The notes below the pieces were generated by a model. The model made no database searches and was not told where the DNA came from. It saw only the letters and a list, made by a program, of their open reading frames with translations. A program made the translations under genes and the position numbers. Shown in pieces: positions 1 to 64,000 of a DNA stretch of 64,000 nt. Each line of letters starts with the position of its first letter. Position 1 is the stretch's first letter. Source of the DNA: Streptacidiphilus albus JL83 (GTDB taxonomy: Bacteria > Actinomycetota > Actinomycetes > Streptomycetales > Streptomycetaceae); NCBI RefSeq assembly GCF_000744705.1, contig NZ_JQML01000001.1, positions 8,628,017 to 8,692,016 on the forward strand. Direction: 5' to 3'.

Positions 1-1
1 G

Positions 2-2755
2 GTGATGCACGGCATGACCAGAAGACTGTGGTTCCCCACCGCGGGGGTCAGGGCCCCGCGGAACAGACCGCACGGCGGCAACGGCGCACGCCGGGCCGGC
101 TACGCCGCCCTGACGGTGGCGTCGATGCTCGGGATCATGATTGCCCCCGGCACCATGGCGACCGCCTCGGCGGCCGAGACCGCGCTCTCGGAGACCGGTT
201 GGGTGGCGAGCTCGAACACCAGCTCCTCTGCCGCCGACGCTCCGGCCAATGCCATCGACGGGAACCTGACCACCCGCTTCAGTTCCGACGCCTACCAGGC
301 GGCCGGGCAGTACTTCCAGGTCAACCTGGGGTCGAGCCAGACGTTCAACCAGATCGAGATGAACTCGGTCAACTCGGCGGGTGACTACGCGGCCGGTTAC
401 AGCGTGGAGGTGTCCACCGACGGGACCGACTTCACCACGGTGTACTCCGGGACCGGTACCTCCTCCCCGGAGACCGCCACCTTCGCCGCGCAGACGGCCC
501 AGTACATCCGGGTGGTGCTGACCGCGGCGAGCACCACCAGCTGGTGGTCGATCGACGAGTTCACCGTCTACAACGGCAGTCCCGCCCCGGCCGAGACCGC
601 GCTCTCGGAGACCGGTTGGGTGGCGAGCTCGAACACCGGCTCCTCGGCCGCCGACGCTCCGGCCAATGCCATCGACGGGAACCTGACCACCCGCTTCAGC
701 TCGGACGCCTACCAGGCGGCAGGGCAGTACTTCCAGGTCAACCTCGGGTCCAGTCAGACGTTCAACCAGATCGAGATGAACTCGGTCAACTCGGCGGGTG
801 ACTACGCGGCCGGTTACAGCGTGGAGGTGTCCACCGACGGGACCGACTTCACCACGGTGTACTCCGGGACCGGTACCTCCTCCCCGGAGACCGCCACCTT
901 CGCCGCGCAGACGGCGCAGTACATCCGGGTGGTGCTGACCGCGGCGAGCACCACCAGCTGGTGGTCGATCGACGAGTTCACCGTCTACTCCAACGGCTCC
1001 GGCGGCAGCACCACCCCGCCCCCGGCGACCGGCGGCAGCCTCGGCTCCAACGTCTACGTCTTCAACACCGGCATGTCCGAGGCGTCGATCCAGAGCCAGC
1101 TCAACACCATCGCCAACGCCCAGGTCTCCAACCAGTTCGGGACCCAGCGCTACTCCATCCTGTTCGACCCCGGAACCTACGGGACCGCCGCCGACCCGCT
1201 GGACTTCCAGGTCGGCTTCTACACCAGCGTCGCCGGGCTGGGGCAGAACCCCGGCCAGGTCGTCATCAACGGCTCCATCAACTCCTACAACCAGTGCAGC
1301 GGCACCACCTGCAACGCGACCGACAACTTCTGGCGGTCGGTCTCCAACCTGACCATCAACGTGGCCGGGAACACCGGCTGCGGGGCCGGTGAGGACTTCT
1401 GGGCCGCCTCGCAGGAGTCCCCGCTGCGCCGGGTGCAGGTCAACGGCAACCTCTCGCTGATGGACTACTGCGTCGGCGGTCCCGGCTACGCCAGCGGCGG
1501 CTTCATCTCCGACTCGGTCTTCAGCGGCGGCACCGTCACCAACGGCTCGCAGCAGCAGTACATCGCCCGCAACAGCACCATCGACAGCTGGAGCAACGCG
1601 GTCTGGAACCAGGTCTTCTGCGGCGACAACGGCGCTCCGGCGCAGAGCTTCGCCTCGAACTCCGGCGACAGCGGCGGCCCCAACTCCTACACCACCCTGG
1701 CCACCTGCCCGCAGACGCAGGAGGAGCCGTACCTCTACGTCGACTCCTCGGGCAACTACAACGTCTTCGTGCCCTCCGAGCAGACCAACTCCAGCGGTCC
1801 GACCTGGACCAACGGCAACACCCCCGGCACCTCCCTGCCGTTCAGCTCCTTCTACGTGGTCAACTCGGCCAGCACGGTGGCACAGATCAACGCGGCGCTC
1901 GCGGCCGGCGACAACCTGCTGGTCACTCCGGGCGTCTACAACGTCCCGTCGACCATCAGCGTCACCCACCCCGACACCAAGATCGTCGGTCTCGGCTTCC
2001 CCACCCTCATCCCCACCAACGGCAACGTCACCATGAACGTGGCCGACGTCAGCGGCGTCAACGTGTCCGGTCTGATCTTCGACGCCGGCTCGACCAGCTC
2101 CCCGGCGCTGCTGCAGCTCGGCACCCAGGGCTCCACGGTCAGCCACGCCGGTGACCCGGTCAGCGTCGACGACGTCACCTTCCGGGTCGGCGGCGCCGAG
2201 GCCGGCACCGCGAACACGGCCTTCGTCGACGACAGCAACAACTCGCTGATCGACGACGTCTGGGCCTGGCGCGCGGACCACGGCGCCGGCGCCGGCTCCT
2301 GGACCTCGGACCAGGGCAACACCGGCGCCGTCGTCAACGGCAACAACGTCACCGCCTACGGCCTCGCGGTCGAGCACTTCCAGCAGTACGAGACGGAGTG
2401 GAACGGCCAGGGCGGCACGGTCGTCTTCTTCCAGAACGAGAACCCCTACGAGGTGCCCAACCAGGCGGCCTGGATGGCCAGCTCCACCCAGGACGGCTAC
2501 CCCGCGTTCTACATCCCCAACAGCGTCACCTCGTTCCAGGGCTACGGCATGGGCAGCTACTCCTACTTCAACCAGGGAGTGAACATCCAGAACGCCATGG
2601 CCTTCCAGGCGCCGCAGACCTCCGGCGTCCAGTTCCACGACCTGCTGACCGTCTGGCTCAACGGCTCGGGCAGCATCAACTCGGTGATCAACGGCACCGG
2701 AGCGGCGGTGAGCTCGACCAACGGCGGACCCAGCGACGTGGTCTCCTACCAGTGA
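2..2755 (+). CDS. Secreted protein with two discoidin domains and a beta-helix catalytic-like region
   Basis: The predicted product is up to 917 residues. After an Arg-rich N-terminus there is a hydrophobic signal segment (around 35-58, ending in ASA) for Sec export. Two nearly identical F5/8 type C (discoidin, CBM32-like) domains follow at about 60-195 and 199-335, each with the NAIDGNLTTRFSS core. A Ser/Gly/Pro linker leads to a roughly 570-residue Asn/Gly/Ser-rich region typical of right-handed parallel beta-helix proteins. Similar actinobacterial proteins are often labelled adenylyl cyclase or GH55-like; I see no cyclase motif. The likely role is binding and cleaving a polysaccharide outside the cell. 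Starts at GTG 2, ATG 5 or ATG 14 are all possible, and the promoter lies outside the window. The fold is inferred from composition, and the substrate is unknown. Confidence 0.75.
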   Translation: MMHGMTRRLWFPTAGVRAPRNRPHGGNGARRAGYAALTVASMLGIMIAPGTMATASAAETALSETGWVASSNTSSSAADAPANAIDGNLTTRFSSDAYQAAGQYFQVNLGSSQTFNQIEMNSVNSAGDYAAGYSVEVSTDGTDFTTVYSGTGTSSPETATFAAQTAQYIRVVLTAASTTSWWSIDEFTVYNGSPAPAETALSETGWVASSNTGSSAADAPANAIDGNLTTRFSSDAYQAAGQYFQVNLGSSQTFNQIEMNSVNSAGDYAAGYSVEVSTDGTDFTTVYSGTGTSSPETATFAAQTAQYIRVVLTAASTTSWWSIDEFTVYSNGSGGSTTPPPATGGSLGSNVYVFNTGMSEASIQSQLNTIANAQVSNQFGTQRYSILFDPGTYGTAADPLDFQVGFYTSVAGLGQNPGQVVINGSINSYNQCSGTTCNATDNFWRSVSNLTINVAGNTGCGAGEDFWAASQESPLRRVQVNGNLSLMDYCVGGPGYASGGFISDSVFSGGTVTNGSQQQYIARNSTIDSWSNAVWNQVFCGDNGAPAQSFASNSGDSGGPNSYTTLATCPQTQEEPYLYVDSSGNYNVFVPSEQTNSSGPTWTNGNTPGTSLPFSSFYVVNSASTVAQINAALAAGDNLLVTPGVYNVPSTISVTHPDTKIVGLGFPTLIPTNGNVTMNVADVSGVNVSGLIFDAGSTSSPALLQLGTQGSTVSHAGDPVSVDDVTFRVGGAEAGTANTAFVDDSNNSLIDDVWAWRADHGAGAGSWTSDQGNTGAVVNGNNVTAYGLAVEHFQQYETEWNGQGGTVVFFQNENPYEVPNQAAWMASSTQDGYPAFYIPNSVTSFQGYGMGSYSYFNQGVNIQNAMAFQAPQTSGVQFHDLLTVWLNGSGSINSVINGTGAAVSSTNGGPSDVVSYQ
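173..990 (+). repeat. In-gene tandem duplication of a discoidin-domain segment
   Basis: Two copies of about 400 bp (173-573 and 590-990, period 417 bp = 139 codons) differ at only a few bases, mostly at third positions. The duplication keeps frame and encodes the two carbohydrate-binding-like domains of the secreted protein. So few synonymous differences imply a recent duplication or ongoing gene conversion. Confidence 0.85.
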
Positions 2756-2805
2756 ACCGACCTGCCGGGGGCAGCGGCACCGTGAGCTGACCCACCGCGC
2801 ACCGG

Positions 2806-2842
2806 CCGCGCCGATCCGCCCCATCCGGGCGGGTCGGCGCGG
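2806..2842. terminator. Strong hairpin after the discoidin protein gene
   Basis: Arms 2806-2821 and 2827-2842 pair over 16 bp (one G-T) around a 5-nt loop, 50 nt past the stop codon. It has no T tract, as is usual for actinobacterial terminators. Confidence 0.65.
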
Positions 2843-2977
2843 TCGCGTCCGGGCAGGTCCCGGAGGCGGCACCCACCGCACGGGTAATACGGTATGTCCG
2901 AGAACGTCTACTTTCCGCACGCGCTCCGAGGGAGTCCCGGCGCGGTCCGCACACCGTCGAGCGGGAGGGGCAGGCCG

Positions 2978-5221
2978 ATGGGAAACCAGGACGACAGCAC
3001 CACCGCGCCGCTCCGCGCGGACGAGGTGCTGGGCGCCGTCGGCATCGGCGTCTGGCGCTGGAACCGCCCCGAGGAGGTCCTTGAGGTGGACGAGGTCTGC
3101 GGGCGGCTGTTCGGGGCCGAGGCCGAAGGGGGCCGCCTGCTCAGCCGGCAGATACGGGCCCTGGTCGACCCCGAGGACTTCGTCCGGGTGCGCGCCACGG
3201 CGCTGCTCGCCATGACCGAGCAGCGACCCATGGAGGCCCGGATCCGGGTGGTCGGCGCCGACGGCCGACTGCGCCGGGTGCTGCGGCTCCAGCTCGTCCC
3301 GGCCGCCCCGGCCGGGCCGTACCCGCTCCAGGGCACGGCCCTGGAGGGCCACTGGACGGACGACTGCAGCACCGGCCCCGACCACCCCGGGGCGGACCGG
3401 CTGCTCGGCGAGGCCCCGCCGAGCGAGCCGCTGGACGGGCTGGCCGCCGAACTCCTGCAGATCGAGCAGCTGAACCGGGCCCCGAGCAGCCTCGGCTCCC
3501 GCCCCCCGGCGCACCGGCCGCCCGCCCACCGGCCGCCGGCGCCGCCCGCGCCGCCCGACCTGCGCCGCTCGCGCGAGGCGTTCCTGCTGGACGCCGGGCG
3601 CGCGCTGGCCGAGGCCGGTACCACCAGCGAGGTGCTGCGGGTGGTCGCCTCGCTGTCCATGCCCGGCTTCTCGCCCGACGGGCTGGCCGTCTTCGGCTTC
3701 GAGGGCGGCGTCCTCACCGTGGTCGGCCAGCACGGGCACCGGGAGGGCGACGAGAACCCCTTCCGGATGCCGCTGGACACCGCCTACCCGGGCGCCGAGG
3801 TGGTGCGCACCGGCCGGGCGGTCTACCTCTCCAGCCCGGAGGAGTACCAGCGCCGGTTCCCGGAGACCTGGCCGCTGGCGGCCGGCTTCGGCCGGCACTC
3901 CTGGGCCTTCCTGCCGCTGGTCACCGCCGGGCGGACGACCGGCGCGTGGCTGGCGGCCTTCCGCACCCCGGTGCGGTTCAGCCCCGAGGAGCGCGCGGTG
4001 CTCTCCACCGTCGCCCGGATGCTCGCCCACGCCCTGGAGCGGGCCCACACCAACGAGGCCGAACGGGCCCTCTCCCGGGGCCTGCGCCGCAGCATGGGCG
4101 TCGGCGCGCCCAGCCTCGCCGGAATGACCCTGGCCACCCGCTACGTGCCGACCGGCGGCGGGCTGATGGTCGGCGGCGACTGGTACGACGTGATCGACCT
4201 GCCCGGGGGCCGGGTGGCCCTGGTGATCGGCGACGTCCAGGGGCACGACGTGCACGCCGCGAGCATCATGGCCCAGCTGCGCACGGCGGTGCACGCCTAC
4301 GCGGCGGAGGGGCACCGCCCGGACGCGGTACTGGCCCGGGCCTCGCACTTCCTGGCCGGCCTCGACGACGACCGCTTCGCCACCTGCGTCTACCTGGAGG
4401 CCGACCCGGAGCGCGGCGTCCTGTCGATCGCCCGGGCCGGGCATCCGCACCCGGTCGTCCGGATGCCCGACGGCACCTGCCTGATCCGGCACGTGGCCGG
4501 CGGGCTGCCGCTGGGGCTGATGCCGGAGGAGGAGGACTACCCGGTGACCGACGTGGTGCTGCAGCCCGGCGAGGTGATGCTGCTCTGCACCGACGGGCTG
4601 ATCGAGACCGGCGGGCACGACATGTTCAGCGGCTGGGTCCGGGTCCGCGACACCATGTCGCCGGGACCCGCCGACGACCTGGAGGAGATGGCGGACAACC
4701 TGATCCGCGCGGTCCACGGCCCGGCCTCGCACAGCGGCCCCGGCCACCTCGCGGACCGGCGCGAGGACGACATCGCCCTGCTGCTGGTGCGGCGGGACCA
4801 GGACGGGCACCGACCCGCCCCGCCCGCGCGGCAGCTGGTGCTCACCGTGGCCCAGGACCAGCCGGAACGGATCTCCGGCGCCCGCGAGGAGCTGCGGGCG
4901 ATCCTGCACGACTGGGCGGCGGCCGACCATGTGGACGCCGCCGAGCTGCTGGCCTCGGAGCTGCTGGCGAACGTCCTGGTCCACACCGAGCAGGCGGCCA
5001 CCCTGGTCGCGGTGGTGACCGGGACGCCCGGCAGCCGCACGCTGCGGCTGGAGGTCGCCGACTCCAGCGACGAGCTGCCGCACCGCCGGACGCCGGGGGA
5101 GATGGCCTCCTCCGGGCGCGGCCTGGTCCTGCTGGACCTGCTCGCCGACCGCTGGGGCGTCCAGCCGCGCGGCCACGGCAAGGTGATCTGGTTCGTCCTG
5201 GAGGAGCGCCACGGCCACTGA
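2978..5221 (+). CDS. PAS/GAF SpoIIE-type PP2C phosphatase fused to a HATPase anti-sigma kinase domain
   Basis: Product of 747 residues. A PAS-like region (about 10-120) is followed by a Pro/His-rich linker (PPAHRPPAHRPPAPPAPP), a GAF domain (about 200-365), a SpoIIE/PP2C phosphatase domain (about 385-595) with the metal-binding GGDWYD and DVQGHD motifs, and a C-terminal RsbW-like HATPase domain (about 605-745; ELLANVLVHTE and GRGLVLLDLLADRWG). Such Streptomyces proteins sense a signal through PAS/GAF and control anti-sigma-factor antagonists by dephosphorylation and phosphorylation. I chose ATG 2978 because GGGAGGGG sits 7 nt upstream; an in-frame ATG at 2894 has no such site. No sigma or anti-antagonist gene adjoins it, so the partner is unknown. 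Confidence 0.9.
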   Translation: MGNQDDSTTAPLRADEVLGAVGIGVWRWNRPEEVLEVDEVCGRLFGAEAEGGRLLSRQIRALVDPEDFVRVRATALLAMTEQRPMEARIRVVGADGRLRRVLRLQLVPAAPAGPYPLQGTALEGHWTDDCSTGPDHPGADRLLGEAPPSEPLDGLAAELLQIEQLNRAPSSLGSRPPAHRPPAHRPPAPPAPPDLRRSREAFLLDAGRALAEAGTTSEVLRVVASLSMPGFSPDGLAVFGFEGGVLTVVGQHGHREGDENPFRMPLDTAYPGAEVVRTGRAVYLSSPEEYQRRFPETWPLAAGFGRHSWAFLPLVTAGRTTGAWLAAFRTPVRFSPEERAVLSTVARMLAHALERAHTNEAERALSRGLRRSMGVGAPSLAGMTLATRYVPTGGGLMVGGDWYDVIDLPGGRVALVIGDVQGHDVHAASIMAQLRTAVHAYAAEGHRPDAVLARASHFLAGLDDDRFATCVYLEADPERGVLSIARAGHPHPVVRMPDGTCLIRHVAGGLPLGLMPEEEDYPVTDVVLQPGEVMLLCTDGLIETGGHDMFSGWVRVRDTMSPGPADDLEEMADNLIRAVHGPASHSGPGHLADRREDDIALLLVRRDQDGHRPAPPARQLVLTVAQDQPERISGAREELRAILHDWAAADHVDAAELLASELLANVLVHTEQAATLVAVVTGTPGSRTLRLEVADSSDELPHRRTPGEMASSGRGLVLLDLLADRWGVQPRGHGKVIWFVLEERHGH

Positions 5222-5323
5222 GCGCAGCCGGGCCGCAGCCGGACCTCGGCCAGGCAGTAGGCTGCCGCGCGACCGCGTCCGCTCCCCGGCGGGCGCACCG
5301 CACAGCACGAACGGGAGTCCGCC

Positions 5324-5716
5324 ATGGAACTCGGCGAAGAACTGCTCACCCTGCTCCGGCAGCCCAGCACCTGCTACCTGGCCACCACGATGGCCGACGG
5401 CTCGCCGCAGGTGACCCAGACCTGGGTCGACACCGACGGCGAGCACGTGCTGATCAACAGCGTCGAGGGCCATCTGAAGACCCGGAACATCGCCCGCGAC
5501 CCCCGGGTTGCGCTCACCGTCTCCAGCCCGCAGAACCCCTCGCGCTACTTCCAGGTGCGCGGCCGGGTGCTCAAGGCGACCACGGACGGCGCGGTGGAGC
5601 ACATCGAGGAGCTGGCGCAGAAGTACCTGGGCAAGCCGTACCCCTGGTACGGCGGCCGGGACCAGGTGCGGGTGCTCTTCGTGATCGAGCCGGAGCGGAT
5701 CAGCAGCCAGGGCTGA
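5324..5716 (+). CDS. PPOX-class (F420/FMN-dependent) split-barrel oxidoreductase
   Basis: A 130-residue protein of the pyridoxamine-5'-phosphate-oxidase-like split-barrel superfamily. Diagnostic stretches are the N-terminal CYLATTMADGSPQVTQTW, HLKTRNIARDPRVALTV in the middle, and a C-terminal FVIEPERI strand. Family members from actinobacteria usually bind F420 or FMN and reduce small molecules; the substrate cannot be read from sequence. It has its own start with GGGAG upstream and converges on the ketoacyl synthase, with the two genes overlapping by 17 bp at their 3' ends. Confidence 0.88.
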   Translation: MELGEELLTLLRQPSTCYLATTMADGSPQVTQTWVDTDGEHVLINSVEGHLKTRNIARDPRVALTVSSPQNPSRYFQVRGRVLKATTDGAVEHIEELAQKYLGKPYPWYGGRDQVRVLFVIEPERISSQG

Positions 5717-6983
5717 GCGGCCCGATCGGGCCTCGGTCGGCCCGGGTGAAGGCCAGCGAGACGTTGTGGCCGCCGAAGCCGAAGGAGTTGGCCAGGGCCG
5801 CGTCCCAACTCCCGCTCCTGGCGGTGCCGGAGACCACGTCCAGGCCGACCCCCGGGTCGAGCCGGTCGAGGTTCCTGGTCGGCGGCAGCGAGCCGTCGCG
5901 CAGCGCCAGCAGGGCCACGATCGCGCCCAACGCGCCCGAAGCGCCCAGCAGATGGCCGGTCATCGACTTGCTCGCGGTGACCGCGGGACCGGTGCCGACG
6001 GCCTCGGCCACGGCCTGCGCCTCGGCCAGGTCCCCCTGCGGGGTGGAGGTGGCGTGGGCGTGCACCACGCCGATGTCCGCCGGAGCCAGTCCGCCGGACT
6101 CCAGCGCCAGCCGCATCGCCCGGCTCTGGCCCGCCGGGTCCGAGGCGGTGATGTGGAGGGCGCTGGAGGTCACGCCGGTGCCGGCCAGTCGGGCGTGGGC
6201 GCGGGCACCGCGCGCCCGGGCGAAATCGGCGCGCTCCAGCACCACCACGGCGGCGCCCTCGCCCAGCACGAAGCCGTCGCGGTCCGCGTCGAACGGACGC
6301 GAGGCCGCGCCGGGGTCGTCCTGCCGGGTGGACAGCGCGGTCATCTGCGCGAAGGCGGTCAGCGGCAGCCCGCGCAGACAGGCCTCGGTACCGCCGGCGA
6401 CGACCACGTCCGCCCGGCCGAGGCGGATCAGGTCGAGCCCGAGGGCGATCGCCTCGGCCCCGGACGAACAGGCGCTGACGGGGGTGTGCGCGCCGCCCCG
6501 CGCGCCGAGTTCGATGCTGACCCAGGCGGCCGGGCCGTTGGGCATCAGCATGGTGACGGTGTGCGGGGAGACCTTGCGCGGCCCCGAGCGCTCCAGCACG
6601 TCGTCCTGGTCCAGCAGCGAGCGCACCCCGCCCACGCCGGTGCCGATCACCACGGCCACCCGCTCCGGGTCGGCCTCCGGCCGGCCTGCGTCCGCCCACG
6701 CCTCCCGGGCGGCGACCAGCGCGGCCTGCTCGCAGCGGTCCAGCCGGCGGGCGAGCGGCCGGGGCAGCTCGGTCGCCGGATCCACCCGCATCGGCGCGGC
6801 CAGCCGCACCGGCAGCCCCTCGGTCCAGTCGTCGTCCAGCAGCACGACGCCGTTCTCGCCCGCGAGCAGCGCGGACCAGGTCGTCGGCAGGTCGCCGCCC
6901 AGGGGCGTGGTCGCCCCGAGCCCGGTGACCCAGGCACCGCTGTCGGTCATCACGCTGTCAGTCGTCACGCTTCCAGTCATCAC
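5700..6983 (-). CDS. Beta-ketoacyl-ACP synthase II-like enzyme
   Basis: Product of 427 residues with a thiolase-fold condensing-enzyme layout. The active-site Cys lies in VSACSSGAEAI (around 172), the first catalytic His in HAHATSTPQGD (around 311), and the second in KSMTGHLLGASG (around 345). The C-terminus carries the family NSFGFGGHN motif. It should catalyse decarboxylative Claisen condensation of malonyl-ACP with an acyl chain, as FabF does. No ACP, malonyl transferase or reductase gene sits beside it, so it is a stand-alone, possibly accessory KAS rather than the core fatty-acid operon. GTG 6983, the adjacent ATG and an ATG ten codons later are all possible starts. A TetR gene diverges from it across a shared operator, so it is probably repressed by that regulator. 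Confidence 0.88.
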   Translation of the reverse strand: MMTGSVTTDSVMTDSGAWVTGLGATTPLGGDLPTTWSALLAGENGVVLLDDDWTEGLPVRLAAPMRVDPATELPRPLARRLDRCEQAALVAAREAWADAGRPEADPERVAVVIGTGVGGVRSLLDQDDVLERSGPRKVSPHTVTMLMPNGPAAWVSIELGARGGAHTPVSACSSGAEAIALGLDLIRLGRADVVVAGGTEACLRGLPLTAFAQMTALSTRQDDPGAASRPFDADRDGFVLGEGAAVVVLERADFARARGARAHARLAGTGVTSSALHITASDPAGQSRAMRLALESGGLAPADIGVVHAHATSTPQGDLAEAQAVAEAVGTGPAVTASKSMTGHLLGASGALGAIVALLALRDGSLPPTRNLDRLDPGVGLDVVSGTARSGSWDAALANSFGFGGHNVSLAFTRADRGPIGPLSPGC

Positions 6984-7062
6984 GGCAACGCCCTGCTTCC
7001 GGTGGTGCTGTCCGGCGACCGCGGGAGTGGCGGCGGTCGCTGCTTCCGCTGCCGAAGCTAGT

Positions 7063-7080
7063 CAACCAACCAGTTGGTTG
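7063..7080. promoter_or_regulatory. TetR operator palindrome between KAS and tetR
   Basis: Perfect 8-bp arms CAACCAAC and GTTGGTTG flank a 2-bp spacer. It lies just upstream of a -10-like TAGGAT (7087-7092) for the rightward gene, and in the leader of the leftward KAS gene. This is the expected position for autoregulation plus control of the neighbour. The regulator-site pairing is inferred from placement. Confidence 0.7.
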
Positions 7081-7098
7081 GCTATGTAGGATCGCCCC

Positions 7099-7737
7099 AT
7101 GAGAAGCGGGGGAACATTGGTGGGGACCCGTGCCCGGCTGCTGGCCGCGGCGCGCGCGGAGTTCGCCGCCCACGGCATGGGCGGGGCCCGGGTCGGCCGG
7201 ATCGCCGAGCAGGCCGGCGTCAACAAGGAGCGGATCTACGGCTACTTCGGCAGCAAGGAGCAGCTCTTCGCGGCCGTGGTCGCCGAGGCGCTGACCGAGC
7301 ACGCCGAGCTGCTGGGCCTGCCGGAGGGCGATCCCGGCGAGTACGCCGGCCGGATCTACGACCTGCACCGGGGCAACCCGCAGCTGCTGCGGCTGATGAT
7401 GTGGGAGTCGCTGCACTACGGCACCGGCGGGCTGCCCAACGCCCGGCAGCGGGCTGAGCGCTACCGGGCGACCGTCGACGCCCTGGCCGCGGCCCGGGGG
7501 AGCGGGTCGGAGGAGACCACCGGGTCGCCGGCCACCCTGCTCGCGCTGATCGGCATCGCCGTGCTGCCGGCGGCCTTTCCGCAGCTCACCCGGCTGGTCC
7601 TGGGCCTGCCGGAGCCCGGGGCGGGGTCGGCGGCGGGGTCGGCGGCGGAGGCCGGAGCGGACGCCGAGGGCTGGGACGACGCGGAGCTGCGGGCCGGGAT
7701 CGTCACGCTGGCCCGGCGGATGACCGCCCACCCGTAG
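7099..7737 (+). CDS. TetR/AcrR-family repressor
   Basis: Product of 212 residues with an N-terminal TetR helix-turn-helix (RLLAAARAEFAAHG, then GRIAEQAGVNKERIYGYFGSKEQLFAAVV), a TetR_C-type ligand-binding region and an Ala/Gly-rich insert (around 170-190). TAGGAT ends 6 nt before ATG 7099, which implies a leaderless mRNA. An internal TTG/GTG at 7118-7121 with GGGGGA upstream is an alternative start. It diverges from the ketoacyl synthase and probably represses both promoters through the palindrome at 7063. Confidence 0.88.
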   Translation: MRSGGTLVGTRARLLAAARAEFAAHGMGGARVGRIAEQAGVNKERIYGYFGSKEQLFAAVVAEALTEHAELLGLPEGDPGEYAGRIYDLHRGNPQLLRLMMWESLHYGTGGLPNARQRAERYRATVDALAAARGSGSEETTGSPATLLALIGIAVLPAAFPQLTRLVLGLPEPGAGSAAGSAAEAGADAEGWDDAELRAGIVTLARRMTAHP

Positions 7738-7860
7738 CGCCGACCGTCCCAGCGGGCGGGTACCTCCCCCTTTGGGTACATTCGTGAGCAGTCTGCGCCA
7801 GCGCCAAGGGCCGTGACGGGAACCAGGAAAGACGGCACGCCACCTTCGGAAAGGGTCTCC

Positions 7861-8958
7861 ATGTCCCCCGCTCTCAGCAATGCCACTCTTGCCGGGCTCC
7901 GCCGGCCGCGCCCCTACCCCGCCGTGTCGATCCTGATGCCGACCCACCGGCGCGACCGCGACAACGCCCAGGACCCGATCCGGCTGCGCAACCTGGTGAC
8001 CGAGGCGAAGGACCGGATCCAGGCCGACCCCGCCGTCTCCCGGGCCGACCGGATCGACCTCTTCGGCCAGCTCGACCAGGCCGTCGAGCAGATCGACCCG
8101 TACTACGCCGAGGAGGGGCTGGCGCTGTTCGTCGCGACCGGCGAGCACCAGTTGTGGACCCTCGACCGGCCGGTGCCCTCCCGGGTGGTCATCTCGGACA
8201 CCTTCCTGACCCGCAACCTGGTCGCGATGCAGGCGGCGGACCAGCGCTACTGGGTGCTGGTCGTCTCGGCCGACCACGTCACCCTGTGGAACGGCGAACG
8301 GGAGCGCGCGGTCCAGGAGAAGAGCGGCGCCTTCCCGCTGGGCCGCAGCCTGGAGGACCCGGACTCGGAGCGCAAGGAGCGGATCGGCGACCTGCCGAGC
8401 ACCTTCACCGACGAGCTGACCCGGCAGTTCCTGCGCGAGGCCGACACAGCGCTGGCGGCCGTGCTCGCCACCGAGCCCCGTCCGGTGTACGTGGTCGGCG
8501 AGGCGCAGGCGCTCGCCCTGCTCGACGACGTCGGCACGGCGGTCAAGGGCGCGGTCGCCCGGGTGACCCTGGGCGGCCTGGCCCAGGGGCCGGCCGAGGC
8601 GGTGTGGCACGCGGTCCAGCCGGCCCTGGCCGCCCACGCTGCCGCGGAGGTCGCGGCGGTGGAGCAGGAGTTGGAGAAGGCGATCGGCCGGAAGGACTTC
8701 GCCGCCGGGATCGACGAGGTCTGGCAGAAGGTCACCACCGGGCGGATCGCGCTGCTCGCGGTCGAGGACGACTACCGGACCACCGTCCGCGACGACGGCG
8801 ACCACCTGGTCCCGGCCGAGTCCGGCGAGGAGGGCGCCCGGGACGACATCGTCGACGAGGTCGTTGAGCGCGCCCTGGACACCGGTGCCCGGGTGCGCTT
8901 CGTCCCCAACGACACCCTGGCCGGGTCCGGCCGGATCGCCGCCGTCCTGCGCTACTGA
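7861..8958 (+). CDS. baeRF3-domain protein (bacterial archaeo-eukaryotic release-factor-like)
   Basis: Product of 365 residues. The N-terminal SILMPTHRRDRDNAQDPIRLRNL is the signature opening of baeRF family 3. The rest carries the alternating alpha/beta pattern and a C-terminal segment (ARVRFVPNDTLAGSGRIAAVLRY) resembling the eRF1 domain 3 region. Members are related to eRF1/Pelota and are thought to act on ribosomes or RNA under stress; none of that is demonstrated here. ATG 7861 is preferred over GTG 7813 because GGAAAGGG lies 6 nt upstream. Confidence 0.8.
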   Translation: MSPALSNATLAGLRRPRPYPAVSILMPTHRRDRDNAQDPIRLRNLVTEAKDRIQADPAVSRADRIDLFGQLDQAVEQIDPYYAEEGLALFVATGEHQLWTLDRPVPSRVVISDTFLTRNLVAMQAADQRYWVLVVSADHVTLWNGERERAVQEKSGAFPLGRSLEDPDSERKERIGDLPSTFTDELTRQFLREADTALAAVLATEPRPVYVVGEAQALALLDDVGTAVKGAVARVTLGGLAQGPAEAVWHAVQPALAAHAAAEVAAVEQELEKAIGRKDFAAGIDEVWQKVTTGRIALLAVEDDYRTTVRDDGDHLVPAESGEEGARDDIVDEVVERALDTGARVRFVPNDTLAGSGRIAAVLRY

Positions 8959-8976
8959 CCGACCGCACCTCCTTCA

Positions 8977-9018
8977 CCGGGCCCGGCCGACGGTCACTCC
9001 GACCGCGGCCGGGCCCGG
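8977..9018. terminator. Bidirectional hairpin after the baeRF3 gene
   Basis: Arms 8977-8988 and 9007-9018 pair perfectly over 12 bp of GC-rich sequence with an 18-nt loop. It lies between the stop of the plus-strand gene and the stop of the cupin remnant on the minus strand. Confidence 0.65.
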
Positions 9019-9110
9019 ACGTCGCGGACATGGGCGCGCTCGCCCTGGCGGCCGAAGAGGCAGAGGAACTCGACCGGCTCGCCGTCCGCGCCGCCGAACC
9101 AGTGCGGGGG
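8994..9110 (-). pseudogene. 3' remnant of a cupin-like gene
   Basis: Read on the minus strand, this short frame encodes PPHWFGGADGEPVEFLCLFG and then RQGERAHVRDVRARPRSE before a stop. That looks like the last two strands of a cupin barrel. Upstream of about 9110 the similarity stops and there is no start codon or remaining barrel, so the gene appears beheaded exactly where the accessory island begins. The cupin assignment rests on memory of the C-terminal pattern. Confidence 0.45.
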
Positions 9111-9136
9111 GCCGGCACGGACTTGGGGGATGCCTT

Positions 9137-9286
9137 TTGGACGGCGTCTTGGTGCGCCTTGCGGTCGGCCTCGGCCTTCTGCACGCGGGGACGGGGTACC
9201 GCCTGCTGGGTATGGCGCTGCGCCGCTGGGACGAGGGGCGGAAGACGTGGGTGCGCGACGGGGAGGACTTCGCCGAAGGGCACTAG
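9137..9286 (+). CDS. Small hypothetical protein at the island edge
   Basis: A 49-residue frame (start TTG, GGGGGA 6 nt upstream) reading LVRLAVGLGLLHAGTGYRLL in the middle, then an Arg/Trp/Asp-rich tail ending DFAEGH. Codon third positions are GC-rich, so it is probably translated. It may instead be the 3' fragment of a larger gene. Its stop codon overlaps the stop of the converging XRE regulator. No family recognised. Confidence 0.35.
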   Translation: MDGVLVRLAVGLGLLHAGTGYRLLGMALRRWDEGRKTWVRDGEDFAEGH

Positions 9287-10476
9287 GCCAACCCGGACCG
9301 CTTCGCCATCGCCACCAGCTCGGGCCTGGAACGCTGGTGCATGACCATCAAGACCCGCACGACCTCGCGCGCCATGGGGTGCACTTCGGCCATCTGCGGT
9401 GCCACCCGGAACGCTTCCTTCAGGGCCTCTTCGGCTCCGCTCAGGTTGTCCAGGGCGAGCCGGGCACGGGCGGTGTCGATGTAGAGCCGCCCCGTCCGGT
9501 TGGGCGTCAGCCCGGCCGGAGGCTTGCGCAGCAGCGGGGTTGCCAGGTCGTCAGCCTCTTGCGGGTTGCCCAGCTCGATATGGGCGGCGAGCTGGTACAG
9601 GACGGTGTTCCCCGCACCGAACGTCAGGTTATGCCGCAGCACGTCCTTCGGTGCATTGAGCCGGCGGGCAAGCTCCGCCGCGTGGGTAGCGTGCGCCTCA
9701 GTTGCGAGCTTGTCCTTCGCACGGGAGGCCAAGACCACCCCACGAAGGTGTAGAGACCCCAGAGGCACTAGCTTCTCCGGCCCCATCTCTTCACCGCGTG
9801 AAGCCGACTCGAACTGCACGATGGCCCGGTCTACAACCGCCAGGCCGTCCCCGTAGTCCCCAGCGCTCTGGTAGGTCCCGGCCTCGTTCCACGCCGTTGC
9901 GGCCTCGGCCTCAGGGTTCCACGTCTGGTGGGAAGCCCAGGCTTGCCGGGACACGACCATCTCCGCGAGGTCCGGCTGCCCGAGGCGGTGCGCAACGGCG
10001 TAGGCGCACCCGTAGGCGTCGGCCACCTGTCCCCACGCGACCGCATCGCCGTCCGAGGCGTAGGCAGTGGCCGTCGCCTCACCCAGCAGCCTCGGGAGCA
10101 CACGCAGCATCTCCGAGTAATGCGTTCCCGTCCGCAGCTCAGCCAACTTAGCCAGGCTCGCGGCCAGTTGATCCGGGGCGGGCACGTCGAACTTCGGCAG
10201 GTTGTACCGGCGGACAGCTCCGCGCAGGTTTTCCAGGTGGGCCCCCTGCTCATTGGGGGCCGCGAAGGGCTGACCATAGATCCGCGCAGTAGACACCCGC
10301 AGCGCCTTCGCGGCAGCAGCCACTATCGGCGGGGTCGCGGGGCGCAGTCCCACCTCGATCTTGCTGAGGTAGGACACGGTGATGCCCATCTCTCGGGCAA
10401 GACGAGCCTGGCTGAGATCCCGGGCCTTCCGCAGGACCGCGATGTTCTCACCAGCGGTCGGCTCTGTGCTTTCCAT
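9283..10476 (-). CDS. XRE-family HTH regulator with TPR-like C-terminus
   Basis: Product of 397 residues. The helix-turn-helix is at about 8-62 (ENIAVLRKARDLSQARLAREMGI, then SYLSKIEVGLRPAT). The remaining ~330 residues form helical TPR-like repeats such as ATAWNEAGTYQSAGDYGDGLAV and ARARLALDNLSGAEEALKEA. This HTH-TPR architecture is common in actinobacterial regulators of cryptic or developmental clusters, where the repeats may bind a peptide. ATG 10476 is preferred to the upstream frame start 10506. It diverges from the micro-gene operon that ends in the RiPP-like pair and is probably its dedicated regulator. Confidence 0.85.
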   Translation of the reverse strand: MESTEPTAGENIAVLRKARDLSQARLAREMGITVSYLSKIEVGLRPATPPIVAAAAKALRVSTARIYGQPFAAPNEQGAHLENLRGAVRRYNLPKFDVPAPDQLAASLAKLAELRTGTHYSEMLRVLPRLLGEATATAYASDGDAVAWGQVADAYGCAYAVAHRLGQPDLAEMVVSRQAWASHQTWNPEAEAATAWNEAGTYQSAGDYGDGLAVVDRAIVQFESASRGEEMGPEKLVPLGSLHLRGVVLASRAKDKLATEAHATHAAELARRLNAPKDVLRHNLTFGAGNTVLYQLAAHIELGNPQEADDLATPLLRKPPAGLTPNRTGRLYIDTARARLALDNLSGAEEALKEAFRVAPQMAEVHPMAREVVRVLMVMHQRSRPELVAMAKRSGLA

Positions 10477-10507
10477 ATGATCAGCGTTCCACTTCTGGTG
10501 TGTCACC

Positions 10508-10557
10508 CGTGTGAACCCGGCCGAGGCCGTTACGCGTTGTGCAAGCTTTGTGTGAAC
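10508..10557. promoter_or_regulatory. Repeated GTGTGAAC sites in the divergent regulator/operon region
   Basis: GTGTGAAC occurs at 10509-10516 and again at 10550-10557 in the only non-coding stretch between the XRE gene and the micro-gene operon. Direct repeats in a divergent regulator promoter are good candidates for its binding sites. The core promoter itself is not clear. Confidence 0.4.
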
Positions 10558-10613
10558 TGATCTTGCTGGGCTGTCGTTGACTGGTTGTCAGGCAAAGAGA
10601 ACGGAGAGTGGCT

Positions 10614-10736
10614 ATGGCAACGAGCACCAACGGCCCGCAGGCCAAGGATAAGGGCAGGTCGGCCCGCGCGCAGTTAGCTAAGGCTGCCCTGGCGGGGCAG
10701 CGGGAAACCATCGCGGAAGTCGGGTGGTCGCTGTGA
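10614..10736 (+). CDS. 40-residue basic micro-protein, first gene of the island operon
   Basis: Short Lys/Arg/Ala-rich protein (ATSTNGPQAKDKGRSARAQL, then AKAALAGQRETIAEVGWSL). ATG 10614 is preceded by GGAG at a 7-nt spacing. Its stop overlaps the next start (TGATG at 10734-10738), so the two are translationally coupled. It is too short for a family call, and the basic helix could bind nucleic acid or act as a small regulator. Confidence 0.5.
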   Translation: MATSTNGPQAKDKGRSARAQLAKAALAGQRETIAEVGWSL

Positions 10737-10933
10737 TGCGGCTCCGCGTGTACGTGATCAACCGCGAGACGGGCGCAACGCGGGAGCTGCGTGTCATGGA
10801 GTACGAGCCCACGGGCTTCGTGAACCTGTTCGGGTCAGAGGCGCTTCTCCCCTGCCACTGCCCGACGTGCCAGCCGGCCCGCCCCATCGACGCCCGCGCC
10901 GAACGCCGAGCCCTTGAGGCGAGGGCGTCGTGA
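10736..10933 (+). CDS. 65-residue Cys-cluster micro-protein
   Basis: Begins MRLRVYVINRETG and contains LLPCHCPTCQ in the middle, a C-x-C-x2-C cluster suggestive of metal binding, followed by an Arg/Ala-rich tail. ATG 10736 overlaps the previous stop, although an in-frame GTG at 10724 is possible. Its own stop overlaps the next GTG start (GTGA). Unknown family. Confidence 0.5.
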   Translation: MRLRVYVINRETGATRELRVMEYEPTGFVNLFGSEALLPCHCPTCQPARPIDARAERRALEARAS

Positions 10934-11085
10934 CAACCACCGTGGGCCTGCCCCGCTGGCAGCGGGCTGAGCGCATCCGGATCGGGATGCAGACTAACCG
11001 CGAGTACGCCAGAGCGCTCAAGGCCCGGTGCGCGCGGGCCGAGGCCGATCACCGGTCCCGGCTCGCCGAGTGGGTGAGCGCATGA
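10930..11085 (+). CDS. 51-residue helical basic micro-protein
   Basis: Starts at GTG 10930 in a GTGA overlap with the previous gene and ends in an ATGA overlap with the next. The product (TTTVGLPRWQRAERIRIGMQ..., ending HRSRLAEWVSA) is Arg-rich and predicted helical. No family is recognised. The overlaps on both sides are the main evidence that it is a real gene. Confidence 0.45.
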   Translation: MTTTVGLPRWQRAERIRIGMQTNREYARALKARCARAEADHRSRLAEWVSA

Positions 11086-11282
11086 GCTGGCTTGAACGGG
11101 AGACTGGTGGTCAGCAGGACATTGTGACACGTGGTCAGTGCTTTCTCTGTGACCGGTACTACGGCGCGCGGGACCTGGCCATCTGCCTCGGCGACGTCCA
11201 CGAGCTGGCGTCGGCGCAGAAGCGGATCGCCATCCACATGTCGGCCGTGTACCACCTGGACGCCCCCAGCCTCGCCTGGTGA
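11082..11282 (+). CDS. 66-residue micro-protein with CxxC
   Basis: ATG 11082 overlaps the preceding stop by four bases. The product contains RGQCFLCDRYYGARDLAICL, a CxxC pair with further Cys nearby, then a short helical region with a conserved-looking HELASAQKRIAIHM. It could be a half zinc ribbon. It belongs to the same coupled operon; function unknown. Confidence 0.5.
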   Translation: MSWLERETGGQQDIVTRGQCFLCDRYYGARDLAICLGDVHELASAQKRIAIHMSAVYHLDAPSLAW

Positions 11283-11377
11283 GTCCCCACCGACTCGCGC
11301 CACCCGGTCGTGGTCCCCCCACGGCGCGGCCGGGGGCGGGACACCAAGACTCCACGATCGAACTGGGAACACGGGGC

Positions 11378-11641
11378 ATGGACGACCAGACCGAATACAG
11401 CACCAAGGCGCGCCCGCAGGCGGCGACAGACCGGACCTACGTGGCGCGGCTGGACTTCCTCACCGCCATGCATCTACTCCGTCTGGAGGCGGCTGACGCT
11501 GCCGTCGTGGTGAACTCCGTTGGAGAGGACCACATCCGAATCGGAATCGTGACTGTCCCTGTTCCGGAGACGGTCACGGAGGCGCTGAAGCTGCTTCACA
11601 AGGCCCGCGCAACCGGCCGGGATAGGAACCACGGCGGATGA
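11378..11641 (+). CDS. 87-residue hypothetical protein
   Basis: Product begins MDDQTEYSTKARPQAATDRT and continues with an alpha/beta-like segment (LTAMHLLRLEAADAAVVVNS, EDHIRIGIVTVPVPETV). I place the start at ATG 11378. An in-frame GTG at 11279 would couple it directly to the previous gene but adds a Pro/Arg-rich stretch that looks non-coding. Its stop overlaps the next ATG (ATGA). No family recognised. Confidence 0.45.
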   Translation: MDDQTEYSTKARPQAATDRTYVARLDFLTAMHLLRLEAADAAVVVNSVGEDHIRIGIVTVPVPETVTEALKLLHKARATGRDRNHGG

Positions 11642-11904
11642 TCTCTATCGATCTAGGTGTACAGCAGCGAAGCGTGGCCGAGGAGGATGCCCGACTCTGG
11701 GGCACGAACTTCTGCTGGTTCTGCCTCGAATGGCTGCCGGTCCGATACCTCGGCCCGATCCATACGCCGGGTGGCACGGCCCCCGTCTCCGGGTGCGCGC
11801 CCTGCTTGGAGCCCCGTCTCCAGATGGCTGCGGACTACGCCGCTCAACCCGACGTCGCCGTACTCAACTACCCGGAGCACGCGCGGAGGGAACAGCAGGT
11901 ATGA
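11638..11904 (+). CDS. 88-residue zinc-ribbon-like hypothetical protein
   Basis: Starts in an ATGA overlap at 11638. Two Cys pairs, CWFC (around 26) and CAPC (around 53), spaced by about 27 residues suggest a zinc ribbon. The C-terminal part is helical (AADYAAQPDVAVLNYPEHAR). It sits in the middle of the micro-gene train, and its stop overlaps the next ATG at 11901. Confidence 0.55.
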   Translation: MISIDLGVQQRSVAEEDARLWGTNFCWFCLEWLPVRYLGPIHTPGGTAPVSGCAPCLEPRLQMAADYAAQPDVAVLNYPEHARREQQV

Positions 11905-12494
11905 GAGACCCTGACAAGCGCCGTATCCCGCAGGCGATTTGGGACGCGACCAAGACCGCATGCGGAGGCCCCCGCCCGGCGTCTCTGTCCTGGCCGGCCG
12001 AGGCTGCACCACCCACCTACCATCCGAAAGGCGCGAACCAATGTGCGGAACCTGCGGAAAGCCCTGCTTCATTGGCCCTGATGGGCAGCGCTGGTGTCCA
12101 ACCCACGGCCCGCAGTAGCCCCATGATCGGCCCCGGCTGTCCGCCTCCCCCGTGGCGGATTGGCTGGGGGCTCCCCAGGAATCCTGCACCGGCCACGCGG
12201 CTGTCCACCGTGGACCGGGGCGGGCACCAACTCCGGCGGGCGATCCCGCCGGGGCACGACGTCGCCCGACGTACCCATAGGGGTTCGAGGCGACCAAGCA
12301 CCCCCCGGTACGCAACCGCGCGCCGGGACGACCAGCACGGAGGTAGAGAAGATGGACGGCGGCGGACACGGCGGCGGCTCGGGCGACGGCAAGGGCGGCG
12401 GCCAGCAGGACGACAGCAACAGCGGCGCGGGCCACGGCGGCGGCTCCGACGAGGGTGGCAACACGAGCGACGGCCAGGGCCCGGCGACCGGTAG
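11901..12494 (+). CDS. Doubtful ORF, probably only its N-terminal part coding
   Basis: An ATG overlapping the previous stop opens a frame beginning MRDPDKRRIPQAIWDATKTA that stays open to 12494. After about 50 codons the composition turns Arg/Pro-rich and it overlaps two better-supported genes in other frames (12041-12118 and 12352-12498). The most likely explanations are a short real protein whose stop was lost or a frameshift. Treat the 3' boundary as unknown. Confidence 0.25.
   Translation: MRDPDKRRIPQAIWDATKTACGGPRPASLSWPAEAAPPTYHPKGANQCAEPAESPASLALMGSAGVQPTARSSPMIGPGCPPPPWRIGWGLPRNPAPATRLSTVDRGGHQLRRAIPPGHDVARRTHRGSRRPSTPRYATARRDDQHGGREDGRRRTRRRLGRRQGRRPAGRQQQRRGPRRRLRRGWQHERRPGPGDR
12041..12118 (+). 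CDS. 25-residue Cys/His-rich micro-protein
   Basis: A 25-codon ORF preceded by GAAAGGCG reads MCGTCGKPCFIGPDGQRWC followed by PTHGPQ. The C-x2-C...C-x9-C-x2-H spacing looks like a minimal zinc-binding knuckle, so chance is unlikely despite the tiny size. It lies just upstream of the RiPP-like precursor in the same operon. Function unknown. Confidence 0.4.
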   Translation: MCGTCGKPCFIGPDGQRWCPTHGPQ

Positions 12495-12498
12495 ATGA
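12352..12498 (+). CDS. Candidate RiPP precursor: Gly/Asp/Ser-rich 48-residue peptide
   Basis: A perfect GGAGGT ribosome-binding site 7 nt upstream of ATG 12352 and an ATGA overlap with the methyltransferase start argue for real, high-level translation. The peptide is about 40% Gly, with six Asp and several Ser, Gln and Asn but no Cys. It contains GGGSGDGKGGGQQDDSNSG and then HGGGSDEGGNTSDGQG. Asp followed by Gly or Ser is the favoured context for methylation and collapse to aspartimide. Together with a stand-alone PIMT-like methyltransferase this matches the two-gene logic of imiditides. No leader/core boundary or protease gene is visible. The product class is inference; the coupling is seen. 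Confidence 0.6.
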   Translation: MDGGGHGGGSGDGKGGGQQDDSNSGAGHGGGSDEGGNTSDGQGPATGR

Positions 12499-13670
12499 CC
12501 GAGACGCATGAGGAGGCGGGCCCCCAGGGGCTCGCCTCCGCGCTGGTGGCCAGCGGCGCGCTTTCATCGGACTGGCTCCCGACCTTCAACGCCGTACCGC
12601 GTGAGCTGTTCGTGCCGGATCGCATCTGGCCGGGCATCGCGGATGGCACCAAGCAGAACCCAGTAGTCGATCGGTGGGAGGACGCGGCGGCCTGGCGAGG
12701 GGCGGTCTACTCGGACATCCCGCTCACCACTCAGTGGGACGACGGCGACCACGACGGGGACGGCCTCGGCACGACGCCGAGTTCGTCCAACTCCCTGCCG
12801 AGCATGGTGTTCACCATGCTGCAAGACCTGGACGTCCGGCCCGGTGACCGGGTGTTGGAGATTGGAACCGGGACGGGGTGGAACGCGGCCCTTCTGGCTC
12901 ACCGGGTCGGGGACGCCAACGTGGTGTCGGTCGAGTTCGACGCTGAGGTTGCCCGGGGCGCGAAGGCGAACCTCGGCAGGGCACGGCGAGACCCGGCCGT
13001 GGTTGTGGCAGACGGCCGGGCGGGGTGGGTCATGCGCTCGCCGTACGATCGCCTGATCGCGACATGCTCTGTGCTGGAGATTCCTCCGGCCTGGCTGGAG
13101 CAGATGGCCCCGGGCGGGGTGATCGTCGCCCCGTTCGGTACCGAGTACGGCGGCGAGCACATCGTGCAGCTGACAGTCAGCGGCGACGGGACCGAGGCAC
13201 GCGGAAGGTTCACCCGTAGCTCTGCATTCATGAGGATCCGTCAACAGCGCACGGAGCGGCCACTCTTCGCGGAGTACCTTCACGGCGCGAAGTGGCCGGC
13301 CGGGGCGACCCGGACCACGACCAAGCTCCGCCCCCCGGACACCGGCGGATGGCTCGCTCAGTTCGTCATCGGGGCCGGGGTGCCCGCCGCGTTTTGGCGG
13401 CGGGAGCAGTACGAGAACGGCGCGTACACGCTCTGGCTCTACAGCCGGGACACGCTCTCATGGGCTACCGCCGACCACATACCTGACCGCACCGAGTACG
13501 AGGTGTACCAGTCCGGCCCGCGCAAGCTGTGGGACGAAGTGGAAGCCGCCTACCACTGGTGGGCCGAGCGGGACCGACCCAGCTACGAGCGGTTCGGGCT
13601 GACAGTCAGCCCGGACGGGCAACAGCTCTGGCTCGACACGCCGGACAACCCCGTCCCTCAGCAGCACTGA
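12495..13670 (+). CDS. PIMT-like O-methyltransferase of RiPP type
   Basis: Product of 391 residues, about twice the length of a housekeeping protein-L-isoaspartate methyltransferase. After an N-terminal helix set (TFNAVPRELFVPDRIWPG) and the SSNSLPSMV substrate-loop region (around 97), the SAM-binding motif I is VLEIGTGTGWNAALL (around 120), with VSVEFDAEVA and the later Rossmann strands following. A C-terminal extension of some 150 residues ends with ERFGLTVSPDGQQLWLD. I associate that extension with peptide-modifying PIMT homologues of lanthipeptide, graspetide and imiditide clusters. Expected chemistry is methylation of a precursor Asp side chain, leading to aspartimide. It is translationally coupled to the 48-residue peptide. 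No dehydratase, cyclase or ATP-grasp gene is nearby. Confidence 0.82.
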   Translation: MTETHEEAGPQGLASALVASGALSSDWLPTFNAVPRELFVPDRIWPGIADGTKQNPVVDRWEDAAAWRGAVYSDIPLTTQWDDGDHDGDGLGTTPSSSNSLPSMVFTMLQDLDVRPGDRVLEIGTGTGWNAALLAHRVGDANVVSVEFDAEVARGAKANLGRARRDPAVVVADGRAGWVMRSPYDRLIATCSVLEIPPAWLEQMAPGGVIVAPFGTEYGGEHIVQLTVSGDGTEARGRFTRSSAFMRIRQQRTERPLFAEYLHGAKWPAGATRTTTKLRPPDTGGWLAQFVIGAGVPAAFWRREQYENGAYTLWLYSRDTLSWATADHIPDRTEYEVYQSGPRKLWDEVEAAYHWWAERDRPSYERFGLTVSPDGQQLWLDTPDNPVPQQH

Positions 13671-13835
13671 GCAAGTCCGCACGACCAGGAGTCACCATCC
13701 ACGACACCGTGCTCCGCGCCCGCCGCCGCGCCTGACACCGGGCCTGACGCGAAAATCGCGGGCGACGCCGGGCCCGCTGTGGCAGGGTACGGCTCGGTCG
13801 GGACCGGCCGATCCCATCCGTCCCAGGAGCGTTCG

Positions 13836-14453
13836 ATGGCAACACCCGCACGGCTGATCCCGCTGCTGCAGCAGTACGACTTCGCGGTGCAGCGGCTGGT
13901 GGACCGGCTGTCCGGTCCGGTGCTGGACAGCGGCAACGGCGTGGGCGTCCCCGTCGGAGCGCTCACCGACGAGGAGTACCGCTGGGAGCCGGTGCCGGGC
14001 TGCTGGTCGATCCGCCGCCGCGCGGACGGGCCCGGTCCCCGGGCCACCCTGCTGATCGGCGCCGGTGAGTGGGGGCGGGACTCGGCCGGGAGCCCGCACC
14101 CGGTGCCGCCGCCGTTCACCACCCTCGCCTGGCGGATGGGCCACCTCAGCGAGATGCTGACGCTCCGTGCCGACCACACCGACGGCAGCCGCTCCCGCAG
14201 CCGGGACGACCACCGCTTCGCCGGTGACGCCCTGGGCGCGGTCGCCGACCTCGTCGCCGCAGCCGCCGCCTGGCGCGCGGCGCTGCTCGCCGCCGACGAC
14301 GCGGCCCTCGACACCGTCGGCCACAGCGGCTACCCCTACGGCAGCGACCCGGAGGACCCCTTCCTGGAGACGGTCTGGTGGGTGAACCAGGAGGTGCTGC
14401 ACCACGGGGCCGAGATCGCCCTGCTCCGCGACCTCTACCGGGACCGGCCGTGA
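13836..14453 (+). CDS. DinB-superfamily protein
   Basis: Product of 205 residues, a four-helix-bundle DinB/DUF664-like protein. Features are LIPLLQQYDFAVQRLVDRL, the WEPVPGCWSIRRRADG stretch with the typical Trp-Ser pair, LAWRMGHLSEML (first metal-site His), and WWVNQEVLHHGAEIALLRDL (metal-site His pair). Members bind a divalent metal and often act as thiol- or detox-linked transferases; the substrate is not predictable. ATG 13836 has AGGAG 6 nt upstream. It is the first ordinary chromosomal gene right of the island. Confidence 0.82.
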   Translation: MATPARLIPLLQQYDFAVQRLVDRLSGPVLDSGNGVGVPVGALTDEEYRWEPVPGCWSIRRRADGPGPRATLLIGAGEWGRDSAGSPHPVPPPFTTLAWRMGHLSEMLTLRADHTDGSRSRSRDDHRFAGDALGAVADLVAAAAAWRAALLAADDAALDTVGHSGYPYGSDPEDPFLETVWWVNQEVLHHGAEIALLRDLYRDRP

Positions 14454-14616
14454 ACCGGCGAACGAAGGGATGAGCGCGGTTCGGGCCTCCGCCGGAAGGT
14501 GTGGACCCGACAGGAGATCGTCGTCCGGGCGGTCGTGGGGATGACGACCCCGCGTGTGCCGTGCGAGCCTGGTCGGGTTGCGGCGGAAACCTTCCGAGGG
14601 GATGCGGCGGTCCGAG

Positions 14617-15720
14617 ATGGCAGTGAGGCGTCCTCCGGCGATCGCTCTCCTGGTCCCGCTCAGCGCGGCGCTGGTGGTGCTGGCCTTCGCGACCGTGCCC
14701 GCGCTGCGCTACAGCCTCACCACCTTCGCCCACCTCAACTGGGCCTGGCTGCCGCTCGCCCTGCTCGCCGAGTCCGGCTCGATGGCCGCCTTCGCCAGGA
14801 ACCAGCAGCACCTGCTGCGGGTCAGCGGCAGCCGGATCACGCTGCGCTCGTCCCTGGCGATCGCCTACGCCAGCAACGCGCTCTCGCTCAGCCTGCCGGT
14901 GGTCGGCACCGGGCTCGGCACCGCCTTCGCCTACCGGCAGTTCCGCCGCCGGGGTGCCGACCACGCCTCGGTGGGCTGGGCGCTGACCGTCTCCGGCATC
15001 GTCTCCTCGCTCGCCTTCGCCCTGCTGATGTTCGTCGGGGCACTGCTCAGCAACAGCACCGGCGCCACCGCGCTCGGCTTCGGCGCCGCCGCCGCCACCG
15101 CGCTGCCGATGGTCGCGATCCTCGCGGCGCTGCGCTTCGGCGCCGTCAACCGGCTGATCAACCGGCTGGTCGGGCAGGCGGTCGGGCTCTCCCGCCGGTT
15201 CTTCCACCACCCGCGACCCGAGGCGGCGTCGGCCTTCGCGGAACTGCTGACCCGGATCGGCCGACTGCGGGCCACCCCGCTCCAGTACGCCTACGCCTTC
15301 TCCCACGCGCTGCGCAACTGGGGCGGGGACTGCCTCTGCCTGGTCTGCGCCATCGCGGCGGCGGGCGGACCGGTCCCCTGGCACGGGGTCCTGCTCGCCT
15401 ACTGTCTCGGCGTCACCGCCGGCAGCGTCGGACTCACCCCCGGCGGGATCGGCGTGGTCGAGGCCGCGATGACGGCCGGACTGGTCAACGCGGGCCTGCC
15501 GGCCTCCAGGGCGGTGCCGGCCGTGCTGCTCTACCGGCTGGTCAGCCTGTGGCTGGTGATCGCGATCGGCGGCCTGGTGGCCGCCGTCTCCGCCCGCCGC
15601 CGGCCCCCCGAACCGAGCGGGGACGCACCCGCCGCCACCCGTCCGGTCCGGGTGCCGGACCACGACGGGGACCACGGGCTCGACCACGCCCCGGACCACG
15701 GTCCGGGCGCGGTGCGCTGA
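14617..15720 (+). CDS. YbhN/UPF0104-type integral membrane protein (LPG-synthase TM-like)
   Basis: About 367 residues with seven to eight hydrophobic segments. These include ALLVPLSAALVVLAFATVPA, a central pair, LLAYCLGVTAGSVGLTPGGI followed by GVVEAAMTAGLV, and LVSLWLVIAIGGLVAAV. The glycine-rich TPGGIGVVEAA element is characteristic of the lysylphosphatidylglycerol synthase transmembrane/flippase domain (UPF0104, YbhN). No C-terminal aminoacyl transferase domain is present, so it is more likely a lipid flippase or regulator than an MprF-type synthase. The tail is Asp/His-rich (PDHDGDHGLDHAPDHG). ATG 14602 is an alternative start; neither has an ideal ribosome-binding site. Confidence 0.78.
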   Translation: MAVRRPPAIALLVPLSAALVVLAFATVPALRYSLTTFAHLNWAWLPLALLAESGSMAAFARNQQHLLRVSGSRITLRSSLAIAYASNALSLSLPVVGTGLGTAFAYRQFRRRGADHASVGWALTVSGIVSSLAFALLMFVGALLSNSTGATALGFGAAAATALPMVAILAALRFGAVNRLINRLVGQAVGLSRRFFHHPRPEAASAFAELLTRIGRLRATPLQYAYAFSHALRNWGGDCLCLVCAIAAAGGPVPWHGVLLAYCLGVTAGSVGLTPGGIGVVEAAMTAGLVNAGLPASRAVPAVLLYRLVSLWLVIAIGGLVAAVSARRRPPEPSGDAPAATRPVRVPDHDGDHGLDHAPDHGPGAVR

Positions 15721-15869
15721 GGCGGGCGGAGAGACCGGCGCGGCCGCCGGCGGCAACTGACCCGCCGCCGTGCAACACCGGCGTCCCGGGTCTGCCGTTC
15801 TCTCGCGATCTGCGCGACAGTGGCCCCGGTACGGACCACGGCGGCAGCAGCAGGACGAAGGAGTCGACA

Positions 15870-16688
15870 ATGACCGTGCCAGCCAGGACCCCGGCGGACA
15901 AGCCCGCACTGCCGGAGTTCTCGACCGTCCTGGTCGAACTCGGGGCGGACCGGGTGCTCACGGTGACGCTGAACCGCCCGGCGCGGCTCAACTCCTTCAA
16001 CCAGCCGATGCTGGACGACTTCGCCGCGCTCTGGCGCTACGCCGCGCAGGACGACGAGGTCCATGCGATCGTCCTCCGGGCCGAGGGCGAGCGCGCCTTC
16101 TGCACCGGCATGGACGTGGTCGAGGGCATCGACCGCGCCGGGAACCTGTTCCACGAGACCGACCCCGGTGCCAGCCTCTCGCCCAAGCAGAACCGCTGCT
16201 GGAAGCCGCTGCTCTGCGCCGTCCACGGGATGGTCGCCGGGGGAGCGCTGTACTGGCTGAACGAGGCCGACCTGATCATCGCGGCCGAGGACGCCACCTT
16301 CTTCGACCCGCACACCAGCTACGGCATGGTGGCCGCGCTGGAGCCGATCGGGCTGGCCCACCGGATCCCGCTCGGCGAGGTGCTGCGGATGGTGCTGCTC
16401 GGGAACGACGAGCGGATGTCCGCCCGCCGGGCGCTGGAGATCGGCTTCGTCAGCGAGGTCGTGCCCGGCGAGCAACTGCGCGAGCGCGCCCACGAGCTGG
16501 CGGCGCGGATCGCGGCCAAGCCGCCGGCCGCGATCCAGGGCAGCGTCCGGGCGATCTGGGAGTCGCTGGACACCGGCCGCAGCCAGGCCCTGGCCACCGG
16601 CCTGGCCTACGCCCAGCTGGGCAACCCGCTCGGCACCGCCGAGGTGGACCGCGCCGCGCACAAGGGCCGTTCCTTCGAAGTTCGCTGA
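15870..16688 (+). CDS. Enoyl-CoA hydratase/isomerase family protein
   Basis: Product of 272 residues with the crotonase fold: LTVTLNRPARLNSFNQPMLD, oxyanion-hole segment ERAFCTGMDVVEG, and second oxyanion-hole segment AVHGMVAGGALYWLNEADLI. The two catalytic Glu positions of classical enoyl-CoA hydratase are not obvious (Asn-Glu-Ala-Asp in the second), so the reaction may differ. AAGGAG lies 6 nt before ATG 15870. It stands alone, with no acyl-CoA dehydrogenase or thiolase beside it. Confidence 0.87.
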   Translation: MTVPARTPADKPALPEFSTVLVELGADRVLTVTLNRPARLNSFNQPMLDDFAALWRYAAQDDEVHAIVLRAEGERAFCTGMDVVEGIDRAGNLFHETDPGASLSPKQNRCWKPLLCAVHGMVAGGALYWLNEADLIIAAEDATFFDPHTSYGMVAALEPIGLAHRIPLGEVLRMVLLGNDERMSARRALEIGFVSEVVPGEQLRERAHELAARIAAKPPAAIQGSVRAIWESLDTGRSQALATGLAYAQLGNPLGTAEVDRAAHKGRSFEVR

Positions 16689-16754
16689 CGATAACTCAGC
16701 AGTGCTGGTGGGGCCGCGCCTTGGCTGTGCGGCCCCCGTCGCGCAGCTGTCCGG

Positions 16755-18785
16755 TCAGCCTGCGTGGACGTCGAACTCCCAGAGCGAGTAGCCCCACTGG
16801 GTGGCGCGGGTGGTGCCGTACATCCGGATGTAGCGGCCGCTGCCGGTGACGTTCAGGGTCTGGTCGCCGCCGGTGCCGTCGGTGGTGGAGTAGACGGTGG
16901 TCCAGGTGGAGTTGTCGTTGGAGGTCTGGATCTGGAAGGCGGTGGCGTAGGCGGTCTCCCAGTCGAGGGTGACCTGGCAGATCTGCTGCGTCGAGCCGAG
17001 GTCGACCTCCAGCCACTGCGGGTCGCTGAAGGCGCTGGACCAGCGGGTGCCGAGGTTGCCGTCGGTGGCGTCCTGGGGCGGGAAGCTGGAGTTCTGTTCG
17101 GAGGAGGCGGTGGTGGGCTGGTCGAGGGCGATGTCGGCGGTTCCGCAGCCGGTGGCGGCGGCGTCGACGGTCCAGCTGAAGCCGGTGGAGCCGGTCGCCC
17201 CGGTGGTGTCGGTGGCGGTCACCGTGACGTTGGAGGTGCCGGCCGCGGTCGGGGTGCCGGAGACCAGCCCGGTGGCGGAGTTGATGCTCAGTCCGGCGGG
17301 CAGCCCGGTGGCGCTGTAGCTGAGGGTCTGCCCGGAGGCCGAGTCGCTCGCCGCGACCTGCAGGCTGCTCGCCGTGCCGACGGTCGAGGTCTGGTTGCCG
17401 GGTGCGGTGACCGTCACCGTGTCGGCCGCAGTGCCGCCGGTGGGCAGCTTCCACTGCTGGTCGGCGCTGTCGGCGCAGGTCTCGATGTCGAGCCGGGAGC
17501 CGGTGTTGCCGCTCGGATCGGTCAGGCAGAGACCGGAGTTGGGATTGACCAGCTCGCCGTTGCCCTGGGCGGTCCAGCCCTGGGCGTTGGTGCCGTTGCA
17601 GGCGTACCAGTCGACGTCGGTGCCGCTGGTCGTGCCGGCGCTCACCACGTCCAGGCAGCCGCCCTGGGTCCGGACGGTGCCGTCGCTGTACGGCGACCAG
17701 ACCTCGCCCGCGCTGCCGTTGCAGGCGGCGACACCGATCGGGTTGCCCTCGGTGTCGAGCGAGTTCTGGTTGGCCAGGCAGAGCCCGTCGAGCCCGCCGA
17801 CCGCGCCGGTGGCGGTGGCGGCCCCGGTCGGGGTCGAGTTGCCGCCCTCCTCGTACACGGCGACGTACGCGACGCTCATCGACGCGCCGGAGCTGGTGGC
17901 GGCGGTCGGGGTGGTGGAGCCGTACACCCCGTCCGGGTAGTTCCCGCCCATGGCCAGGTCCCAGATGATGAAGAAGCCGTGGTCGACGGCCTCCTGCCAG
18001 GCCGTGGTGCCCACCGAGGCCTCGGTGACGGTGCTCTCGACGGTGCCGTCCATCAGGAATTCCATGGTCTCGGCACTGGTGTCGGTCCGGTTCACGATCA
18101 CCGAGTAGGTGTGGTAGCCGGTCTGGCAGCCGGAGCTGGTGTCCGGGCAGGGGATCAGCGCGTGGCCGCTGCTGCCGGCCGCGTCGTGGAGCGTCTGCGA
18201 GCCCTCGTTCAGGCCGTTGACGTCCTCCATCATGTCGATCTCGCCGGAGGTCGGCCAGCCGCCGCCGGCCCGCATCGGGGAGCCCAGGGCCCAGAAGGCG
18301 GGCCAGTAGCCGAGACCGTTCGCCGGGTTCGGCTGCTCGATCGAGGCGGTCATCTCCAGTTCGCCGCCGGCCGGGGCCTGGAAGTCGTCGCGGGTGCTCT
18401 CCAGCCGGGCGGAGGTCCAGGTGCCGCCGTTGTCGATGGCCTTCAGCACCAGGTGGCCGTTGCCGTCGAGGTAGGCGTTGCTGGTCGAATCGGTGGTCTG
18501 CTCGGTCTCACCGGTTCCGTAGCCGGTGCCGATGTCGTAGAACCAGTTGGCGGACGAGGGGGCGGAGCCGGCCGGGCCGGCGAAGTCGTCGCCGAACACG
18601 GTGTTCCAGCCGGCCGGGGCGGCCGGTACGCCGTCGGCCATCGCGGCGGGGGCGGCGGCCACGGTCACCGTCACGGCCCCGCCGAGGCAGGCGGCCAGCA
18701 GCGCGACCGTGCTGAGCAGCGAGCGCCCCCGCAGCGACCTCCGCCGCCGAGCGGCCCCCCGGCCGACTTGCGATCTGTCGAACAT
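16755..18785 (-). CDS. Secreted GH16 beta-glucanase with ricin-type lectin, Ig-like and discoidin modules
   Basis: Product of 676 residues with an Arg-rich N-terminus and signal peptide (LLSTVALLAACLGGAVTVTV, cleavage near AMADG). The GH16 domain (about 55-310) carries the catalytic motif GEIDMMEDVNG, with nucleophile and acid/base Glu in the ExDxxE arrangement. A ricin-B/CBM13 module (about 320-445; GLCLANQNSLDTEGNPIG, QGWTAQGNGELVNPNSGLCL), a He_PIG-type Ig-like domain (about 455-540) and a C-terminal discoidin/CBM32 domain (about 545-676) follow. It should cleave beta-1,3- or mixed-linkage glucans outside the cell. AAGGGAAGG precedes ATG 18785, and a LacI-like palindrome lies 122 nt upstream. 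Confidence 0.93.
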   Translation of the reverse strand: MFDRSQVGRGAARRRRSLRGRSLLSTVALLAACLGGAVTVTVAAAPAAMADGVPAAPAGWNTVFGDDFAGPAGSAPSSANWFYDIGTGYGTGETEQTTDSTSNAYLDGNGHLVLKAIDNGGTWTSARLESTRDDFQAPAGGELEMTASIEQPNPANGLGYWPAFWALGSPMRAGGGWPTSGEIDMMEDVNGLNEGSQTLHDAAGSSGHALIPCPDTSSGCQTGYHTYSVIVNRTDTSAETMEFLMDGTVESTVTEASVGTTAWQEAVDHGFFIIWDLAMGGNYPDGVYGSTTPTAATSSGASMSVAYVAVYEEGGNSTPTGAATATGAVGGLDGLCLANQNSLDTEGNPIGVAACNGSAGEVWSPYSDGTVRTQGGCLDVVSAGTTSGTDVDWYACNGTNAQGWTAQGNGELVNPNSGLCLTDPSGNTGSRLDIETCADSADQQWKLPTGGTAADTVTVTAPGNQTSTVGTASSLQVAASDSASGQTLSYSATGLPAGLSINSATGLVSGTPTAAGTSNVTVTATDTTGATGSTGFSWTVDAAATGCGTADIALDQPTTASSEQNSSFPPQDATDGNLGTRWSSAFSDPQWLEVDLGSTQQICQVTLDWETAYATAFQIQTSNDNSTWTTVYSTTDGTGGDQTLNVTGSGRYIRMYGTTRATQWGYSLWEFDVHAG

Positions 18786-18906
18786 GTTGCCTTCCCTTCA
18801 GCGCACCGGGCGCTGTAGCGGAATGCTGACGAGCGGGTGGTCGGCGGCAGCCCGAAGGCAGCACAACTCGACCGCACACGACGCCAGTTATCGGGTGGGT
18901 GGGGTG

Positions 18907-18920
18907 AGAGAGCGCTCTCT
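18907..18920. promoter_or_regulatory. LacI-type operator upstream of the GH16 gene
   Basis: AGAGAGCGCTCTCT is a perfect 14-bp palindrome centred on CGCG. It resembles actinobacterial LacI-family sugar-repressor sites such as CebR boxes (GGGAGCGCTCCC). It lies upstream of the secreted glucanase and not beside a regulator gene, so the cognate repressor is elsewhere. Confidence 0.6.
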
Positions 18921-19075
18921 AGCAGTTGATGTGTACGGGCCTATTGCGGGCGTGTCAAGACTTTGCGCGAGGCTGCCGGGGATCCCGGCAGCCGCTGCTG
19001 CGGCGCTCCGGGGCGGTCCCGGCATCGCCCGACCGGCCGTTGTGCCTGGTCGCGGCGGCCGACTACGGTTGGCCG

Positions 19076-19690
19076 ATGACCACTGGAACACGTGGCGCAT
19101 CCGTCCGCGTGGCGGAGCCCGCAGACATCGACGCCATCGTCGCCACTCTCACCACCGCGTTCTTCGACGACCCGCTCTGGGGTCCGGCCTTCCCCGACCC
19201 CGGTCGGCGCGCCGAGCAGGCGGCGGTGATGTGGCGGATGTCGGCGATCTCGGCGCTGCGCTACCGGTGGACGCTGGTGACCGGCAAGGTCGAGGCCGCC
19301 GCCATCCTGATCCCGCCGGGCGGCACGGAGTTGACGCACGAGGAGGAGAACGAGCTGGCGGCGCTGCTGGTGCGGACGGCCGGGCAGCGGACGGCCGAGG
19401 GGGTCCTGGAGATCTACGCCCAGCTGGAGGGGGCCCACCCGAGCGAGCCGCACTTCTACCTGACCCTGCTCGGCACCCACGCCGACCACCGGGGCCGGGG
19501 GCTCGGAATGGCGCTGCTCAGGGAGGCCCTGGCGCGGATCGACGACCTCGGCGAGCCGGTGTACCTGGAGTCCTCCAACCCGGCGAACGACGCCCGTTAC
19601 CGGAGCGTCGGCTTCCTCCCGCACAGCCGGATCACGACCGGCTCCGGCCAGGTGGTCACCACGATGTGGCGCCCGGCGGCCCGTCCCTGA
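19076..19690 (+). CDS. GNAT-family N-acetyltransferase
   Basis: Product of 204 residues with the GNAT fold: VRVAEPADIDAIVATLTTAF at the start, the acetyl-CoA-binding motif A stretch HADHRGRGLGMALLREALAR (around 140-160), and the motif B end YLESSNPANDARYRSVGFLP. The substrate is unknown. TTGTGC (19040-19045) and TACGGT (19064-19069) with an 18-bp spacer place the transcription start at or next to ATG 19076, so the mRNA is probably leaderless, which also supports this start. Confidence 0.88.
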   Translation: MTTGTRGASVRVAEPADIDAIVATLTTAFFDDPLWGPAFPDPGRRAEQAAVMWRMSAISALRYRWTLVTGKVEAAAILIPPGGTELTHEEENELAALLVRTAGQRTAEGVLEIYAQLEGAHPSEPHFYLTLLGTHADHRGRGLGMALLREALARIDDLGEPVYLESSNPANDARYRSVGFLPHSRITTGSGQVVTTMWRPAARP

Positions 19691-19759
19691 AGGCGTCGGG
19701 CCCCGGTCCTCCGGCTCCGTTCCCCGCTCGCCCGAGCGGTCCCTGCTGCTCAGCGCGCG

Positions 19760-19812
19760 GCTGATACTCATTTCTGCTCTGTATGGCGAAAGAACGAGCA
19801 GAAAGTGTCAGC
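19760..19812. terminator. Long stem-loop between GNAT and GH27 genes
   Basis: TTTCTGCTC (19771-19779) pairs with GAGCAGAAA (19796-19804), and GCTGATACT (19760-19768) with AGTGTCAGC (19804-19812), allowing one G-T and a 2-nt bulge. It sits 70 nt after the GNAT stop and just before the GH27 promoter. A terminator is most likely, but an operator role is also possible. Confidence 0.5.
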
Positions 19813-19819
19813 CGCCTCA

Positions 19820-19848
19820 TTGTGCGTGCGTGGCGTTGGTCCTACTGT
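19820..19848 (+). promoter_or_regulatory. Candidate promoter of the GH27 gene
   Basis: TTGTGC (19820-19825) and TACTGT (19843-19848) are separated by 17 bp, a good match to a housekeeping sigma-70-type actinobacterial promoter. It would give a 5' leader of about 135 nt. Confidence 0.5.
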
Positions 19849-19989
19849 CTGTCATGCACGCAGCGCCCTCGATGCCGCTACCGGACCGGTGGGCACGCTG
19901 CCGACGTGTGCCATCCCGTCAACGCAGTAGGCGCGTTCCGCCACAGCCCGGCACGATCGTCACGTCCACCACCAAGGAGACGCACCCCC

Positions 19990-21690
19990 ATGCCTGGATC
20001 TCCCAAGTTCCGTTCAATGTTCGGCAGCAGACGACTCGTCACCTCGGCCGTCGCGGTCGGCGCGGTGCTCGCGGCGCTGGGCGGCTTCGCGCCCGCCGCC
20101 AGCGCCTCCGAGACCGCGACCTCCGGCGACGGGGCCGCGCTCGCGGTCACCCCGCCGATGGGGTGGAACGACTGGGCGCACTACCAGTGCGGCTACAACG
20201 AGGCCACCATCCTGGCCAACGCCAACGCCCTGGTCTCGACCGGGCTGGCGGCCAAGGGCTACAACACCGTCACCATCGACGACTGCTGGATGAACACCAG
20301 CCGCGACGCCGCCGGCAACCTGGTCGCCAACCCGACGCTCTTCCCGGACGGCATGGCCTACGTCGGCACCTACCTGCACAAGCTGGGGCTGAAGTTCGGC
20401 ATCTACGAGGATGCCGGAACCTCCACCTGCGGTGGCTACGCGGGCAGTTGGAACCACTGGACGCAGGACGCCGACCTCTTCGCCTCCTGGGGCGTGGACT
20501 ACCTCAAGCTCGACGGCTGCAACCTGCCCTCGGTCAGCGGGCAGACTGGCGAGCAGACCTACCAGTCCGCCTACGCGGCCATGGGAGCCGCGCTGAAGGC
20601 GTCCGGGCGCGACATCGTCTTCTCGGAGTCCGCGCCGGCCTACTTCCAGGGCACCACCGACTGGGACACGGTGCTCGGCTGGACCGGCCAGTACGGTCAA
20701 CTCTGGCGCGAGGGCAGCGACATCGCGACCTACAGCGCGTCCAGCCCGAACACCAGCCGCTGGGCCAGCGTGCTGAACAACTACGGCTACAACAACCCGA
20801 TCCACCGCTACGAGAGCCCCGGCAACTGGAACGACCCGGACTTCATCATCGCCGGTGACGGCGGACTGACCGCGGACGAGTCCCGCAGCCAGCTCTCGCT
20901 CTGGGCGGAGATGGGCTCGCCGCTGATCCTCAGCGACAACGTCAGCGCCCTCTCGGCGTCCTCCGTCGCGGACCTCGGCAACAGTGCCGTCATCGCCGTC
21001 GACCAGGACTCGCTGGGCTCACCGGGCTACGTGGTCTCCCAGAACGGCACGCTGGACGTGCTCACCAGGCCGCTGGCCAACGGCGACCGGGCAGTGGCCA
21101 TCCTCAACCGCTCCTCCTCGTCGGTCAGCGCGAGCACCACGGCCGCGGCGGCGGGATTCGTCGGCGGCAGCGGCTGCAGCTACTCGGTGCACGACCTGTG
21201 GGCCGGGACCACCTCGACCACCAGCGGGGCGATCTCCACGACCATCGCCGCACACGGCACCGCCCTGCTGCGGATCACTCCGAGCAGCGGCTGCGGCGCC
21301 ACCACGACGACGGGCCAGATCACCGAGAACAGCGGCCAGTGCGTGGACGACTCCGGCAGCGGCACGGCCAACGGCAACCCGATCATCCTCTACGGGTGCA
21401 CCGGCAACGCCAACCAGCAGTGGACGCAGCCCGGTGACGGCACCGTCCGGACCCTCGGCGAGTGCCTGGACGTCCCCTCCTCGGCCACGGCCGCCGGGAC
21501 CTACGTGGACCTGGCCGCCTGCAACGGTTCGGCCGGTCAGCAGTGGACCTACCAGACCGACGGCAACCTGGTGAACCCCGACTCCGGTGACTGCCTGGAC
21601 GCCTACGGCGGCTCCACGGCCAACCTGACCAAGCTGGACATCTGGCCCTGCGGTGACAACCAGGCCAACCAGACCTGGTCCCTGCCGTAG
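19990..21690 (+). CDS. Secreted GH27 alpha-galactosidase with ricin-type lectin domain
   Basis: Product of 566 residues with a Sec signal peptide (LVTSAVAVGAVLAALGGF...ASASE). The GH27 barrel (about 50-330) opens with TPPMGWNDWAHYQCG. The nucleophile Asp lies in DYLKLDGCN (around 177) and the acid/base Asp in ESPGNWNDPDF (around 281). A beta-sandwich (about 335-430) and a C-terminal ricin-B/CBM13 domain (about 440-566; GQCVDDSGSG, CLDVPSSATAAGTY, NANQQWTQPG) follow. It releases terminal alpha-galactose from galacto-oligosaccharides or galactomannan. AAGGAGA lies 9 nt before ATG 19990. Confidence 0.93.
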   Translation: MPGSPKFRSMFGSRRLVTSAVAVGAVLAALGGFAPAASASETATSGDGAALAVTPPMGWNDWAHYQCGYNEATILANANALVSTGLAAKGYNTVTIDDCWMNTSRDAAGNLVANPTLFPDGMAYVGTYLHKLGLKFGIYEDAGTSTCGGYAGSWNHWTQDADLFASWGVDYLKLDGCNLPSVSGQTGEQTYQSAYAAMGAALKASGRDIVFSESAPAYFQGTTDWDTVLGWTGQYGQLWREGSDIATYSASSPNTSRWASVLNNYGYNNPIHRYESPGNWNDPDFIIAGDGGLTADESRSQLSLWAEMGSPLILSDNVSALSASSVADLGNSAVIAVDQDSLGSPGYVVSQNGTLDVLTRPLANGDRAVAILNRSSSSVSASTTAAAAGFVGGSGCSYSVHDLWAGTTSTTSGAISTTIAAHGTALLRITPSSGCGATTTTGQITENSGQCVDDSGSGTANGNPIILYGCTGNANQQWTQPGDGTVRTLGECLDVPSSATAAGTYVDLAACNGSAGQQWTYQTDGNLVNPDSGDCLDAYGGSTANLTKLDIWPCGDNQANQTWSLP

Positions 21691-21802
21691 CGCCGACCGC
21701 ACGGTAGCGCCGACCGCACCCGCAGGCGCGGCGCCCGGAGCCCCCCGGCCCCGGGTGCCGCGCCGTGCGCGGGACTGCTGGCTGAACCCGGGGCGTGCGG
21801 AA

Positions 21803-21835
21803 GCGCCCGTCACCTCGACCTCAGGTGACGGGCGC
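21803..21835. terminator. Bidirectional hairpin terminator
   Basis: Perfect 13-bp arms (21803-21815 and 21823-21835) around a 7-nt loop lie between the stop of the GH27 gene and the stop of the converging 36-residue ORF. Confidence 0.8.
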
Positions 21836-21849
21836 CCAGATCCTGCTGC

Positions 21850-21960
21850 TCAGTCCCAGGACGTGTCCCGCTTGCTCACGATGCCCCCTCGGTCGACGTC
21901 GATGCGCTCATACATGTAGAACGCATCCAGCCGGGTCGGATGTTGCACCTTGCCGATCAT
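21850..21960 (-). CDS. 36-residue hypothetical peptide
   Basis: Minus-strand ORF starting MIGKVQHPTRLDAFYMYERI and ending DVDRGGIVSKRDTSWD. GGAG lies 6 nt before ATG 21960 and a clear terminator follows, so it looks like a real transcription unit. The peptide is amphipathic, has no Cys, and resembles no family I know. The next gene diverges from it. It could be a regulatory micro-protein or a peptide precursor; I cannot choose. Confidence 0.45.
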   Translation of the reverse strand: MIGKVQHPTRLDAFYMYERIDVDRGGIVSKRDTSWD

Positions 21961-22115
21961 TTCCGCTCCAGGGCGTCGTTCCCGACGCCGAGGGCGCCCC
22001 CTGGGGGCGGGAGTGGGGGAGAATGCTGCACATGACGACTTGAAGAGCACCGGCCGGGCGGGAGCGCTGGCTCAGGGTCTCGGCCTGGGCGACGGTGCAG
22101 AACGGCGATCGACGA

Positions 22116-22373
22116 ATGTGTGCTGCTTGCGGGTCGGGCGTCCGCTCCTACGAGTACCGCTTCCATCCACCCGAGTCCTGGATGTTCGAGCGGTGCGTGG
22201 GCTTCGCGTGGTGCTCCGGTTGCCGGATCTACTCCGGCGGGATGGTGAACGTGCCCCGGTCGCGCGTACTCGTCGACGCCCTGGCGTCGCTTCCCGAGGA
22301 TCAGCGGGAACCCCTGCGTCACAGAGAGGCAGCGCTGATCGAGTACCTGGACCGTCAGGCCGGCGGTCGGTAG
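22116..22373 (+). CDS. 85-residue Cys-pair hypothetical protein
   Basis: Begins MCAACGSGVRSYEYRFHPPE and contains CVGFAWCSGCRIYSG, so two CxxC-like pairs spaced by about 35 residues form a probable zinc ribbon. A helical tail follows (ALASLPEDQREPLRHREAAL). An upstream in-frame GTG at 22095 is possible. It diverges from the 36-residue ORF and converges on thiC across a terminator. I believe homologues are common in Streptomyces, but the function is unknown. Confidence 0.6.
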   Translation: MCAACGSGVRSYEYRFHPPESWMFERCVGFAWCSGCRIYSGGMVNVPRSRVLVDALASLPEDQREPLRHREAALIEYLDRQAGGR

Positions 22374-22391
22374 CCGACGGCGCCGGTGTCG

Positions 22392-22435
22392 AGGCGCTGC
22401 GCTGGGAAGCCCCCCGGCCCCCCAGTGCAGCGCCT
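22392..22435. terminator. Terminator between the Cys-pair gene and thiC
   Basis: Arms 22392-22406 and 22421-22435 pair over 15 bp with one G-T pair and a 14-nt loop. Both flanking genes end here. Confidence 0.75.
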
Positions 22436-22453
22436 GGTCTGGTTCGGCTCGGG

Positions 22454-24422
<1,969 letters not shown>

Positions 24423-24617
24423 GCGTCTTCAATCAGATGTCAGCACCGTAGCGGCTCCGCCTCCGGTTTGACCAGAGTGCCCTGGCTCACTCGCCGCACC
24501 CGCCCGGCTCCGGGCCGTCAACGCCCGCCGTTCCGGGGGCGGGTGCGGAGCAGCGGACACACCGGTGGCGCCACCTGGTTGGCACCCCCGGTGCGGTGGC
24601 ACGGTAGCGTGACCGGC

Positions 24618-25958
24618 ATGGAGATCAACGGGGAAGCCCAGCAGCGCGGGCACATACTCCTGATCGGCGGCGCACCCGGCGGTCGCCGTCGTCAGCCGGT
24701 ACGCCCTGAGGCCAGCCTCACGCTGTTGGCGACCCTGCCGACGTCGGCGCTGCTCGGCAGCGCGGTCCCCGCCGACACGGTCCAACTCGCCGACCCGGCC
24801 GACCCCCAGCTGGTCCTGGCCCATCTGCGGCGCGCCGCCGCGACCCCGGGTCCGCTGGTGCTGGTGCTGGTCGGCTGTCTGACGGTGGATCACCGGCACC
24901 ACGAGCCGCATCTGGCGCTGGCGCGCAGCCGTCCGGAGAACGCCAGGTACACCGCGCTGCCCTGGGCCTGGCTGGCCCACGAGTTCCGCGACCGCCCGCC
25001 CGGCAGCACCCGGGTCCTGGCCGACCTGGTCGCCGACAAGGACGCCTGGGCACTGCTGGCGTCGGCGGGCCCGGCCGTGCTGACCGGCCCGCTGCCGGTC
25101 TGGGGCCAGGTCAGCCCGCCGGAGACGGTCGGCGAGACCCTGGCCACGCCGTACGTCCACGCGCTGGTCGAACTGCTCCGCCATGTCGGTGACCGTCCGC
25201 TCTTCGACGTCCACCGGCAGGCCGTCGCCTCGGCCGGCCTGCCCGCCGGAGCGCTGCCGCTCGGCACCGACCCGGCCGACGCGCCGGTACCGGTCCGGTC
25301 GGCGCAGCCGGTCGCGGTGCGCCCGGTCGTGACCGCCCCGGCGATGGGAGTCCCGGTGGCAGCGGCCCCGGCCCCGGCCCCGGTCCCGGTCCCGGCCCAG
25401 GCGGTCGCCGCTGTCCCGCCCATGCCCTGCGCGCCGCCCCCGACTGCCGTGCCGCCCACCGTCTCAGTGCCGGCGCTCGCCGCCGCGCCGCCCACCGTCT
25501 CCGTGCCGGAGCCCGCCGCCGCGGACGATCCGCTCGCGGCGATCGGCGCGGCTCTCGGCAGCGGTGACCTGGAGCAGGCCAAGGCGCTGGCGCTGGCCGC
25601 GGAGGAGCAGGCCGTGCGTACCGCCGGACCCCGCTCGCCCCGCGCGATCCAGGCCCGTGAGGCCCGCGCCCACCTGGCGCACCTCTCCCACGACGAGTCC
25701 CTCGCAGCGGAACTGTGGCGGGACTCGGCCGAGGACCGGCTCACCTTCCAGGGCCCGGACGACGCCGAGGTGCGGGCGGCGGTGGACAACGCCCACGCCT
25801 GCTGGAGCCGGGTCCAGGAGCGGCGCAGCTCCATCGAGCTGGCCCCGGGCATCCTGGCCCTGCGCCGCAAGGTGCCCGGCGCGGGGAGCAGCGGCCTGCG
25901 CGCCGCCGAGCGCCGCCTCCAGCGGATCTACGAGGCGGCGGTCCAGACGGAGGGCTGA
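24618..25958 (+). CDS. Hypothetical protein with caspase-like N-terminus and TPR-like C-terminus
   Basis: Product of 446 residues. The N-terminal ~220 residues form an alpha/beta pattern (HILLIGGAPGG, GPLVLVLVGCLTVDHRHHEP, RYTALPWAWLAHEF, STRVLADLVADKDAWALL) that may be a caspase-like or hydrolase-like fold, but I see no convincing catalytic dyad. A Pro/Ala/Val linker (around 235-300) and a helical TPR-like segment (LGSGDLEQAKALALAAEEQA, HLAHLSHDESLAAELWRDSA) follow. TAGCGT (24605-24610) 7 nt before ATG 24618 points to a leaderless mRNA. It diverges from thiC. Function unknown. Confidence 0.7.
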   Translation: MEINGEAQQRGHILLIGGAPGGRRRQPVRPEASLTLLATLPTSALLGSAVPADTVQLADPADPQLVLAHLRRAAATPGPLVLVLVGCLTVDHRHHEPHLALARSRPENARYTALPWAWLAHEFRDRPPGSTRVLADLVADKDAWALLASAGPAVLTGPLPVWGQVSPPETVGETLATPYVHALVELLRHVGDRPLFDVHRQAVASAGLPAGALPLGTDPADAPVPVRSAQPVAVRPVVTAPAMGVPVAAAPAPAPVPVPAQAVAAVPPMPCAPPPTAVPPTVSVPALAAAPPTVSVPEPAAADDPLAAIGAALGSGDLEQAKALALAAEEQAVRTAGPRSPRAIQAREARAHLAHLSHDESLAAELWRDSAEDRLTFQGPDDAEVRAAVDNAHACWSRVQERRSSIELAPGILALRRKVPGAGSSGLRAAERRLQRIYEAAVQTEG

Positions 25959-25968
25959 GTCGGGGAGG

Positions 25969-26613
25969 TCAGGACTTCTCGGCCAGCACCGGTGCGACCA
26001 CCTGTGCCAGCTCCGCCTGGGTCATCGAGTCCAGCACCCGTGCCGCTATCCGGCCCTGACGGTCGATCACCAGTGTCGAGGGGGTGGCCTGCGGGGCGAC
26101 GCTGCCGACCGGGAACTGCAGCAGCACCGAGCCGCCCGGGTCGTAGAAGTCCGGGTAGGTGAGCCCCTCTGCCTTCACGAACTGCTGTGCGGGTGGCAGT
26201 TGGAGGTCGCGGGTGTCGATGCCCAGGAACTGCACGCCCTGGCTCCGGTCGGACCGGTAGACCGCCTCGAAGCCGGCCGCCTCGGCCCGGCACGGCGCGC
26301 ACCCGGAGTTCCAGACATTGACCACCACGACCTTGCCCCGGTAGGAGGCCAGGCTGAGCGGCTTGCCGTCGAGGTCCTTGCCCACCAGGTCGACCGGGTC
26401 GCCACGGTGGCCGACCGCCATGGTGGTGACCTCGCCGAAGCCCGGGATCTGTTGGTCGACGGCCACGACGGCGTTGCCGGAGGAGGAGCCGGAGCACCCG
26501 CTCAGTACCAGCCCGAGCGCCAGCGCCCCCACCGCGACCGCCGCCCGAACGCCCGTCCCACCAGGTCGGGGCGGGTGTGCGAGGGTAGAACGGAGGTGCA
26601 CGGATCGAGTCAT
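25969..26613 (-). CDS. TlpA/ResA-like thioredoxin-fold lipoprotein
   Basis: Product of 214 residues. The lipobox ALGLVLSGCSG around residue 35 indicates a membrane-anchored lipoprotein. The AhpC/TSA-redoxin domain includes DLDGKPLSLASYRGKVVVVN, the catalytic CxxC in SGCAPCRAEA, and the cis-Pro loop QATPSTLVIDRQG. Expected role: extracytoplasmic thiol-disulfide exchange, for example in cytochrome c maturation or protein reduction. It ends 11 nt from the converging hypothetical gene. The start is uncertain; a GTG five codons inside is an alternative. Confidence 0.9.
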   Translation of the reverse strand: MTRSVHLRSTLAHPPRPGGTGVRAAVAVGALALGLVLSGCSGSSSGNAVVAVDQQIPGFGEVTTMAVGHRGDPVDLVGKDLDGKPLSLASYRGKVVVVNVWNSGCAPCRAEAAGFEAVYRSDRSQGVQFLGIDTRDLQLPPAQQFVKAEGLTYPDFYDPGGSVLLQFPVGSVAPQATPSTLVIDRQGRIAARVLDSMTQAELAQVVAPVLAEKS

Positions 26614-26689
26614 GCCGGGAGTCTGCCACGACGATGATCGTTCGCGGACAGTGGGTCTCCGCAGTGGGTCTTCGCAGTGGGTCTCCGCG

Positions 26690-27979
26690 TCAGCGCTCGG
26701 CGCAGCCGACCCGGCCGGGTTCGCCGCCCGCCTCGGCCGACTGCCCCCGCCCCCGGCGGGCCGGGACGTGACCGGCGACCGGGAGCGTCGGGCGGCCTGC
26801 GCCGCCGCCTCCGCGACGGTCCAGCAGCCCGGCGGCGGCGGCGACCAGCAGGCCGCAGCCGGCCAGGGCGGCGGCGACCGCGTTGGGCGCGGCATAGCCG
26901 AGGCCGGCCGCGATCACCAGGCCACCGAGCCAGGCGCCCAGCGCGTTGGCCACGTTGAAGGCGGCCTGGATCGCGGCCGAGGCGATGTTCGGCGCTCCGT
27001 CGGCCTGGGTGATGATCCGGGTCTGCAGCACCGGCACCAGGGCGAAGGTGGTCGCGGCGAAGACGAACAGGGTGACGGCGGCGGCGATCCGGTTGTGCAG
27101 GGTGAGCAGGAAGACCGCCGCTACGACGCCCTCCAGCACCAGGAAGGTGTAGAGCGAGGGCATCAGCACCCGGTCCGCGAGCCTGGCGCCGAGGTAGTTG
27201 CCGGCCGTCATGCCGAGGCCGAAGACCACCAGCAGCCAGGTGACGCCGCCCGGGGCGAAGCCGGTCACCCGGGTCAACATCGGCACGATGTAGCTGTAGG
27301 TGGTGAACAGCGTCGCTCCGCCGAGGGTCGCGACCAGGAGGGCGAGCCAGACCTGCGGTCGGCCTATCGCCCGCAGTTCGGCGCGCAGGTCGAGTCCGGC
27401 CTCCTGCTGGGACTCCCTGGGCAGGGCCAGCAGCACCGACACCGAGGCGACGGCCCCCACGACACCGACCCCGGCGAAGACCACCCGCCAGCCGAGGTGC
27501 TGGCCGGCCAGGGTGGACAGCGGTACGCCGATCACATTGGCGATGGTGAGTCCGGCGAACATGGACGCCGTCGCCCGGGCGCGCCGGGAGGGCTCGACCA
27601 GCCCGCCGGCCACCACCGCGCCCACGCCGAAGTACGCGCCGTGCGGCAGCCCGGCGAGGAAGCGGGCGGCCAGCAGCCAGTGGTAGCCGGGCGCCACTGC
27701 CGACAGTCCGTTGCCCACGGCGAACGCGCCCATCAGCACGATCAGCGTGGTCCGCCGGGACAGCCTGGTCGAGAGCGCGACCAGGACCGGCGCGCCGACG
27801 ACCACGCCCAGGGCGTAGGCGGAGATCAGATGTCCGGCGGCCGGGATGCTGACCGAGAGGTTGGTGGCGATGCCGGGCAGGATGCCCATCACCGCGAACT
27901 CGCCGGTCCCGATCGCGAAGGCCCCGACGGCCAGCGCCATCAGTGCCGCGCCGGCTCGTGGATGTCGACCGGTGGTCAT
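26690..27979 (-). CDS. MFS transporter, AraJ/PbuE-like DHA1 family
   Basis: Product of 429 residues with twelve hydrophobic segments and the DHA1 features VGAFAIGTGEFAVMGILPGI in TM1, RLSRRTTLIVLMGAFAVGNG in the loop 2-3/TM3 region, and RFLAGLPHGAYFGVGAVVA in TM4-5. Such proteins export sugars, purines or drugs by proton antiport. AGGA lies 5 nt before ATG 27979. It is the last gene of a minus-strand run with a MarR gene upstream, so it is a plausible regulated efflux pump. The C-terminus is long and Gly/Arg-rich. Confidence 0.92.
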   Translation of the reverse strand: MTTGRHPRAGAALMALAVGAFAIGTGEFAVMGILPGIATNLSVSIPAAGHLISAYALGVVVGAPVLVALSTRLSRRTTLIVLMGAFAVGNGLSAVAPGYHWLLAARFLAGLPHGAYFGVGAVVAGGLVEPSRRARATASMFAGLTIANVIGVPLSTLAGQHLGWRVVFAGVGVVGAVASVSVLLALPRESQQEAGLDLRAELRAIGRPQVWLALLVATLGGATLFTTYSYIVPMLTRVTGFAPGGVTWLLVVFGLGMTAGNYLGARLADRVLMPSLYTFLVLEGVVAAVFLLTLHNRIAAAVTLFVFAATTFALVPVLQTRIITQADGAPNIASAAIQAAFNVANALGAWLGGLVIAAGLGYAAPNAVAAALAGCGLLVAAAAGLLDRRGGGGAGRPTLPVAGHVPARRGRGQSAEAGGEPGRVGCAER

Positions 27980-28094
27980 TCCCGTCCTGTTCCGTGGGGT
28001 CGGTGCGCAGCAGACGGACCCTGCGGAGGGGACTCTCCCATGGACGCCACGCCCGCCGGGCCGGGCAGCCCGGCAGCCTGGCGGCATGGGCAAC

Positions 28095-28112
28095 ATAGTA
28101 CTTACGTTCTAT
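28095..28112. promoter_or_regulatory. Imperfect palindrome over the MFS promoter, candidate MarR site
   Basis: ATAGTACTTACGTTCTAT matches its reverse complement at 14 of 18 positions and is strikingly AT-rich for this genome. On the minus strand it contains TACTAT, a good -10 box for the MFS gene. It lies between the MarR gene and the transporter. Confidence 0.55.
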
Positions 28113-28225
28113 AACGCCCATGTTTCCGCGCCCCGATCGGCAGCAGCAGCCGACACCCGGGCTGAGCGGTGCGGCGCGGGACTTCTGACGGGTGGTCGCT
28201 GACCGCTGGGCCGACGGCCCGCCGC

Positions 28226-28732
28226 TCAGTAGGGCAGCAGGCCGCCCAGGCGGCCTTCGAGGACGACCAGCAGTCGGCTCAGCCCCTCCGAGAGCTCGTC
28301 CTGCTGTTTGGCGTCGACCCCGGAGAGGAGGGCCGCCTCGTAGCCGAGCTGTTCCGGCAGCAGTCGGTCGATCAGCTCCAGCCCGGCGTCGCTGAGCGAG
28401 AGGTGGACGACGCGGCGGTCCCGGCCGTCCGGTCGGCGCTCGATCAGCCCCCGTTCGGCGAGCAGCCGCACCCGCTTGGTGATCGCCGCGCCGGAGGCGA
28501 AGGTCTCCCGGGCGAGCTGGCTCGGCGTCAGGTCGCGGTCGACCCGGCGCAGGGTGCCGAGGATGTCGAACTCCGGCCGGGTCAGCCCCGCCGCGATCAG
28601 CGGCGCGTCCGCCGCCTGCTGGAGCAGCGCGGAGCAGCGGTTGAGCCTGCCGATGAGCGCCATCGGGGCGGTGTCGAGATCGGGTCGCAGCTGCTGCCAC
28701 TGGCGGAGTACCGCTGCCACCACGTCTTCCAC
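28226..28732 (-). CDS. MarR-family regulator
   Basis: Product of 168 residues with a winged helix-turn-helix: LTRPEFDILGTLRRVDRDLT, SQLARETFASGAAITKRVRL, and the wing GLIERRPDGRDRRVVHLSLS. MarR proteins are dimeric repressors relieved by phenolic or other small ligands. It starts with GTG (GAGGAGA upstream), 53 nt after the FUSC gene and on the same strand. The MFS transporter follows 246 nt later with its own candidate operator, so it probably represses one or both transporters. Confidence 0.92.
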   Translation of the reverse strand: MEDVVAAVLRQWQQLRPDLDTAPMALIGRLNRCSALLQQAADAPLIAAGLTRPEFDILGTLRRVDRDLTPSQLARETFASGAAITKRVRLLAERGLIERRPDGRDRRVVHLSLSDAGLELIDRLLPEQLGYEAALLSGVDAKQQDELSEGLSRLLVVLEGRLGGLLPY

Positions 28733-28785
28733 GCCGTCTCCTCACGTCCGGCTGCGATCCTACGTGGTCGCCGGGCGTCCGCCGG

Positions 28786-30219
28786 TCAGGCCGCGACGGG
28801 CGGCTGCTCGTCCGCGCGCTCCAGGTGCCGGTGGAGCTCGGCCAGCAGCCGGTGGCCCTGCTGCTCGGCGGCGGAGATCTGCCGGACCGGGAGGGGGCGC
28901 TGCCACCATTCGCCGTCGGCGGTGTCGGTGGCCTCGCGCAGCTCGGCCAGGGCGCCGGACAGCTTTCGCCGGGTCCGGTGCAGCTCGTCGGCCGGGGCCT
29001 GCGCCGGGAGGACGGACGCCGCTTCGGACGCCGCTTCGGGTGTCGGCGCGGGCGTCAGCAGCTTGGCGGCGTGGGCGCCGACCTCGACCGCGGCGGCCAG
29101 GGCGCGCTCCGCGCGGTCGGCCGCGCGCCGGTTGGTGATCAGGAAGCAGCAGGCCAGGCCGACCGCCGCGCCGACGCCGGTGTCCAGCGCCCGGTCGGCG
29201 ATCAGCCGTCCGGCCGGCTGCGCATGGGCGAACTGCGGCATCAGCAGCGACATCTGGGTGACGCAGACGGCGGCCAGCCAGTAGCCCCGGGTGATCGTCG
29301 CCTCCGCCCCGAACTGGAACAGCAGGGTGACCAGGACGAGGGCGAGCGCGCCGGTGCGGGTCAGCGGCAGCAGCGCGGCGAACAGGACGAGCCCGACCAG
29401 GCTGCCGAGCACCCGGTGCAGGGCGCGACTCCAGGTCAGCGTGGTGTTGGCCTGGAAGACGGCGGCGGCGGTGACCACCGCCCAGTAGGGGCGGCCGACC
29501 CCGAGGCCCATGGAGGCCCAGCCGGCCAGGGCGCAGCCGATGGCGACCCGGGCCCCGACCGGCAGCAGCGGCGAGCCGGGACGCAGCGCCTCGCGCAGCG
29601 CGCCGAAGCACGGGGTGAGCGGGCCCGTCGCCCGCGCGGTCGCGGTCCGGGGCGCCGGAGTCCGCGCCCGGAGCAGCAGCGGCGCCATGCAGACCAGCCA
29701 GGCGAAGGCACCGGCCAGCAGCAGCAGGCCCAGGTGGGCCGGTACCTCGACGAGTCGCTGCGGCAGGAAGGCGGAGCTCGCCGCGATGAAGGTGAAGATC
29801 ACGCTTCCGGGCGGGCCGACCCGGGTGGCGTCGCAGACCACCTTCTGCACGGCCGCGAGCAGCGCGGCGACCGCGACCCGGACGGCGGTGGAGTCGGTGG
29901 TGGCGGCGGTGGTGAGCGCGATCCCGGTGCTCGCCGCCATCCCCAGCACCACCCAGCCGAGGGTGCGGGCGCGGACCTCCTGCGGCAGTCGGTGGGCGTA
30001 CAGGGCGCACATCGCGCCGGCGGCCGTGTACGCGGCGAGGTCGAGCCGGCCGAGGGCGAGCAGCAGCAGGTTGGGCACGCCCATGGCGACCAGGATGCTC
30101 AGCGCGGGCCGGTGCCAGCCCGCGAGCGCCCGCTGCGGGCGCAGCACTCCGCGCACCGGCAGGGGGCGGGTCCGGACGGGTCGGGGTGTCTCCTGGAGCA
30201 GGGGTGTCGAGGTCGCCAT
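28786..30219 (-). CDS. FUSC-family membrane protein (aromatic-acid-exporter-like)
   Basis: Product of 477 residues. Two sets of about five transmembrane segments are separated by a cytoplasmic stretch. The second set contains the FUSC motif YWAVVTAAAVFQANTTLTWS, then RVLGSLVGLVLFAALLPL. Family members (YccS, AaeB) export hydroxylated aromatic acids or influence envelope integrity. It is the first transporter in a TetR-FUSC-MarR-MFS run. A palindrome TTTAC-TC-GTAAA (30241-30252) sits 22 nt upstream of the start and may be an operator. Confidence 0.88.
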   Translation of the reverse strand: MATSTPLLQETPRPVRTRPLPVRGVLRPQRALAGWHRPALSILVAMGVPNLLLLALGRLDLAAYTAAGAMCALYAHRLPQEVRARTLGWVVLGMAASTGIALTTAATTDSTAVRVAVAALLAAVQKVVCDATRVGPPGSVIFTFIAASSAFLPQRLVEVPAHLGLLLLAGAFAWLVCMAPLLLRARTPAPRTATARATGPLTPCFGALREALRPGSPLLPVGARVAIGCALAGWASMGLGVGRPYWAVVTAAAVFQANTTLTWSRALHRVLGSLVGLVLFAALLPLTRTGALALVLVTLLFQFGAEATITRGYWLAAVCVTQMSLLMPQFAHAQPAGRLIADRALDTGVGAAVGLACCFLITNRRAADRAERALAAAVEVGAHAAKLLTPAPTPEAASEAASVLPAQAPADELHRTRRKLSGALAELREATDTADGEWWQRPLPVRQISAAEQQGHRLLAELHRHLERADEQPPVAA

Positions 30220-30240
30220 GGAGATAAGCTTAGCAAGTGT

Positions 30241-30252
30241 TTTACTCGTAAA
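30241..30252. promoter_or_regulatory. Small AT-rich palindrome before the FUSC gene
   Basis: TTTAC and GTAAA flank a 2-bp spacer in the AT-rich leader 22 nt from the FUSC start, where a MarR or TetR site would block transcription. Weak evidence on its own. Confidence 0.35.
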
Positions 30253-30279
30253 TGAAAAGCGCGGGACGATCAGGCATGG

Positions 30280-30870
30280 TCACACCGCGTCCTCCGGGTA
30301 GACCGCGTCCAGCAGGTTGCGGACGAAGCGGTCGGGGTCGTCCAGGCCGGCCGCAGTCAGGGTGCTGGTGCCGTCGGCCAGGAGGTTGAGGACGGCGCCG
30401 TGCAGGGCGAGGGTGACGGCGGCGGCCCGCTGCGGGGTGACGGGCAGTCCGGCGGCGCGCTGGGCCAGCTCGAAGCCGGTGAAGTCGGCGGCGGCGATCT
30501 GGTCGAGGATCGCCGACAGCCAGGCCTTGCGGGCCGCCTCGGCCTGCAGCTCCAGATAGGCGAGCATCCGTACCCGGCCCGGCCCGGCGACGTTCGCCAG
30601 CAGCCCCCGGAGCATGGCCACCAGGCCCTCGCGGTCGGTGGGGCCCGAACCGGCGGCCGTGAGCCGCGCCGTGATCTCGCGGTACTGCTCCACGCATCGC
30701 TCGGCCACCGCGCGCAGCAGGGCGTCCCGGGTCGGGAAGTAGTTCTTCGCGGTGCCCGGCGGCACCCCTGCCGCCGCGTCGACGGCCCGGTGCGTCAGGC
30801 CGCGTCCGCCCGTGTCGGCCAGCACCTCGATGGCCGAGTCGCGCAGTAGGTCCCGGCGGTCCTGATTCAC
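30280..30870 (-). CDS. TetR-family regulator
   Basis: Product of 196 residues with a TetR HTH (RDLLRDSAIEVLADTGGRGL, HRAVDAAAGVPPGTAKNYFP) and a helical C-terminal domain. GTG 30870 has GAGGAG 9 nt upstream. It diverges from a FAD monooxygenase across two overlapping operator-like palindromes, the usual layout of a TetR repressor with the enzyme that modifies its inducer. It also precedes the FUSC exporter on the same strand. Confidence 0.92.
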   Translation of the reverse strand: MNQDRRDLLRDSAIEVLADTGGRGLTHRAVDAAAGVPPGTAKNYFPTRDALLRAVAERCVEQYREITARLTAAGSGPTDREGLVAMLRGLLANVAGPGRVRMLAYLELQAEAARKAWLSAILDQIAAADFTGFELAQRAAGLPVTPQRAAAVTLALHGAVLNLLADGTSTLTAAGLDDPDRFVRNLLDAVYPEDAV

Positions 30871-30907
30871 CGTCAGTGCTCCTCGTTCCTCGGGGTCTTG
30901 CTCACAC

Positions 30908-30937
30908 TACCGCAACCGTGGTACCACATCTGTGGTA
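30908..30937. promoter_or_regulatory. Two overlapping TetR operator palindromes
   Basis: TACCACA-TC-TGTGGTA (30922-30937) has perfect 7-bp arms. An abutting copy TACCGCAACCGTGGTA (30908-30923) shares its last two bases and follows the same pattern less perfectly. They lie between the divergent TetR and monooxygenase genes, consistent with cooperative repression of both. Confidence 0.75.
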
Positions 30938-30975
30938 GTTCGATGGCCAACGGGGCAGGACGACTGGGGGACGCA

Positions 30976-32019
30976 ATGACCGGTACTGCGGTTGTGGTCG
31001 GGGCGGGAGTCGGCGGGCTGGCGACGGCGATCGGGCTGCGCCGTGCGGGATGGAAGGTGTCCGTCCTGGAGCGCCGGGCGGAGCTGGAGCGGTACGGCAC
31101 CGCCTTCGGCATCCACCCCACCGCGCAGGACGCCCTTGACCGGCTGGCGGTGGGTGAGGCGTTCCGGCGCCGGGCGGTGCCGTACTGGAGCGCCCGGATT
31201 CGCACCCCGGAGGGGCGGGTGATGGCGAGGCTCCCGCTGGAGCGCATCGAGCGGAAGCACGGCCGCCCCGAACTCCTCGTCTCCCGGCCCCATCTGATCG
31301 ACGCCATGCTCGCGCAGCTGGAGGGCTTCGGGGACGTGTCGCTCGAACTCGGGGAGAACGTGAGCGACGTGGCTGCACTGGTGGCCGGACACGACCTGGT
31401 GGTCGGCGCCGACGGCATCCGCAGTGCGGTGCGGGCCGCGTGCTTCGGTCCGCGCAGCGCCCCACGGCGGGTGGGGACGGTCGCCTGGGTCGGCATCGCG
31501 GACTTCGAGACCGGCGTGTACGGCGAGACCTGGGGCAGGGGCCGGTTCTTCGGCACCACCCCGGTCGAGCCGGGCCGCACCAACTGGTACGCCGTGGTGC
31601 CCGAGGCCACCGGCGCCGCGCAGCTGCGCGGACACTTCGAGGGCTGGCACGAGCCCGTGCCCCGGATCCTCGCCGGGACGGATCCCGCCACCTGGATCCG
31701 CTACGAGATGCGGCACCTGTTCCCCGCGCTGCCGACCTTCGTCCACGGCGGAAAGGTCGCGCTGGTCGGCGACGCGGCGCACGCCATGACCCCCAATCTG
31801 GGACAGGGCGCGTGCACGGCGATCCTGGACGCGGAAGCCCTGAGCCGGACCGTCGCCGAACACGGCCCCGACCAGCTGCCGGCCGCCCTCCGCGCCTACG
31901 ACGCGGAGCGCCGGCGCAGCGCCCAGCGGGTCGCCTTCGGCTCCCGCAACCTGCACCGCTTCATGTCGAGCGAGCACACCGGGCTCCGCAACTCCGTGCT
32001 CCGGCTGCTGCCGAGCTGA
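30976..32019 (+). CDS. FAD-dependent monooxygenase (PHBH-like)
   Basis: Product of 347 residues. The N-terminal dinucleotide-binding motif AVVVGAGVGGLATAIGLRRA, the middle DLVVGADGIRSAVR (DG motif), and the GDAAHAMTPNLGQGACTAIL motif near residue 270 define class A flavin monooxygenases. These hydroxylate aromatic or polyketide substrates using NAD(P)H and O2. GGGGG lies 5 nt before ATG 30976. A divergent TetR and a nearby exporter suggest a detoxification or catabolic unit. Substrate unknown. Confidence 0.93.
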   Translation: MTGTAVVVGAGVGGLATAIGLRRAGWKVSVLERRAELERYGTAFGIHPTAQDALDRLAVGEAFRRRAVPYWSARIRTPEGRVMARLPLERIERKHGRPELLVSRPHLIDAMLAQLEGFGDVSLELGENVSDVAALVAGHDLVVGADGIRSAVRAACFGPRSAPRRVGTVAWVGIADFETGVYGETWGRGRFFGTTPVEPGRTNWYAVVPEATGAAQLRGHFEGWHEPVPRILAGTDPATWIRYEMRHLFPALPTFVHGGKVALVGDAAHAMTPNLGQGACTAILDAEALSRTVAEHGPDQLPAALRAYDAERRRSAQRVAFGSRNLHRFMSSEHTGLRNSVLRLLPS

Positions 32020-32069
32020 CCGACGGTCGGCGGCTGCGCTCTGCCCCCCGCCACGGCGGGGCCCGCCCG

Positions 32070-32106
32070 CGTGCCAGCCGAGCTCGGAACCTGCTCGGCC
32101 GGCACG
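32070..32106. terminator. Bidirectional hairpin after the monooxygenase
   Basis: Arms 32070-32082 and 32094-32106 pair over 13 bp with one mismatch and an 11-nt loop, between the stops of two converging genes. Confidence 0.65.
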
Positions 32107-32124
32107 GGGCGGGGTCCCTCGGGC

Positions 32125-32427
32125 TCAGTTGAAGCGCTGGAGCCAGCCGCTGACGAGGCCGTCCAACCGGTCGGCCCGCAACTGGTAGACGCGTTCGCGT
32201 CCCTGCAGCTTGACCTCGATCAGCCCGGCCTCTTCGAGGAGGCGGAGGTGTCGGCTGGTGGTCTGCCAGGTGTTGGTGAACAGGTTGGCGATGGCGCCCG
32301 AGGTCATCGCGCCGCCGTTGGTGTGGAGCACCAACAGGATCGCCCGGCGGGTCCGATGGGCGAGTGCGCTGAAGACCCGGTCGAGTTCCTCCAGCTCGAC
32401 CAGGCCGCGCATCGGCTTGTCGGTCAC
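32125..32427 (-). CDS. ArsR-family helix-turn-helix regulator
   Basis: Product of 100 residues with a winged HTH: VFSALAHRTRRAILLVLHTN, SGAIANLFTNTWQTTSRHLR, LLEEAGLIEVKLQGRERVYQL. No Cys metal ligands are present, so it is not a metal sensor of the SmtB/ArsR type. Its ATG overlaps the stop of the upstream 114-residue gene (ATGA), so they form a coupled operon. It probably autoregulates through the palindrome over the operon promoter. Confidence 0.92.
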   Translation of the reverse strand: MTDKPMRGLVELEELDRVFSALAHRTRRAILLVLHTNGGAMTSGAIANLFTNTWQTTSRHLRLLEEAGLIEVKLQGRERVYQLRADRLDGLVSGWLQRFN

Positions 32428-32768
32428 TGGTCGAGGGTGACCGGACGGTAGGCCGGGAAGGTGATCCCGACCGGGTCGGTCGGCACGTCCCGGGGTTCGA
32501 CCAGGCGCTTGATGGCCTCCCAGACCGGGATGACGTCGGGGTGCACGTGCGCCGGGTCCACCCCGCCCGGCTCCCAGGTGAGGACCTCCACGTACACCGG
32601 AGGCTCGGAGACGCTGCGGAGGACCAGGGGGCGGTCGTCCGTGACGAATCCCAGTGCGTTCAGCGTGGACCAGTTCCTGGCCAGCACCTGCTCGAACTCC
32701 GCCTCGGCCCCCGGGCGCACGAAGTAGGTGCCGAGGACGGTCTCGCGCTTGTCATTTTCATCAGCCAT
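32424..32768 (-). CDS. Conserved hypothetical, dimeric alpha/beta-barrel-like
   Basis: Product of 114 residues. The pattern VLGTYFVRPGAEAEFEQVLA and then a Trp-rich middle (VYVEVLTWEPGGVDPAHVHP) is consistent with a ferredoxin-like dimeric barrel of the antibiotic-biosynthesis-monooxygenase kind. No residue defines a reaction. It is first in an operon with ArsR. A near-consensus promoter predicts a leaderless mRNA at ATG 32768. Confidence 0.7.
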   Translation of the reverse strand: MADENDKRETVLGTYFVRPGAEAEFEQVLARNWSTLNALGFVTDDRPLVLRSVSEPPVYVEVLTWEPGGVDPAHVHPDVIPVWEAIKRLVEPRDVPTDPVGITFPAYRPVTLDQ

Positions 32769-32771
32769 GTT

Positions 32772-32804
32772 GCTTAGATTAAGCGAGTCTGCTGATATTC
32801 ACAA
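32772..32804 (-). promoter_or_regulatory. Leaderless promoter with embedded ArsR operator
   Basis: On the minus strand TTGTGA (32799-32804) and TAATCT (32776-32781) are 17 bp apart, and the -10 ends 7 nt before ATG 32768. The palindrome GCTTA-GAT-TAAGC (32772-32784) covers the -10 box exactly, the classic position for autorepression by the downstream ArsR. Confidence 0.75.
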
Positions 32805-32832
32805 GCGCTTCCGCCCGCCGCTCCCGGAACGA

Positions 32833-32867
32833 CGAAGGGCCCGACCGCGGTGCGGTCGGGCCCTTCG
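32833..32867. terminator. Perfect 16-bp hairpin terminator of the GH18 gene
   Basis: Arms 32833-32848 and 32852-32867 are perfectly complementary with a 3-nt loop, 30 nt past the minus-strand GH18 stop. Confidence 0.85.
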
Positions 32868-32897
32868 ATCGGTGGTGGGGCGGAGCGCCGAGGACGC

Positions 32898-33973
32898 TCA
32901 GCGCCGGTCGAACGGCTCGAAGTCGTGGCTGAACTGCCAGTCGCTCTGCGCGACGCCGGAGCAGGTGAAGCTCCCGGCCGTGCCGACGCAGCCGCCGTTG
33001 TCCCGCTCCAGCGCCCAGAAGGAGAGTTCGGCGATGCCCTGCCGGGCGGCCCACTTCTCCACGAAGAGCGCGTCGGCGGGGGTGAGCACCTCCGGCGGGC
33101 CGTAGTCGTCGACGCCGATCATCTCGGTGACGCCGAGCATCTGCCAGAGCTGCGCCTGCGACTTGTGCGGGTAGACCGAGTGCAGTTGGCCGAGGACGGC
33201 CTCGGACGCCGTCACGGTGTCCTTGCCCATCTCGTGCGGCAGGCCGTCGTAGTAGTCGAAGGTCATGATGTTGACGATGTCGATCCGGGCGTGGTCGGCC
33301 ACCGCGTTCTGCAGCACGCCGACGCCCTGCGGGGCGTCCAGGCCGGTCATGTTGGTGCTGAGGGTGTAGACGAACTGCACCGTCCGGTGCTGCCGCGCGG
33401 CCCACTGCTCGACCAGGTGGATGGCCTCGTTCCGGCGGTTGATCCCGGCCGGGTCGGTCTCCGAGTTGTCCTCGACGTCGAAGTCGAGCCGGCTGACGCC
33501 GTAGGTGGTGATGACCTGCTCGTAGTCGGCGGCGATCCTGGCGACGTCGGTGCAGCTGTCGGCGATCTCCTCCCCGGCGTGGTCGGCGTTGTAGCCGCCG
33601 AAGGAGGGGACCACGTCGCCGCCCCGCGCGCGGATCTTCGCGATGTCCGCCCCGAAGGTCGACCAGGCGATCGGCATGGAGGCGTTGCCGTTCCAGTCGA
33701 GGTCGCAGGAGCCGGCCGCCGGGGTCTGGATGAACGAAAGGGTGAGGTACTTGTCGCCGGAGGCGGCGGACAGGGCGGCCGGGCCGTTGGCGGTGTTGTC
33801 CTCGAAGTAGGGGGCGAAGATGTGCGCGGGCAGGGGGCGGGGAGCCCGGCCTTGGTGCTGCCCGTGGCTCCCGCCCCGGGCGGCGGCCGGCGCTGCGGAG
33901 GCGGGGCCGCGAAACCGGTGGCGATCAGCGCGGCTGCCGCGCACGCCGTGCCGACCGTACGAACGTTGATCAA
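32898..33973 (-). CDS. GH18 chitinase-like secreted protein, apparent frameshift after the signal peptide
   Basis: The catalytic part (APYFEDNTANG onward) has the GH18 catalytic motif LDFDVEDN, and FDYYDGLPHEMGKD and ELSFWALERDNGG as later strands; it ends in PFDRR. The natural N-terminus is in another frame: TTG 33973 with GGAGGA 6 nt upstream opens a signal peptide (INVRTVGTACAAAALIATGF). The two frames would join as GFAAPASAAPAAA if one base were added in the GGGG run at 33903-33906. Without that the protein lacks export. Either a sequencing or assembly error or a true loss of function. Predicted role: extracellular chitin cleavage; it lacks a lectin module, unlike the other GH18 gene. Confidence 0.75.
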
Positions 33974-34026
33974 CGGTCCTCCAGGCGGCCGGGAGGCCGG
34001 GGAGCCGCCCTCAACCAGCCAGATAA

Positions 34027-34043
34027 TTAGGAAAGGTTACTAA
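34027..34043. promoter_or_regulatory. Imperfect palindrome upstream of the frameshifted GH18 gene
   Basis: TTAGGAAAGGTTACTAA matches its reverse complement at 12 of 17 positions and is AT-rich, 54 nt upstream of the TTG start. Similar TTAGGAAA-type elements precede secreted hydrolase genes in streptomycetes, to my recollection. The regulator is not identified. Confidence 0.45.
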
Positions 34044-34240
34044 CGTGGCCGCGACTCTAGGGCTGCCACCCGGGGGCGTCAAGGGGTGGCGAGGGCCGGG
34101 CAGGGCGGCGCTGACGACATGTCAAGGCGAGCTGTCGCCCGGTGGGGTGGTTCGTGCGGCCCTCGGCGTGTCAGGGCGGACGAATCATCATATTTGCGAC
34201 GTAGGCTCTCCCTGTCCCCGACCATGAAGGAGATCCTCGG

Positions 34241-35616
34241 ATGCCGAGTGTGCGGATGGTGCGGTGCGGTGCGGTCGTGGCTCTCGCTGCCTGTGCCCTG
34301 GTCCAGGGGCCGACGTCCGACGCGACCGACGCGGACCCCCAGGCGGACGCGACCGCGCTGGTCAGCCCGGGGACCGACCAGCCGATCACCACCGGGCTGC
34401 TGCCGGGGGACAGGTTCTACGTGCGGTACCGGCTCACCAGCCGTCAGCAGCACCCGATGCTGGTCGAGGGCGTCACATGGCGGGTCAGTACGTCCAACGA
34501 GGCCTGTGACAAGTACTTTCCGGTGGTGGCCCGGAGCGTGCGCGAGCAGTTCCCCAGCGTGGTCGCCCCGCGCGGGCAGTTCGACGCGGGCGACAACGCG
34601 ACGTTCGAGTACTCCAGCGCGGCGGGCAGCGGCTGCCAGTCCATCGACATCTACGCCACGGCCACCGTCACCGCCGTCCGCGTCCCCAGCACGACCACGG
34701 TGACCGGCGGGGACGCGGGGCTCGGAGCGGCCGGACAGTTCACGGCGACCGTGGACAGCGCCTGGCGGCAGACGCCGGGCACGGTCCAGTTCGTCGTCGA
34801 CGGCAGTGCCTACGGCGCACCGGCCCCGGTCCTGAACGGCAGGGCGGAGCTCGCGTCGGCCGGTCTCGCGGCCGGCACCCACGTGGTCCTCGCCCGCTAC
34901 ACGCCCACGGACGCGGGACCTGAGGGATCGGTCTCCCGTCCCGCCGCGTTCCATGTGACGACCGACGCCGCGACGGCCGCGCCGTCCCCGGAGCCGGCCC
35001 CCGCGCCGGTAGCGGTGCCAATGCCGGTGCCGGTGCCGGTGCCGGTGCCGGTGGCGGCGCCAATGCCGGTGCCGGTGCCGGTGCCGGTGCCGGTGGCGGC
35101 GCCAATGCCGGTGCCGGTGGCGGCGCCAATGCCGGTGCCGGTGGCGGCGCCCGCGCCGGTGACTGCGCCGGCGCCTCCGGCCCCCGTTCCGCTCCCCAGC
35201 ACCCCGACACCGGCGCCCTCCCTGGTCCTCCCGGTGACCGTGCCTGCCCCCGCACCCCCGCGCATCCGCCCGTCCCCGCGCCGATCGCGCCCGTCCCCGC
35301 GCCGCCCGCGCCGATCGCGCCCGCGCCGCCCGTCCCCGCGCCGATCGCGCCCGCGCCCGCACCGGCCCCGATCGGCGCCCGTCCCGCGCCCGCGCCCGTG
35401 CCGGTCGTCAGGCCGAGCAGCGCGGCGGTCGCTCCGGTGGCGGTCGCTCCACAGCCCGCCGGTGCGCTCCCCGCCGCTGCCGCCTCCGTTGCCCGCCCGA
35501 TGCCGGCGCCCGCGTCGTCCGGCATCCATACCGCGCCGATCAACCTTCCGGGCGGCGCCTCCGCGCTCGGCGTGCCGCCGTGGCGACGGCCCGACCCCCG
35601 TCGCGCGATCGGCTGA
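34241..35616 (+). CDS. Secreted Ig-like, Pro-rich repeat protein with apparent frameshift
   Basis: AAGGAGAT lies 6 nt before ATG 34241. A signal peptide ([20 protein letters not shown]), a region with two Cys (CDKYF and GCQSIDIY) and a bacterial Ig-like domain ([20 protein letters not shown]) precede a Pro-Val-Ala repeat tail. The annotated frame turns into Arg/Ser-rich nonsense after about codon 338. Adding one base to the C5 run at 35255-35259 moves into the frame that continues [18 protein letters not shown] and ends [15 protein letters not shown] at 35616. I give the corrected end. Probably a wall-associated or spacer protein; function unknown. Confidence 0.65.
35026..35153 (+). repeat. 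Hexanucleotide (CCGGTG)n and 18-bp repeats encoding Pro-Val
   Basis: Runs of CCGGTG separated by GCGGCGCCAATG units encode [14 protein letters not shown] blocks. The copy number differs between blocks (5, 5, 2, 2), showing expansion and contraction by slippage in the Pro-rich tail of the secreted protein. Confidence 0.9.
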
Positions 35617-35885
35617 ACCGGACACCGGTCGGGGTCGATCCGCTGTCCGCGAACTGCTGAACGATGGTGGGCCGGACCGGATCGGCTGGTCCGAACGGAG
35701 GCCGTCGAGCCGTTGCCGGAGCGGTATCGGATCGTAGGCGCAGCAGGCCGGGCGCTGCGGGCGCGCTCGCTGGAAAATGCCCGCGAATCGGCGGAATGAC
35801 CTGAGGGCCACCGGGGTTGACCGAGCTGACGGCGTGGGGCAGATCGTGAACGTCCCTCGCACCGAACGAGGAAGGACCGGACTCC

Positions 35886-36545
35886 ATGCAGATCGGCATC
35901 ATCGGCGCAGGACACATCGGCGGCAACCTCACCCGACGGCTCACCGCGCTCGGGCACCAGGTGGCTGTCGCCAACTCACGCGGCCCGGAGACCCTGAGCG
36001 ACCTGGTGGCGGAGACCGGGGCCACGGCGGTGACCGCGACCGAGGCGGCCCGCGGGGCGGAGATCGTGGTCGTCACGATCCCGCTGAAGAACGTCCCCGA
36101 CCTTCCGGACGACCTCTTCGCCGAGGCGGCCGAGGGATTCGCGGTGATCGACACCGGTAACTACTACCCGCAGCAGCGCGACGGGCGGATCGCCGCGATC
36201 GAGGAGGGCCAGACCGAGAGCGGCTGGACCCAGCAGCACCTCGGGCACCCCGTGGTCAAGGCCTTCAACGGCACCTATGCGCAGGACATCCTGGACAAGC
36301 CGCAGCCGGCCGGTACGCCGGGCCGGGTGGCACTGCCGGTGGCCGGCGACGACGAGGCCGGCAAGCGGATCGTCCGGGACCTGATCGACGAGCTGGGCTT
36401 CGACACCGTCGACGCCGGCCGAATCGACGAGTCCTGGCGCCAGCAGCCCGGCACCCCCGTGTACGGGCTGGCCGCAGACGTGGAGGCGATCCGCAAGGCG
36501 CTGGCCGAGGCGAGCCCGGAGCGTCCGGCCGACTTCCGGGCCTGA
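35886..36545 (+). CDS. NAD(P)-binding F420-reductase-like oxidoreductase
   Basis: Product of 219 residues beginning [20 protein letters not shown], an NADP-binding Rossmann motif typical of F420H2:NADP oxidoreductase (FNO) relatives and YafB-like predicted dinucleotide-binding proteins. Also seen: [15 protein letters not shown] (the ribose-phosphate recognition loop) and [20 protein letters not shown]. It likely reduces a small molecule or cofactor using NADPH; F420 use is not certain. AGGAAGGA lies 9 nt before ATG 35886. Confidence 0.88.
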
Positions 36546-36697
36546 CCGCCAGGAGGTTCCGTCGGTCCTGACGAACGGTCAGGAGCAGTCCGGACGAAGG
36601 ACGTCGGCCGCCCCGGGGCGGTCGGCGTCCGCTCCGCCGCGCCCGGGTCGCGCACAGTCAGCAGTAGTGGCCGGCCCGAACCGCGCCCGCGCCGTCG

Positions 36698-37363
36698 TCA
36701 GCCCTGCACCGCAACGGTGGGCCTCGGTGCCGGGTCCGGCAGCGTCGCCCCCTGCGGCCGTCCGGTGCGCAGCAGCCGCACGCCCTCCGGGACGAACGCG
36801 AGGCCGTAGCAGAGCGCGGCCACCGGCAGCAGGTTGAGCGAGGCCGCAGCGAGCACCGTGCCCGCGAGCACGGCCACCGGCACCCGCCAGGAGAGGCGCG
36901 GACGGGCCTGCGCGGCGGCGAGCAGCGAGAGGGCGAGCAGGCCGACGTAGAACAGCAGTGGACCGGTGCCGTAGACGGCCGCGTTCACCAGCGCGCTGCT
37001 CTGGATGCTGCCGTAGTGGAGGTCCATGGCCGCGCGGTCGGCGGAGACCGCGCCCACCCAGAGGTCGATGGTGATCTGCGCGAGGACGCAGAGCGCGCCG
37101 AGCAGGCCGACGGCCGTGAACAGTGAGGCTGCGATCCGGCGGCGGGAGGAGCGCCGCAGCTCGACCAGGATCAGGGCGTAGCCCAGTACGCCGATGTCGA
37201 AGAGCAGGTGGCCACTGGTCCAGCCGGGGCCCGGGCCGCGCTGCCCGTCGTTGAGCCGGATGATCCCGTAGCCGGCGGTGAGCACCGGTGCGGAGATCAG
37301 CGCGGTGGCGGTGAACCTGGTACGGGCGGTGGACGGTCGGTCTGATGCGGAGGTCGGTGTCAT
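36698..37363 (-). CDS. DUF998-like multi-pass membrane protein
   Basis: Product of 221 residues with about six transmembrane helices, for example ALISAPVLTAGYGIIRL, LLFDIGVLGYALILVEL, AASLFTAVGLLGALCVLAQI, LFYVGLLALSLLAAAQ and VAVLAGTVLAAASLNLLPVA. The DUF998 assignment is tentative. No signature of transport or catalysis is seen. AGGA lies 9 nt before ATG 37363. It diverges from the phosphatase gene. Confidence 0.68.
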   Translation of the reverse strand: MTPTSASDRPSTARTRFTATALISAPVLTAGYGIIRLNDGQRGPGPGWTSGHLLFDIGVLGYALILVELRRSSRRRIAASLFTAVGLLGALCVLAQITIDLWVGAVSADRAAMDLHYGSIQSSALVNAAVYGTGPLLFYVGLLALSLLAAAQARPRLSWRVPVAVLAGTVLAAASLNLLPVAALCYGLAFVPEGVRLLRTGRPQGATLPDPAPRPTVAVQG

Positions 37364-37602
37364 GGGGCAATCCTGCTGAGCGCGGCCCGCGACGTCAGTA
37401 GCAGCAGCTGCCCGATCATGGTGGTGCCGGCTCCAGTGCGCCGGTGGTGCCCGCTGCCACCGGCTCGCAGATCCGTCTTCAACAGACATGCTCTGAAACA
37501 GATATGATGCCGAGTCAGCGGTATTCCGCAGTCATCCTACCGTCGCCCTGCGTTCACGGGCGTAGTGTCGTGCCGCCATGGGCCACTTCTAGCATCCGGC
37601 CC

Positions 37603-39222
37603 ATGACTACCTCCAAGATGACGCCGGAGCAGGCGGCACGCCTGACCATGGCGGAGCAGCACGACTGGTACCGGAGCGCGACCTCCCGCCGTTCCATGCT
37701 GCGCGGCGGTCTGGTGGGTGCGGCGGCCGTTGCCGCAGGCCCCACTCTGCTGGCGGTCCCGGCCCTGGCGGCCGGAACCCAGGCCCCGAGCGCGGCCACC
37801 GGCGGGACCGCTCCCGCCGGGGCCTCGCTGCTGGCCCGGGCCGAGCGCCCGGCCGGTTCCTCCGTCGTCCCCTTCGGTCGCCACGTCGCCTACGGCGCCG
37901 ACCCGGCGACCTCGCTGTCCGTCACCTGGCAGGTGACGGCGCCGGTGGACAACCCCTTCGTCCGGATTGGCCACTCGCCGCTGGACCTGGGCGAGAAGAT
38001 CCCGGCGTCGCTGTCCGTGCTCACCACGCCCTTCGCCGACGTCACTGCCGTCGACTCGGTGCCGCTGGTGAAGCCGACCACGGTCGAGCAGTACTACGTC
38101 CAGGCCCACGCCGAGCACCTGCTGCCCGGCCGGACCTACTACTACGTCGTCGGCCACGACGGCTGGGACCCCGCTGCCCACCCGCACCTCGACTCGGCCC
38201 GTGCCGTCACCACCGCGACCACCGCGCGGACCGACTTCACCTTCACCGCCTTCGGCGACCAGGGCGTCAGCTACGACGCCGTGGCCCTGGCCAACCTGAT
38301 CCGGGCCGAGAACCCGGCCTTCCACCTCCACGCCGGCGACCTGTCCTACGCCAACGGCAGCGGGGACGGCCTGATCACCGACAGCTACGACCCCCGGGTC
38401 TGGGACCAGTTCCTGGCCCAGAACGAGCTGTTCGCCGGCTCCATCCCCTGGCAGGCCGTCGTCGGCAACCACGAGATGGAGCCCTGGTACTCGCCCGACG
38501 GCTACGGCGGCTTCTTCCAGCGCTTCGCCCAGCCGGTGCAGAACCAGGCCTACTACTCCTTCACCTACGGCAACGTCGCCTTCCTGGCTCTCGACGCCAA
38601 CGACGTCTCCTACGAGTTCCCGGCCAACTTCGGCTACAGCGGCGGCGCGCAGACCAAGTGGCTGACCCGGCAGCTCGCCGCGTTCCGCGCGAACAAGAAG
38701 ATCGACTTCATCGTCGTCTACTTCCACGAGTGCGCCTACTCCACCACCGACCAGCACGCCTCCGACGGCGGTGTCCGCCAGTACTGGACGCCGCTCTTCG
38801 ACCAGTACTCGGTCGACCTGGTCATCAACGGCCACAACCACGTCTACGAGCGCACCGACCCGCTGCGCGCGGGCAAGGTCACCACGGCCGCGCCGATCGG
38901 CGCCACGGTCGACACCCCGCGCGACGGCACCACCTACGTGGTCGCCGGCAGCTCGGGCGAGAGCCTGTACCAGTTCCCGGCGACGGACAGCTACGAGGGC
39001 GACGTGGACAACCTCGCCTCGGTCACCACCTGGGTCCGCAACTCCTCCGGCGGCAAGACCCCGGAGACCGTGGACTGGTCGCGGGTCCGCTACACCGGCT
39101 ACGCCCTGCTCAGCGTGGACAGCGAGCCCGGCCGCCATGGCCAGGCCCCGAAGCTGGTGCTGCGCGGCGTCAACGAGTACGGCACCGAGATCGACCGGCT
39201 GACGATCGTCCGCTCCAGCTGA
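37603..39222 (+). CDS. Tat-exported purple acid phosphatase-like metallophosphoesterase
   Basis: Product of 539 residues. SRRSMLRGGLVGAAAVAAGP is a twin-arginine signal peptide. A fibronectin-like N-terminal domain (about 85-200) precedes the metallophosphoesterase domain with the metal-ligand motifs FTAFGDQGVS, LHAGDLSYANG, VVGNHEMEPW, VVYFHECAY and VINGHNHVYERTDP. It should hydrolyse phosphate esters outside the cell, giving phosphate. TAGCAT (37590-37595) 7 nt before ATG 37603 suggests a leaderless mRNA. A clear terminator follows. Confidence 0.94.
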   Translation: MTTSKMTPEQAARLTMAEQHDWYRSATSRRSMLRGGLVGAAAVAAGPTLLAVPALAAGTQAPSAATGGTAPAGASLLARAERPAGSSVVPFGRHVAYGADPATSLSVTWQVTAPVDNPFVRIGHSPLDLGEKIPASLSVLTTPFADVTAVDSVPLVKPTTVEQYYVQAHAEHLLPGRTYYYVVGHDGWDPAAHPHLDSARAVTTATTARTDFTFTAFGDQGVSYDAVALANLIRAENPAFHLHAGDLSYANGSGDGLITDSYDPRVWDQFLAQNELFAGSIPWQAVVGNHEMEPWYSPDGYGGFFQRFAQPVQNQAYYSFTYGNVAFLALDANDVSYEFPANFGYSGGAQTKWLTRQLAAFRANKKIDFIVVYFHECAYSTTDQHASDGGVRQYWTPLFDQYSVDLVINGHNHVYERTDPLRAGKVTTAAPIGATVDTPRDGTTYVVAGSSGESLYQFPATDSYEGDVDNLASVTTWVRNSSGGKTPETVDWSRVRYTGYALLSVDSEPGRHGQAPKLVLRGVNEYGTEIDRLTIVRSS

Positions 39223-39240
39223 CGGTACGACAGCAGGGCC

Positions 39241-39272
39241 CGGCGGACGCCGTCCCGGCGCGGCGTCCGCCG
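39241..39272. terminator. Terminator after the phosphatase
   Basis: Perfect 12-bp arms 39241-39252 and 39261-39272 with an 8-nt loop between converging genes. Confidence 0.75.
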
Positions 39273-39295
39273 ACCCACTCGGCATTGAAGAACCG

Positions 39296-40288
39296 TCAGA
39301 AATCGAAGCCCACGTGGACATGGTCGTGGTGGGTGGCATCGGTGAAGAACTGGTCCGGCGCGCCACCGCTCAACTGCCAGGGGCCGCCCACGTTGTAGGA
39401 GCCGGCCGCAGCGGCGGCCCGCATCAGACCCTCGACCAGCGGGCGTGAGGTCGCCGGGTCCACGACGTCGTGGCCGTCGACGCTCCAGACGTCGAAGGCC
39501 CGGCCCCTGGGGTGGTCGCTGGGACGGTCGGTGCCGAACACGTCGATCGGATGGCCCGAGCGCACCACGCTCAGCTGCAGCCGGTAGCTCCGGGCCAGCG
39601 TCAGCAGCGCGTCCAGCGCGCTGGTGTGGACGTTCCCGCTGCGGATGTCGGCCTCCGCCGCCGGCGGCAGCGTGATCTCCGGCGAGGCCAGCACCTGCCG
39701 GGCGGCGGCGGGCAGGGCGGCCGCAGCTGCGCCCGGCTCCGCCGGATGCAGGGCGGTGACCGTCCAGCGCGGATCGGCCTGCGACAGCCGGACATCGACC
39801 GTCGTCCCGCCGGGGACCACCGTGCCGGCCGCGTCCTGGGTCCACTGCCTGCACACCACCAGCACGCTGGCGGTGCTGCTCAGGATGCCCCCGTACTGCG
39901 CCTCGGCCACCTGTACCACCGCGCGCGGCGCGCTGCTCAGCAGCGGCCCGGCCTGCGCGGCCAGCGCCGGATCGAGCCCCAGCGCGGCCACCCGGCCCCG
40001 CGCGGCCGCCAGGCCCTGCTGCCCGGTGGACCAGCTCCCCAGCGCCTCGATCAGCTGCACCGCCCGCAGCTTCACCAGCGGGTCGATGTCATTGCTGCTC
40101 GGTGCCCACGCCGTGGCCGCAGGCAGCGCGGCGGCCGAAGCCGACGCGGCCGACGCCGACGCGGACGACGCGGCTGCCGAGGGCGACCCCGCGCCTCCCG
40201 ACCCGCGCCCCGACCCGCATCCGGCGAGCGCGCCCAGCACACCCGCCGCCGCACCCGCCACCACTGCCCGCCTGCCGAGGAACTCCAT
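39296..40288 (-). CDS. Lipoprotein with M15-like D,D-peptidase fold C-terminus
   Basis: Product of 330 residues. The N-terminal GRRAVVAGAAAGVLGALAGC combines a Tat-like RR with a lipobox, so the protein is probably an anchored lipoprotein. A Ser/Ala linker follows, then an unrecognised middle domain. The C-terminal ~120 residues show the peptidase M15 zinc pattern: SDHPRGRAFDVWS (His, Asp) and HHDHVHVGFDF (His). This could be a peptidoglycan D,D-carboxypeptidase-like enzyme or a non-catalytic relative. The start is not well fixed, with only a G-run just before ATG 40288. Confidence 0.8.
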   Translation of the reverse strand: MEFLGRRAVVAGAAAGVLGALAGCGSGRGSGGAGSPSAAASSASASAASASAAALPAATAWAPSSNDIDPLVKLRAVQLIEALGSWSTGQQGLAAARGRVAALGLDPALAAQAGPLLSSAPRAVVQVAEAQYGGILSSTASVLVVCRQWTQDAAGTVVPGGTTVDVRLSQADPRWTVTALHPAEPGAAAAALPAAARQVLASPEITLPPAAEADIRSGNVHTSALDALLTLARSYRLQLSVVRSGHPIDVFGTDRPSDHPRGRAFDVWSVDGHDVVDPATSRPLVEGLMRAAAAAGSYNVGGPWQLSGGAPDQFFTDATHHDHVHVGFDF

Positions 40289-40447
40289 CCCCCCAGTCTG
40301 CGCGCCCCACCCCGCAGACCCCGGAGGGACGCGGCCCCACCCCACCGGCCCGACCCGTACAGGCCAACCCCGCCGCGTTCGCCGGGCGGACGCGCGGGAT
40401 TCGGCGCAGCCGTGGAGGCCCCTGCCGCGGTCGACTACCGTGTGGCT

Positions 40448-41188
40448 GTGAACCTTGCCCGGGACTTGGCACTGCTGGCATTCGACGAGCGGTCGGCGGG
40501 CCTGTCCGGCGGTGCGCGACTGGACAACACGCTGGCAGGTGCGGAACTGGTCTCCCTGGTCCGGCTGGGCCGGGTGGCCGTCGACCGGGGCCGGGCGACC
40601 GTCGTCGACCGGACGCCCAGCCCGGACCCGCAACTGGAGTTCGGGTTCGCGACGCTCGCGGCCTCGGTGGAGCCGCAGTGGGTGCACGTCTGGTTGGCGC
40701 GCCGGGCGTTCGCCCTCGGTGCCCGCTATCTGGAGCGGCTGCAGGCGGAGGGCTCGGTCGAGCGTCGGCGGTCCCGTCGGTTGGGCGTGTTCCCGGTCCA
40801 GCAGTGGCGGCTGGCGTCCGGCAGTGACCGGGCCGACCTCGTCGACCGCGTCAGGTCGGCTGCCCTCGATACGGCGGGCGATCCGGGGGACCGGATCTTC
40901 GCGGCGCTGGTCCAGCTTGCCGGGCTGGCCCCGGGCGCGGAGCGCGACCGCCTGGCACGGCTCACCGCGACATTGGTCGGCACGGGCTCCGACGGCGAAC
41001 CGCAGCCCGGCTCGACCGGCTCCGGGACGGTCGAACCGGTCACCACCGGGGAAGCCGAGCTCGCGGCGCTGCGGGCGACCGCCGGGCGGGTGCGGGGGCT
41101 GCCGAGGCCCGGGCGCGGGGGCTCGGGCCTCGACCCCGATGTCCAGCGGGCGATCGAACTCAACTGGAGTGCTCAGCACCACCAGTGA
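40448..41188 (+). CDS. GPP34 (GOLPH3/Vps74-like) family protein
   Basis: Product of 246 residues. The all-helical GPP34 pattern is clear: LARDLALLAFDERSAGLSGG, LDNTLAGAELVSLVRLGRVA, RYLERLQAEGSVERRRSRRL and GDRIFAALVQLAGLA. In eukaryotes the fold binds phosphoinositide; actinobacterial members are small and uncharacterised. TACCGT ends 6 nt before GTG 40448, so the mRNA is probably leaderless. A GTG six bases earlier is an alternative. Divergent from the M15-like lipoprotein. Confidence 0.85.
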   Translation: MNLARDLALLAFDERSAGLSGGARLDNTLAGAELVSLVRLGRVAVDRGRATVVDRTPSPDPQLEFGFATLAASVEPQWVHVWLARRAFALGARYLERLQAEGSVERRRSRRLGVFPVQQWRLASGSDRADLVDRVRSAALDTAGDPGDRIFAALVQLAGLAPGAERDRLARLTATLVGTGSDGEPQPGSTGSGTVEPVTTGEAELAALRATAGRVRGLPRPGRGGSGLDPDVQRAIELNWSAQHHQ

Positions 41189-41237
41189 CGGCGGCTCCGC
41201 GCGCTCGCGGAGTGGCGGGCCGCCGACGGACGGGGTG

Positions 41238-41765
41238 TCAGCCGATCGGGTGCGCCGTCAGGGCGGTGACCGTGACGGTGTCGTCGTCGATCGCCCCGGG
41301 GGCGAAGCGGATGGTCAGGTGGGTGGTCTCGTTCGGCGGGGTGACCTCCAGGAACGAGGGGGTCACCGACTTCACGCCGTAGGGGGCGTGCCAGGCGACG
41401 TCGGCGTAGGCCGACTGGCCGGGCTTGAGGGTGACGGTGTGCGGGCGGGGGTCGCCGGCGAAGTAGGTGGAGCCCCAGACGATCTTGATGGCCAGGTTGC
41501 CGTGGCGGGAGTTCTGCAGGCCGAGGCCGGGGTAGCCGTAGACGGTGCAGGTCTGGTGCGAGGTGTTGGTGAGCGCCAGGTCCTGGCCGAAGTTGCCCAC
41601 GCCGTCCTGGTCGTCCGAGTGCAGGCTCGCCGCGAGGGCGGTGGTGTGGCAGCGCTGCGGGGCGCGGGCGGCCGGCGCGGCAGCGGCGGTGCCGGCCGTG
41701 CCCGCGACCAGCAGGGCGGCGGCGGCCGCGCTCAGGCCGGCGGCCTTCTTCAGACGTGTCTTCAT
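41238..41765 (-). CDS. DUF4232 secreted protein
   Basis: Product of 175 residues with a signal peptide (LSAAAAALLVAGTAGTAAAA) and the DUF4232 pattern: an early Cys (RCHTTALAASL), LALTNTSHQTCTVYGYPGLG (second Cys, probable disulfide) and a late beta-strand region. Members are small extracytoplasmic actinobacterial proteins of unknown function. AAGGAAG lies 7 nt before ATG 41765. Divergent from the next hypothetical gene. Confidence 0.9.
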   Translation of the reverse strand: MKTRLKKAAGLSAAAAALLVAGTAGTAAAAPAARAPQRCHTTALAASLHSDDQDGVGNFGQDLALTNTSHQTCTVYGYPGLGLQNSRHGNLAIKIVWGSTYFAGDPRPHTVTLKPGQSAYADVAWHAPYGVKSVTPSFLEVTPPNETTHLTIRFAPGAIDDDTVTVTALTAHPIG

Positions 41766-41987
41766 ACTGTCTTCCTTTCCGGCGGCACCGCCCGGGGGGC
41801 AGGAGGTGCCAGGTGGAACCGGCGGTCGACGGCGGTGCCCAGGGGCCCCGACGACCACGCACCGGTGTACGTACCTTCTGGGGACGCGGAATGAGTGTCA
41901 ATCAGTTCCGGCTCCCAGAGCCGCTGTTCGATCATCGCTTGCCGAAATCGGATGACCACTAATTGATGACATGTCAAACTTCCCAGC

Positions 41988-42584
41988 ATGGATTCCTTCG
42001 GCCCGACAGCGCGTCCCGAACCGCCGCCTCGGCCCGGACGGCCCGAGCAACCACCGTGGTCGTGGCCGGACGACGTCTCACCGGTGAGCCTACCGTTCGC
42101 CGTCTTCCTGGTCCGCACCCCGTGGCTGGTGGTCTTCGCCGACAGGCTGCGGGTCTTCCCCACGGGGTTCGAGTTCGCTCTGCACGTCCGTCGCGAGGTA
42201 CGGCCGGCCGACATCGCCCGTGGCGACGCCTGCGACTGGCAGCCCCCCTTCGCCCAGGAGCACGACAGCGAGGAGCAGTTGCGCTTCGGCGTGATCTTCC
42301 CGGACGGCCGCCGGGCCCGCGCCCAGCAGGGCTGGTCGGTGGAGTGGCGCACCCCCGAGGGGCCGAGGCCGCCGGTGGTCTCCCCGCTGGACGGAGGGGG
42401 GTCGTGGGACCGCTGGGACCAGGGCTTCTGGGTCTGGGGCCTGCCCGAGGACGGTCCGGTGACCCTCTTCTGGTCCTGGCTCGACGAGGGGCTGCCGGAG
42501 GCCCGGGTCGAGCTGGACGGGGACGCCCTGCGTGCGGCGGCCGCCGAGGCCGTGGTGTTCTGGCCGGAGCCGGAGGGCGAGTGA
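41988..42584 (+). CDS. Conserved hypothetical actinobacterial protein
   Basis: Product of 198 residues beginning MDSFGPTARPEP, then a Pro-rich opening and beta-rich segments (SLPFAVFLVRTPWLVVFADR, FALHVRREVRP, DRWDQGFWVWGLPEDGPVTL, FWSWLDEGLPE). Trp-rich but with no catalytic motif. A palindrome TGACATGTCA (41968-41977) lies 10 nt before the start and could regulate it. No convincing ribosome-binding site is seen. Confidence 0.7.
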   Translation: MDSFGPTARPEPPPRPGRPEQPPWSWPDDVSPVSLPFAVFLVRTPWLVVFADRLRVFPTGFEFALHVRREVRPADIARGDACDWQPPFAQEHDSEEQLRFGVIFPDGRRARAQQGWSVEWRTPEGPRPPVVSPLDGGGSWDRWDQGFWVWGLPEDGPVTLFWSWLDEGLPEARVELDGDALRAAAAEAVVFWPEPEGE

Positions 42585-42589
42585 CCGGC

Positions 42590-42626
42590 CGACGGGCCGG
42601 GCGGGAGTGCGCAGCCCGGCCCGTCG
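42590..42626. terminator. Terminator between the hypothetical gene and GH3
   Basis: Perfect 13-bp arms 42590-42602 and 42614-42626 with an 11-nt loop, between converging stops. Confidence 0.8.
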
Positions 42627-42666
42627 CAGGATGGAGCGGTTGGAGCGGAAGGAGCGGAACGAGCCG

Positions 42667-45504
42667 TCAGCCCAGGGTCCAGGACTGGTTGGCGTTGCCG
42701 GTGCAGTCCCAGATCTGGACCTGGGTACCGGGGGTGGTGGACCAGCCGGTGTCGTCCAGGCACTTGCCGGACTGCGGGTTGTAGAGCGCGCCGTCGGACT
42801 GCGGCTGCCAGACCTGGGCGCCGGTGCCGTTGCAGGTGTAGAGGTCGACCAGGGTGCCGTCGGCGGTGCCCCCGCCGATGACGTCCAGGCAGTCGCCGTC
42901 CGCATGGACGGTGCTGTTCGGCTCCTCGGTCCACTGCTGGCCGTCGGTGCCGTTGCAGGTGTAGACGTCGACCTTGGTGCCGTTGGTGTTGCTGTCACTG
43001 GTCAGGTCGAGGCACAGGCCCTCGTAGCCGACCAGCGGCGCGGTCACCAGGCCGGACCCGCTCGGTGCGACGTCCCAGGTGAACGAGGTGGCGGCCTGGG
43101 AGCCGTCGGCGTCCTCGGCGGTCACGGTCACCGTGCTCGCACCGGCCGTGGTCGGGGTGCCGGTGATGGCGCCGGAGGCGGAGATGGCGGTCCCGGCCGG
43201 CAGGCCGGTGGCGCTGAAGGACGGGGTCTGGCCCGAGGTGGTGTCGGTGGCCTTGACCTGGACCGAGACGGCGGAGCCGGCGATGCCCTCCTGCGGCCCG
43301 GGGGAGCTGACGGTGACCGGCTGGCCCAGCTGGGCGGCGGTCACCGCGAGCGTGCCGGTGAGCGGCAGGTGGGCGTCCGAGTCGCCGACGGAGATGCCGT
43401 AGCTGCCGGTGCTGGTGGCCCAGGCGTTGCCGGTGGCGTTCCAGTACTGGAGGTTCCGCTGGGTCAGCGGGAAGCTCACCGTCTGGCTGGCGCCGGGCTG
43501 GAGGTTGACCCGGGCGAAGCCCTGGAGCTGCTTGGGCGGCTCGCCGGAGGAGGCGGGGTCGGTGACGTAGAGCTGGGCGACGTCCGCGCCGGCCCGGCTG
43601 CCGGTGTTGGTGACGGTGGCGCTGACGGTGGCCGCGCCGCCCGCCGGCAGGGCGCTGACCTTCAGGTTGCTGAAGGCGAAGCTGGTGTAGGAGAGGCCGT
43701 AGCCGAAGGGGAAGAGGGGAGTGAGGCTGTTGGCGTCGTACCAGCGGTAGCCGACGTCCACGCCCTCCGAGTACTGGACGGTGCCGTTGGTGCCGGGCCA
43801 CTGCGCGGTGGTGCTCGCCGGGACCTGGGCCAGCGAGGTCGGGAAGGTGACGGTCAGGTGGCCGGAGGGGTCGGTGTTGCCGTAGAGCAGCGAGGCGATG
43901 GCGGTGCCGTCCTCCTGGCCCGGGTACCAGGCTTCGAGGACGCCCTTGACCGAGGAGAGCCAGGGCATGGTGACCGCCGAGCCGGTGTTCAGCACCACCA
44001 CGGTGTTCGGGTTGGCGGCGGCGACCGCCGAGATCAGCGAGTTCTCCGCGCCGGACAGGTCGATGCTGCTCAGGTCGCTGCCCTCGGACTCGTCGTTGCC
44101 GACGAAGACCACCGCGACCGAGGAGGACGCGGCCAGCGAGGCGGCGGAGCTGTCGGAGGAGCCGTCGTTGTAGTTGACGGTGGTTCCGCTGCCGGCCCGG
44201 GCGGTGATCCCCTGCAGCGGGGTGACCGTGCCGCTGGAGTTCACCCCGGCGCTGCCGCCGCCGGCGGTCAGCGGGCTGCTCGACGCGTCGGCGCCGATCA
44301 CCGCGACGGAGCCGGTGGAGGAGGACAGCGGCAGCACGTTGCCGCTGTCCTTCAGCAGGACGGTGCCCTCCTCGGCGAGGTTGAGCGCGGCCGAGGTGTC
44401 GGCGGAGTCGGTGGCGGTCTCGGCCGGTGAACCGGTCGGGGCCTTGTCGAACAGGCCGAAGCCGAACATCTCGGTGAGCAGCTGCGAGGTCAGGGTGTTG
44501 AGCGTGGCCTGGCTCACCGCGCCCGAGGCCACCGCGCTCTGCAGCGCGGAGCCGTAGTAGCCGTCGCTGCCCGGCATGTCCTGGTTGAGGCCGGCGTTGG
44601 CGGAGGCGGCGGTGGCGTGGGTGGCGCCCCAGTCGGAGGTGACGAACCCGCCGAAGCCGAACTGCTGGCGCAGCACCGTGGACAGCAGATAGGGGTTCTG
44701 GCAGGCGGCGGTGCCGTTGACCGTGCTGTAGGAGCACATCACCGAGGAGGCCGCGCCCTGTTGGACGGCGTCCTGGAAGGCCGGCAGGTAGATCTCCTGC
44801 ATGGCCTTGGTGGAGACGACGGCGTCGTCGGCGCTGGTGTTCCGGTCGGTCTCCTGGTTGTACACGGCGAAGTGCTTGACCTGGGCCATCACCCCGGTCG
44901 ACTGGACGCCCCGGATGTCGGCCGCGCCGAGGGCGCCGTTGAGGTAGGGGTCCTCGCCGATCGACTCGAAGGCCCGGCCCCAGCGCGGGTCGCGGACGAT
45001 GTTGATGGTCGGGCCGAGATCGACGGTGGTGCCCTTGGCCGCCTGCTCCGCGCCGATCGCCTGGCCGTAGGCCTGCTCGGCGCCGGTGTCCCAGGTCGCC
45101 GCGACGTCGACCGGCGCGGGCAGTTGGGTGACACCGGTCATCCCGTCGCCGACGCCGGCCGGGCCGTCCTCCAGGTTCATCGCGGGAATGCAGAGCGAGC
45201 CGATGGCCGGAGTGAAGCCGACGTAGCTGGAGCCGGACGCGCCGGTGAGGAGGGTGACCTCCTGCGCGGTGGACATCCTGGCGAGCAGCTGGGCGACCCG
45301 GGTGGCGACCGGAGCGGTCGAGCCGACCCAGGGGCAGGCGGGCCCGGCCGTCGCGGCCGAGGCGGCGGGTGCGGCGGCGGGCGCGGCGGCGCGGGCCGCG
45401 CCGGGCACCAGGGCGGCGGCGAGCAGGCCGACGGACAGCACCGTCGCCAACTGCCCTGCCCGGCGCCCGGGCAGGGGATGCGTTCGGGGGATCAAGGGAT
45501 GCAC
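42667..45504 (-). CDS. Secreted GH3 beta-glycosidase with Ig-like and ricin-type domains
   Basis: Product of 945 residues, with an Ala-rich signal peptide (LATVLSVGLLAAALVPGAAR). GH3 N-domain: EDGPAGVGDG, RDPRWGRAFESIGEDPYLNG and QVKHFAVYNQE; the nucleophile Asp is in FVTSDWGATH (around 291). The GH3 C-domain follows to about 620, then a fibronectin III-like domain (RWYDANSLTPLFPFGYGLSY), a He_PIG Ig-like domain and a C-terminal CBM13 domain (WTEEPNSTVHADGDCLDVIG). It hydrolyses beta-linked glucosides, xylosides or similar. GTG 45504 has GGAGAAG 6 nt upstream. Confidence 0.93.
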   Translation of the reverse strand: MHPLIPRTHPLPGRRAGQLATVLSVGLLAAALVPGAARAAAPAAAPAASAATAGPACPWVGSTAPVATRVAQLLARMSTAQEVTLLTGASGSSYVGFTPAIGSLCIPAMNLEDGPAGVGDGMTGVTQLPAPVDVAATWDTGAEQAYGQAIGAEQAAKGTTVDLGPTINIVRDPRWGRAFESIGEDPYLNGALGAADIRGVQSTGVMAQVKHFAVYNQETDRNTSADDAVVSTKAMQEIYLPAFQDAVQQGAASSVMCSYSTVNGTAACQNPYLLSTVLRQQFGFGGFVTSDWGATHATAASANAGLNQDMPGSDGYYGSALQSAVASGAVSQATLNTLTSQLLTEMFGFGLFDKAPTGSPAETATDSADTSAALNLAEEGTVLLKDSGNVLPLSSSTGSVAVIGADASSSPLTAGGGSAGVNSSGTVTPLQGITARAGSGTTVNYNDGSSDSSAASLAASSSVAVVFVGNDESEGSDLSSIDLSGAENSLISAVAAANPNTVVVLNTGSAVTMPWLSSVKGVLEAWYPGQEDGTAIASLLYGNTDPSGHLTVTFPTSLAQVPASTTAQWPGTNGTVQYSEGVDVGYRWYDANSLTPLFPFGYGLSYTSFAFSNLKVSALPAGGAATVSATVTNTGSRAGADVAQLYVTDPASSGEPPKQLQGFARVNLQPGASQTVSFPLTQRNLQYWNATGNAWATSTGSYGISVGDSDAHLPLTGTLAVTAAQLGQPVTVSSPGPQEGIAGSAVSVQVKATDTTSGQTPSFSATGLPAGTAISASGAITGTPTTAGASTVTVTAEDADGSQAATSFTWDVAPSGSGLVTAPLVGYEGLCLDLTSDSNTNGTKVDVYTCNGTDGQQWTEEPNSTVHADGDCLDVIGGGTADGTLVDLYTCNGTGAQVWQPQSDGALYNPQSGKCLDDTGWSTTPGTQVQIWDCTGNANQSWTLG

Positions 45505-45736
45505 GCGACTTCTCCGATCGGGTGGTACGGGAAGTGCAGGAGTGGGCTACAGCACTCTGCAGCCCTGGCGTGTCCTGGTCAATAACATGAACAAAATGCA
45601 GGGGAGGGGCGCAAACCGCGTTCACCTGTTGAAGTGTGATCCCCCGGATCGCCGCTGATGGACGGGGATCCGCGCCCGCCCGTGCCGAATGCGGCCGCTC
45701 CGCTTGACTTCTCTCGGGCAAGGATCCAGGTTCATG

Positions 45737-45753
45737 TCTGACGATGCGTCAGA
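45737..45753. promoter_or_regulatory. Perfect inverted repeat before the oxidase gene
   Basis: TCTGACG-ATG-CGTCAGA has perfect 7-bp arms and lies between a candidate -35 TTGACT (45704-45709) and the start at 45786. Likely an operator for the downstream gene; no adjacent regulator. Confidence 0.5.
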
Positions 45754-45785
45754 AATACTTCCGGCGGCGATGGAGGACTCGACCG

Positions 45786-47567
45786 ATGGCCAGGACCGAC
45801 AACGACCAGTGCCAGGACCCGGGTCAGGACGCGCCGCTCTCCCGGCCGCTGACCCGCCGGGCGCTGCTCGGCACCGCCGCCGGAGCGGTCGCGCTGAGCG
45901 CGCTCCAGTGGACCCCGCTCGGCCGGATCCCCGCCGCCCACGCGGCCTCCACCCTCGCCGCGCCGCCGGACTTCCCGGCCGGGATCAGCCTCTACCAGCA
46001 GACCTTCCAGAACTGGTCCGAGGAGGTGACCGTCGACGGCCTGTGGACCTGCGCCCCGGCCACGGCCGCCGACGTGGTCACCCTCGCCAACTGGGCCCAC
46101 GCCCAGGGCTGGACGCTGCGCCCGCTCGGCGGGGCCTACAGCTGGTCGCCGGTGGTGACAGACGCCACCACGCCCACCAATGTGGTGCTGGTCGACTGCG
46201 CCACCAGCCTCACCGCCGTCACCGTCAACGCGGGCTCCCCGGCCTCGGTCACCGCGCAGCCGGGGGTCACCATGGACTCCTTCCTGGCCACCCTGAAGAG
46301 CGCAGGCTACGGGCTCACCGCCTTCCCGGTGATGGGCTACGCCACCCTCGGCGGCGTCCTGGCCACCGGCGGGCGCGGCACCGGCGTCCCCGCCGTCGGC
46401 GAGACGCCGCCGTCCGGCCACACCTACGGCTCCCTGGGCAACCTGGTCACCAGCCTGACCGCTGTGGTCTGGGACGCCGGCAGCTCCGGCTACGTGCTGC
46501 GCACCTTCCAGCGCACCGACCCGGAGATCCAGGCGCTGATCACCAATGTCGGCCGGGTCTTCGTCACCGAGGTCACCCTGCGGGTCGGCGCCGACCAGCG
46601 GCTGCGCTGCCAGAGCTGGTTCGACGTCAGCGCGGCCGACCTCTACGCCCCGCCCGCGACCGCCGGCTCCCAGTCGCTGGCCGGCTATGTCGCCTCCTCC
46701 GGGCGGGTGGTGAGCATCTGGTTCCCGTTCACCACCTCGCCCTGGCTGCGGGTGTTCACCCCCACCCCGAAGCAGCCGTGGACCAGCCGGGCCGTCAACA
46801 GCCCCTACAACTACCCCTTCAACGACATCGTCCCGCAGAGCGTCTCCAACCTGCTGTCCGAGATCGTGGCCGGGGACACCTCGATCACCCCGACCTTCAC
46901 CGCCGCGCAGATGGACGCCATCAGCGCCGGGCTGATCGCCACCGACAGCTGGGACCTGTGGGGCTGGTCCAGCGACATGCTGGTCTACGTCCGGCCGACC
47001 ACCCTGCGGATCACCTCGACCTGCTGGAACGTGGTCACCAGCCGGGCCAATGTGCAGCAGGTCGTCAGCGAGTTCTTCGCCCAGTACCAGGCGCAGCTGG
47101 CCGCCTACCAGGCGCAGGGCCTCTACCCGATGAACGGTCCGCTGGAGATCCGGGTCACCGGCCTGGACGACGCCGCCGACTGCGAGGTGCCCGGAGCGCT
47201 CGGGGCCCAGCTCTCGCCGCTGCGGACCCGCCCCGACCACCCGGAGTGGGACACCGCCGTCTGGTTCGACATGACCACCGTCCCGATCACCCCGGACGCG
47301 CACACCTTCACCGGCGAGATGGAGGCCTGGATCCGGGCGACCTACACCGGGGACTACGGCGCGGTGCACGCCGAGTGGTCGAAGGAGTGGGCCAACACCC
47401 CGGCCGGAGCCTGGACCGACACGGCCGTGATCGGCACCGACATCCCCGCCTCCTACACCGAGGGCCAGGCCGCCGGCGACGGCTGGGCCGCCGCCATGGC
47501 GACCTTCGCCGCACTGGACCCGGCCGGCGTCTTCAGCAGCGACTTCCTGAACCGGGTCTTCGGCTGA
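45786..47567 (+). CDS. Tat-exported FAD-binding oxidase, cholesterol-oxidase (VAO) type
   Basis: Product of 593 residues. SRPLTRRALLGTAAGAVALS is a Tat signal. The N-terminal FAD_binding_4 (PCMH) domain follows: TLRPLGGAYSWSPVV, AQPGVTMDSFLATLKSAGYG and GYATLGGVLATGGRGTGVPA. The C-terminal half matches the cholesterol oxidase substrate-binding domain of the VAO family (type II enzymes with covalent FAD): WFPFTTSPWLRVFTPTPKQP, SSDMLVYVRPTTLRITSTCW. Likely reaction: oxidation of a sterol or other alcohol with O2. GGAGGA lies 8 nt before ATG 45786. Confidence 0.88.
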   Translation: MARTDNDQCQDPGQDAPLSRPLTRRALLGTAAGAVALSALQWTPLGRIPAAHAASTLAAPPDFPAGISLYQQTFQNWSEEVTVDGLWTCAPATAADVVTLANWAHAQGWTLRPLGGAYSWSPVVTDATTPTNVVLVDCATSLTAVTVNAGSPASVTAQPGVTMDSFLATLKSAGYGLTAFPVMGYATLGGVLATGGRGTGVPAVGETPPSGHTYGSLGNLVTSLTAVVWDAGSSGYVLRTFQRTDPEIQALITNVGRVFVTEVTLRVGADQRLRCQSWFDVSAADLYAPPATAGSQSLAGYVASSGRVVSIWFPFTTSPWLRVFTPTPKQPWTSRAVNSPYNYPFNDIVPQSVSNLLSEIVAGDTSITPTFTAAQMDAISAGLIATDSWDLWGWSSDMLVYVRPTTLRITSTCWNVVTSRANVQQVVSEFFAQYQAQLAAYQAQGLYPMNGPLEIRVTGLDDAADCEVPGALGAQLSPLRTRPDHPEWDTAVWFDMTTVPITPDAHTFTGEMEAWIRATYTGDYGAVHAEWSKEWANTPAGAWTDTAVIGTDIPASYTEGQAAGDGWAAAMATFAALDPAGVFSSDFLNRVFG

Positions 47568-47618
47568 GCGGCGGGAAATTCTGAGCAGTGACCCCGCCGG
47601 TTCCGCCAGACTGCGCGG

Positions 47619-48650
47619 ATGGACGACACCCGCACGGCCCCGGAACTGGTAGCAGAGGCACTGGCGCTGGCGCGCGCCGCCGTCGAGACGGAGGACCGGG
47701 GGGAGTGCGGGGCGCTGCTGTGGCAGGCGGCCAAGGACGGGGCGGCCGCCGCGCCGCTCGGCGTCGAGCTGATCGCCTCGGACGACCCGGTCGAGCGCGC
47801 GGTCGGCTGCGAGCTGCTCGGGGACGCCAGTGACCAGAACGAGTGGCTGCGCGACGACACCGCCGGGCGACTGGTCGCGCTCGCCGGGCGCGAGACCGAC
47901 GTCGACGTGCTCAACCGCCTGGCCGCGGCGATCGAGCGGACCTACGACCCGCGCGGCGTCGCGGTGCTGGTCACCCTGGCCGGACACCCCGACGCCGAAC
48001 TGCGCGAACAGGTGGCCAGGTCGTTCCCCGGGCTGCTCACCGGCCGGCCGGACGGCCCGGACATCCGCGCGCTGCTCACCCTGTGCAGCGACCCGGAGGA
48101 CGAGGTCCGCAACTGGGCCACCTTCACCCTGGGGTTCCAGGCCGAGGTCGACAGCTCCGCGATCCGGGCCGCGCTCATGGAGCGGACCACCGACCCCTTT
48201 CCGGAGGTGCGGGAGGAGGCGGTGGCGGGCCTCGCCCGACGGCACGATCTGCGGGCCGTCCCGCTGCTGGTGGAACTCCTCGCGGACCCGGAGGGCACGC
48301 ACAGCTTCACCGTCTCGGCGGCCACGATCATGGGGGTGCCCGAGCTGCTGCCTGCCTTGGCGGCCTACGAGCGCGAGGACTCCTGGCTGCCCGAGGCCAT
48401 GGCCGCCTGCGATCCGGTCCGGCGGGCCGAGGCGGACGCGGTGGCCTGGGCGCTGGTCTCCGAGCTGCACCGGCTCAGTCCCGCGCTGGACGCCGCCGTC
48501 CACATGCCGCGCTTCGACCCCGGCATCGTGCTGACGGTCGGCGGCGGTGCCGAGGTGCTGCGCTACGACGTCGGGTCGCTGCTGGCCCGGGCGGACGGCG
48601 ATTCCCGGCGCGCGGTCGAACTGGTGGCCTCCGACGCGGCGGGGAGCTGA
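47619..48650 (+). CDS. HEAT-repeat protein
   Basis: Product of 343 residues made of helical HEAT-like repeats, for example LVTLAGHPDAELREQVARSF, DPEDEVRNWATFTLGFQAEV and DPFPEVREEAVAGLARRHDL. Such proteins are scaffolds for protein-protein contacts. CAGACT (47607-47612) 6 nt before the ATG may support a leaderless start. No partner is evident beside it. Confidence 0.82.
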   Translation: MDDTRTAPELVAEALALARAAVETEDRGECGALLWQAAKDGAAAAPLGVELIASDDPVERAVGCELLGDASDQNEWLRDDTAGRLVALAGRETDVDVLNRLAAAIERTYDPRGVAVLVTLAGHPDAELREQVARSFPGLLTGRPDGPDIRALLTLCSDPEDEVRNWATFTLGFQAEVDSSAIRAALMERTTDPFPEVREEAVAGLARRHDLRAVPLLVELLADPEGTHSFTVSAATIMGVPELLPALAAYEREDSWLPEAMAACDPVRRAEADAVAWALVSELHRLSPALDAAVHMPRFDPGIVLTVGGGAEVLRYDVGSLLARADGDSRRAVELVASDAAGS

Positions 48651-48662
48651 GTCCGCTCTCTT

Positions 48663-48692
48663 TTGAACATGTTCAACTTCATGGGTTAGGCT
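48663..48692 (+). promoter_or_regulatory. Promoter with embedded palindromic operator for the TIGR01777 gene
   Basis: TTGAACATGTTCAA (48663-48676) is a perfect 14-bp palindrome whose left half doubles as a -35 box (TTGAAC). TAGGCT (48687-48692) follows after an 18-bp spacer as the -10 box. A repressor, perhaps of the TetR family, could block transcription; its gene is not nearby. Confidence 0.6.
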
Positions 48693-48716
48693 CCGCCGAG
48701 AACAAGGGGGAGCCTG

Positions 48717-49667
48717 ATGAAGATCGTCATACCCGGAGGAACCGGTCAGGTCGGCACGATCCTGAACCGGGCGCTGACCGCCGCCGGACATGAGGTGGTG
48801 GTGCTCACCAGAGCGCCCCGCCGCGCGGGCGAGGTGCACTGGGACGGCGAGAGCCGGGGCGCCTGGTTCGCCGAGATCGACGGTAGCGACGCCGTCGTCA
48901 ACCTGGCCGGGCGCAGCGTCAGCTGCCGCTACACCGAGGCGAACCTGGCGGAGATGATGAACTCCCGGGTGCGCTCCGCCGAGATCGTCGGCGAGGCCGT
49001 CGCCGCTGCCGCCCGGCCGCCCCGGGTCTGGCTGCAGATGAGCACGGCCACGGTCTACGCGCACCGGTTCGACGCGGCCAACGACGAGGCCACCGGGTTG
49101 ATCGGCGGTGCCGAGCCGGGGGTGCCCGGCTACTGGGGCTACAGCGTGGACATCGCCAGGGCCTGGGAGCGGGCGCAGCAGCAGGCCGCTACCCCGGACA
49201 CCCGCCGGGTCGCGCTGCGGGCCGCGATGGTGATGAGCCCCGACCGCGGCGGGGTCTTCGACGTCCTCCAACGGCTGGCCCGGCTCGGCCTCGGCGGACC
49301 GGTCGCGGGTGGCAGGCAGTACGTGTCCTGGATCCACGACCGGGACTTCGTCCGCGCCGTGGAGTTCCTGATCGAGCGGGAGGACATCGCCGGACCGGTC
49401 AACCTCGCGGCCCCCGAGCCGCTGCCGCAGCGGACGTTGATGCGCGAACTGCGTGCGGCCCGGGGGATCCCGGTCGGCCTGCCGGCCACCGCCTGGATGG
49501 CCGAGCTGGGCGCCTTCGCCCTGCGCTCCGACACCGAGCTGCTGTTGAAGAGCCGCCGGGTGGTCCCGGGCCGACTGCTGGACGAGGGCTTCGCCTTCCG
49601 GTACACCGGCTGGCGGCCGGCGGTCGAGGACCTGGTGGCACGCTCCCGGGGGCGGACGGAGGGCTGA
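48717..49667 (+). CDS. TIGR01777-family SDR epimerase-like protein
   Basis: Product of 316 residues. Extended-SDR NAD(P) motif KIVIPGGTGQVGTILNRALT, then DAVVNLAGRSVSCRY, STATVYAHRFDAA and the end DEGFAFRYTGWRPAVEDLVA (DUF1731-like C-terminus). Family members (SDR39U1, YfcH) are nucleoside-diphosphate-sugar-epimerase-like, and their substrate is unknown. GGGGGAG precedes ATG 48717. Controlled by the palindromic promoter at 48663. Confidence 0.9.
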   Translation: MKIVIPGGTGQVGTILNRALTAAGHEVVVLTRAPRRAGEVHWDGESRGAWFAEIDGSDAVVNLAGRSVSCRYTEANLAEMMNSRVRSAEIVGEAVAAAARPPRVWLQMSTATVYAHRFDAANDEATGLIGGAEPGVPGYWGYSVDIARAWERAQQQAATPDTRRVALRAAMVMSPDRGGVFDVLQRLARLGLGGPVAGGRQYVSWIHDRDFVRAVEFLIEREDIAGPVNLAAPEPLPQRTLMRELRAARGIPVGLPATAWMAELGAFALRSDTELLLKSRRVVPGRLLDEGFAFRYTGWRPAVEDLVARSRGRTEG

Positions 49668-49702
49668 AGCCGCCCGCTCCGGAGGGCCCGGGAGGGGCGG
49701 AG

Positions 49703-49744
49703 GGCCCGGAAGGCCCGGAAGGCCTGGAAGGCCCGGAAGGCCCG
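49703..49744 (+). repeat. Tandem 9-bp GGCCCGGAA-type repeat
   Basis: Four to five near-identical GGCCCGGAA units, one variant with GGCCTGGAA, in the intergenic spacer next to a terminator. Probably slippage-generated; no coding role. Confidence 0.8.
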
Positions 49745-49778
49745 GGAGGGTCGGGACCGGCGCCGGTCCCGACCCTCC
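49745..49778. terminator. 34-bp perfect palindrome, bidirectional terminator
   Basis: Arms 49745-49761 and 49762-49778 are fully complementary (17 bp each, no spacer, forming a small loop by unpairing the centre). It lies between the converging SDR and lipase-like genes. Confidence 0.85.
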
Positions 49779-49817
49779 GCTGCGCGCGGCGCTGCGCGGC
49801 CGCCGGCTGCGCAGCGG

Positions 49818-51029
49818 CTACTTGCGCGGCAGCTGCTCCAGGATCCACTCGCACAGCTCACGGGTGATCTCGGTGTGGCCGGTGTTGGCCGACGAGGCCC
49901 GGAAGGCGTCGAGCTCGATCCGGTCGGAGAGGTTGTTGGCCGGCAGGTCGAGGTCGGCCTGGACGCCGATGTCGGCGCCGTCCACGGCCAGCGCGCTGAC
50001 GGTGGGGATGAAGTTGATGCTCGGGTGCGGGGCCTCGGTCGGCTGGTTGGCGCTGTTCAGCGCGTCGGCCGCGATGCCGAAGGAGTCCAGCGTCCCGCCC
50101 GGGGCGCTGTCCAGCTCGGGGTAGTTCTGGGTGTAGACCCGGGTGGCGTTGATGATCGGCGCCTTCAGGTAGGCCACCAGCCGGTCCGGGCCGTCGCCCT
50201 GGAGGTACAGCTCGGTGGTCTTGTAGATCCCGCCGGTCACCCGCAGCGCGACCTCGCCGGGCGGGAAGCCGTTGCCCTCACCGTCGCCGCGCCCGTTGGC
50301 GACGCCGATCTTGTACGGGCGCAGCGGCCACCAGCCGACCAGCTCCAGCTGCCGGAGGAACTCCCGCCGGTCCGGGTGCTCGGCCGGCGCCTGGTAGGGG
50401 CCGTTCTTCTGGCGCCAGAGCATCTGCCGGGCAGCCGGGCTCTTGATCAGCTGGACCAGGTTGCCGTTGGCGATCTCCACGTAGTAGGCGAAGGACTGGA
50501 GGCTGATCGGGATCCAGGCGCCCCGGTGCGGGGCGTCGTAGGAGATGTAGTGCGAGGTCTCGTGGTCGACGCCGTCGGACTCCAGCTTGGCCAGTGCGTA
50601 GCGGGTGACGATGCCGCCCATGCTGAAGCCGCCGACCACCAGCGGGGTGGAGCCCTCGCGCTCCTGGATGGCCCGCATGATGCACTCGGTCACCACCCTG
50701 GTGTTGTCCAGGATCGAGGCGGAACGGTCGCGGTAGCCGACGATGATGACGTCGAAGCCGCGCTGCTGGAGCTGGCTGATCAGGGCGTACTGGCCGAAGT
50801 TCAGGCCCTGGTAGAGCTCGACCCGGTCGCTCTCGCCGAGCGAGAAGCCGTCGGAGAGGATGATCGGGCGCCGGAGCGTGCCGTTGATCGCGCCGTCGGA
50901 GTAGTAGATCCAGCCCCACCCCCGGTCGCCGTCGAGGTTCCAGGTCTTCCCGGCCGGGGGCACTTCCGGCTGGTCGCCCACCGCGACCCGCTGGATCTGG
51001 CCGAACGGGGATACCGCAAATCCAGACAT
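49818..51029 (-). CDS. Lipase-like alpha/beta hydrolase
   Basis: Product of 403 residues with no obvious signal peptide. The alpha/beta hydrolase pattern includes RRPIILSDGFSLGESDRVEL, FDVIIVGYRDRSASILDN and the nucleophile elbow GGFSMGGIVTRYALAKLESD (Ser in G-F-S-M-G). The catalytic Asp and His could be in the DAPHRGAW or NTGHTEITREL regions. PGAP1-like and triacylglycerol-lipase-like proteins share this pattern; substrate unknown. GGGAAGGAAC precedes the start, and TTGCTA (51097-51102)/TACGGT (51075-51080) read on the minus strand as a promoter. Confidence 0.78.
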   Translation of the reverse strand: MSGFAVSPFGQIQRVAVGDQPEVPPAGKTWNLDGDRGWGWIYYSDGAINGTLRRPIILSDGFSLGESDRVELYQGLNFGQYALISQLQQRGFDVIIVGYRDRSASILDNTRVVTECIMRAIQEREGSTPLVVGGFSMGGIVTRYALAKLESDGVDHETSHYISYDAPHRGAWIPISLQSFAYYVEIANGNLVQLIKSPAARQMLWRQKNGPYQAPAEHPDRREFLRQLELVGWWPLRPYKIGVANGRGDGEGNGFPPGEVALRVTGGIYKTTELYLQGDGPDRLVAYLKAPIINATRVYTQNYPELDSAPGGTLDSFGIAADALNSANQPTEAPHPSINFIPTVSALAVDGADIGVQADLDLPANNLSDRIELDAFRASSANTGHTEITRELCEWILEQLPRK

Positions 51030-51499
51030 TCGTGATGTTCCTTCCCGAAGGTCTCACGTGCTTGCCTGGAATCGACCGTAGTCAGTTGGCGACGCATAGC
51101 AATCGAATGAATGCGAACAGTTGCGGTAAGGCTGGAAACGGCTGCGCCGGAGCCGCCCGCTCGCGGCGGCGCCGCGGTGCCGCTCGTGCCGGCTCCGACC
51201 GTGCCAACTGGGCTTATGCCAGCTGCATGTGCGGGACCGGCCACGGCGGAGGGCGGACGCCGGGGTGTGCGGGGCGGCGCCGACCGCCGGGAGCGCGGAG
51301 GGCCGGTCCGCGCCCGGCGGCGGCCCCGGCGCAGGTGAAGGGGTGCGTACACGGAGCAGGTCGCCCCGGAGCGGCTCGTCGGGATACGGCCAATCTACCG
51401 GGAGGCCGCTGCGGAGCCGTCAGTTTCTGCGCTAGGTTCGGTCTTTGGGGCAGCGCGGCGCGACGGTTCGGAACGCGGCGAGCGACGACGGGGAGGACG
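51030..51499. other. 470-bp intergenic region
   Basis: It contains the minus-strand promoter of the lipase-like gene (TTGCTA/TACGGT, 51075-51102) and GC-rich sequence without a convincing ORF, ribosome-binding site or RNA. The rest, towards 51499, shows nothing I can name. Confidence 0.5.
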
Positions 51500-52126
51500 T
51501 CACTTGGCGATGCGGGCGCCGGACGTGGTGGCCGGGAAGGCCAGGCGCAGCAGCGCCGCGTCCGTGGGGCGGAGCCAGAAGACCTGCTTGGCGCTGCCCG
51601 ACTTGAGCAGCACCGGTTCGCGGTAGCCGAAGCGCAGCGCCACCGGGTTGGTCACCGTGTCGCCGGCGGCGTCGCGGACCTGGTACGGGCCGTGGATCGG
51701 CAGGATCTCCATCCGGGAGCGGGTTCCGGTCCGGGAGACGTCGATCCGGCCGTCCGCGCCGGGCGTCAGCACCAGCGAGCAGAGCTGACCGCCCTGCTCC
51801 ACCTTGCGGTAGGCGCGGACGAACACCGACCGCCCCTGGGCCAGCTCGGCGAGGTCGCCCTCGGGGGTGGCCGGCCGTCCGACCTTCGCCGCGACGACCA
51901 GCCGCTGGAGCGGCCCCTGGCGCTGCCCGGCGGACAGCTGCGCGCCGTTCAGCCCGGGCAGCAGGCGCGCCGGGAGCGCGGCCTTGATCAGCAGGTTGAG
52001 CAGCACCCCGACCGCCGTGCCGAGCAGGAACCCGACCGGCGTCTGGCTGACGGTGACCCCGCCCGCGATGCACACCACGGTGCAGGCGATGACGATGAGC
52101 TGAAATATCAAACCTTGCTTGCGCAT
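51500..52126 (-). CDS. Hypothetical membrane-anchored protein
   Basis: Product of 208 residues. Two N-terminal transmembrane helices (LIFQLIVIACTVVCIAGGVT, VGFLLGTAVGVLLNLLIKAA) precede a soluble beta-rich domain without recognisable motifs. AGGAG lies 8 nt before ATG 52126. Divergent from the enoyl-CoA hydratase-type gene. Function unknown. Confidence 0.6.
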   Translation of the reverse strand: MRKQGLIFQLIVIACTVVCIAGGVTVSQTPVGFLLGTAVGVLLNLLIKAALPARLLPGLNGAQLSAGQRQGPLQRLVVAAKVGRPATPEGDLAELAQGRSVFVRAYRKVEQGGQLCSLVLTPGADGRIDVSRTGTRSRMEILPIHGPYQVRDAAGDTVTNPVALRFGYREPVLLKSGSAKQVFWLRPTDAALLRLAFPATTSGARIAK

Positions 52127-52360
52127 CGCGCCCGCTCCTGATTCCGCCGAGGCTTTGGACCGCCCGTGGCGGATGGAAAGCGAATTCTAACGATCACCCG
52201 CGCCGACGGGAAGGGGCGTCCCTGCCCGGACCGGGCGTGGGTGCCCGGGTCGAGCGTACACAGGGGAGCGGAAAACCGGGGCGTACGGTAGGGGCCGCAC
52301 CGGAGTCCCGACGCGCCCGCGTCCGGCCCGTCCGCAGCCCCGAGAGGAAGCAGCACGCAC

Positions 52361-53440
52361 ATGGGTGAGCCCAGCACCGCCGTCGGCACCGACCCGGCCG
52401 AGGAGACGGTGCTGCTGCACCGCGACGGACACGTGGGCCGGATCGTCCTGAACCGGCCCCGGGCGCTCAACGCGCTCGACCTCGGCATGGTCCGGGGCAT
52501 CGACCGCGCCCTGGACGCCTGGGAGCACGACCCGGCGGTCCGCGCCGTGGTCATCAGCGGCGCGGGGGAGCGCGGGCTGTGCGCCGGCGGCGACGTCCGG
52601 GCCATCCGGGCGGACGTACTGGCCGGCGGCGGAGCGGCCAGCCGCACCTTCTGGCGCGAGGAGTACCGCCTCAACGCCCGGATCGCCCGGTTCGGACGCG
52701 AGGCGAAGCCGTATGTGGCACTGATGGACGGCATCGTCATGGGCGGCGGCGTCGGCATCTCCGCCCACGGCAGCGTGCGGGTGGTCACCGAGCGCTCGGC
52801 CGTGGCCATGCCGGAGACCACCATCGGCTTCGTCCCCGACGTCGGCGGGACCTACCTGCTCTCCCGCGCGCCGGGCGAACTCGGCACCCACCTCGCCCTC
52901 ACCGCCGCTCCGGTCGGCGCGGCCGACGCGATCCTCTGCGGCCTGGCCGACGCCTTCGTCCCGGCCGAGGACCTGCCCGGACTCGCCGCCGCGCTGGCCG
53001 CGACGGAGGCCGCCGAGGCGGTGCGCGACCGCAGCGCGACCGCGCCGGAGGGCAGGCTGGCCGAGCAGCGCGAGTGGATCGACGGCTGCTACGCCGCCGA
53101 CACGGTCGAGGAGATCGTCGAGCGGCTGCTCGCCAGCGGCGTCCAGGAGGCGAAGGAGGCGGCCGAGACCATCGCCGGAAAGTCGCCGACCTCGCTGAAG
53201 GTCACCCTCGCGGCGCTGCGCCGGGCCCGGGAGCTGCCGACGCTGGCGGCGGTGCTGGAGCAGGAGTTCCGGGTCTCCTGCGCGATGCTGGCCGGTCCCG
53301 ACCTGGTCGAGGGCGTCCGCGCGCAGGTGGTGGACAAGGACCGGACGCCGCGCTGGTCGCCCTCGGCCCTGGCCGAGGTGGGCGCGGCCGAGGTGGAGCG
53401 GCACTTCGCGCCGACGGACCGTCGGCCGCTGTTCGGCTGA
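52361..53440 (+). CDS. 3-hydroxyisobutyryl-CoA hydrolase-type crotonase
   Basis: Product of 359 residues, longer than simple enoyl-CoA hydratases and like HIBCH. Seen: GRIVLNRPRALNALDLGMVR, GERGLCAGGDVRAIRAD, YVALMDGIVMGGGVGISAHG (oxyanion hole) and MPETTIGFVPDVGGTYLLSR (catalytic Glu/Asp region), then the HIBCH C-terminal extension (SPTSLKVTLAALRRARELPT, RWSPSALAEVGAAEVERHF). It would hydrolyse 3-hydroxyisobutyryl-CoA in valine degradation. GAGAGGA precedes ATG 52361 at an unusually long spacing. Confidence 0.9.
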   Translation: MGEPSTAVGTDPAEETVLLHRDGHVGRIVLNRPRALNALDLGMVRGIDRALDAWEHDPAVRAVVISGAGERGLCAGGDVRAIRADVLAGGGAASRTFWREEYRLNARIARFGREAKPYVALMDGIVMGGGVGISAHGSVRVVTERSAVAMPETTIGFVPDVGGTYLLSRAPGELGTHLALTAAPVGAADAILCGLADAFVPAEDLPGLAAALAATEAAEAVRDRSATAPEGRLAEQREWIDGCYAADTVEEIVERLLASGVQEAKEAAETIAGKSPTSLKVTLAALRRARELPTLAAVLEQEFRVSCAMLAGPDLVEGVRAQVVDKDRTPRWSPSALAEVGAAEVERHFAPTDRRPLFG

Positions 53441-53467
53441 CGGCCCGTCGGCGTCGCTGCGTGGGGA

Positions 53468-54817
53468 TCAGGGCAGCTTCCACTGCTGGTTGGCGTTGCC
53501 GCTGCAGTCCCAGATCTGGAGCTGGGTGCCGGGGGTGGTGGACCAGTTGGTGTCGTCCAGGCACTTGCCGGAGTTGGGGTTGAGCAGGGCGCCGTCGGAC
53601 TGGGGGACCCAGACCTGGGCGCCGGTGCCGTTGCAGTCGTAGAGGTCGACGGTGGTGCCGTCGGTGGTGCCGGCCGCGTCGACGTCCAGGCACTTGCCGA
53701 GGACCTGGAGGGTGTTGCCGGAGGCGACCGTCCACTGCTGGGCGGCGGTGCCGTTGCAGGTGTAGACCTGCACCGGGTTGAAGTCGGCGGTGGAGGCGGA
53801 GCGGTCGTCCACGCACAGCCCCTCGTAGCCGGTGATCGGCCCGGTGGTCGAACCGCCGCCGGAGCTGCCGCCGGTGATCTGGTTGAAGATCTTCGAGTAG
53901 GCGTAGCCGACCGGCTTGTCGTAGCCGTCCACCTCCCAGAAGGACAGCTCGGCGACGCCGTCGGCGGCGGCGAAGCTCTCCAGGGTGGAGGCGTTGGCCT
54001 GGGAGAAGACCTCGTTGTCGTCGTTCTGTCCGGCTATCGGGGTGAGCCCCATCCGGCCGTAGGCGGCGGAGGCGGAGATGCCGTAGAGGCTCTCCAACTG
54101 CCCGGCCGTGTCCTGGGCGGCGGACTCGGCGTCGGCCAGCGCGTTCTGGCCGTTGCCGAAGTCCATCGTCATCAGGTTCACCACGGTGACCTTGACGCCC
54201 TGGTTCTGGGCGTCCTGGAGCACCCCGAGCTCCTCGGAGGGCAGCCCGTTGGGCGCGACGGCCAGGGTGTAGTCCACCTGGACCGCCGGGTCCTCCGCCT
54301 GGAGCGCCGCGAGTGCCTGGTCGCGGCGGGTGTTGGAGGCCGAGTCGCCGAGGACGCCGCCCTCGATGTCGAAGTCCAGCCGGGTGACGCCGTAGGTGTT
54401 GACCACGTTCAGGTAGGCGGCGGTCAGCGCGGAGACCGAGGTGCAGGTCTGCGCCAGCTCGCCGCCGTCGGCGCCGCCGAAGGAGATGATGACATTGCCG
54501 CCGGCCGCCTGCAGCGCGCTGATCTGCGAGGAGAAGGCGCCGACCCCCGAGCCGTCGTCCTCCCACTCCGGGGTACAGCCGGACTGCGGGATCAGGAAGG
54601 CGAGGGTGTAGTCCTTGAGGCCGGTGGCGCTCATGTCCGCCGCCAGGTCCCCGGCGTCGCTGCCGGAGATCTGCAGGTAGGGCGCGGCGTAGTGGGCCGG
54701 GAACGCGGCGCCGGCCGCGTGGGCGGCGGTCGCGGTCCCGCCGAGGGAGAGGGCGAGGGCGGCCGCGGGGAGAAGTACGGCGGTCAGTGGCCGCTTCCAG
54801 CGTGGGGTGTGCTGCAT
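53468..54817 (-). CDS. Secreted GH18 chitinase-like protein with ricin-type lectin domain
   Basis: Product of 449 residues with a signal peptide (LTAVLLPAAALALSLGGTAT). The GH18 domain (about 40-315) has SFGGADGGELAQ and the catalytic motif TRLDFDIEGG (Glu around 149), then VVNLMTMDFGNGQNALAD and AELSFWEVDGYD. A CBM13 domain (about 325-449; GLCVDDRSASTADFNPVQ, AAQQWTVASGNTLQVLGKCL) follows. Likely cleaves chitin or related polysaccharide outside the cell. AGGAGGA lies 6 nt before ATG 54817, and a chitinase-type promoter with a dre-like palindrome lies about 340 nt upstream. It ends 28 bp from the converging HIBCH gene. Confidence 0.92.
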   Translation of the reverse strand: MQHTPRWKRPLTAVLLPAAALALSLGGTATAAHAAGAAFPAHYAAPYLQISGSDAGDLAADMSATGLKDYTLAFLIPQSGCTPEWEDDGSGVGAFSSQISALQAAGGNVIISFGGADGGELAQTCTSVSALTAAYLNVVNTYGVTRLDFDIEGGVLGDSASNTRRDQALAALQAEDPAVQVDYTLAVAPNGLPSEELGVLQDAQNQGVKVTVVNLMTMDFGNGQNALADAESAAQDTAGQLESLYGISASAAYGRMGLTPIAGQNDDNEVFSQANASTLESFAAADGVAELSFWEVDGYDKPVGYAYSKIFNQITGGSSGGGSTTGPITGYEGLCVDDRSASTADFNPVQVYTCNGTAAQQWTVASGNTLQVLGKCLDVDAAGTTDGTTVDLYDCNGTGAQVWVPQSDGALLNPNSGKCLDDTNWSTTPGTQLQIWDCSGNANQQWKLP

Positions 54818-55136
54818 GGCTGTCCTCCTGAAGGGGCGTCAGCGCCCGGTGGGGGTCGTTCAGGGGGTGTGTCGGCTGTGCCGGCCGCCGTTCGGCGGCG
54901 GATCGGGCGGCGGGTGGCGCCGTCCCACCCGCGACGGGGTGGACGCGGGGCGGGACGGCGCGGTTCCGGAGCGGAGCCGGCGCAGGTCACCGCCGTTGGG
55001 GTACGGCGGTGACGCGCCGGGCTGCCACCCGGCCTCGGGGATGCCCGGAGGTGCACGGTGGGCATCGTGAAGTCGTGGCTGTGTTCAAGAAGTTGAGCCC
55101 TACCTGGCTCCGGCACCCGCCTTTCTTCAAGACGTG

Positions 55137-55178
55137 ATTGAAGTCCAAGTCCATGGGCACGTCAAGGGTCTGGACCAA
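55137..55178 (-). promoter_or_regulatory. Chitinase-type promoter with DasR-like (dre) element
   Basis: On the minus strand, ATTGGTCCAGACCC (55165-55178) sits just upstream of a -35 TTGACG (55160-55165), followed by CCATGGACTTGGAC and a weak -10 TTCAAT (55137-55142). GGTCCAGACC differs by one base from the DasR dre core GGTCTAGACC and matches the direct-repeat elements of streptomycete chitinase promoters. The GH18-lectin gene starts at 54817, giving a long leader of roughly 310 nt (54818-55131) in which I see no gene. Confidence 0.6.
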
Positions 55179-55223
55179 TGTTCGGAGTGCGGGCCTCCGG
55201 CGGCCCCGGCGGCCCGCGCTCCG

Positions 55224-56450
55224 TCAGGCCGGCGCCGGGGCCCAGAGCTCGGTGCTGCGCGCGGCGACCAGGCCGGCGATCCGGGCGAGCAGCTCGTCGG
55301 CCGGTAGCGGCTCCGGTCGGCGGCCGTCGCGCAGCCGCAGCGCGACGGTTCCGGCGGCGGCCTCCCTGGCGCCGATCACCGCCTGGTAGGGCGCCAGCCT
55401 GGCCTCCCGGATCCGTGCGCCCAGGGTGCCGCGCTCCGGTCCGCCCAGCTCCGCCCGCAGCCCGGCCCGGACGCAGCGGTCCACCAGCGCCTCGGCCTGC
55501 GGGAGTTCGTCCTCGGAGACCGGCAGCACGGCCAGCTGGGTCGGGGCCAGCCAGGCCGGGAAGGCGCCGCCGTGCTGCTCGATGAGGTGGGCGACGGCCC
55601 GCTCGACGCTGCCGATGATGCTGCGGTGGACCATCACCGGCCGGTGCTTGGCGCCGTCGGCCCCGATGTAGTGCAGGTCGAACTGCTCGGGCTGGTGGAA
55701 GTCGACCTGGACGGTCGACAGGGTCGACTCCCGTCCGCCGTGGTCGGTGACCTGGACGTCGATCTTGGGGCCGTAGAAGGCGGCCTCGCCCTCGGCCGCC
55801 TCGTAGGGCAGGCCGGAGCTGTCGAGCACCTCGGTCAGCAGGGCGGTCGAGCGCCGCCACAGCTCCGGGGCGGCGACGTACTTGCCGCCCGCTCCCGGCA
55901 GCGAGAGCCGGTAGCGGGTCGGCTCGATGCCGAGCGCCCGGTAGGCGCGCCCGATCAGCTCCAGGGCGGCCCCGGCCTCCGCCGCGACCTGGTCCAGGGT
56001 GCAGAAGATGTGCGCGTCGTTCAGTTGGATGGCCCGCACCCTGGTCAGCCCGCCCAGCACGCCGGAGAGTTCGGACCGGTACATGCCGCCCAGCTCGGCC
56101 ATCCGCAGCGGCAGCTCGCGGTAGCTGTGGGCACGGGAGCGGTAGATCACCGCGTGGTGCGGGCAGAGGCTCGGCCGCAGGACGACCTGCTCGCCGCCCA
56201 GGTCCATCGGCGGGAACATGTCCTCGCTGTAGTGCGACCAGTGCCCGGAGATCTCGTAGAGCTCGCGCTTCCCGATGACCGGCGAGTAGACGTGCCGGTA
56301 GCCGGCCAGCCGCTCCACCTCGCGGATGTACTCCTCAAGGGTGTGCCGGACGACGGCGCCGTCCGGCAGCCAGTACGGCAGTCCGGCGCCGATCAGCGGG
56401 TCGGTGTCGAACAGGTTCAGCTCGCGTCCGAGTCTGCGGTGGTCGGGCAT
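55224..56450 (-). CDS. Short threonyl-tRNA synthetase without TGS or editing domain
   Basis: Product of 408 residues; canonical bacterial ThrRS is about 640. It begins directly at the catalytic core. The class II motif 2 region is ELGGMYRSELSGVLGGLTRV and motif 3 is IIGSVERAVAHLIEQHGGAF. The zinc ligands are recognisable as Cys in RPSLCPHHAVIY and His in DFHQPEQF and MVHRS. An anticodon-binding domain follows (LAVLPVSEDELPQAEALVDR onward). It should charge tRNA-Thr without proofreading. Such short paralogues can be inhibitor-resistant duplicates. GAGGAGA lies 6 nt before ATG 56450. A Thr-rich leader peptide and hairpin precede it. Confidence 0.9.
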   Translation of the reverse strand: MPDHRRLGRELNLFDTDPLIGAGLPYWLPDGAVVRHTLEEYIREVERLAGYRHVYSPVIGKRELYEISGHWSHYSEDMFPPMDLGGEQVVLRPSLCPHHAVIYRSRAHSYRELPLRMAELGGMYRSELSGVLGGLTRVRAIQLNDAHIFCTLDQVAAEAGAALELIGRAYRALGIEPTRYRLSLPGAGGKYVAAPELWRRSTALLTEVLDSSGLPYEAAEGEAAFYGPKIDVQVTDHGGRESTLSTVQVDFHQPEQFDLHYIGADGAKHRPVMVHRSIIGSVERAVAHLIEQHGGAFPAWLAPTQLAVLPVSEDELPQAEALVDRCVRAGLRAELGGPERGTLGARIREARLAPYQAVIGAREAAAGTVALRLRDGRRPEPLPADELLARIAGLVAARSTELWAPAPA

Positions 56451-56487
56451 CGGGGTCTCCTCGCGGTCGTGGACGAGTGACCGCAAG

Positions 56488-56521
56488 CAGAAGCCCCGGG
56501 GCACTCGCCCCGGGGCTTCTG
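56488..56521 (-). terminator. Attenuator hairpin in the ThrRS leader
   Basis: Arms 56488-56501 and 56508-56521 pair over 14 bp with a 6-nt loop. It lies between the leader-peptide stop and the ThrRS start, in the same transcript, so it would terminate transcription unless an upstream rearrangement prevents it. Confidence 0.7.
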
Positions 56522-56534
56522 GCTAGGACATCGC

Positions 56535-56585
56535 TCAGCGCGCCGGGACACTCTCCGGCGTCGTCGTCATGCCGGCGCGCTTCAT
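56535..56585 (-). CDS. 16-codon threonine leader peptide
   Basis: The minus-strand ORF MKRAGMTTTPESVPAR has three consecutive ACG Thr codons. TACGGT (56593-56598) ends 7 nt before its ATG, giving a leaderless mRNA whose first act is translation of this peptide. An inverted repeat pairs 56537-56546 with 56572-56581, and a competing one pairs 56555-56559 with 56571-56575, so ribosome stalling at the Thr codons would change folding before the hairpin at 56488. This fits classical attenuation of the following ThrRS gene. Confidence 0.65.
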   Translation of the reverse strand: MKRAGMTTTPESVPAR

Positions 56586-56839
56586 GGCGCAGACCGTAGC
56601 AGGGACCGCGTGCGGCCCGCACGCCCTTATTCCGCCCGGGCCGGGGCAGGCCGGCCGACCCGGGACGGGTGGGGCGGCGGGCGGGAAGCGGTGCGGGGAA
56701 TCCGAATTTCCGCGCACCGCCCATCGCGTTCAGTGGCCCCGGAATTTCCTGCGGAAATTCTGTTCCTCGCTGCGCACCAGGGCCGGGGAGAGAAGTCCTG
56801 GGGGCGGCGGGAGAATTCCGTGGGAAATGGCGTCGGCAA

Positions 56840-57163
56840 TCAGCACTGGATCCAGACGCTCTGCCAGCCGTACGGGGTGTCCTGCTGGGCGTCACCGGTG
56901 AACCGGAACGCCGCGACCCCCGACGCGTCGGGGTTGTTGTAGGCGTCGGCGGTCTGGCCGGTGTACTGGAAGACGTAGGAGCCGTTGTACCCGTGCGGAA
57001 TGCGGTTGTAGCCGCAGGCGCTGAGGTCGATGGCCTGGCCGCTGTAGCCGGGACCGGGGTAGGCGATGAAGTCGCTGGCGAAGGCAGCCGCCTGCGAACC
57101 CATGACCACGGCGGCGGCGATCGCCCCGACGGCGAGCAGTCTCCGGTGCCCGAACATACGCAT
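56840..57163 (-). CDS. Small secreted crystallin/peptidase-inhibitor-like protein
   Basis: Product of 107 residues with a signal peptide (LAVGAIAAAVVMGSQAAAFA). The mature part (FIAYPGPGYSGQAIDLSACG, NGSYVFQYTGQTADAYNN, two Cys) resembles a beta/gamma-crystallin-like or I36-type peptidase inhibitor fold. AAAGGA lies 8 nt before ATG 57163. The inverted repeat 56742-56760 (GAATTTCC-TGC-GGAAATTC) lies past its stop and may be its terminator. Confidence 0.72.
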   Translation of the reverse strand: MRMFGHRRLLAVGAIAAAVVMGSQAAAFASDFIAYPGPGYSGQAIDLSACGYNRIPHGYNGSYVFQYTGQTADAYNNPDASGVAAFRFTGDAQQDTPYGWQSVWIQC

Positions 57164-57369
57164 GGAGTCGTCCTTTCGTCATGCCGTCGGTATTCGCCTG
57201 AACAAGGATTCCCGAGCGGCCGTGAATTCGGTTCATTTGATCCGACGTGCACAGCCTATCCAGGCGGGAACAGTGCCCGGTTCCGCCCGGCGAAATATCA
57301 CTCCATTGAGTGACGAAACCTCCGGCGCGATCGTCATGTCCTATCGGCGGGTGATCGGACGGAATTGAG

Positions 57370-58119
57370 TCAGTGCTGCGGGGCGATCGGGCCGGCGGCC
57401 GGCGGCGCCCCGGGCGCGGGCGCCGCCGGCGGCTGCGGGGTCGGCGGCTGCGGGGCCGGCGCGGAGCCGGGGTCGGGGAGGATCGCCGCATTGAGCACGG
57501 CCGTGTTGGGCAGCAGGACCGTGCCCTCGGCGGTGCGGAGCTCGACGAAGAGCAGGGTCATGTCGACCACGTTGCCGGAGATCCGGCCGCCCAGGGCGCC
57601 GGCCTGGACGGCGACGTCCTGGCCGACGTGGAACGGTCGCGCGGTGAGCAGCACCAGCCCCGCGAAGATGTTGCCCAGCACGGGCTGGGCGGCGATCCCC
57701 ACGATCACTCCGGTGAGCGCGCCGCCCAGGATCAGCCGGCTCCAGGGCACGTGCAGCAGGCTGAGCGCGCCCAGCACCACCATCGCGTAGCCGGTGAGCA
57801 GGCACAGGACCCGCAGCGTGGTGACCCGGGTGTCGCCGAAGCGGCTGGGGACCAGCGAGACCAGGTCGTCCGTCGCCCCGCGCACCGCGATCAGCGCGAA
57901 GACCAGGAAGACCAGCGCGCTGCCGGCCGCGATCGCCCGGTCCGCGACCCGGTGGTGGCTGGCGGAGCCGCCGAGCAGCCCGCCGTAGTAGGTCGACACG
58001 AACAGCCCGGCCAGCGCCAGCGTCGTGGTCACCACCGCCTTGCGGGTACGGATGCGGCGGCGTGCGCCGACCGGCGCGGGCGCGGGTCGGTCCGGGGCGT
58101 GCTCCTCATTGCTGTCCAC
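57370..58119 (-). CDS. MscS-type mechanosensitive channel
   Basis: Product of 249 residues with three to four transmembrane helices (AVVTTTLALAGLFVSTYYGG, ALVFLVFALIAVR, LLTGYAMVVLGALSLLHVPW). The pore helix/TM3 region LILGGALTGVIVGIAAQPVL and NIFAGLVLLTARPFHVGQDV match the MscS family, followed by a short beta domain (SGNVVDMTLLFVELRTAEGT). The C-terminus is Pro/Ala-rich rather than a full cytosolic cage. It would release solutes on hypo-osmotic shock. The start is GTG 58119 with AAGGAT upstream. Confidence 0.88.
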   Translation of the reverse strand: MDSNEEHAPDRPAPAPVGARRRIRTRKAVVTTTLALAGLFVSTYYGGLLGGSASHHRVADRAIAAGSALVFLVFALIAVRGATDDLVSLVPSRFGDTRVTTLRVLCLLTGYAMVVLGALSLLHVPWSRLILGGALTGVIVGIAAQPVLGNIFAGLVLLTARPFHVGQDVAVQAGALGGRISGNVVDMTLLFVELRTAEGTVLLPNTAVLNAAILPDPGSAPAPQPPTPQPPAAPAPGAPPAAGPIAPQH

Positions 58120-58237
58120 GCCCGCATCCTTCCAGCCCCGGCTGTGCGGTGTCGGCACCGGCGGCCGGTTCCGGTGCGGCGGCGGATCCCTGCGGACCCT
58201 CTCGCGGTCCGGGGCCCGGGCTGGTAGGACGGGGGCC

Positions 58238-59866
58238 ATGAGTGACCACCGCGCCGCCACCGCCCGCTCGACCGCCCGCGGCACCGCCACCGCCCGTACC
58301 CGCTACGACGCGGTGGTCGTCGGCGGCGGGCACAACGGACTCGTCGCCGCCGCCTACCTGGCCCGGGCCGGACGCAGCGTGCTGCTGCTGGAACGGCTCG
58401 GGCACACCGGCGGCGCGGCCGTCTCCACCCGGGCGTTCACCGGCGTGGACGCCCGGCTGTCGCGCTACTCCTACCTGGTCAGCCTGCTGCCCCGGAAGAT
58501 CATGGCCGAGCTGGGGCTCGGGGTGGAGCTGCGCCGCCGCCGGATCTCCTCCTACACCCCCACCCAGCGTGACGGTCGGCCGACCGGACTGCTGGTCGAC
58601 AACGGCGACGGGGCGGCCACCGCCGCCGCCTTCCGTCGGCTCACCGGCTCGGACCGCGAGTTCGACGCCTGGCGGGAGTTCTACGGGCGCACCGCCCGCG
58701 TGGCCGGGGCGGTCTTCCCGACCCTGACCGAGCCGCTGCCCACCCGGGCCGAGCTGCGTCGACGGGTCGCCGACGACGCGGCCTGGGAGGCCCTGTTCGA
58801 GCGTCCGCTCGGCGAGGCGGTCGAGGCGGCCTTCGCCGACGACCTGGTCCGGGGCGTGGTCCTCACCGACGCCCTGATCGGGACCTTCACCCACGCCCAC
58901 GACCCCTCGCTGCGCCAGAACCGCTGCTTCCTCTACCACGTCATCGGCAACGGCACCGGTGACTGGGACGTCCCGGTGGGCGGCATGGGCGCGCTCACCG
59001 ACGCCCTGGCCGCCACCGCGCGGGCGGCGGGCGTCGAGATCCTGACGGAGTGCGAGGTGACGTCCATCCAGTCGGACGGGACCCGTGCCGAAGTGCTCTT
59101 CCAGGGGCCGGGTGGGAGGGAGCAGACCGTCGGCGCCGACCAGGTCCTGTGCAATGCCGCGCCGACCACCCTGGCCGCGCTACTCGGTGACGAACCGTCA
59201 GGACCGGCGCCGGAGGGCTCGCAGCTCAAGGTGAACATGCTGCTCACCCGGCTGCCCCGGCTCCGCGACCGCGCGGTCGACCCGCGTTCCGCCTTCGCCG
59301 GGACCTTCCACATCGCCGAGTCCTACCGGGAGTTGGAGACCGCGTACCGGGAGGCAGCGAGCGGCTCGGTGCCCCCGGTCGCGCCCTCGGAGATCTACTG
59401 CCACTCGCTCACCGACCCGTCCATCCTCGGCCCGGAGCTGCGTGAGCAGGGCTACCAGACCCTCACCCTCTTCGGACTGCACCTGCCTGCCCGGCTGTTC
59501 GCCGGCCCGGACCACGACGCGGTGCGGGCCGCGGCACTCGCCGCCGTCGTCGCCGGACTCGACGGCGTCCTGGCCGAGCCGTTGGTGGACTGCCTGGCGC
59601 TGGACGCCGACGGCCGGCCCTGCATCGAGGCCCGCAGCCCGCTCGACCTGGAACGCGATCTGGGCCTGCCCGGCGGCAACATCTTCCACCGCGACCTGGC
59701 CTTCCCCTTCGCGGCGGCGGAGGAGGAGGCAGCAGGCCCGGGCGCGCGCTGGGGCGTGGCCACCAGCCGCGCCAACGTCCTGCTCTGCGGCGCGGGAGCG
59801 GTGCGCGGCGGCGGCGTCAGCGGCATCCCCGGACACAACGCCGCGATGGCGGCGCTCGGCCGGTGA
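58238..59866 (+). CDS. Phytoene-desaturase-like FAD/NAD(P) oxidoreductase
   Basis: Product of 542 residues. N-terminal FAD motif YDAVVVGGGHNGLVAAAYLA, then LLERLGHTGGAAVSTRAF (flavin-binding GG doublet); the C-terminal RANVLLCGAGAVRGGGVSGI and GHNAAMAAL close the FAD domain. This belongs to the CrtI/PDS-like amine-oxidase-fold family, but no phytoene synthase or other carotenoid gene is near. It is probably one of the non-carotenoid PDS-like proteins widespread in actinobacteria. TAGGAC ends 7 nt before ATG 58238 (likely leaderless). Confidence 0.9.
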   Translation: MSDHRAATARSTARGTATARTRYDAVVVGGGHNGLVAAAYLARAGRSVLLLERLGHTGGAAVSTRAFTGVDARLSRYSYLVSLLPRKIMAELGLGVELRRRRISSYTPTQRDGRPTGLLVDNGDGAATAAAFRRLTGSDREFDAWREFYGRTARVAGAVFPTLTEPLPTRAELRRRVADDAAWEALFERPLGEAVEAAFADDLVRGVVLTDALIGTFTHAHDPSLRQNRCFLYHVIGNGTGDWDVPVGGMGALTDALAATARAAGVEILTECEVTSIQSDGTRAEVLFQGPGGREQTVGADQVLCNAAPTTLAALLGDEPSGPAPEGSQLKVNMLLTRLPRLRDRAVDPRSAFAGTFHIAESYRELETAYREAASGSVPPVAPSEIYCHSLTDPSILGPELREQGYQTLTLFGLHLPARLFAGPDHDAVRAAALAAVVAGLDGVLAEPLVDCLALDADGRPCIEARSPLDLERDLGLPGGNIFHRDLAFPFAAAEEEAAGPGARWGVATSRANVLLCGAGAVRGGGVSGIPGHNAAMAALGR

Positions 59867-59931
59867 GGCGCCGGAGCGCCCGGCCGGTGGCGGCGCGGCC
59901 GTCGACGGGCCCGGCCCGCGCCCGGGCCGGG

Positions 59932-61299
59932 TCAGGACCAGCGCGGCAGGTCGCTGCCCCAACGGGTGGGCGTCCGGCGCCAGTCGGCGGGCGCCCCGGC
60001 GTAGTGGACCGGCGGCAGGGCGTACCGGAGCTTCCCGTACGGCGAGTCGGCCTCGGTCAGCCAGGGCTCCGGATCGTACGGGACGGCGGTGGACCCGGTC
60101 GGCGCCGGCCGGATCCCGTGCAGCAGCCAGGAGGCCGTGGCCGCCAGTGACAGGCCCAGCAGCCTGCCGCCGCCCTCGACCTGCCGCTCCGTCAGGGATC
60201 GCAGCACGGCGGCGGCGAGCAGGTAGCCGGTCCCGTGGTCCAGCGCCTGGGCCGGCAGGACGCCGGGACGGCCGTCCTCCCCGCCCTCGACGACGGCGAT
60301 GCCGGTCGCGGCCTGGACCAGGCTGTCGAAGCCGCGCCGTCCGGCCCAGGGGCCGGCCGGGTCCCAGGCCTGCAGCTGGGCCACGACCAGCCCCGGCCGA
60401 CGCGCCAACAGGGCGTCCGGGGCCAGTCCGTAGTGGTCGAGCGACCCCGGCCGGTAGCCGGTGACGACCACGTCGGCCGAGTCCAGCAGCTCCTCGAAGG
60501 TCCGGCGGTCCGCGGCCTCGGCGAGGTCGAGCAGGGTCGAGCGCTTGCCCATGCCGGTGTCGGCGTGGGCGTCCGGGTCCTCCGGCAGCCTCGGCGAGTC
60601 CACCCGCAGGACGTCCGCCCCCAGCTGGGCGAGGGTACGGGTGGCGACCGGCCCGGCGATCACCCGGGTCAGGTCCAGCACCCGGACGCCCTCGGCCGGG
60701 AGCGTCGCGGCGGGCAGCACCCGTGGCGCGGCGGCGCCGACCACGGTGCGCTCCAGCAGCGGGCGGACCGGGGCGGCGGTCTCCCGCGCGAGCGCGACGG
60801 CCAGGCCGCCCGCCGCGCAGACCGCCTCCTGTACCCACAGGGCCGGGCGGGCGGCCAACTCCTCGGCGAGGAGCGGCCGCAGGGCCCGGTCGTCGCCGGT
60901 GTCGGCGATTCCCAGGGCGCGGAGCAGCCGGGCGCGGTGGTGCGGGTAGTTGGCGTGGGTGCGGACCCAGCCGTCGGCGGTGGGCCAGAACCCGGACAGC
61001 GGTGCGAAGCCGGTCGGGGCCCGGTCGTCGATCCGCAGGTGCCGCTCGCTCACGAAGGCCGTGGCCACGGCCCCTTCGTCGACCGTCACCGCCGGGACCG
61101 GGACGCCGTTGCGCCGGGCCAGCAGTTCGGCGGCCGCGAGCGAGCAGACGCCCACGGTGGCCCGCGCCAGCTCCCGTACCGGCAGCCGGGCCGGGAGCAC
61201 GCCCGCGACCGCCCGGTAGGAGAGGCTCCGGAGCAGGTCCTCCCGGCCCCCGAGGGCCGCCCAGGCGTCGCTGGTCGCCTTGTCGTCAGTCCACGTCAT
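59932..61299 (-). CDS. CaiB/BaiF-type CoA transferase
   Basis: Product of 455 residues. LPAEGVRVLDLTRVIAGPVA and TRTLAQLGADVLRVDSPRLP are the family III CoA-transferase signature, with SADVVVTGYRPGSLDHYGLA and a GRRGFDSLVQAATGIA region. An N-terminal extension of ~150 residues is unlike short CaiB proteins. The catalytic Asp of the family is not confidently located. It moves CoA between carboxylic acids (frequently carnitine, formate or succinate derivatives). Substrate unknown. Confidence 0.9.
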   Translation of the reverse strand: MTWTDDKATSDAWAALGGREDLLRSLSYRAVAGVLPARLPVRELARATVGVCSLAAAELLARRNGVPVPAVTVDEGAVATAFVSERHLRIDDRAPTGFAPLSGFWPTADGWVRTHANYPHHRARLLRALGIADTGDDRALRPLLAEELAARPALWVQEAVCAAGGLAVALARETAAPVRPLLERTVVGAAAPRVLPAATLPAEGVRVLDLTRVIAGPVATRTLAQLGADVLRVDSPRLPEDPDAHADTGMGKRSTLLDLAEAADRRTFEELLDSADVVVTGYRPGSLDHYGLAPDALLARRPGLVVAQLQAWDPAGPWAGRRGFDSLVQAATGIAVVEGGEDGRPGVLPAQALDHGTGYLLAAAVLRSLTERQVEGGGRLLGLSLAATASWLLHGIRPAPTGSTAVPYDPEPWLTEADSPYGKLRYALPPVHYAGAPADWRRTPTRWGSDLPRWS

Positions 61300-61362
61300 G
61301 ACACCATTCTGGGCCCGGACCCGGGGAGTCCGGCCACCGGGGCGGTCCGCCGACCCGAGCGC

Positions 61363-61944
61363 TCACTCGTCGGCCGAGCGCTCGGCCCGCCGGTAGTGCA
61401 GCATGACGACGCCGCTGCGGAAGGTCCGGTTCTCGACCAGCCGGAGGTCGGCCTTGGCGTCCGTGGGCGCGAACAGCGGCTTGCCCCGGCCGATGAGGAC
61501 CGGGTGCACGTAGATCCGGTACTCGTCGACCAGGCCCAGTGCCCGGAAGGACGCGGCGAGGTCGGCGCCGCTGAGCGCGAGGTCGCCTCCGGGCTGCTGC
61601 TTCAGCGCCGTGATCTCGTCCAGGTCCACCCGGCGCATGACCGTGGTGTTCCACTCGGCCCGGTCGTCCATGGTCCGCGAGAAGACGATCTTGGGGGTGC
61701 TCCGCCAGATCCCCGCGAACTCGACCGTGGGCCCGCTGTTCCCCGGCTCGGCGTCGGCGGTGGGCCAGTAGTCGGCCATCAGCTGGTGGGTGACCCGGCC
61801 GCACAGGAAGGCGCCCATGGCGCCGAGCCGGTCGTTGATGTACTGGTGCAGTTCGTCGTCGATCACGTGCCAGTCGATCTCGCGCCCCGGTCCCTCGACA
61901 TAGCCGTCCAGGGACACCGACATGGAGAGGACGATCTTTCGCAT
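61363..61944 (-). CDS. Dihydrofolate-reductase-family protein (RibD C-terminal type)
   Basis: Product of 193 residues. RKIVLSMSVSLDGYVEGPGR, MGAFLCGRVTHQLMADYWPT, ADLAASFRALGLVDEYRIYV and VHPVLIGRGKPLFAPT are the usual DHFR/YyaP-like pattern. These small actinobacterial reductases use NADPH; the natural substrate is unknown, and it is not the essential folA type. ATG 61944 is favoured. Confidence 0.92.
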   Translation of the reverse strand: MRKIVLSMSVSLDGYVEGPGREIDWHVIDDELHQYINDRLGAMGAFLCGRVTHQLMADYWPTADAEPGNSGPTVEFAGIWRSTPKIVFSRTMDDRAEWNTTVMRRVDLDEITALKQQPGGDLALSGADLAASFRALGLVDEYRIYVHPVLIGRGKPLFAPTDAKADLRLVENRTFRSGVVMLHYRRAERSADE

Positions 61945-62076
61945 CGCGGGCCTCGCTGTCGTCAGGGCCGGTCTCCGGCCGGGCGGTTGGCAGGTGGTTG
62001 GCAAGCAGTATCCCCGCAGCCGGCGCCGATCGAGCCGTGCCGGAGGCGACCGGTTCGCCGTCGGCGCCCGTGCGGC

Positions 62077-62311
62077 TCACGGCACGGCCGCCTCGGCCCG
62101 GTCCTTGCGCCGGGAGGCCCCACCCGCGCAGCCGCCGGTGCAGGGGATCGAGCAGGGTGCTGATCAGCAGCGCGAGCAGGACCGGGACGACGGCCGCGCG
62201 CAGCGCGAAGCAGAGCGCGACCACCAGCGCGATCACCGCGGTCAGCAGCAGCACCGCCGCACCCCAGACGGCGGCGGTGCGCGCGGTCGCGCCGTGCTGA
62301 GTGTCCGTCAT
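62077..62311 (-). pseudogene. Short two-TM membrane protein with apparent 1-nt insertion
   Basis: From ATG 62311 (GAGAGGA upstream) the frame encodes helices AAVLLLTAVIALVVALCFAL and AAVVPVLLALLISTLLDPLH, resembling the N-terminus of AI-2E-type permeases. If one G is removed from the GGGG run (plus-strand C4 at 62118-62121), the frame continues WASRRKDRAEAAVP and stops at 62077. Otherwise it runs on as an odd long ORF overlapping the DHFR gene. Either a sequencing error or a decayed gene. Confidence 0.45.
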
Positions 62312-62338
62312 CCCGTCCTCTCCGGTGGCCGGTCGGTG

Positions 62339-62827
62339 CTACTCCTCGTGGAAGGCCTCGCGGAGCTTGTGCTCCTGGGCGTCGGAGAGGTTGGTGTGGA
62401 TCAGCTCGCCCTTCAGCCCCTCGACCGCCGGCACCACCTTGTCCACCACGACGTCCGAGGTGAGCAGGAAGAGCGCCGAGGTGCCCGGTGTCACCTTCTG
62501 CTTCACCTGGTCGATGAAGGAGTCGTCGATCCCGGCGTCGCTCAGCGCCCCGCCCAGCGCGCCGGCAGCGGCGCCGATGGCCAGGCCGAACAGCGGGATG
62601 AAGAAGATCAGCCCGAAGAGCATGCCCCAGAAGGCCCCGCCGAGGGCGCCGATCCCGGTCATATTGCTGAGCTGACGGGTCTTCGGCTTCTTCGCCCCCT
62701 CCGGCCAGCTGACGACGGCGCCGTCGTGGACCGTGATCAGTTGCTGCTTCTGCAGGTCCTCCAGGGTCTCCAGCGCCTCCTGGGCGCTGTCGGCCTCGGG
62801 GAACTTCCAAACGGTGAGCGTGGACAT
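62339..62827 (-). CDS. DUF1269 membrane protein
   Basis: Product of 162 residues. TLTVWKFPEADSAQEALETL at the start, then a Gly-rich transmembrane region (GIGALGGAFWGMLFGLIFFI, PLFGLAIGAAAGALGGALSD) and an amphipathic C-terminus (SALFLLTSDVVVDKVVPAVE). This is the DUF1269 pattern of stress-associated membrane proteins of unknown function. GGAGGA lies 5 nt before ATG 62827. Confidence 0.9.
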   Translation of the reverse strand: MSTLTVWKFPEADSAQEALETLEDLQKQQLITVHDGAVVSWPEGAKKPKTRQLSNMTGIGALGGAFWGMLFGLIFFIPLFGLAIGAAAGALGGALSDAGIDDSFIDQVKQKVTPGTSALFLLTSDVVVDKVVPAVEGLKGELIHTNLSDAQEHKLREAFHEE

Positions 62828-63051
62828 GGTTCCTCCGCGATCGGGTGGCAGGTGCCCCTCCAGCCCACGCCATGCACCGCCGCCGCGCGAACGCACAGAC
62901 CGTCACCTGGGCCGAACGGACGACGCGGACGGCGCGGACCGCCGCGCCCGGCCGGGCGCGGCCCGGCGGCCCGGGGGCGGGCGAGGGAGCCGCGTGATCC
63001 ACTCGAAGGCACCGGGTCGGCCCGGTCGCTGTCGCTGCGCCAGGAGGTCGC

Positions 63052-64000
63052 GTGCCGGGGAACCCGCTGTCCGAGGACGAACACGCCGAGCTCGACCGGC
63101 TCCGGGCGGCGGCCGCGGCGCAGGCCGGGGCCCGCGTCCCGCGCCACCGGCTGCGCTCCTTCCTCTCGGCCGTGCTGATCACCGCGGGCTGCGTGCTCGC
63201 CCCGCTGAGCGTCGCCTCGGTCTGGCTGGCGAGCATCGCCGGGGACACCGACCGCTATGTGGCGACGGTCGCGCCGCTGGCCTCCTCCCCGGCGGTGCAG
63301 CAGGCGGTCTCCGCCCGTGCCTCGGCCGCCGTCAGCCGGCACCTGGACGTCCAGTCGCTGATCGAGCAGGTCGCGCCGGGCGACCGGCCGGCCCTCTCGA
63401 AGGCCCTGGGCCTGCTCGGCGGCCCGATCGACAGCGCCCTCGGCAGCCTGGTCCAGCGGCAGACCCAGGCCGTGGTCTCCAGCTCCTGGTTCCGGACCTT
63501 CTGGACCGCAGCCAACCGGCAGATCCACACCGGTCTGGTCAAGGCGCTCACCGGCAAGGGCGGGGGAGTGGTCGACCTCACCGACGACTCCGTGGTGATC
63601 GACCTCGCCCCGCTGATCGACCAGGTCAAACAGCGGCTGGTCAGCAGCGGACTGTCCGTCGCCGGGAAGATCCCGGAGATCCACACCTCGATCACGGTCC
63701 TCGACGCCGACGGCATCGGCAGGGCGAAGACCGGATTCCGGCTGCTGCAGCTGGCCGGCGACTGGCTCCCGGTGGTCGCGGTGCTGCTCGCCGCCGCCGG
63801 GGTGCTGCTCGCCGCGCGGCGGCGCCGGGCGCTGGTCGCGGCGGCGCTCGGCGCGGCGTTCGCCGTGCTGGTCCTCGGCCTGGCGCTGACCGTGCTGCGC
63901 GCCCTCTACCTGGACCGGCTGCCCGCGGACGTCTCGCAGGCCGCGGCCGGGGACATCTACGACACCCTGCTCCGCTTCCTCCGGGTCGCGGTGCGGACGG
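63052..64000 (+). CDS. Membrane protein, truncated by the window end
   Basis: Starts at GTG 63052 with AGGAGG 4 nt upstream and runs off the window (at least 316 residues). A basic N-terminus is followed by a transmembrane helix (LRSFLSAVLITAGCVLAPLS), an extracytoplasmic domain of about 180 residues (DTDRYVATVAPLASSPAVQQ) and two further helices (WLPVVAVLLAAAGVLLAA, ALVAAALGAAFAVLVLGLAL). I recognise the general shape of hypothetical actinobacterial integral membrane proteins only; no function can be given. Confidence 0.75.
   Translation, partial: MPGNPLSEDEHAELDRLRAAAAAQAGARVPRHRLRSFLSAVLITAGCVLAPLSVASVWLASIAGDTDRYVATVAPLASSPAVQQAVSARASAAVSRHLDVQSLIEQVAPGDRPALSKALGLLGGPIDSALGSLVQRQTQAVVSSSWFRTFWTAANRQIHTGLVKALTGKGGGVVDLTDDSVVIDLAPLIDQVKQRLVSSGLSVAGKIPEIHTSITVLDADGIGRAKTGFRLLQLAGDWLPVVAVLLAAAGVLLAARRRRALVAAALGAAFAVLVLGLALTVLRALYLDRLPADVSQAAAGDIYDTLLRFLRVAVRT

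Follow-up and report, generated by a model that had tools for sequence, protein, structure and literature searches.

A probable type I pamtide (imiditide) module of a proline-poor subfamily in Streptacidiphilus albus JL83

Does a short glycine-rich reading frame that runs into the gene of a stand-alone methyltransferase encode the substrate of that enzyme, and if so, what would the pair make? The question is raised by a locus of Streptacidiphilus albus JL83 in a window of 64,000 nucleotides (assembly GCF_000744705.1, contig NZ_JQML01000001.1, positions 8,628,017 to 8,692,016), that is, 8.63 to 8.69 Mb of a single 9.9-Mb contig. A sequence-only reading of the window had proposed an imiditide-like locus. 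Its features, in window coordinates, are as follows.

9283 to 10506, minus strand: divergent XRE-type regulator, 407 amino acids, with HTH_3 and weak, sub-cut-off TPR matches (Pfam); probable regulator of the locus
10608 to 11904, plus strand: run of overlapping micro-ORFs between regulator and precursor (ORF list); membership in the system doubtful
12339 to 12344, plus strand: GGAGGT ribosome-binding site, 7 nt before the ATG (sequence)
12352 to 12498, plus strand: precursor peptide gene, 48 amino acids, MDGGGHGGGSGDGKGGGQQDDSNSGAGHGGGSDEGGNTSDGQGPATGR (ORF, relatives next to clade methyltransferases and genome-wide profile matches, 17 of 17 adjoining the enzyme)
12406 to 12483, plus strand: conserved precursor block, residues 19 to 44, QDDSNSGAGHGGGSDEGGNTSDGQGP, the probable core (column table of 61 aligned precursors)
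12409 to 12414, plus strand: Asp20-Asp21, the most conserved Asp pair and proposed methylation/aspartimide site
12495 to 12498, plus strand: ATGA stop/start overlap of precursor and methyltransferase genes, suggesting translational coupling (sequence)
12495 to 13670, plus strand: PAMT/PIMT-type O-methyltransferase, 391 amino acids (PF01135, 1.8e-30; TIGR04188, 318 bits; AlphaFold mean pLDDT 94.1; 1DL5, Z 25.2)
12858 to 12878, plus strand: SAM-binding motif I, EIGTGTG, residues 122 to 128 (sequence)
13242 to 13667, plus strand: C-terminal domain, starting at about residue 250 and running to the end, which 1DL5 has and E. coli-type PIMT lacks (AlphaFold model and structure alignment)
13560 to 13580, plus strand: WAERDRP, where RiPP-associated PIMTs have the WXXXGXP motif, with Gly changed to Asp in the window copy (motif comparison)

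The sequence and its translations bear out what had been said of the pair: a 48-residue Gly/Asp/Ser-rich ORF (ATG at 12352, stop TGA at 12496 to 12498) with a perfect GGAGGT, overlapping the gene of a 391-residue methyltransferase by ATGA. The peptide had been called almost half Gly and free of Cys, and a recount gives 21 Gly, 6 Asp, 5 Ser, 1 Pro and no Cys in 48 residues. Placing it at the end of a micro-gene operon is accurate only in a loose sense: overlapping micro-ORFs do lie upstream, but about 450 nt separate their run from the peptide gene. One of these, a 66-amino-acid ORF at 10733 to 10930, has four matches in its own genome, among them the ORF itself and a copy next to a paralogous PAMT.

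Relatives of the enzyme were collected from 394 genomes of the family, at least 159 of which gave matches at 1e-60, with at most four candidates scored per genome. The first set (n = 107) comprised the best 80 of the listed matches by score, 20 hand-picked loci and 7 earlier loci; a partial match in G113 and L013, already included, were left out of the best 80, and the other own-genome matches (L004 to L008, plus three that have no locus) do not count among the 107. In a quick IQ-TREE tree, which leaves out L142 (truncated contig), 66 loci form one clade (SH-aLRT 99), comprising all enzymes among the 107 with at least 52.9% identity to the window enzyme. A second set of 55 loci, cut at 52% identity and assigned by identity only, contributed 35 loci absent from the first.

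Homologues of the methyltransferase do not consistently lack a short Asp-containing ORF, the outcome that the sequence-only reading had named as telling against it: a relative of the precursor lies directly upstream in 61 of the 66 clade loci, and is present in 96 of 101 with the 35 further loci, assigned by identity outside the tree, added. In this scoring, L056, L083 and L088, missed by the regular expression, were added by eye; the ORF listed for L104 is spurious and counts as no precursor; the peptide printed for L119 is in the wrong frame; and L218 and L219, below 52% identity, are false regular-expression matches. The two closest enzymes from the same genus (68% and 66% identical) have near-identical 49-amino-acid peptides in the same position. 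When 30 whole genomes were searched in six frames with a peptide profile, all 17 matches lay 3 to 29 nt upstream of a clade enzyme; the profile had no match in the 10 genomes without an enzyme match at 1e-60 (all candidates scored in seven, only four candidates each in three). Five clade enzymes (L054, L063, L074, L104 and L106) have no recognizable precursor beside them, and the profile matched nowhere in four of the corresponding genomes (G204, G264, G146 and G184). The pair also occurs on a plasmid (NZ_CP108097.1), where its genes are annotated as hypothetical protein and methyltransferase and have a 4-nt overlap and a divergent helix-turn-helix gene. The gene pair is conserved and is not a product of chance.

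Another small ORF was considered as a second (type II-like) precursor and rejected. This 25-amino-acid Cys/His micro-ORF (12041 to 12118, with a central GPDG) had no copy elsewhere in the 107 loci by a loose Cys/His pattern scan, and its matches in 40 other genomes were all at E 0.02 or weaker. Shortly upstream of the enzyme in L076, L085, L003 and L012 the scan did pick up small Cys-rich ORFs unlike this one; pattern matches in L071, L072, L111 and L132 look like wrong frames.

The alignment of 61 precursors divides the peptide in two. Its N-terminal third is variable, with two main forms, KHGGGxGxGxGG (HGGG-type) and AWWLTMADGGNP (AWWLTMAD-type), and the conserved remainder reads QDDS(N/D/S)SG(N/A)(K/G)HGGGGSDEGGN(T/S)(S/N)DGxGPA. 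The leader/core border that had seemed invisible is thereby resolved in part, as a change from a variable N-terminal third to conservation from QDD onward. Asp20 is kept in 61/61 precursors of this first set, Asp21 in 60/61 and His28 in 60/61, with one gap. Columns with invariant Gly use all four Gly codons, which favours selection on the protein; dN/dS in nine hand-picked pairs ranged from 0.08 to 0.57. Among the 35 further loci QDD is kept in 32, is lost in L147 and is altered in L165 and L191 (deletion or substitution variants). Because of these three loci and of L056, whose precursor is truncated after HGGGR, no single Asp is universal. The L147 peptide, in which QDD is gone while SDEGG, TSDG and the enzyme are retained, is the clearest evidence against one universal modification site.

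Clade precursors average 33.5% Gly, 4.0% Pro and 12.0% Asp with a mean charge of −3.4, versus 21.7% Gly, 22.1% Pro, 9.5% Asp and a charge of −1.7 at the 41 loci outside the clade, averages that include a few wrongly picked ORFs. By script, 37 of those 41 loci have a Pro/Gly-rich peptide; two of the 41 (L002 and L003) share the window's own genome. Cys occurs in 1 of 61 clade precursors, as a single C-terminal residue (L080). The last aligned column holds K in 19, R in 16 and a gap in 11 of the 61, and the endings E, S, H and C also occur; no fixed acidic or basic N-terminus is found among clade precursors. Conserved acidic or basic residues at the N and C termini are reported for most precursors by Lee et al. 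(PMC10787088). Pfam and NCBIfam models gave no match to 48 precursor peptides at E 1.

The AlphaFold model of the peptide is disordered (mean pLDDT 53.3). A metal hairpin like that of type II pamtides, formed by two His-Gly arms on either side of QDDS, was rejected on this model and on the alignment, in which the first arm is missing from 23 of 61 precursors and its His is Arg in 12. Precursor charge falls as enzyme charge rises across the 61 clade pairs (Spearman −0.51 for the core and −0.36 for the C-terminal domain) and not significantly so in 36 other pairs (−0.13 and −0.30); these statistics ignore ancestry, and the co-variation was left unused.

For the enzyme, the best curated model is TIGR04188 (graspetide methyltransferase), at a score below the cut-off of 380. 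The structural model aligns with the Thermotoga PIMT 1DL5 over residues 9 to 382 (rmsd 5.6, 309 residues, 24% identity); among the other solved PIMTs listed, most alignments reach only residues 246 to 259, and that with 1vbf reaches 344. Motif I and the C-terminal extension, both reported from the letters, are present in sequence and model. An extra C-terminal domain is found in 80% of the RiPP-associated PIMT clade, by the account of Lee et al. 2023 (PMC10787088), and by comparison of the AlphaFold model with 1DL5 it is present in the window enzyme. Among DD-Gly enzymes WXXXGXP is intact in 51 of 58, and in the Pro/Gly group in 35 of 37. Loss of its Trp is reported as tolerated by LihM and not by TceM, so the motif is not strictly required. 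The absence of its Gly from the window enzyme is a point against the pamtide reading.

A lone precursor with a methyltransferase is not itself surprising, since the literature already holds a large class of this kind: the architecture is what Lee et al. 2023 (PMC10787088) call the type I pamtide, equivalent to the imiditide, and 1,414 type I pamtides are reported as predicted. The pair has that architecture, and comparison thus supports the imiditide-like reading through the PIMT core, the extra C-terminal domain and the two-gene arrangement, with the chemistry taken from characterized homologues. Published type I precursors are described as about 45 amino acids long and rich in Gly, Pro and Asp, with the PAMT acting on the linear peptide (PMC10787088, PMC13001092). 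At 48 residues and rich in Gly and Asp, the window precursor follows this description except in Pro (1 of 48), composition being a description and not a requirement. We consider it likely that the pair forms a type I pamtide (imiditide) module, belonging to a distinct subfamily poor in proline, and that its enzyme methylates one precursor Asp to give aspartimide and then isoaspartate.

The module might work as follows. The peptide would be translated from its strong ribosome-binding site in coupling with its enzyme, a PIMT relative whose added domain is thought to recognize the substrate. The enzyme would bind the linear, disordered peptide and transfer a methyl group from SAM to one Asp side chain; the methyl ester would collapse to an aspartimide, to be hydrolysed mainly to isoaspartate. 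Methylation, aspartimide and isoaspartate are probable by analogy with SpaM and NmaM. The modified residue is most likely, at a guess from the alignment, D20 or D21 of QDDS, the best candidates because no other acidic residue is so conserved. The product may stay in the cell or, as a guess, leave by unlinked machinery.

The surroundings bear on what the product could be for. Of 98 loci, 50 (35/65 in the clade and 15/33 elsewhere) have an XRE-DUF5753 regulator no more than 4.4 kb upstream, compared with about 1.5% expected from 26.3 such genes per genome in 28 genomes; the background was scored by Pfam at E 0.001 and the loci by a home-made profile at 100 bits or more. Regulator counts cover only loci with about 4.4 kb of upstream sequence (65 of 66 in the clade and 33 of 41 others). 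DUF5753 presence requires 26 gains or losses on the enzyme tree, so the neighbourhood is not one inherited arrangement. DUF397 stands directly behind none of the 25 same-strand DUF5753 genes ending within 700 nt of the enzyme, but behind 10 of the remaining 42 DUF5753 genes at these loci and behind 15 of 26 in the window's own genome; the p-values of this contrast (3e-6 and 0.01) are rough because the profiles differ (home-made for the loci, Pfam for the own genome) and the 25 cases were selected by strand and distance. The largest families among the two nearest upstream genes of clade loci are DUF5753 regulators, DUF6879 proteins and other XRE regulators. DUF6879 genes lie upstream in 27 of 65 loci (home-made profile; identity checked by Pfam in two examples), and XRE-type regulators by four home-made profiles in 52 of 65, a count without a background rate. 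Within about 1 kb downstream no nearest gene is conserved by home-made calls: 53 of 62 are on the opposite strand and the largest family has 3 members. The neighbours come from gene calls by a simple GC3 rule, some of which may be spurious.

This recurrence, the repeated changes on the tree, the absence of DUF397 from close DUF5753 genes and the lack of a conserved downstream gene all favour an account in which peptide and enzyme form a regulatory module linked to XRE regulators, with the modified peptide serving as the regulator's intracellular ligand instead of being a secreted natural product. Half of the loci have no DUF5753 gene, however, the window among them with its HTH_3-containing XRE-type regulator of another kind; the association may reflect expression control only; and DUF5753 genes also occur in graspetide loci. 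We regard this account as unlikely. Its more specific form, in which the pair would be a portable partner of XRE regulators in the usual slot of DUF397, with no conserved neighbouring exporter or protease and an aspartimide or isoaspartate peptide acting on the regulator inside the cell, is to our minds equally unlikely; if it were true, SAM-dependent Asp isomerization of a disordered Gly-rich peptide would be a signalling step. Graspetide loci have been recorded with DUF5753, and groups 11 and 13 with DUF397/DUF5753 pairs, so the association found here is an extension of earlier reports and not a discovery.

It is quite improbable that the peptide is only a partner or regulator of the enzyme (a translational-coupling ORF, an activator or an inhibitor) and that the methyltransferase acts on another cellular protein. 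Such a role would suit the 5 of 66 enzymes without a recognizable precursor, of which L063, L074 and L104 lie close behind a DUF5753 regulator ORF, and the suggestion by Lee et al. (PMC10787088) that in FHA clusters the PAMT substrate is a protein instead of a small peptide. It fits poorly with the concentration of peptide conservation in the QDDS...DG stretch and with the different Pro/Gly/Asp-rich peptides that occupy the same slot at PAMTs outside the clade (37/41 by script), and SpaA, a type I precursor, is a reported, proven PAMT substrate.

Descent from a group 13 graspetide cluster that lost its ATP-grasp enzyme is very unlikely. TIGR04188 is the best curated model and the own genome has another PAMT-like gene (L004) beside ATP-grasp fragments, but the score of 318 falls short of 380, the two-gene form is conserved through the 66-locus clade, the precursor has no decay pattern, and at the window locus no ATP-grasp match lies near. 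In the own genome, no graspetide ATP-grasp (TIGR04187) was found near the window, its two sub-cut-off fragments being at 0.48 Mb versus 8.6 Mb for the window, and by Pfam the scanned neighbours are ordinary, with no graspetide ligase among them. An ordinary protein-repair PIMT behind a chance low-complexity ORF, for which the PIMT core fold and the ease with which Gly-rich ORFs arise in GC-rich DNA could be cited, is practically excluded by an ORF that retains its position and a conserved sequence at 61 of 66 loci, changes synonymously at fixed Gly columns and by profile matches nowhere else in 30 genomes.

With the locus taken as a type I pamtide module, the 96 precursor-enzyme pairs offer a sharply defined substrate set for mapping the modified Asp, for which the natural deletion variants L056, L088, L147 and L165 are useful. 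The subfamily is a way into how a linear peptide that is acidic and poor in proline is recognized. A 2026 review (PMC13001092) names linking aspartimide peptides to biological function as the bigger challenge, and the recurring regulator neighbour makes one functional hypothesis directly testable.

Among known systems, Thermotoga maritima PIMT (1DL5), a protein-repair enzyme not known to have a coupled peptide gene, has the same full-length fold including the C-terminal domain. Group 13 graspetides (graspimiditides) share the closest curated model and the DUF5753/DUF397 neighbours; unlike them, the window locus has no ATP-grasp nearby and a TIGR04188 score below cut-off. With type II pamtides or cysimiditides (FcaA-FcaM) the module shares a PAMT as only enzyme and, for some clade members, an Asp flanked by two Gly-rich arms, but the window precursor is without Cys, zinc motif or CxxCxGxG-Asp-CxxCxGxG, and since the first arm is absent from 23 of 61 clade precursors, the likeness is a loose analogy.

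The nearest relatives are the type I pamtides SpaA-SpaM of Streptomyces sparsogenes and NmaA-NmaM of Nonomuraea maritima. Both are two-gene systems with a precursor of about 45 amino acids, and common to them and the present module are a stand-alone PAMT with a C-terminal domain, no cyclase, a conserved Asp near Gly and frequent occurrence in Streptomyces. Published type I precursors average 17.3% Gly and 16.8% Pro (PMC10787088), and their "several different conservation patterns" are given in Figure S11a of that paper, whose 1,183 precursors probably contain members of the proline-poor subfamily; no separate description of it was found in the parts of the pamtide and graspetide literature searched (PMC10787088, PMC13001092, PMC8939145 and PMC13097080). 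Unlike published type I pamtides, clade precursors are Gly-rich and Pro-poor (33.5% and 4.0%), acidic and built around a QDDS/HGGGGSDEGG block, and the window enzyme has an altered WXXXGXP. Imiditides are described as strongly positive and recognized by charge (2026 review, PMC13001092), whereas these precursors are Pro-poor and acidic; to judge from their sequences, substrate recognition must therefore differ in part from that of published imiditides. The locus is a well-supported member of a published class, of a kind not itself new, and stands within it in a distinct proline-poor subfamily.

Two small ORFs lie upstream of the gene for the Gly-rich precursor peptide in S. albus JL83:

10733-10930, + strand: 66-aa ORF
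12041-12118, + strand: 25-aa micro-ORF encoding MCGTCGKPCFIGPDGQRWCPTHGPQ; its Cys/His pattern resembles that of a zinc ribbon, and Asp-Gly is at its centre

The top other match to the 66-aa ORF in the same genome (60%) lies immediately 5′ of the precursor of L002, a paralogous PAMT locus. An additional PAMT-like gene in this genome, L004 (483501-484788), adjoins two short ATP-grasp fragments that score below the cut-off, and a DUF5753/DUF397 pair is located about 2.5 kb away; L004 may be a broken graspetide locus.

The clade enzymes of L063, L074, and L104 lack a recognisable precursor, and each is found 25 to 68 nt 3′ of an ORF for a DUF5753 regulator, which in L063 gives matches in two overlapping frames. 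The PAMT genes of L087 and L106 are close neighbours on a shared contig, with starts about 11 kb apart, and a precursor is present beside one and absent beside the other. As judged by eye, L069 contains a second, nearby PAMT upstream (-4101 to -2970) that resembles the PAMT of L015, and the L141 precursor has an apparent frameshift relative to those of L108, L109, and L111.

Related Cys-rich small ORFs with multiple CxxC pairs, of the CGTCAGHREIWCPLC type, are located immediately 5′ of the Gly-rich precursor in L076 and L085, at about -420 and -293 from the enzyme start, respectively. A loose Cys/His pattern scan of 107 loci found no copy of the 25-aa micro-ORF outside its own locus. In its Cys/His pattern and central Asp-Gly, this micro-ORF bears a loose likeness to the type II pamtide precursor (CxxCxGxG-Asp-CxxCxGxG).
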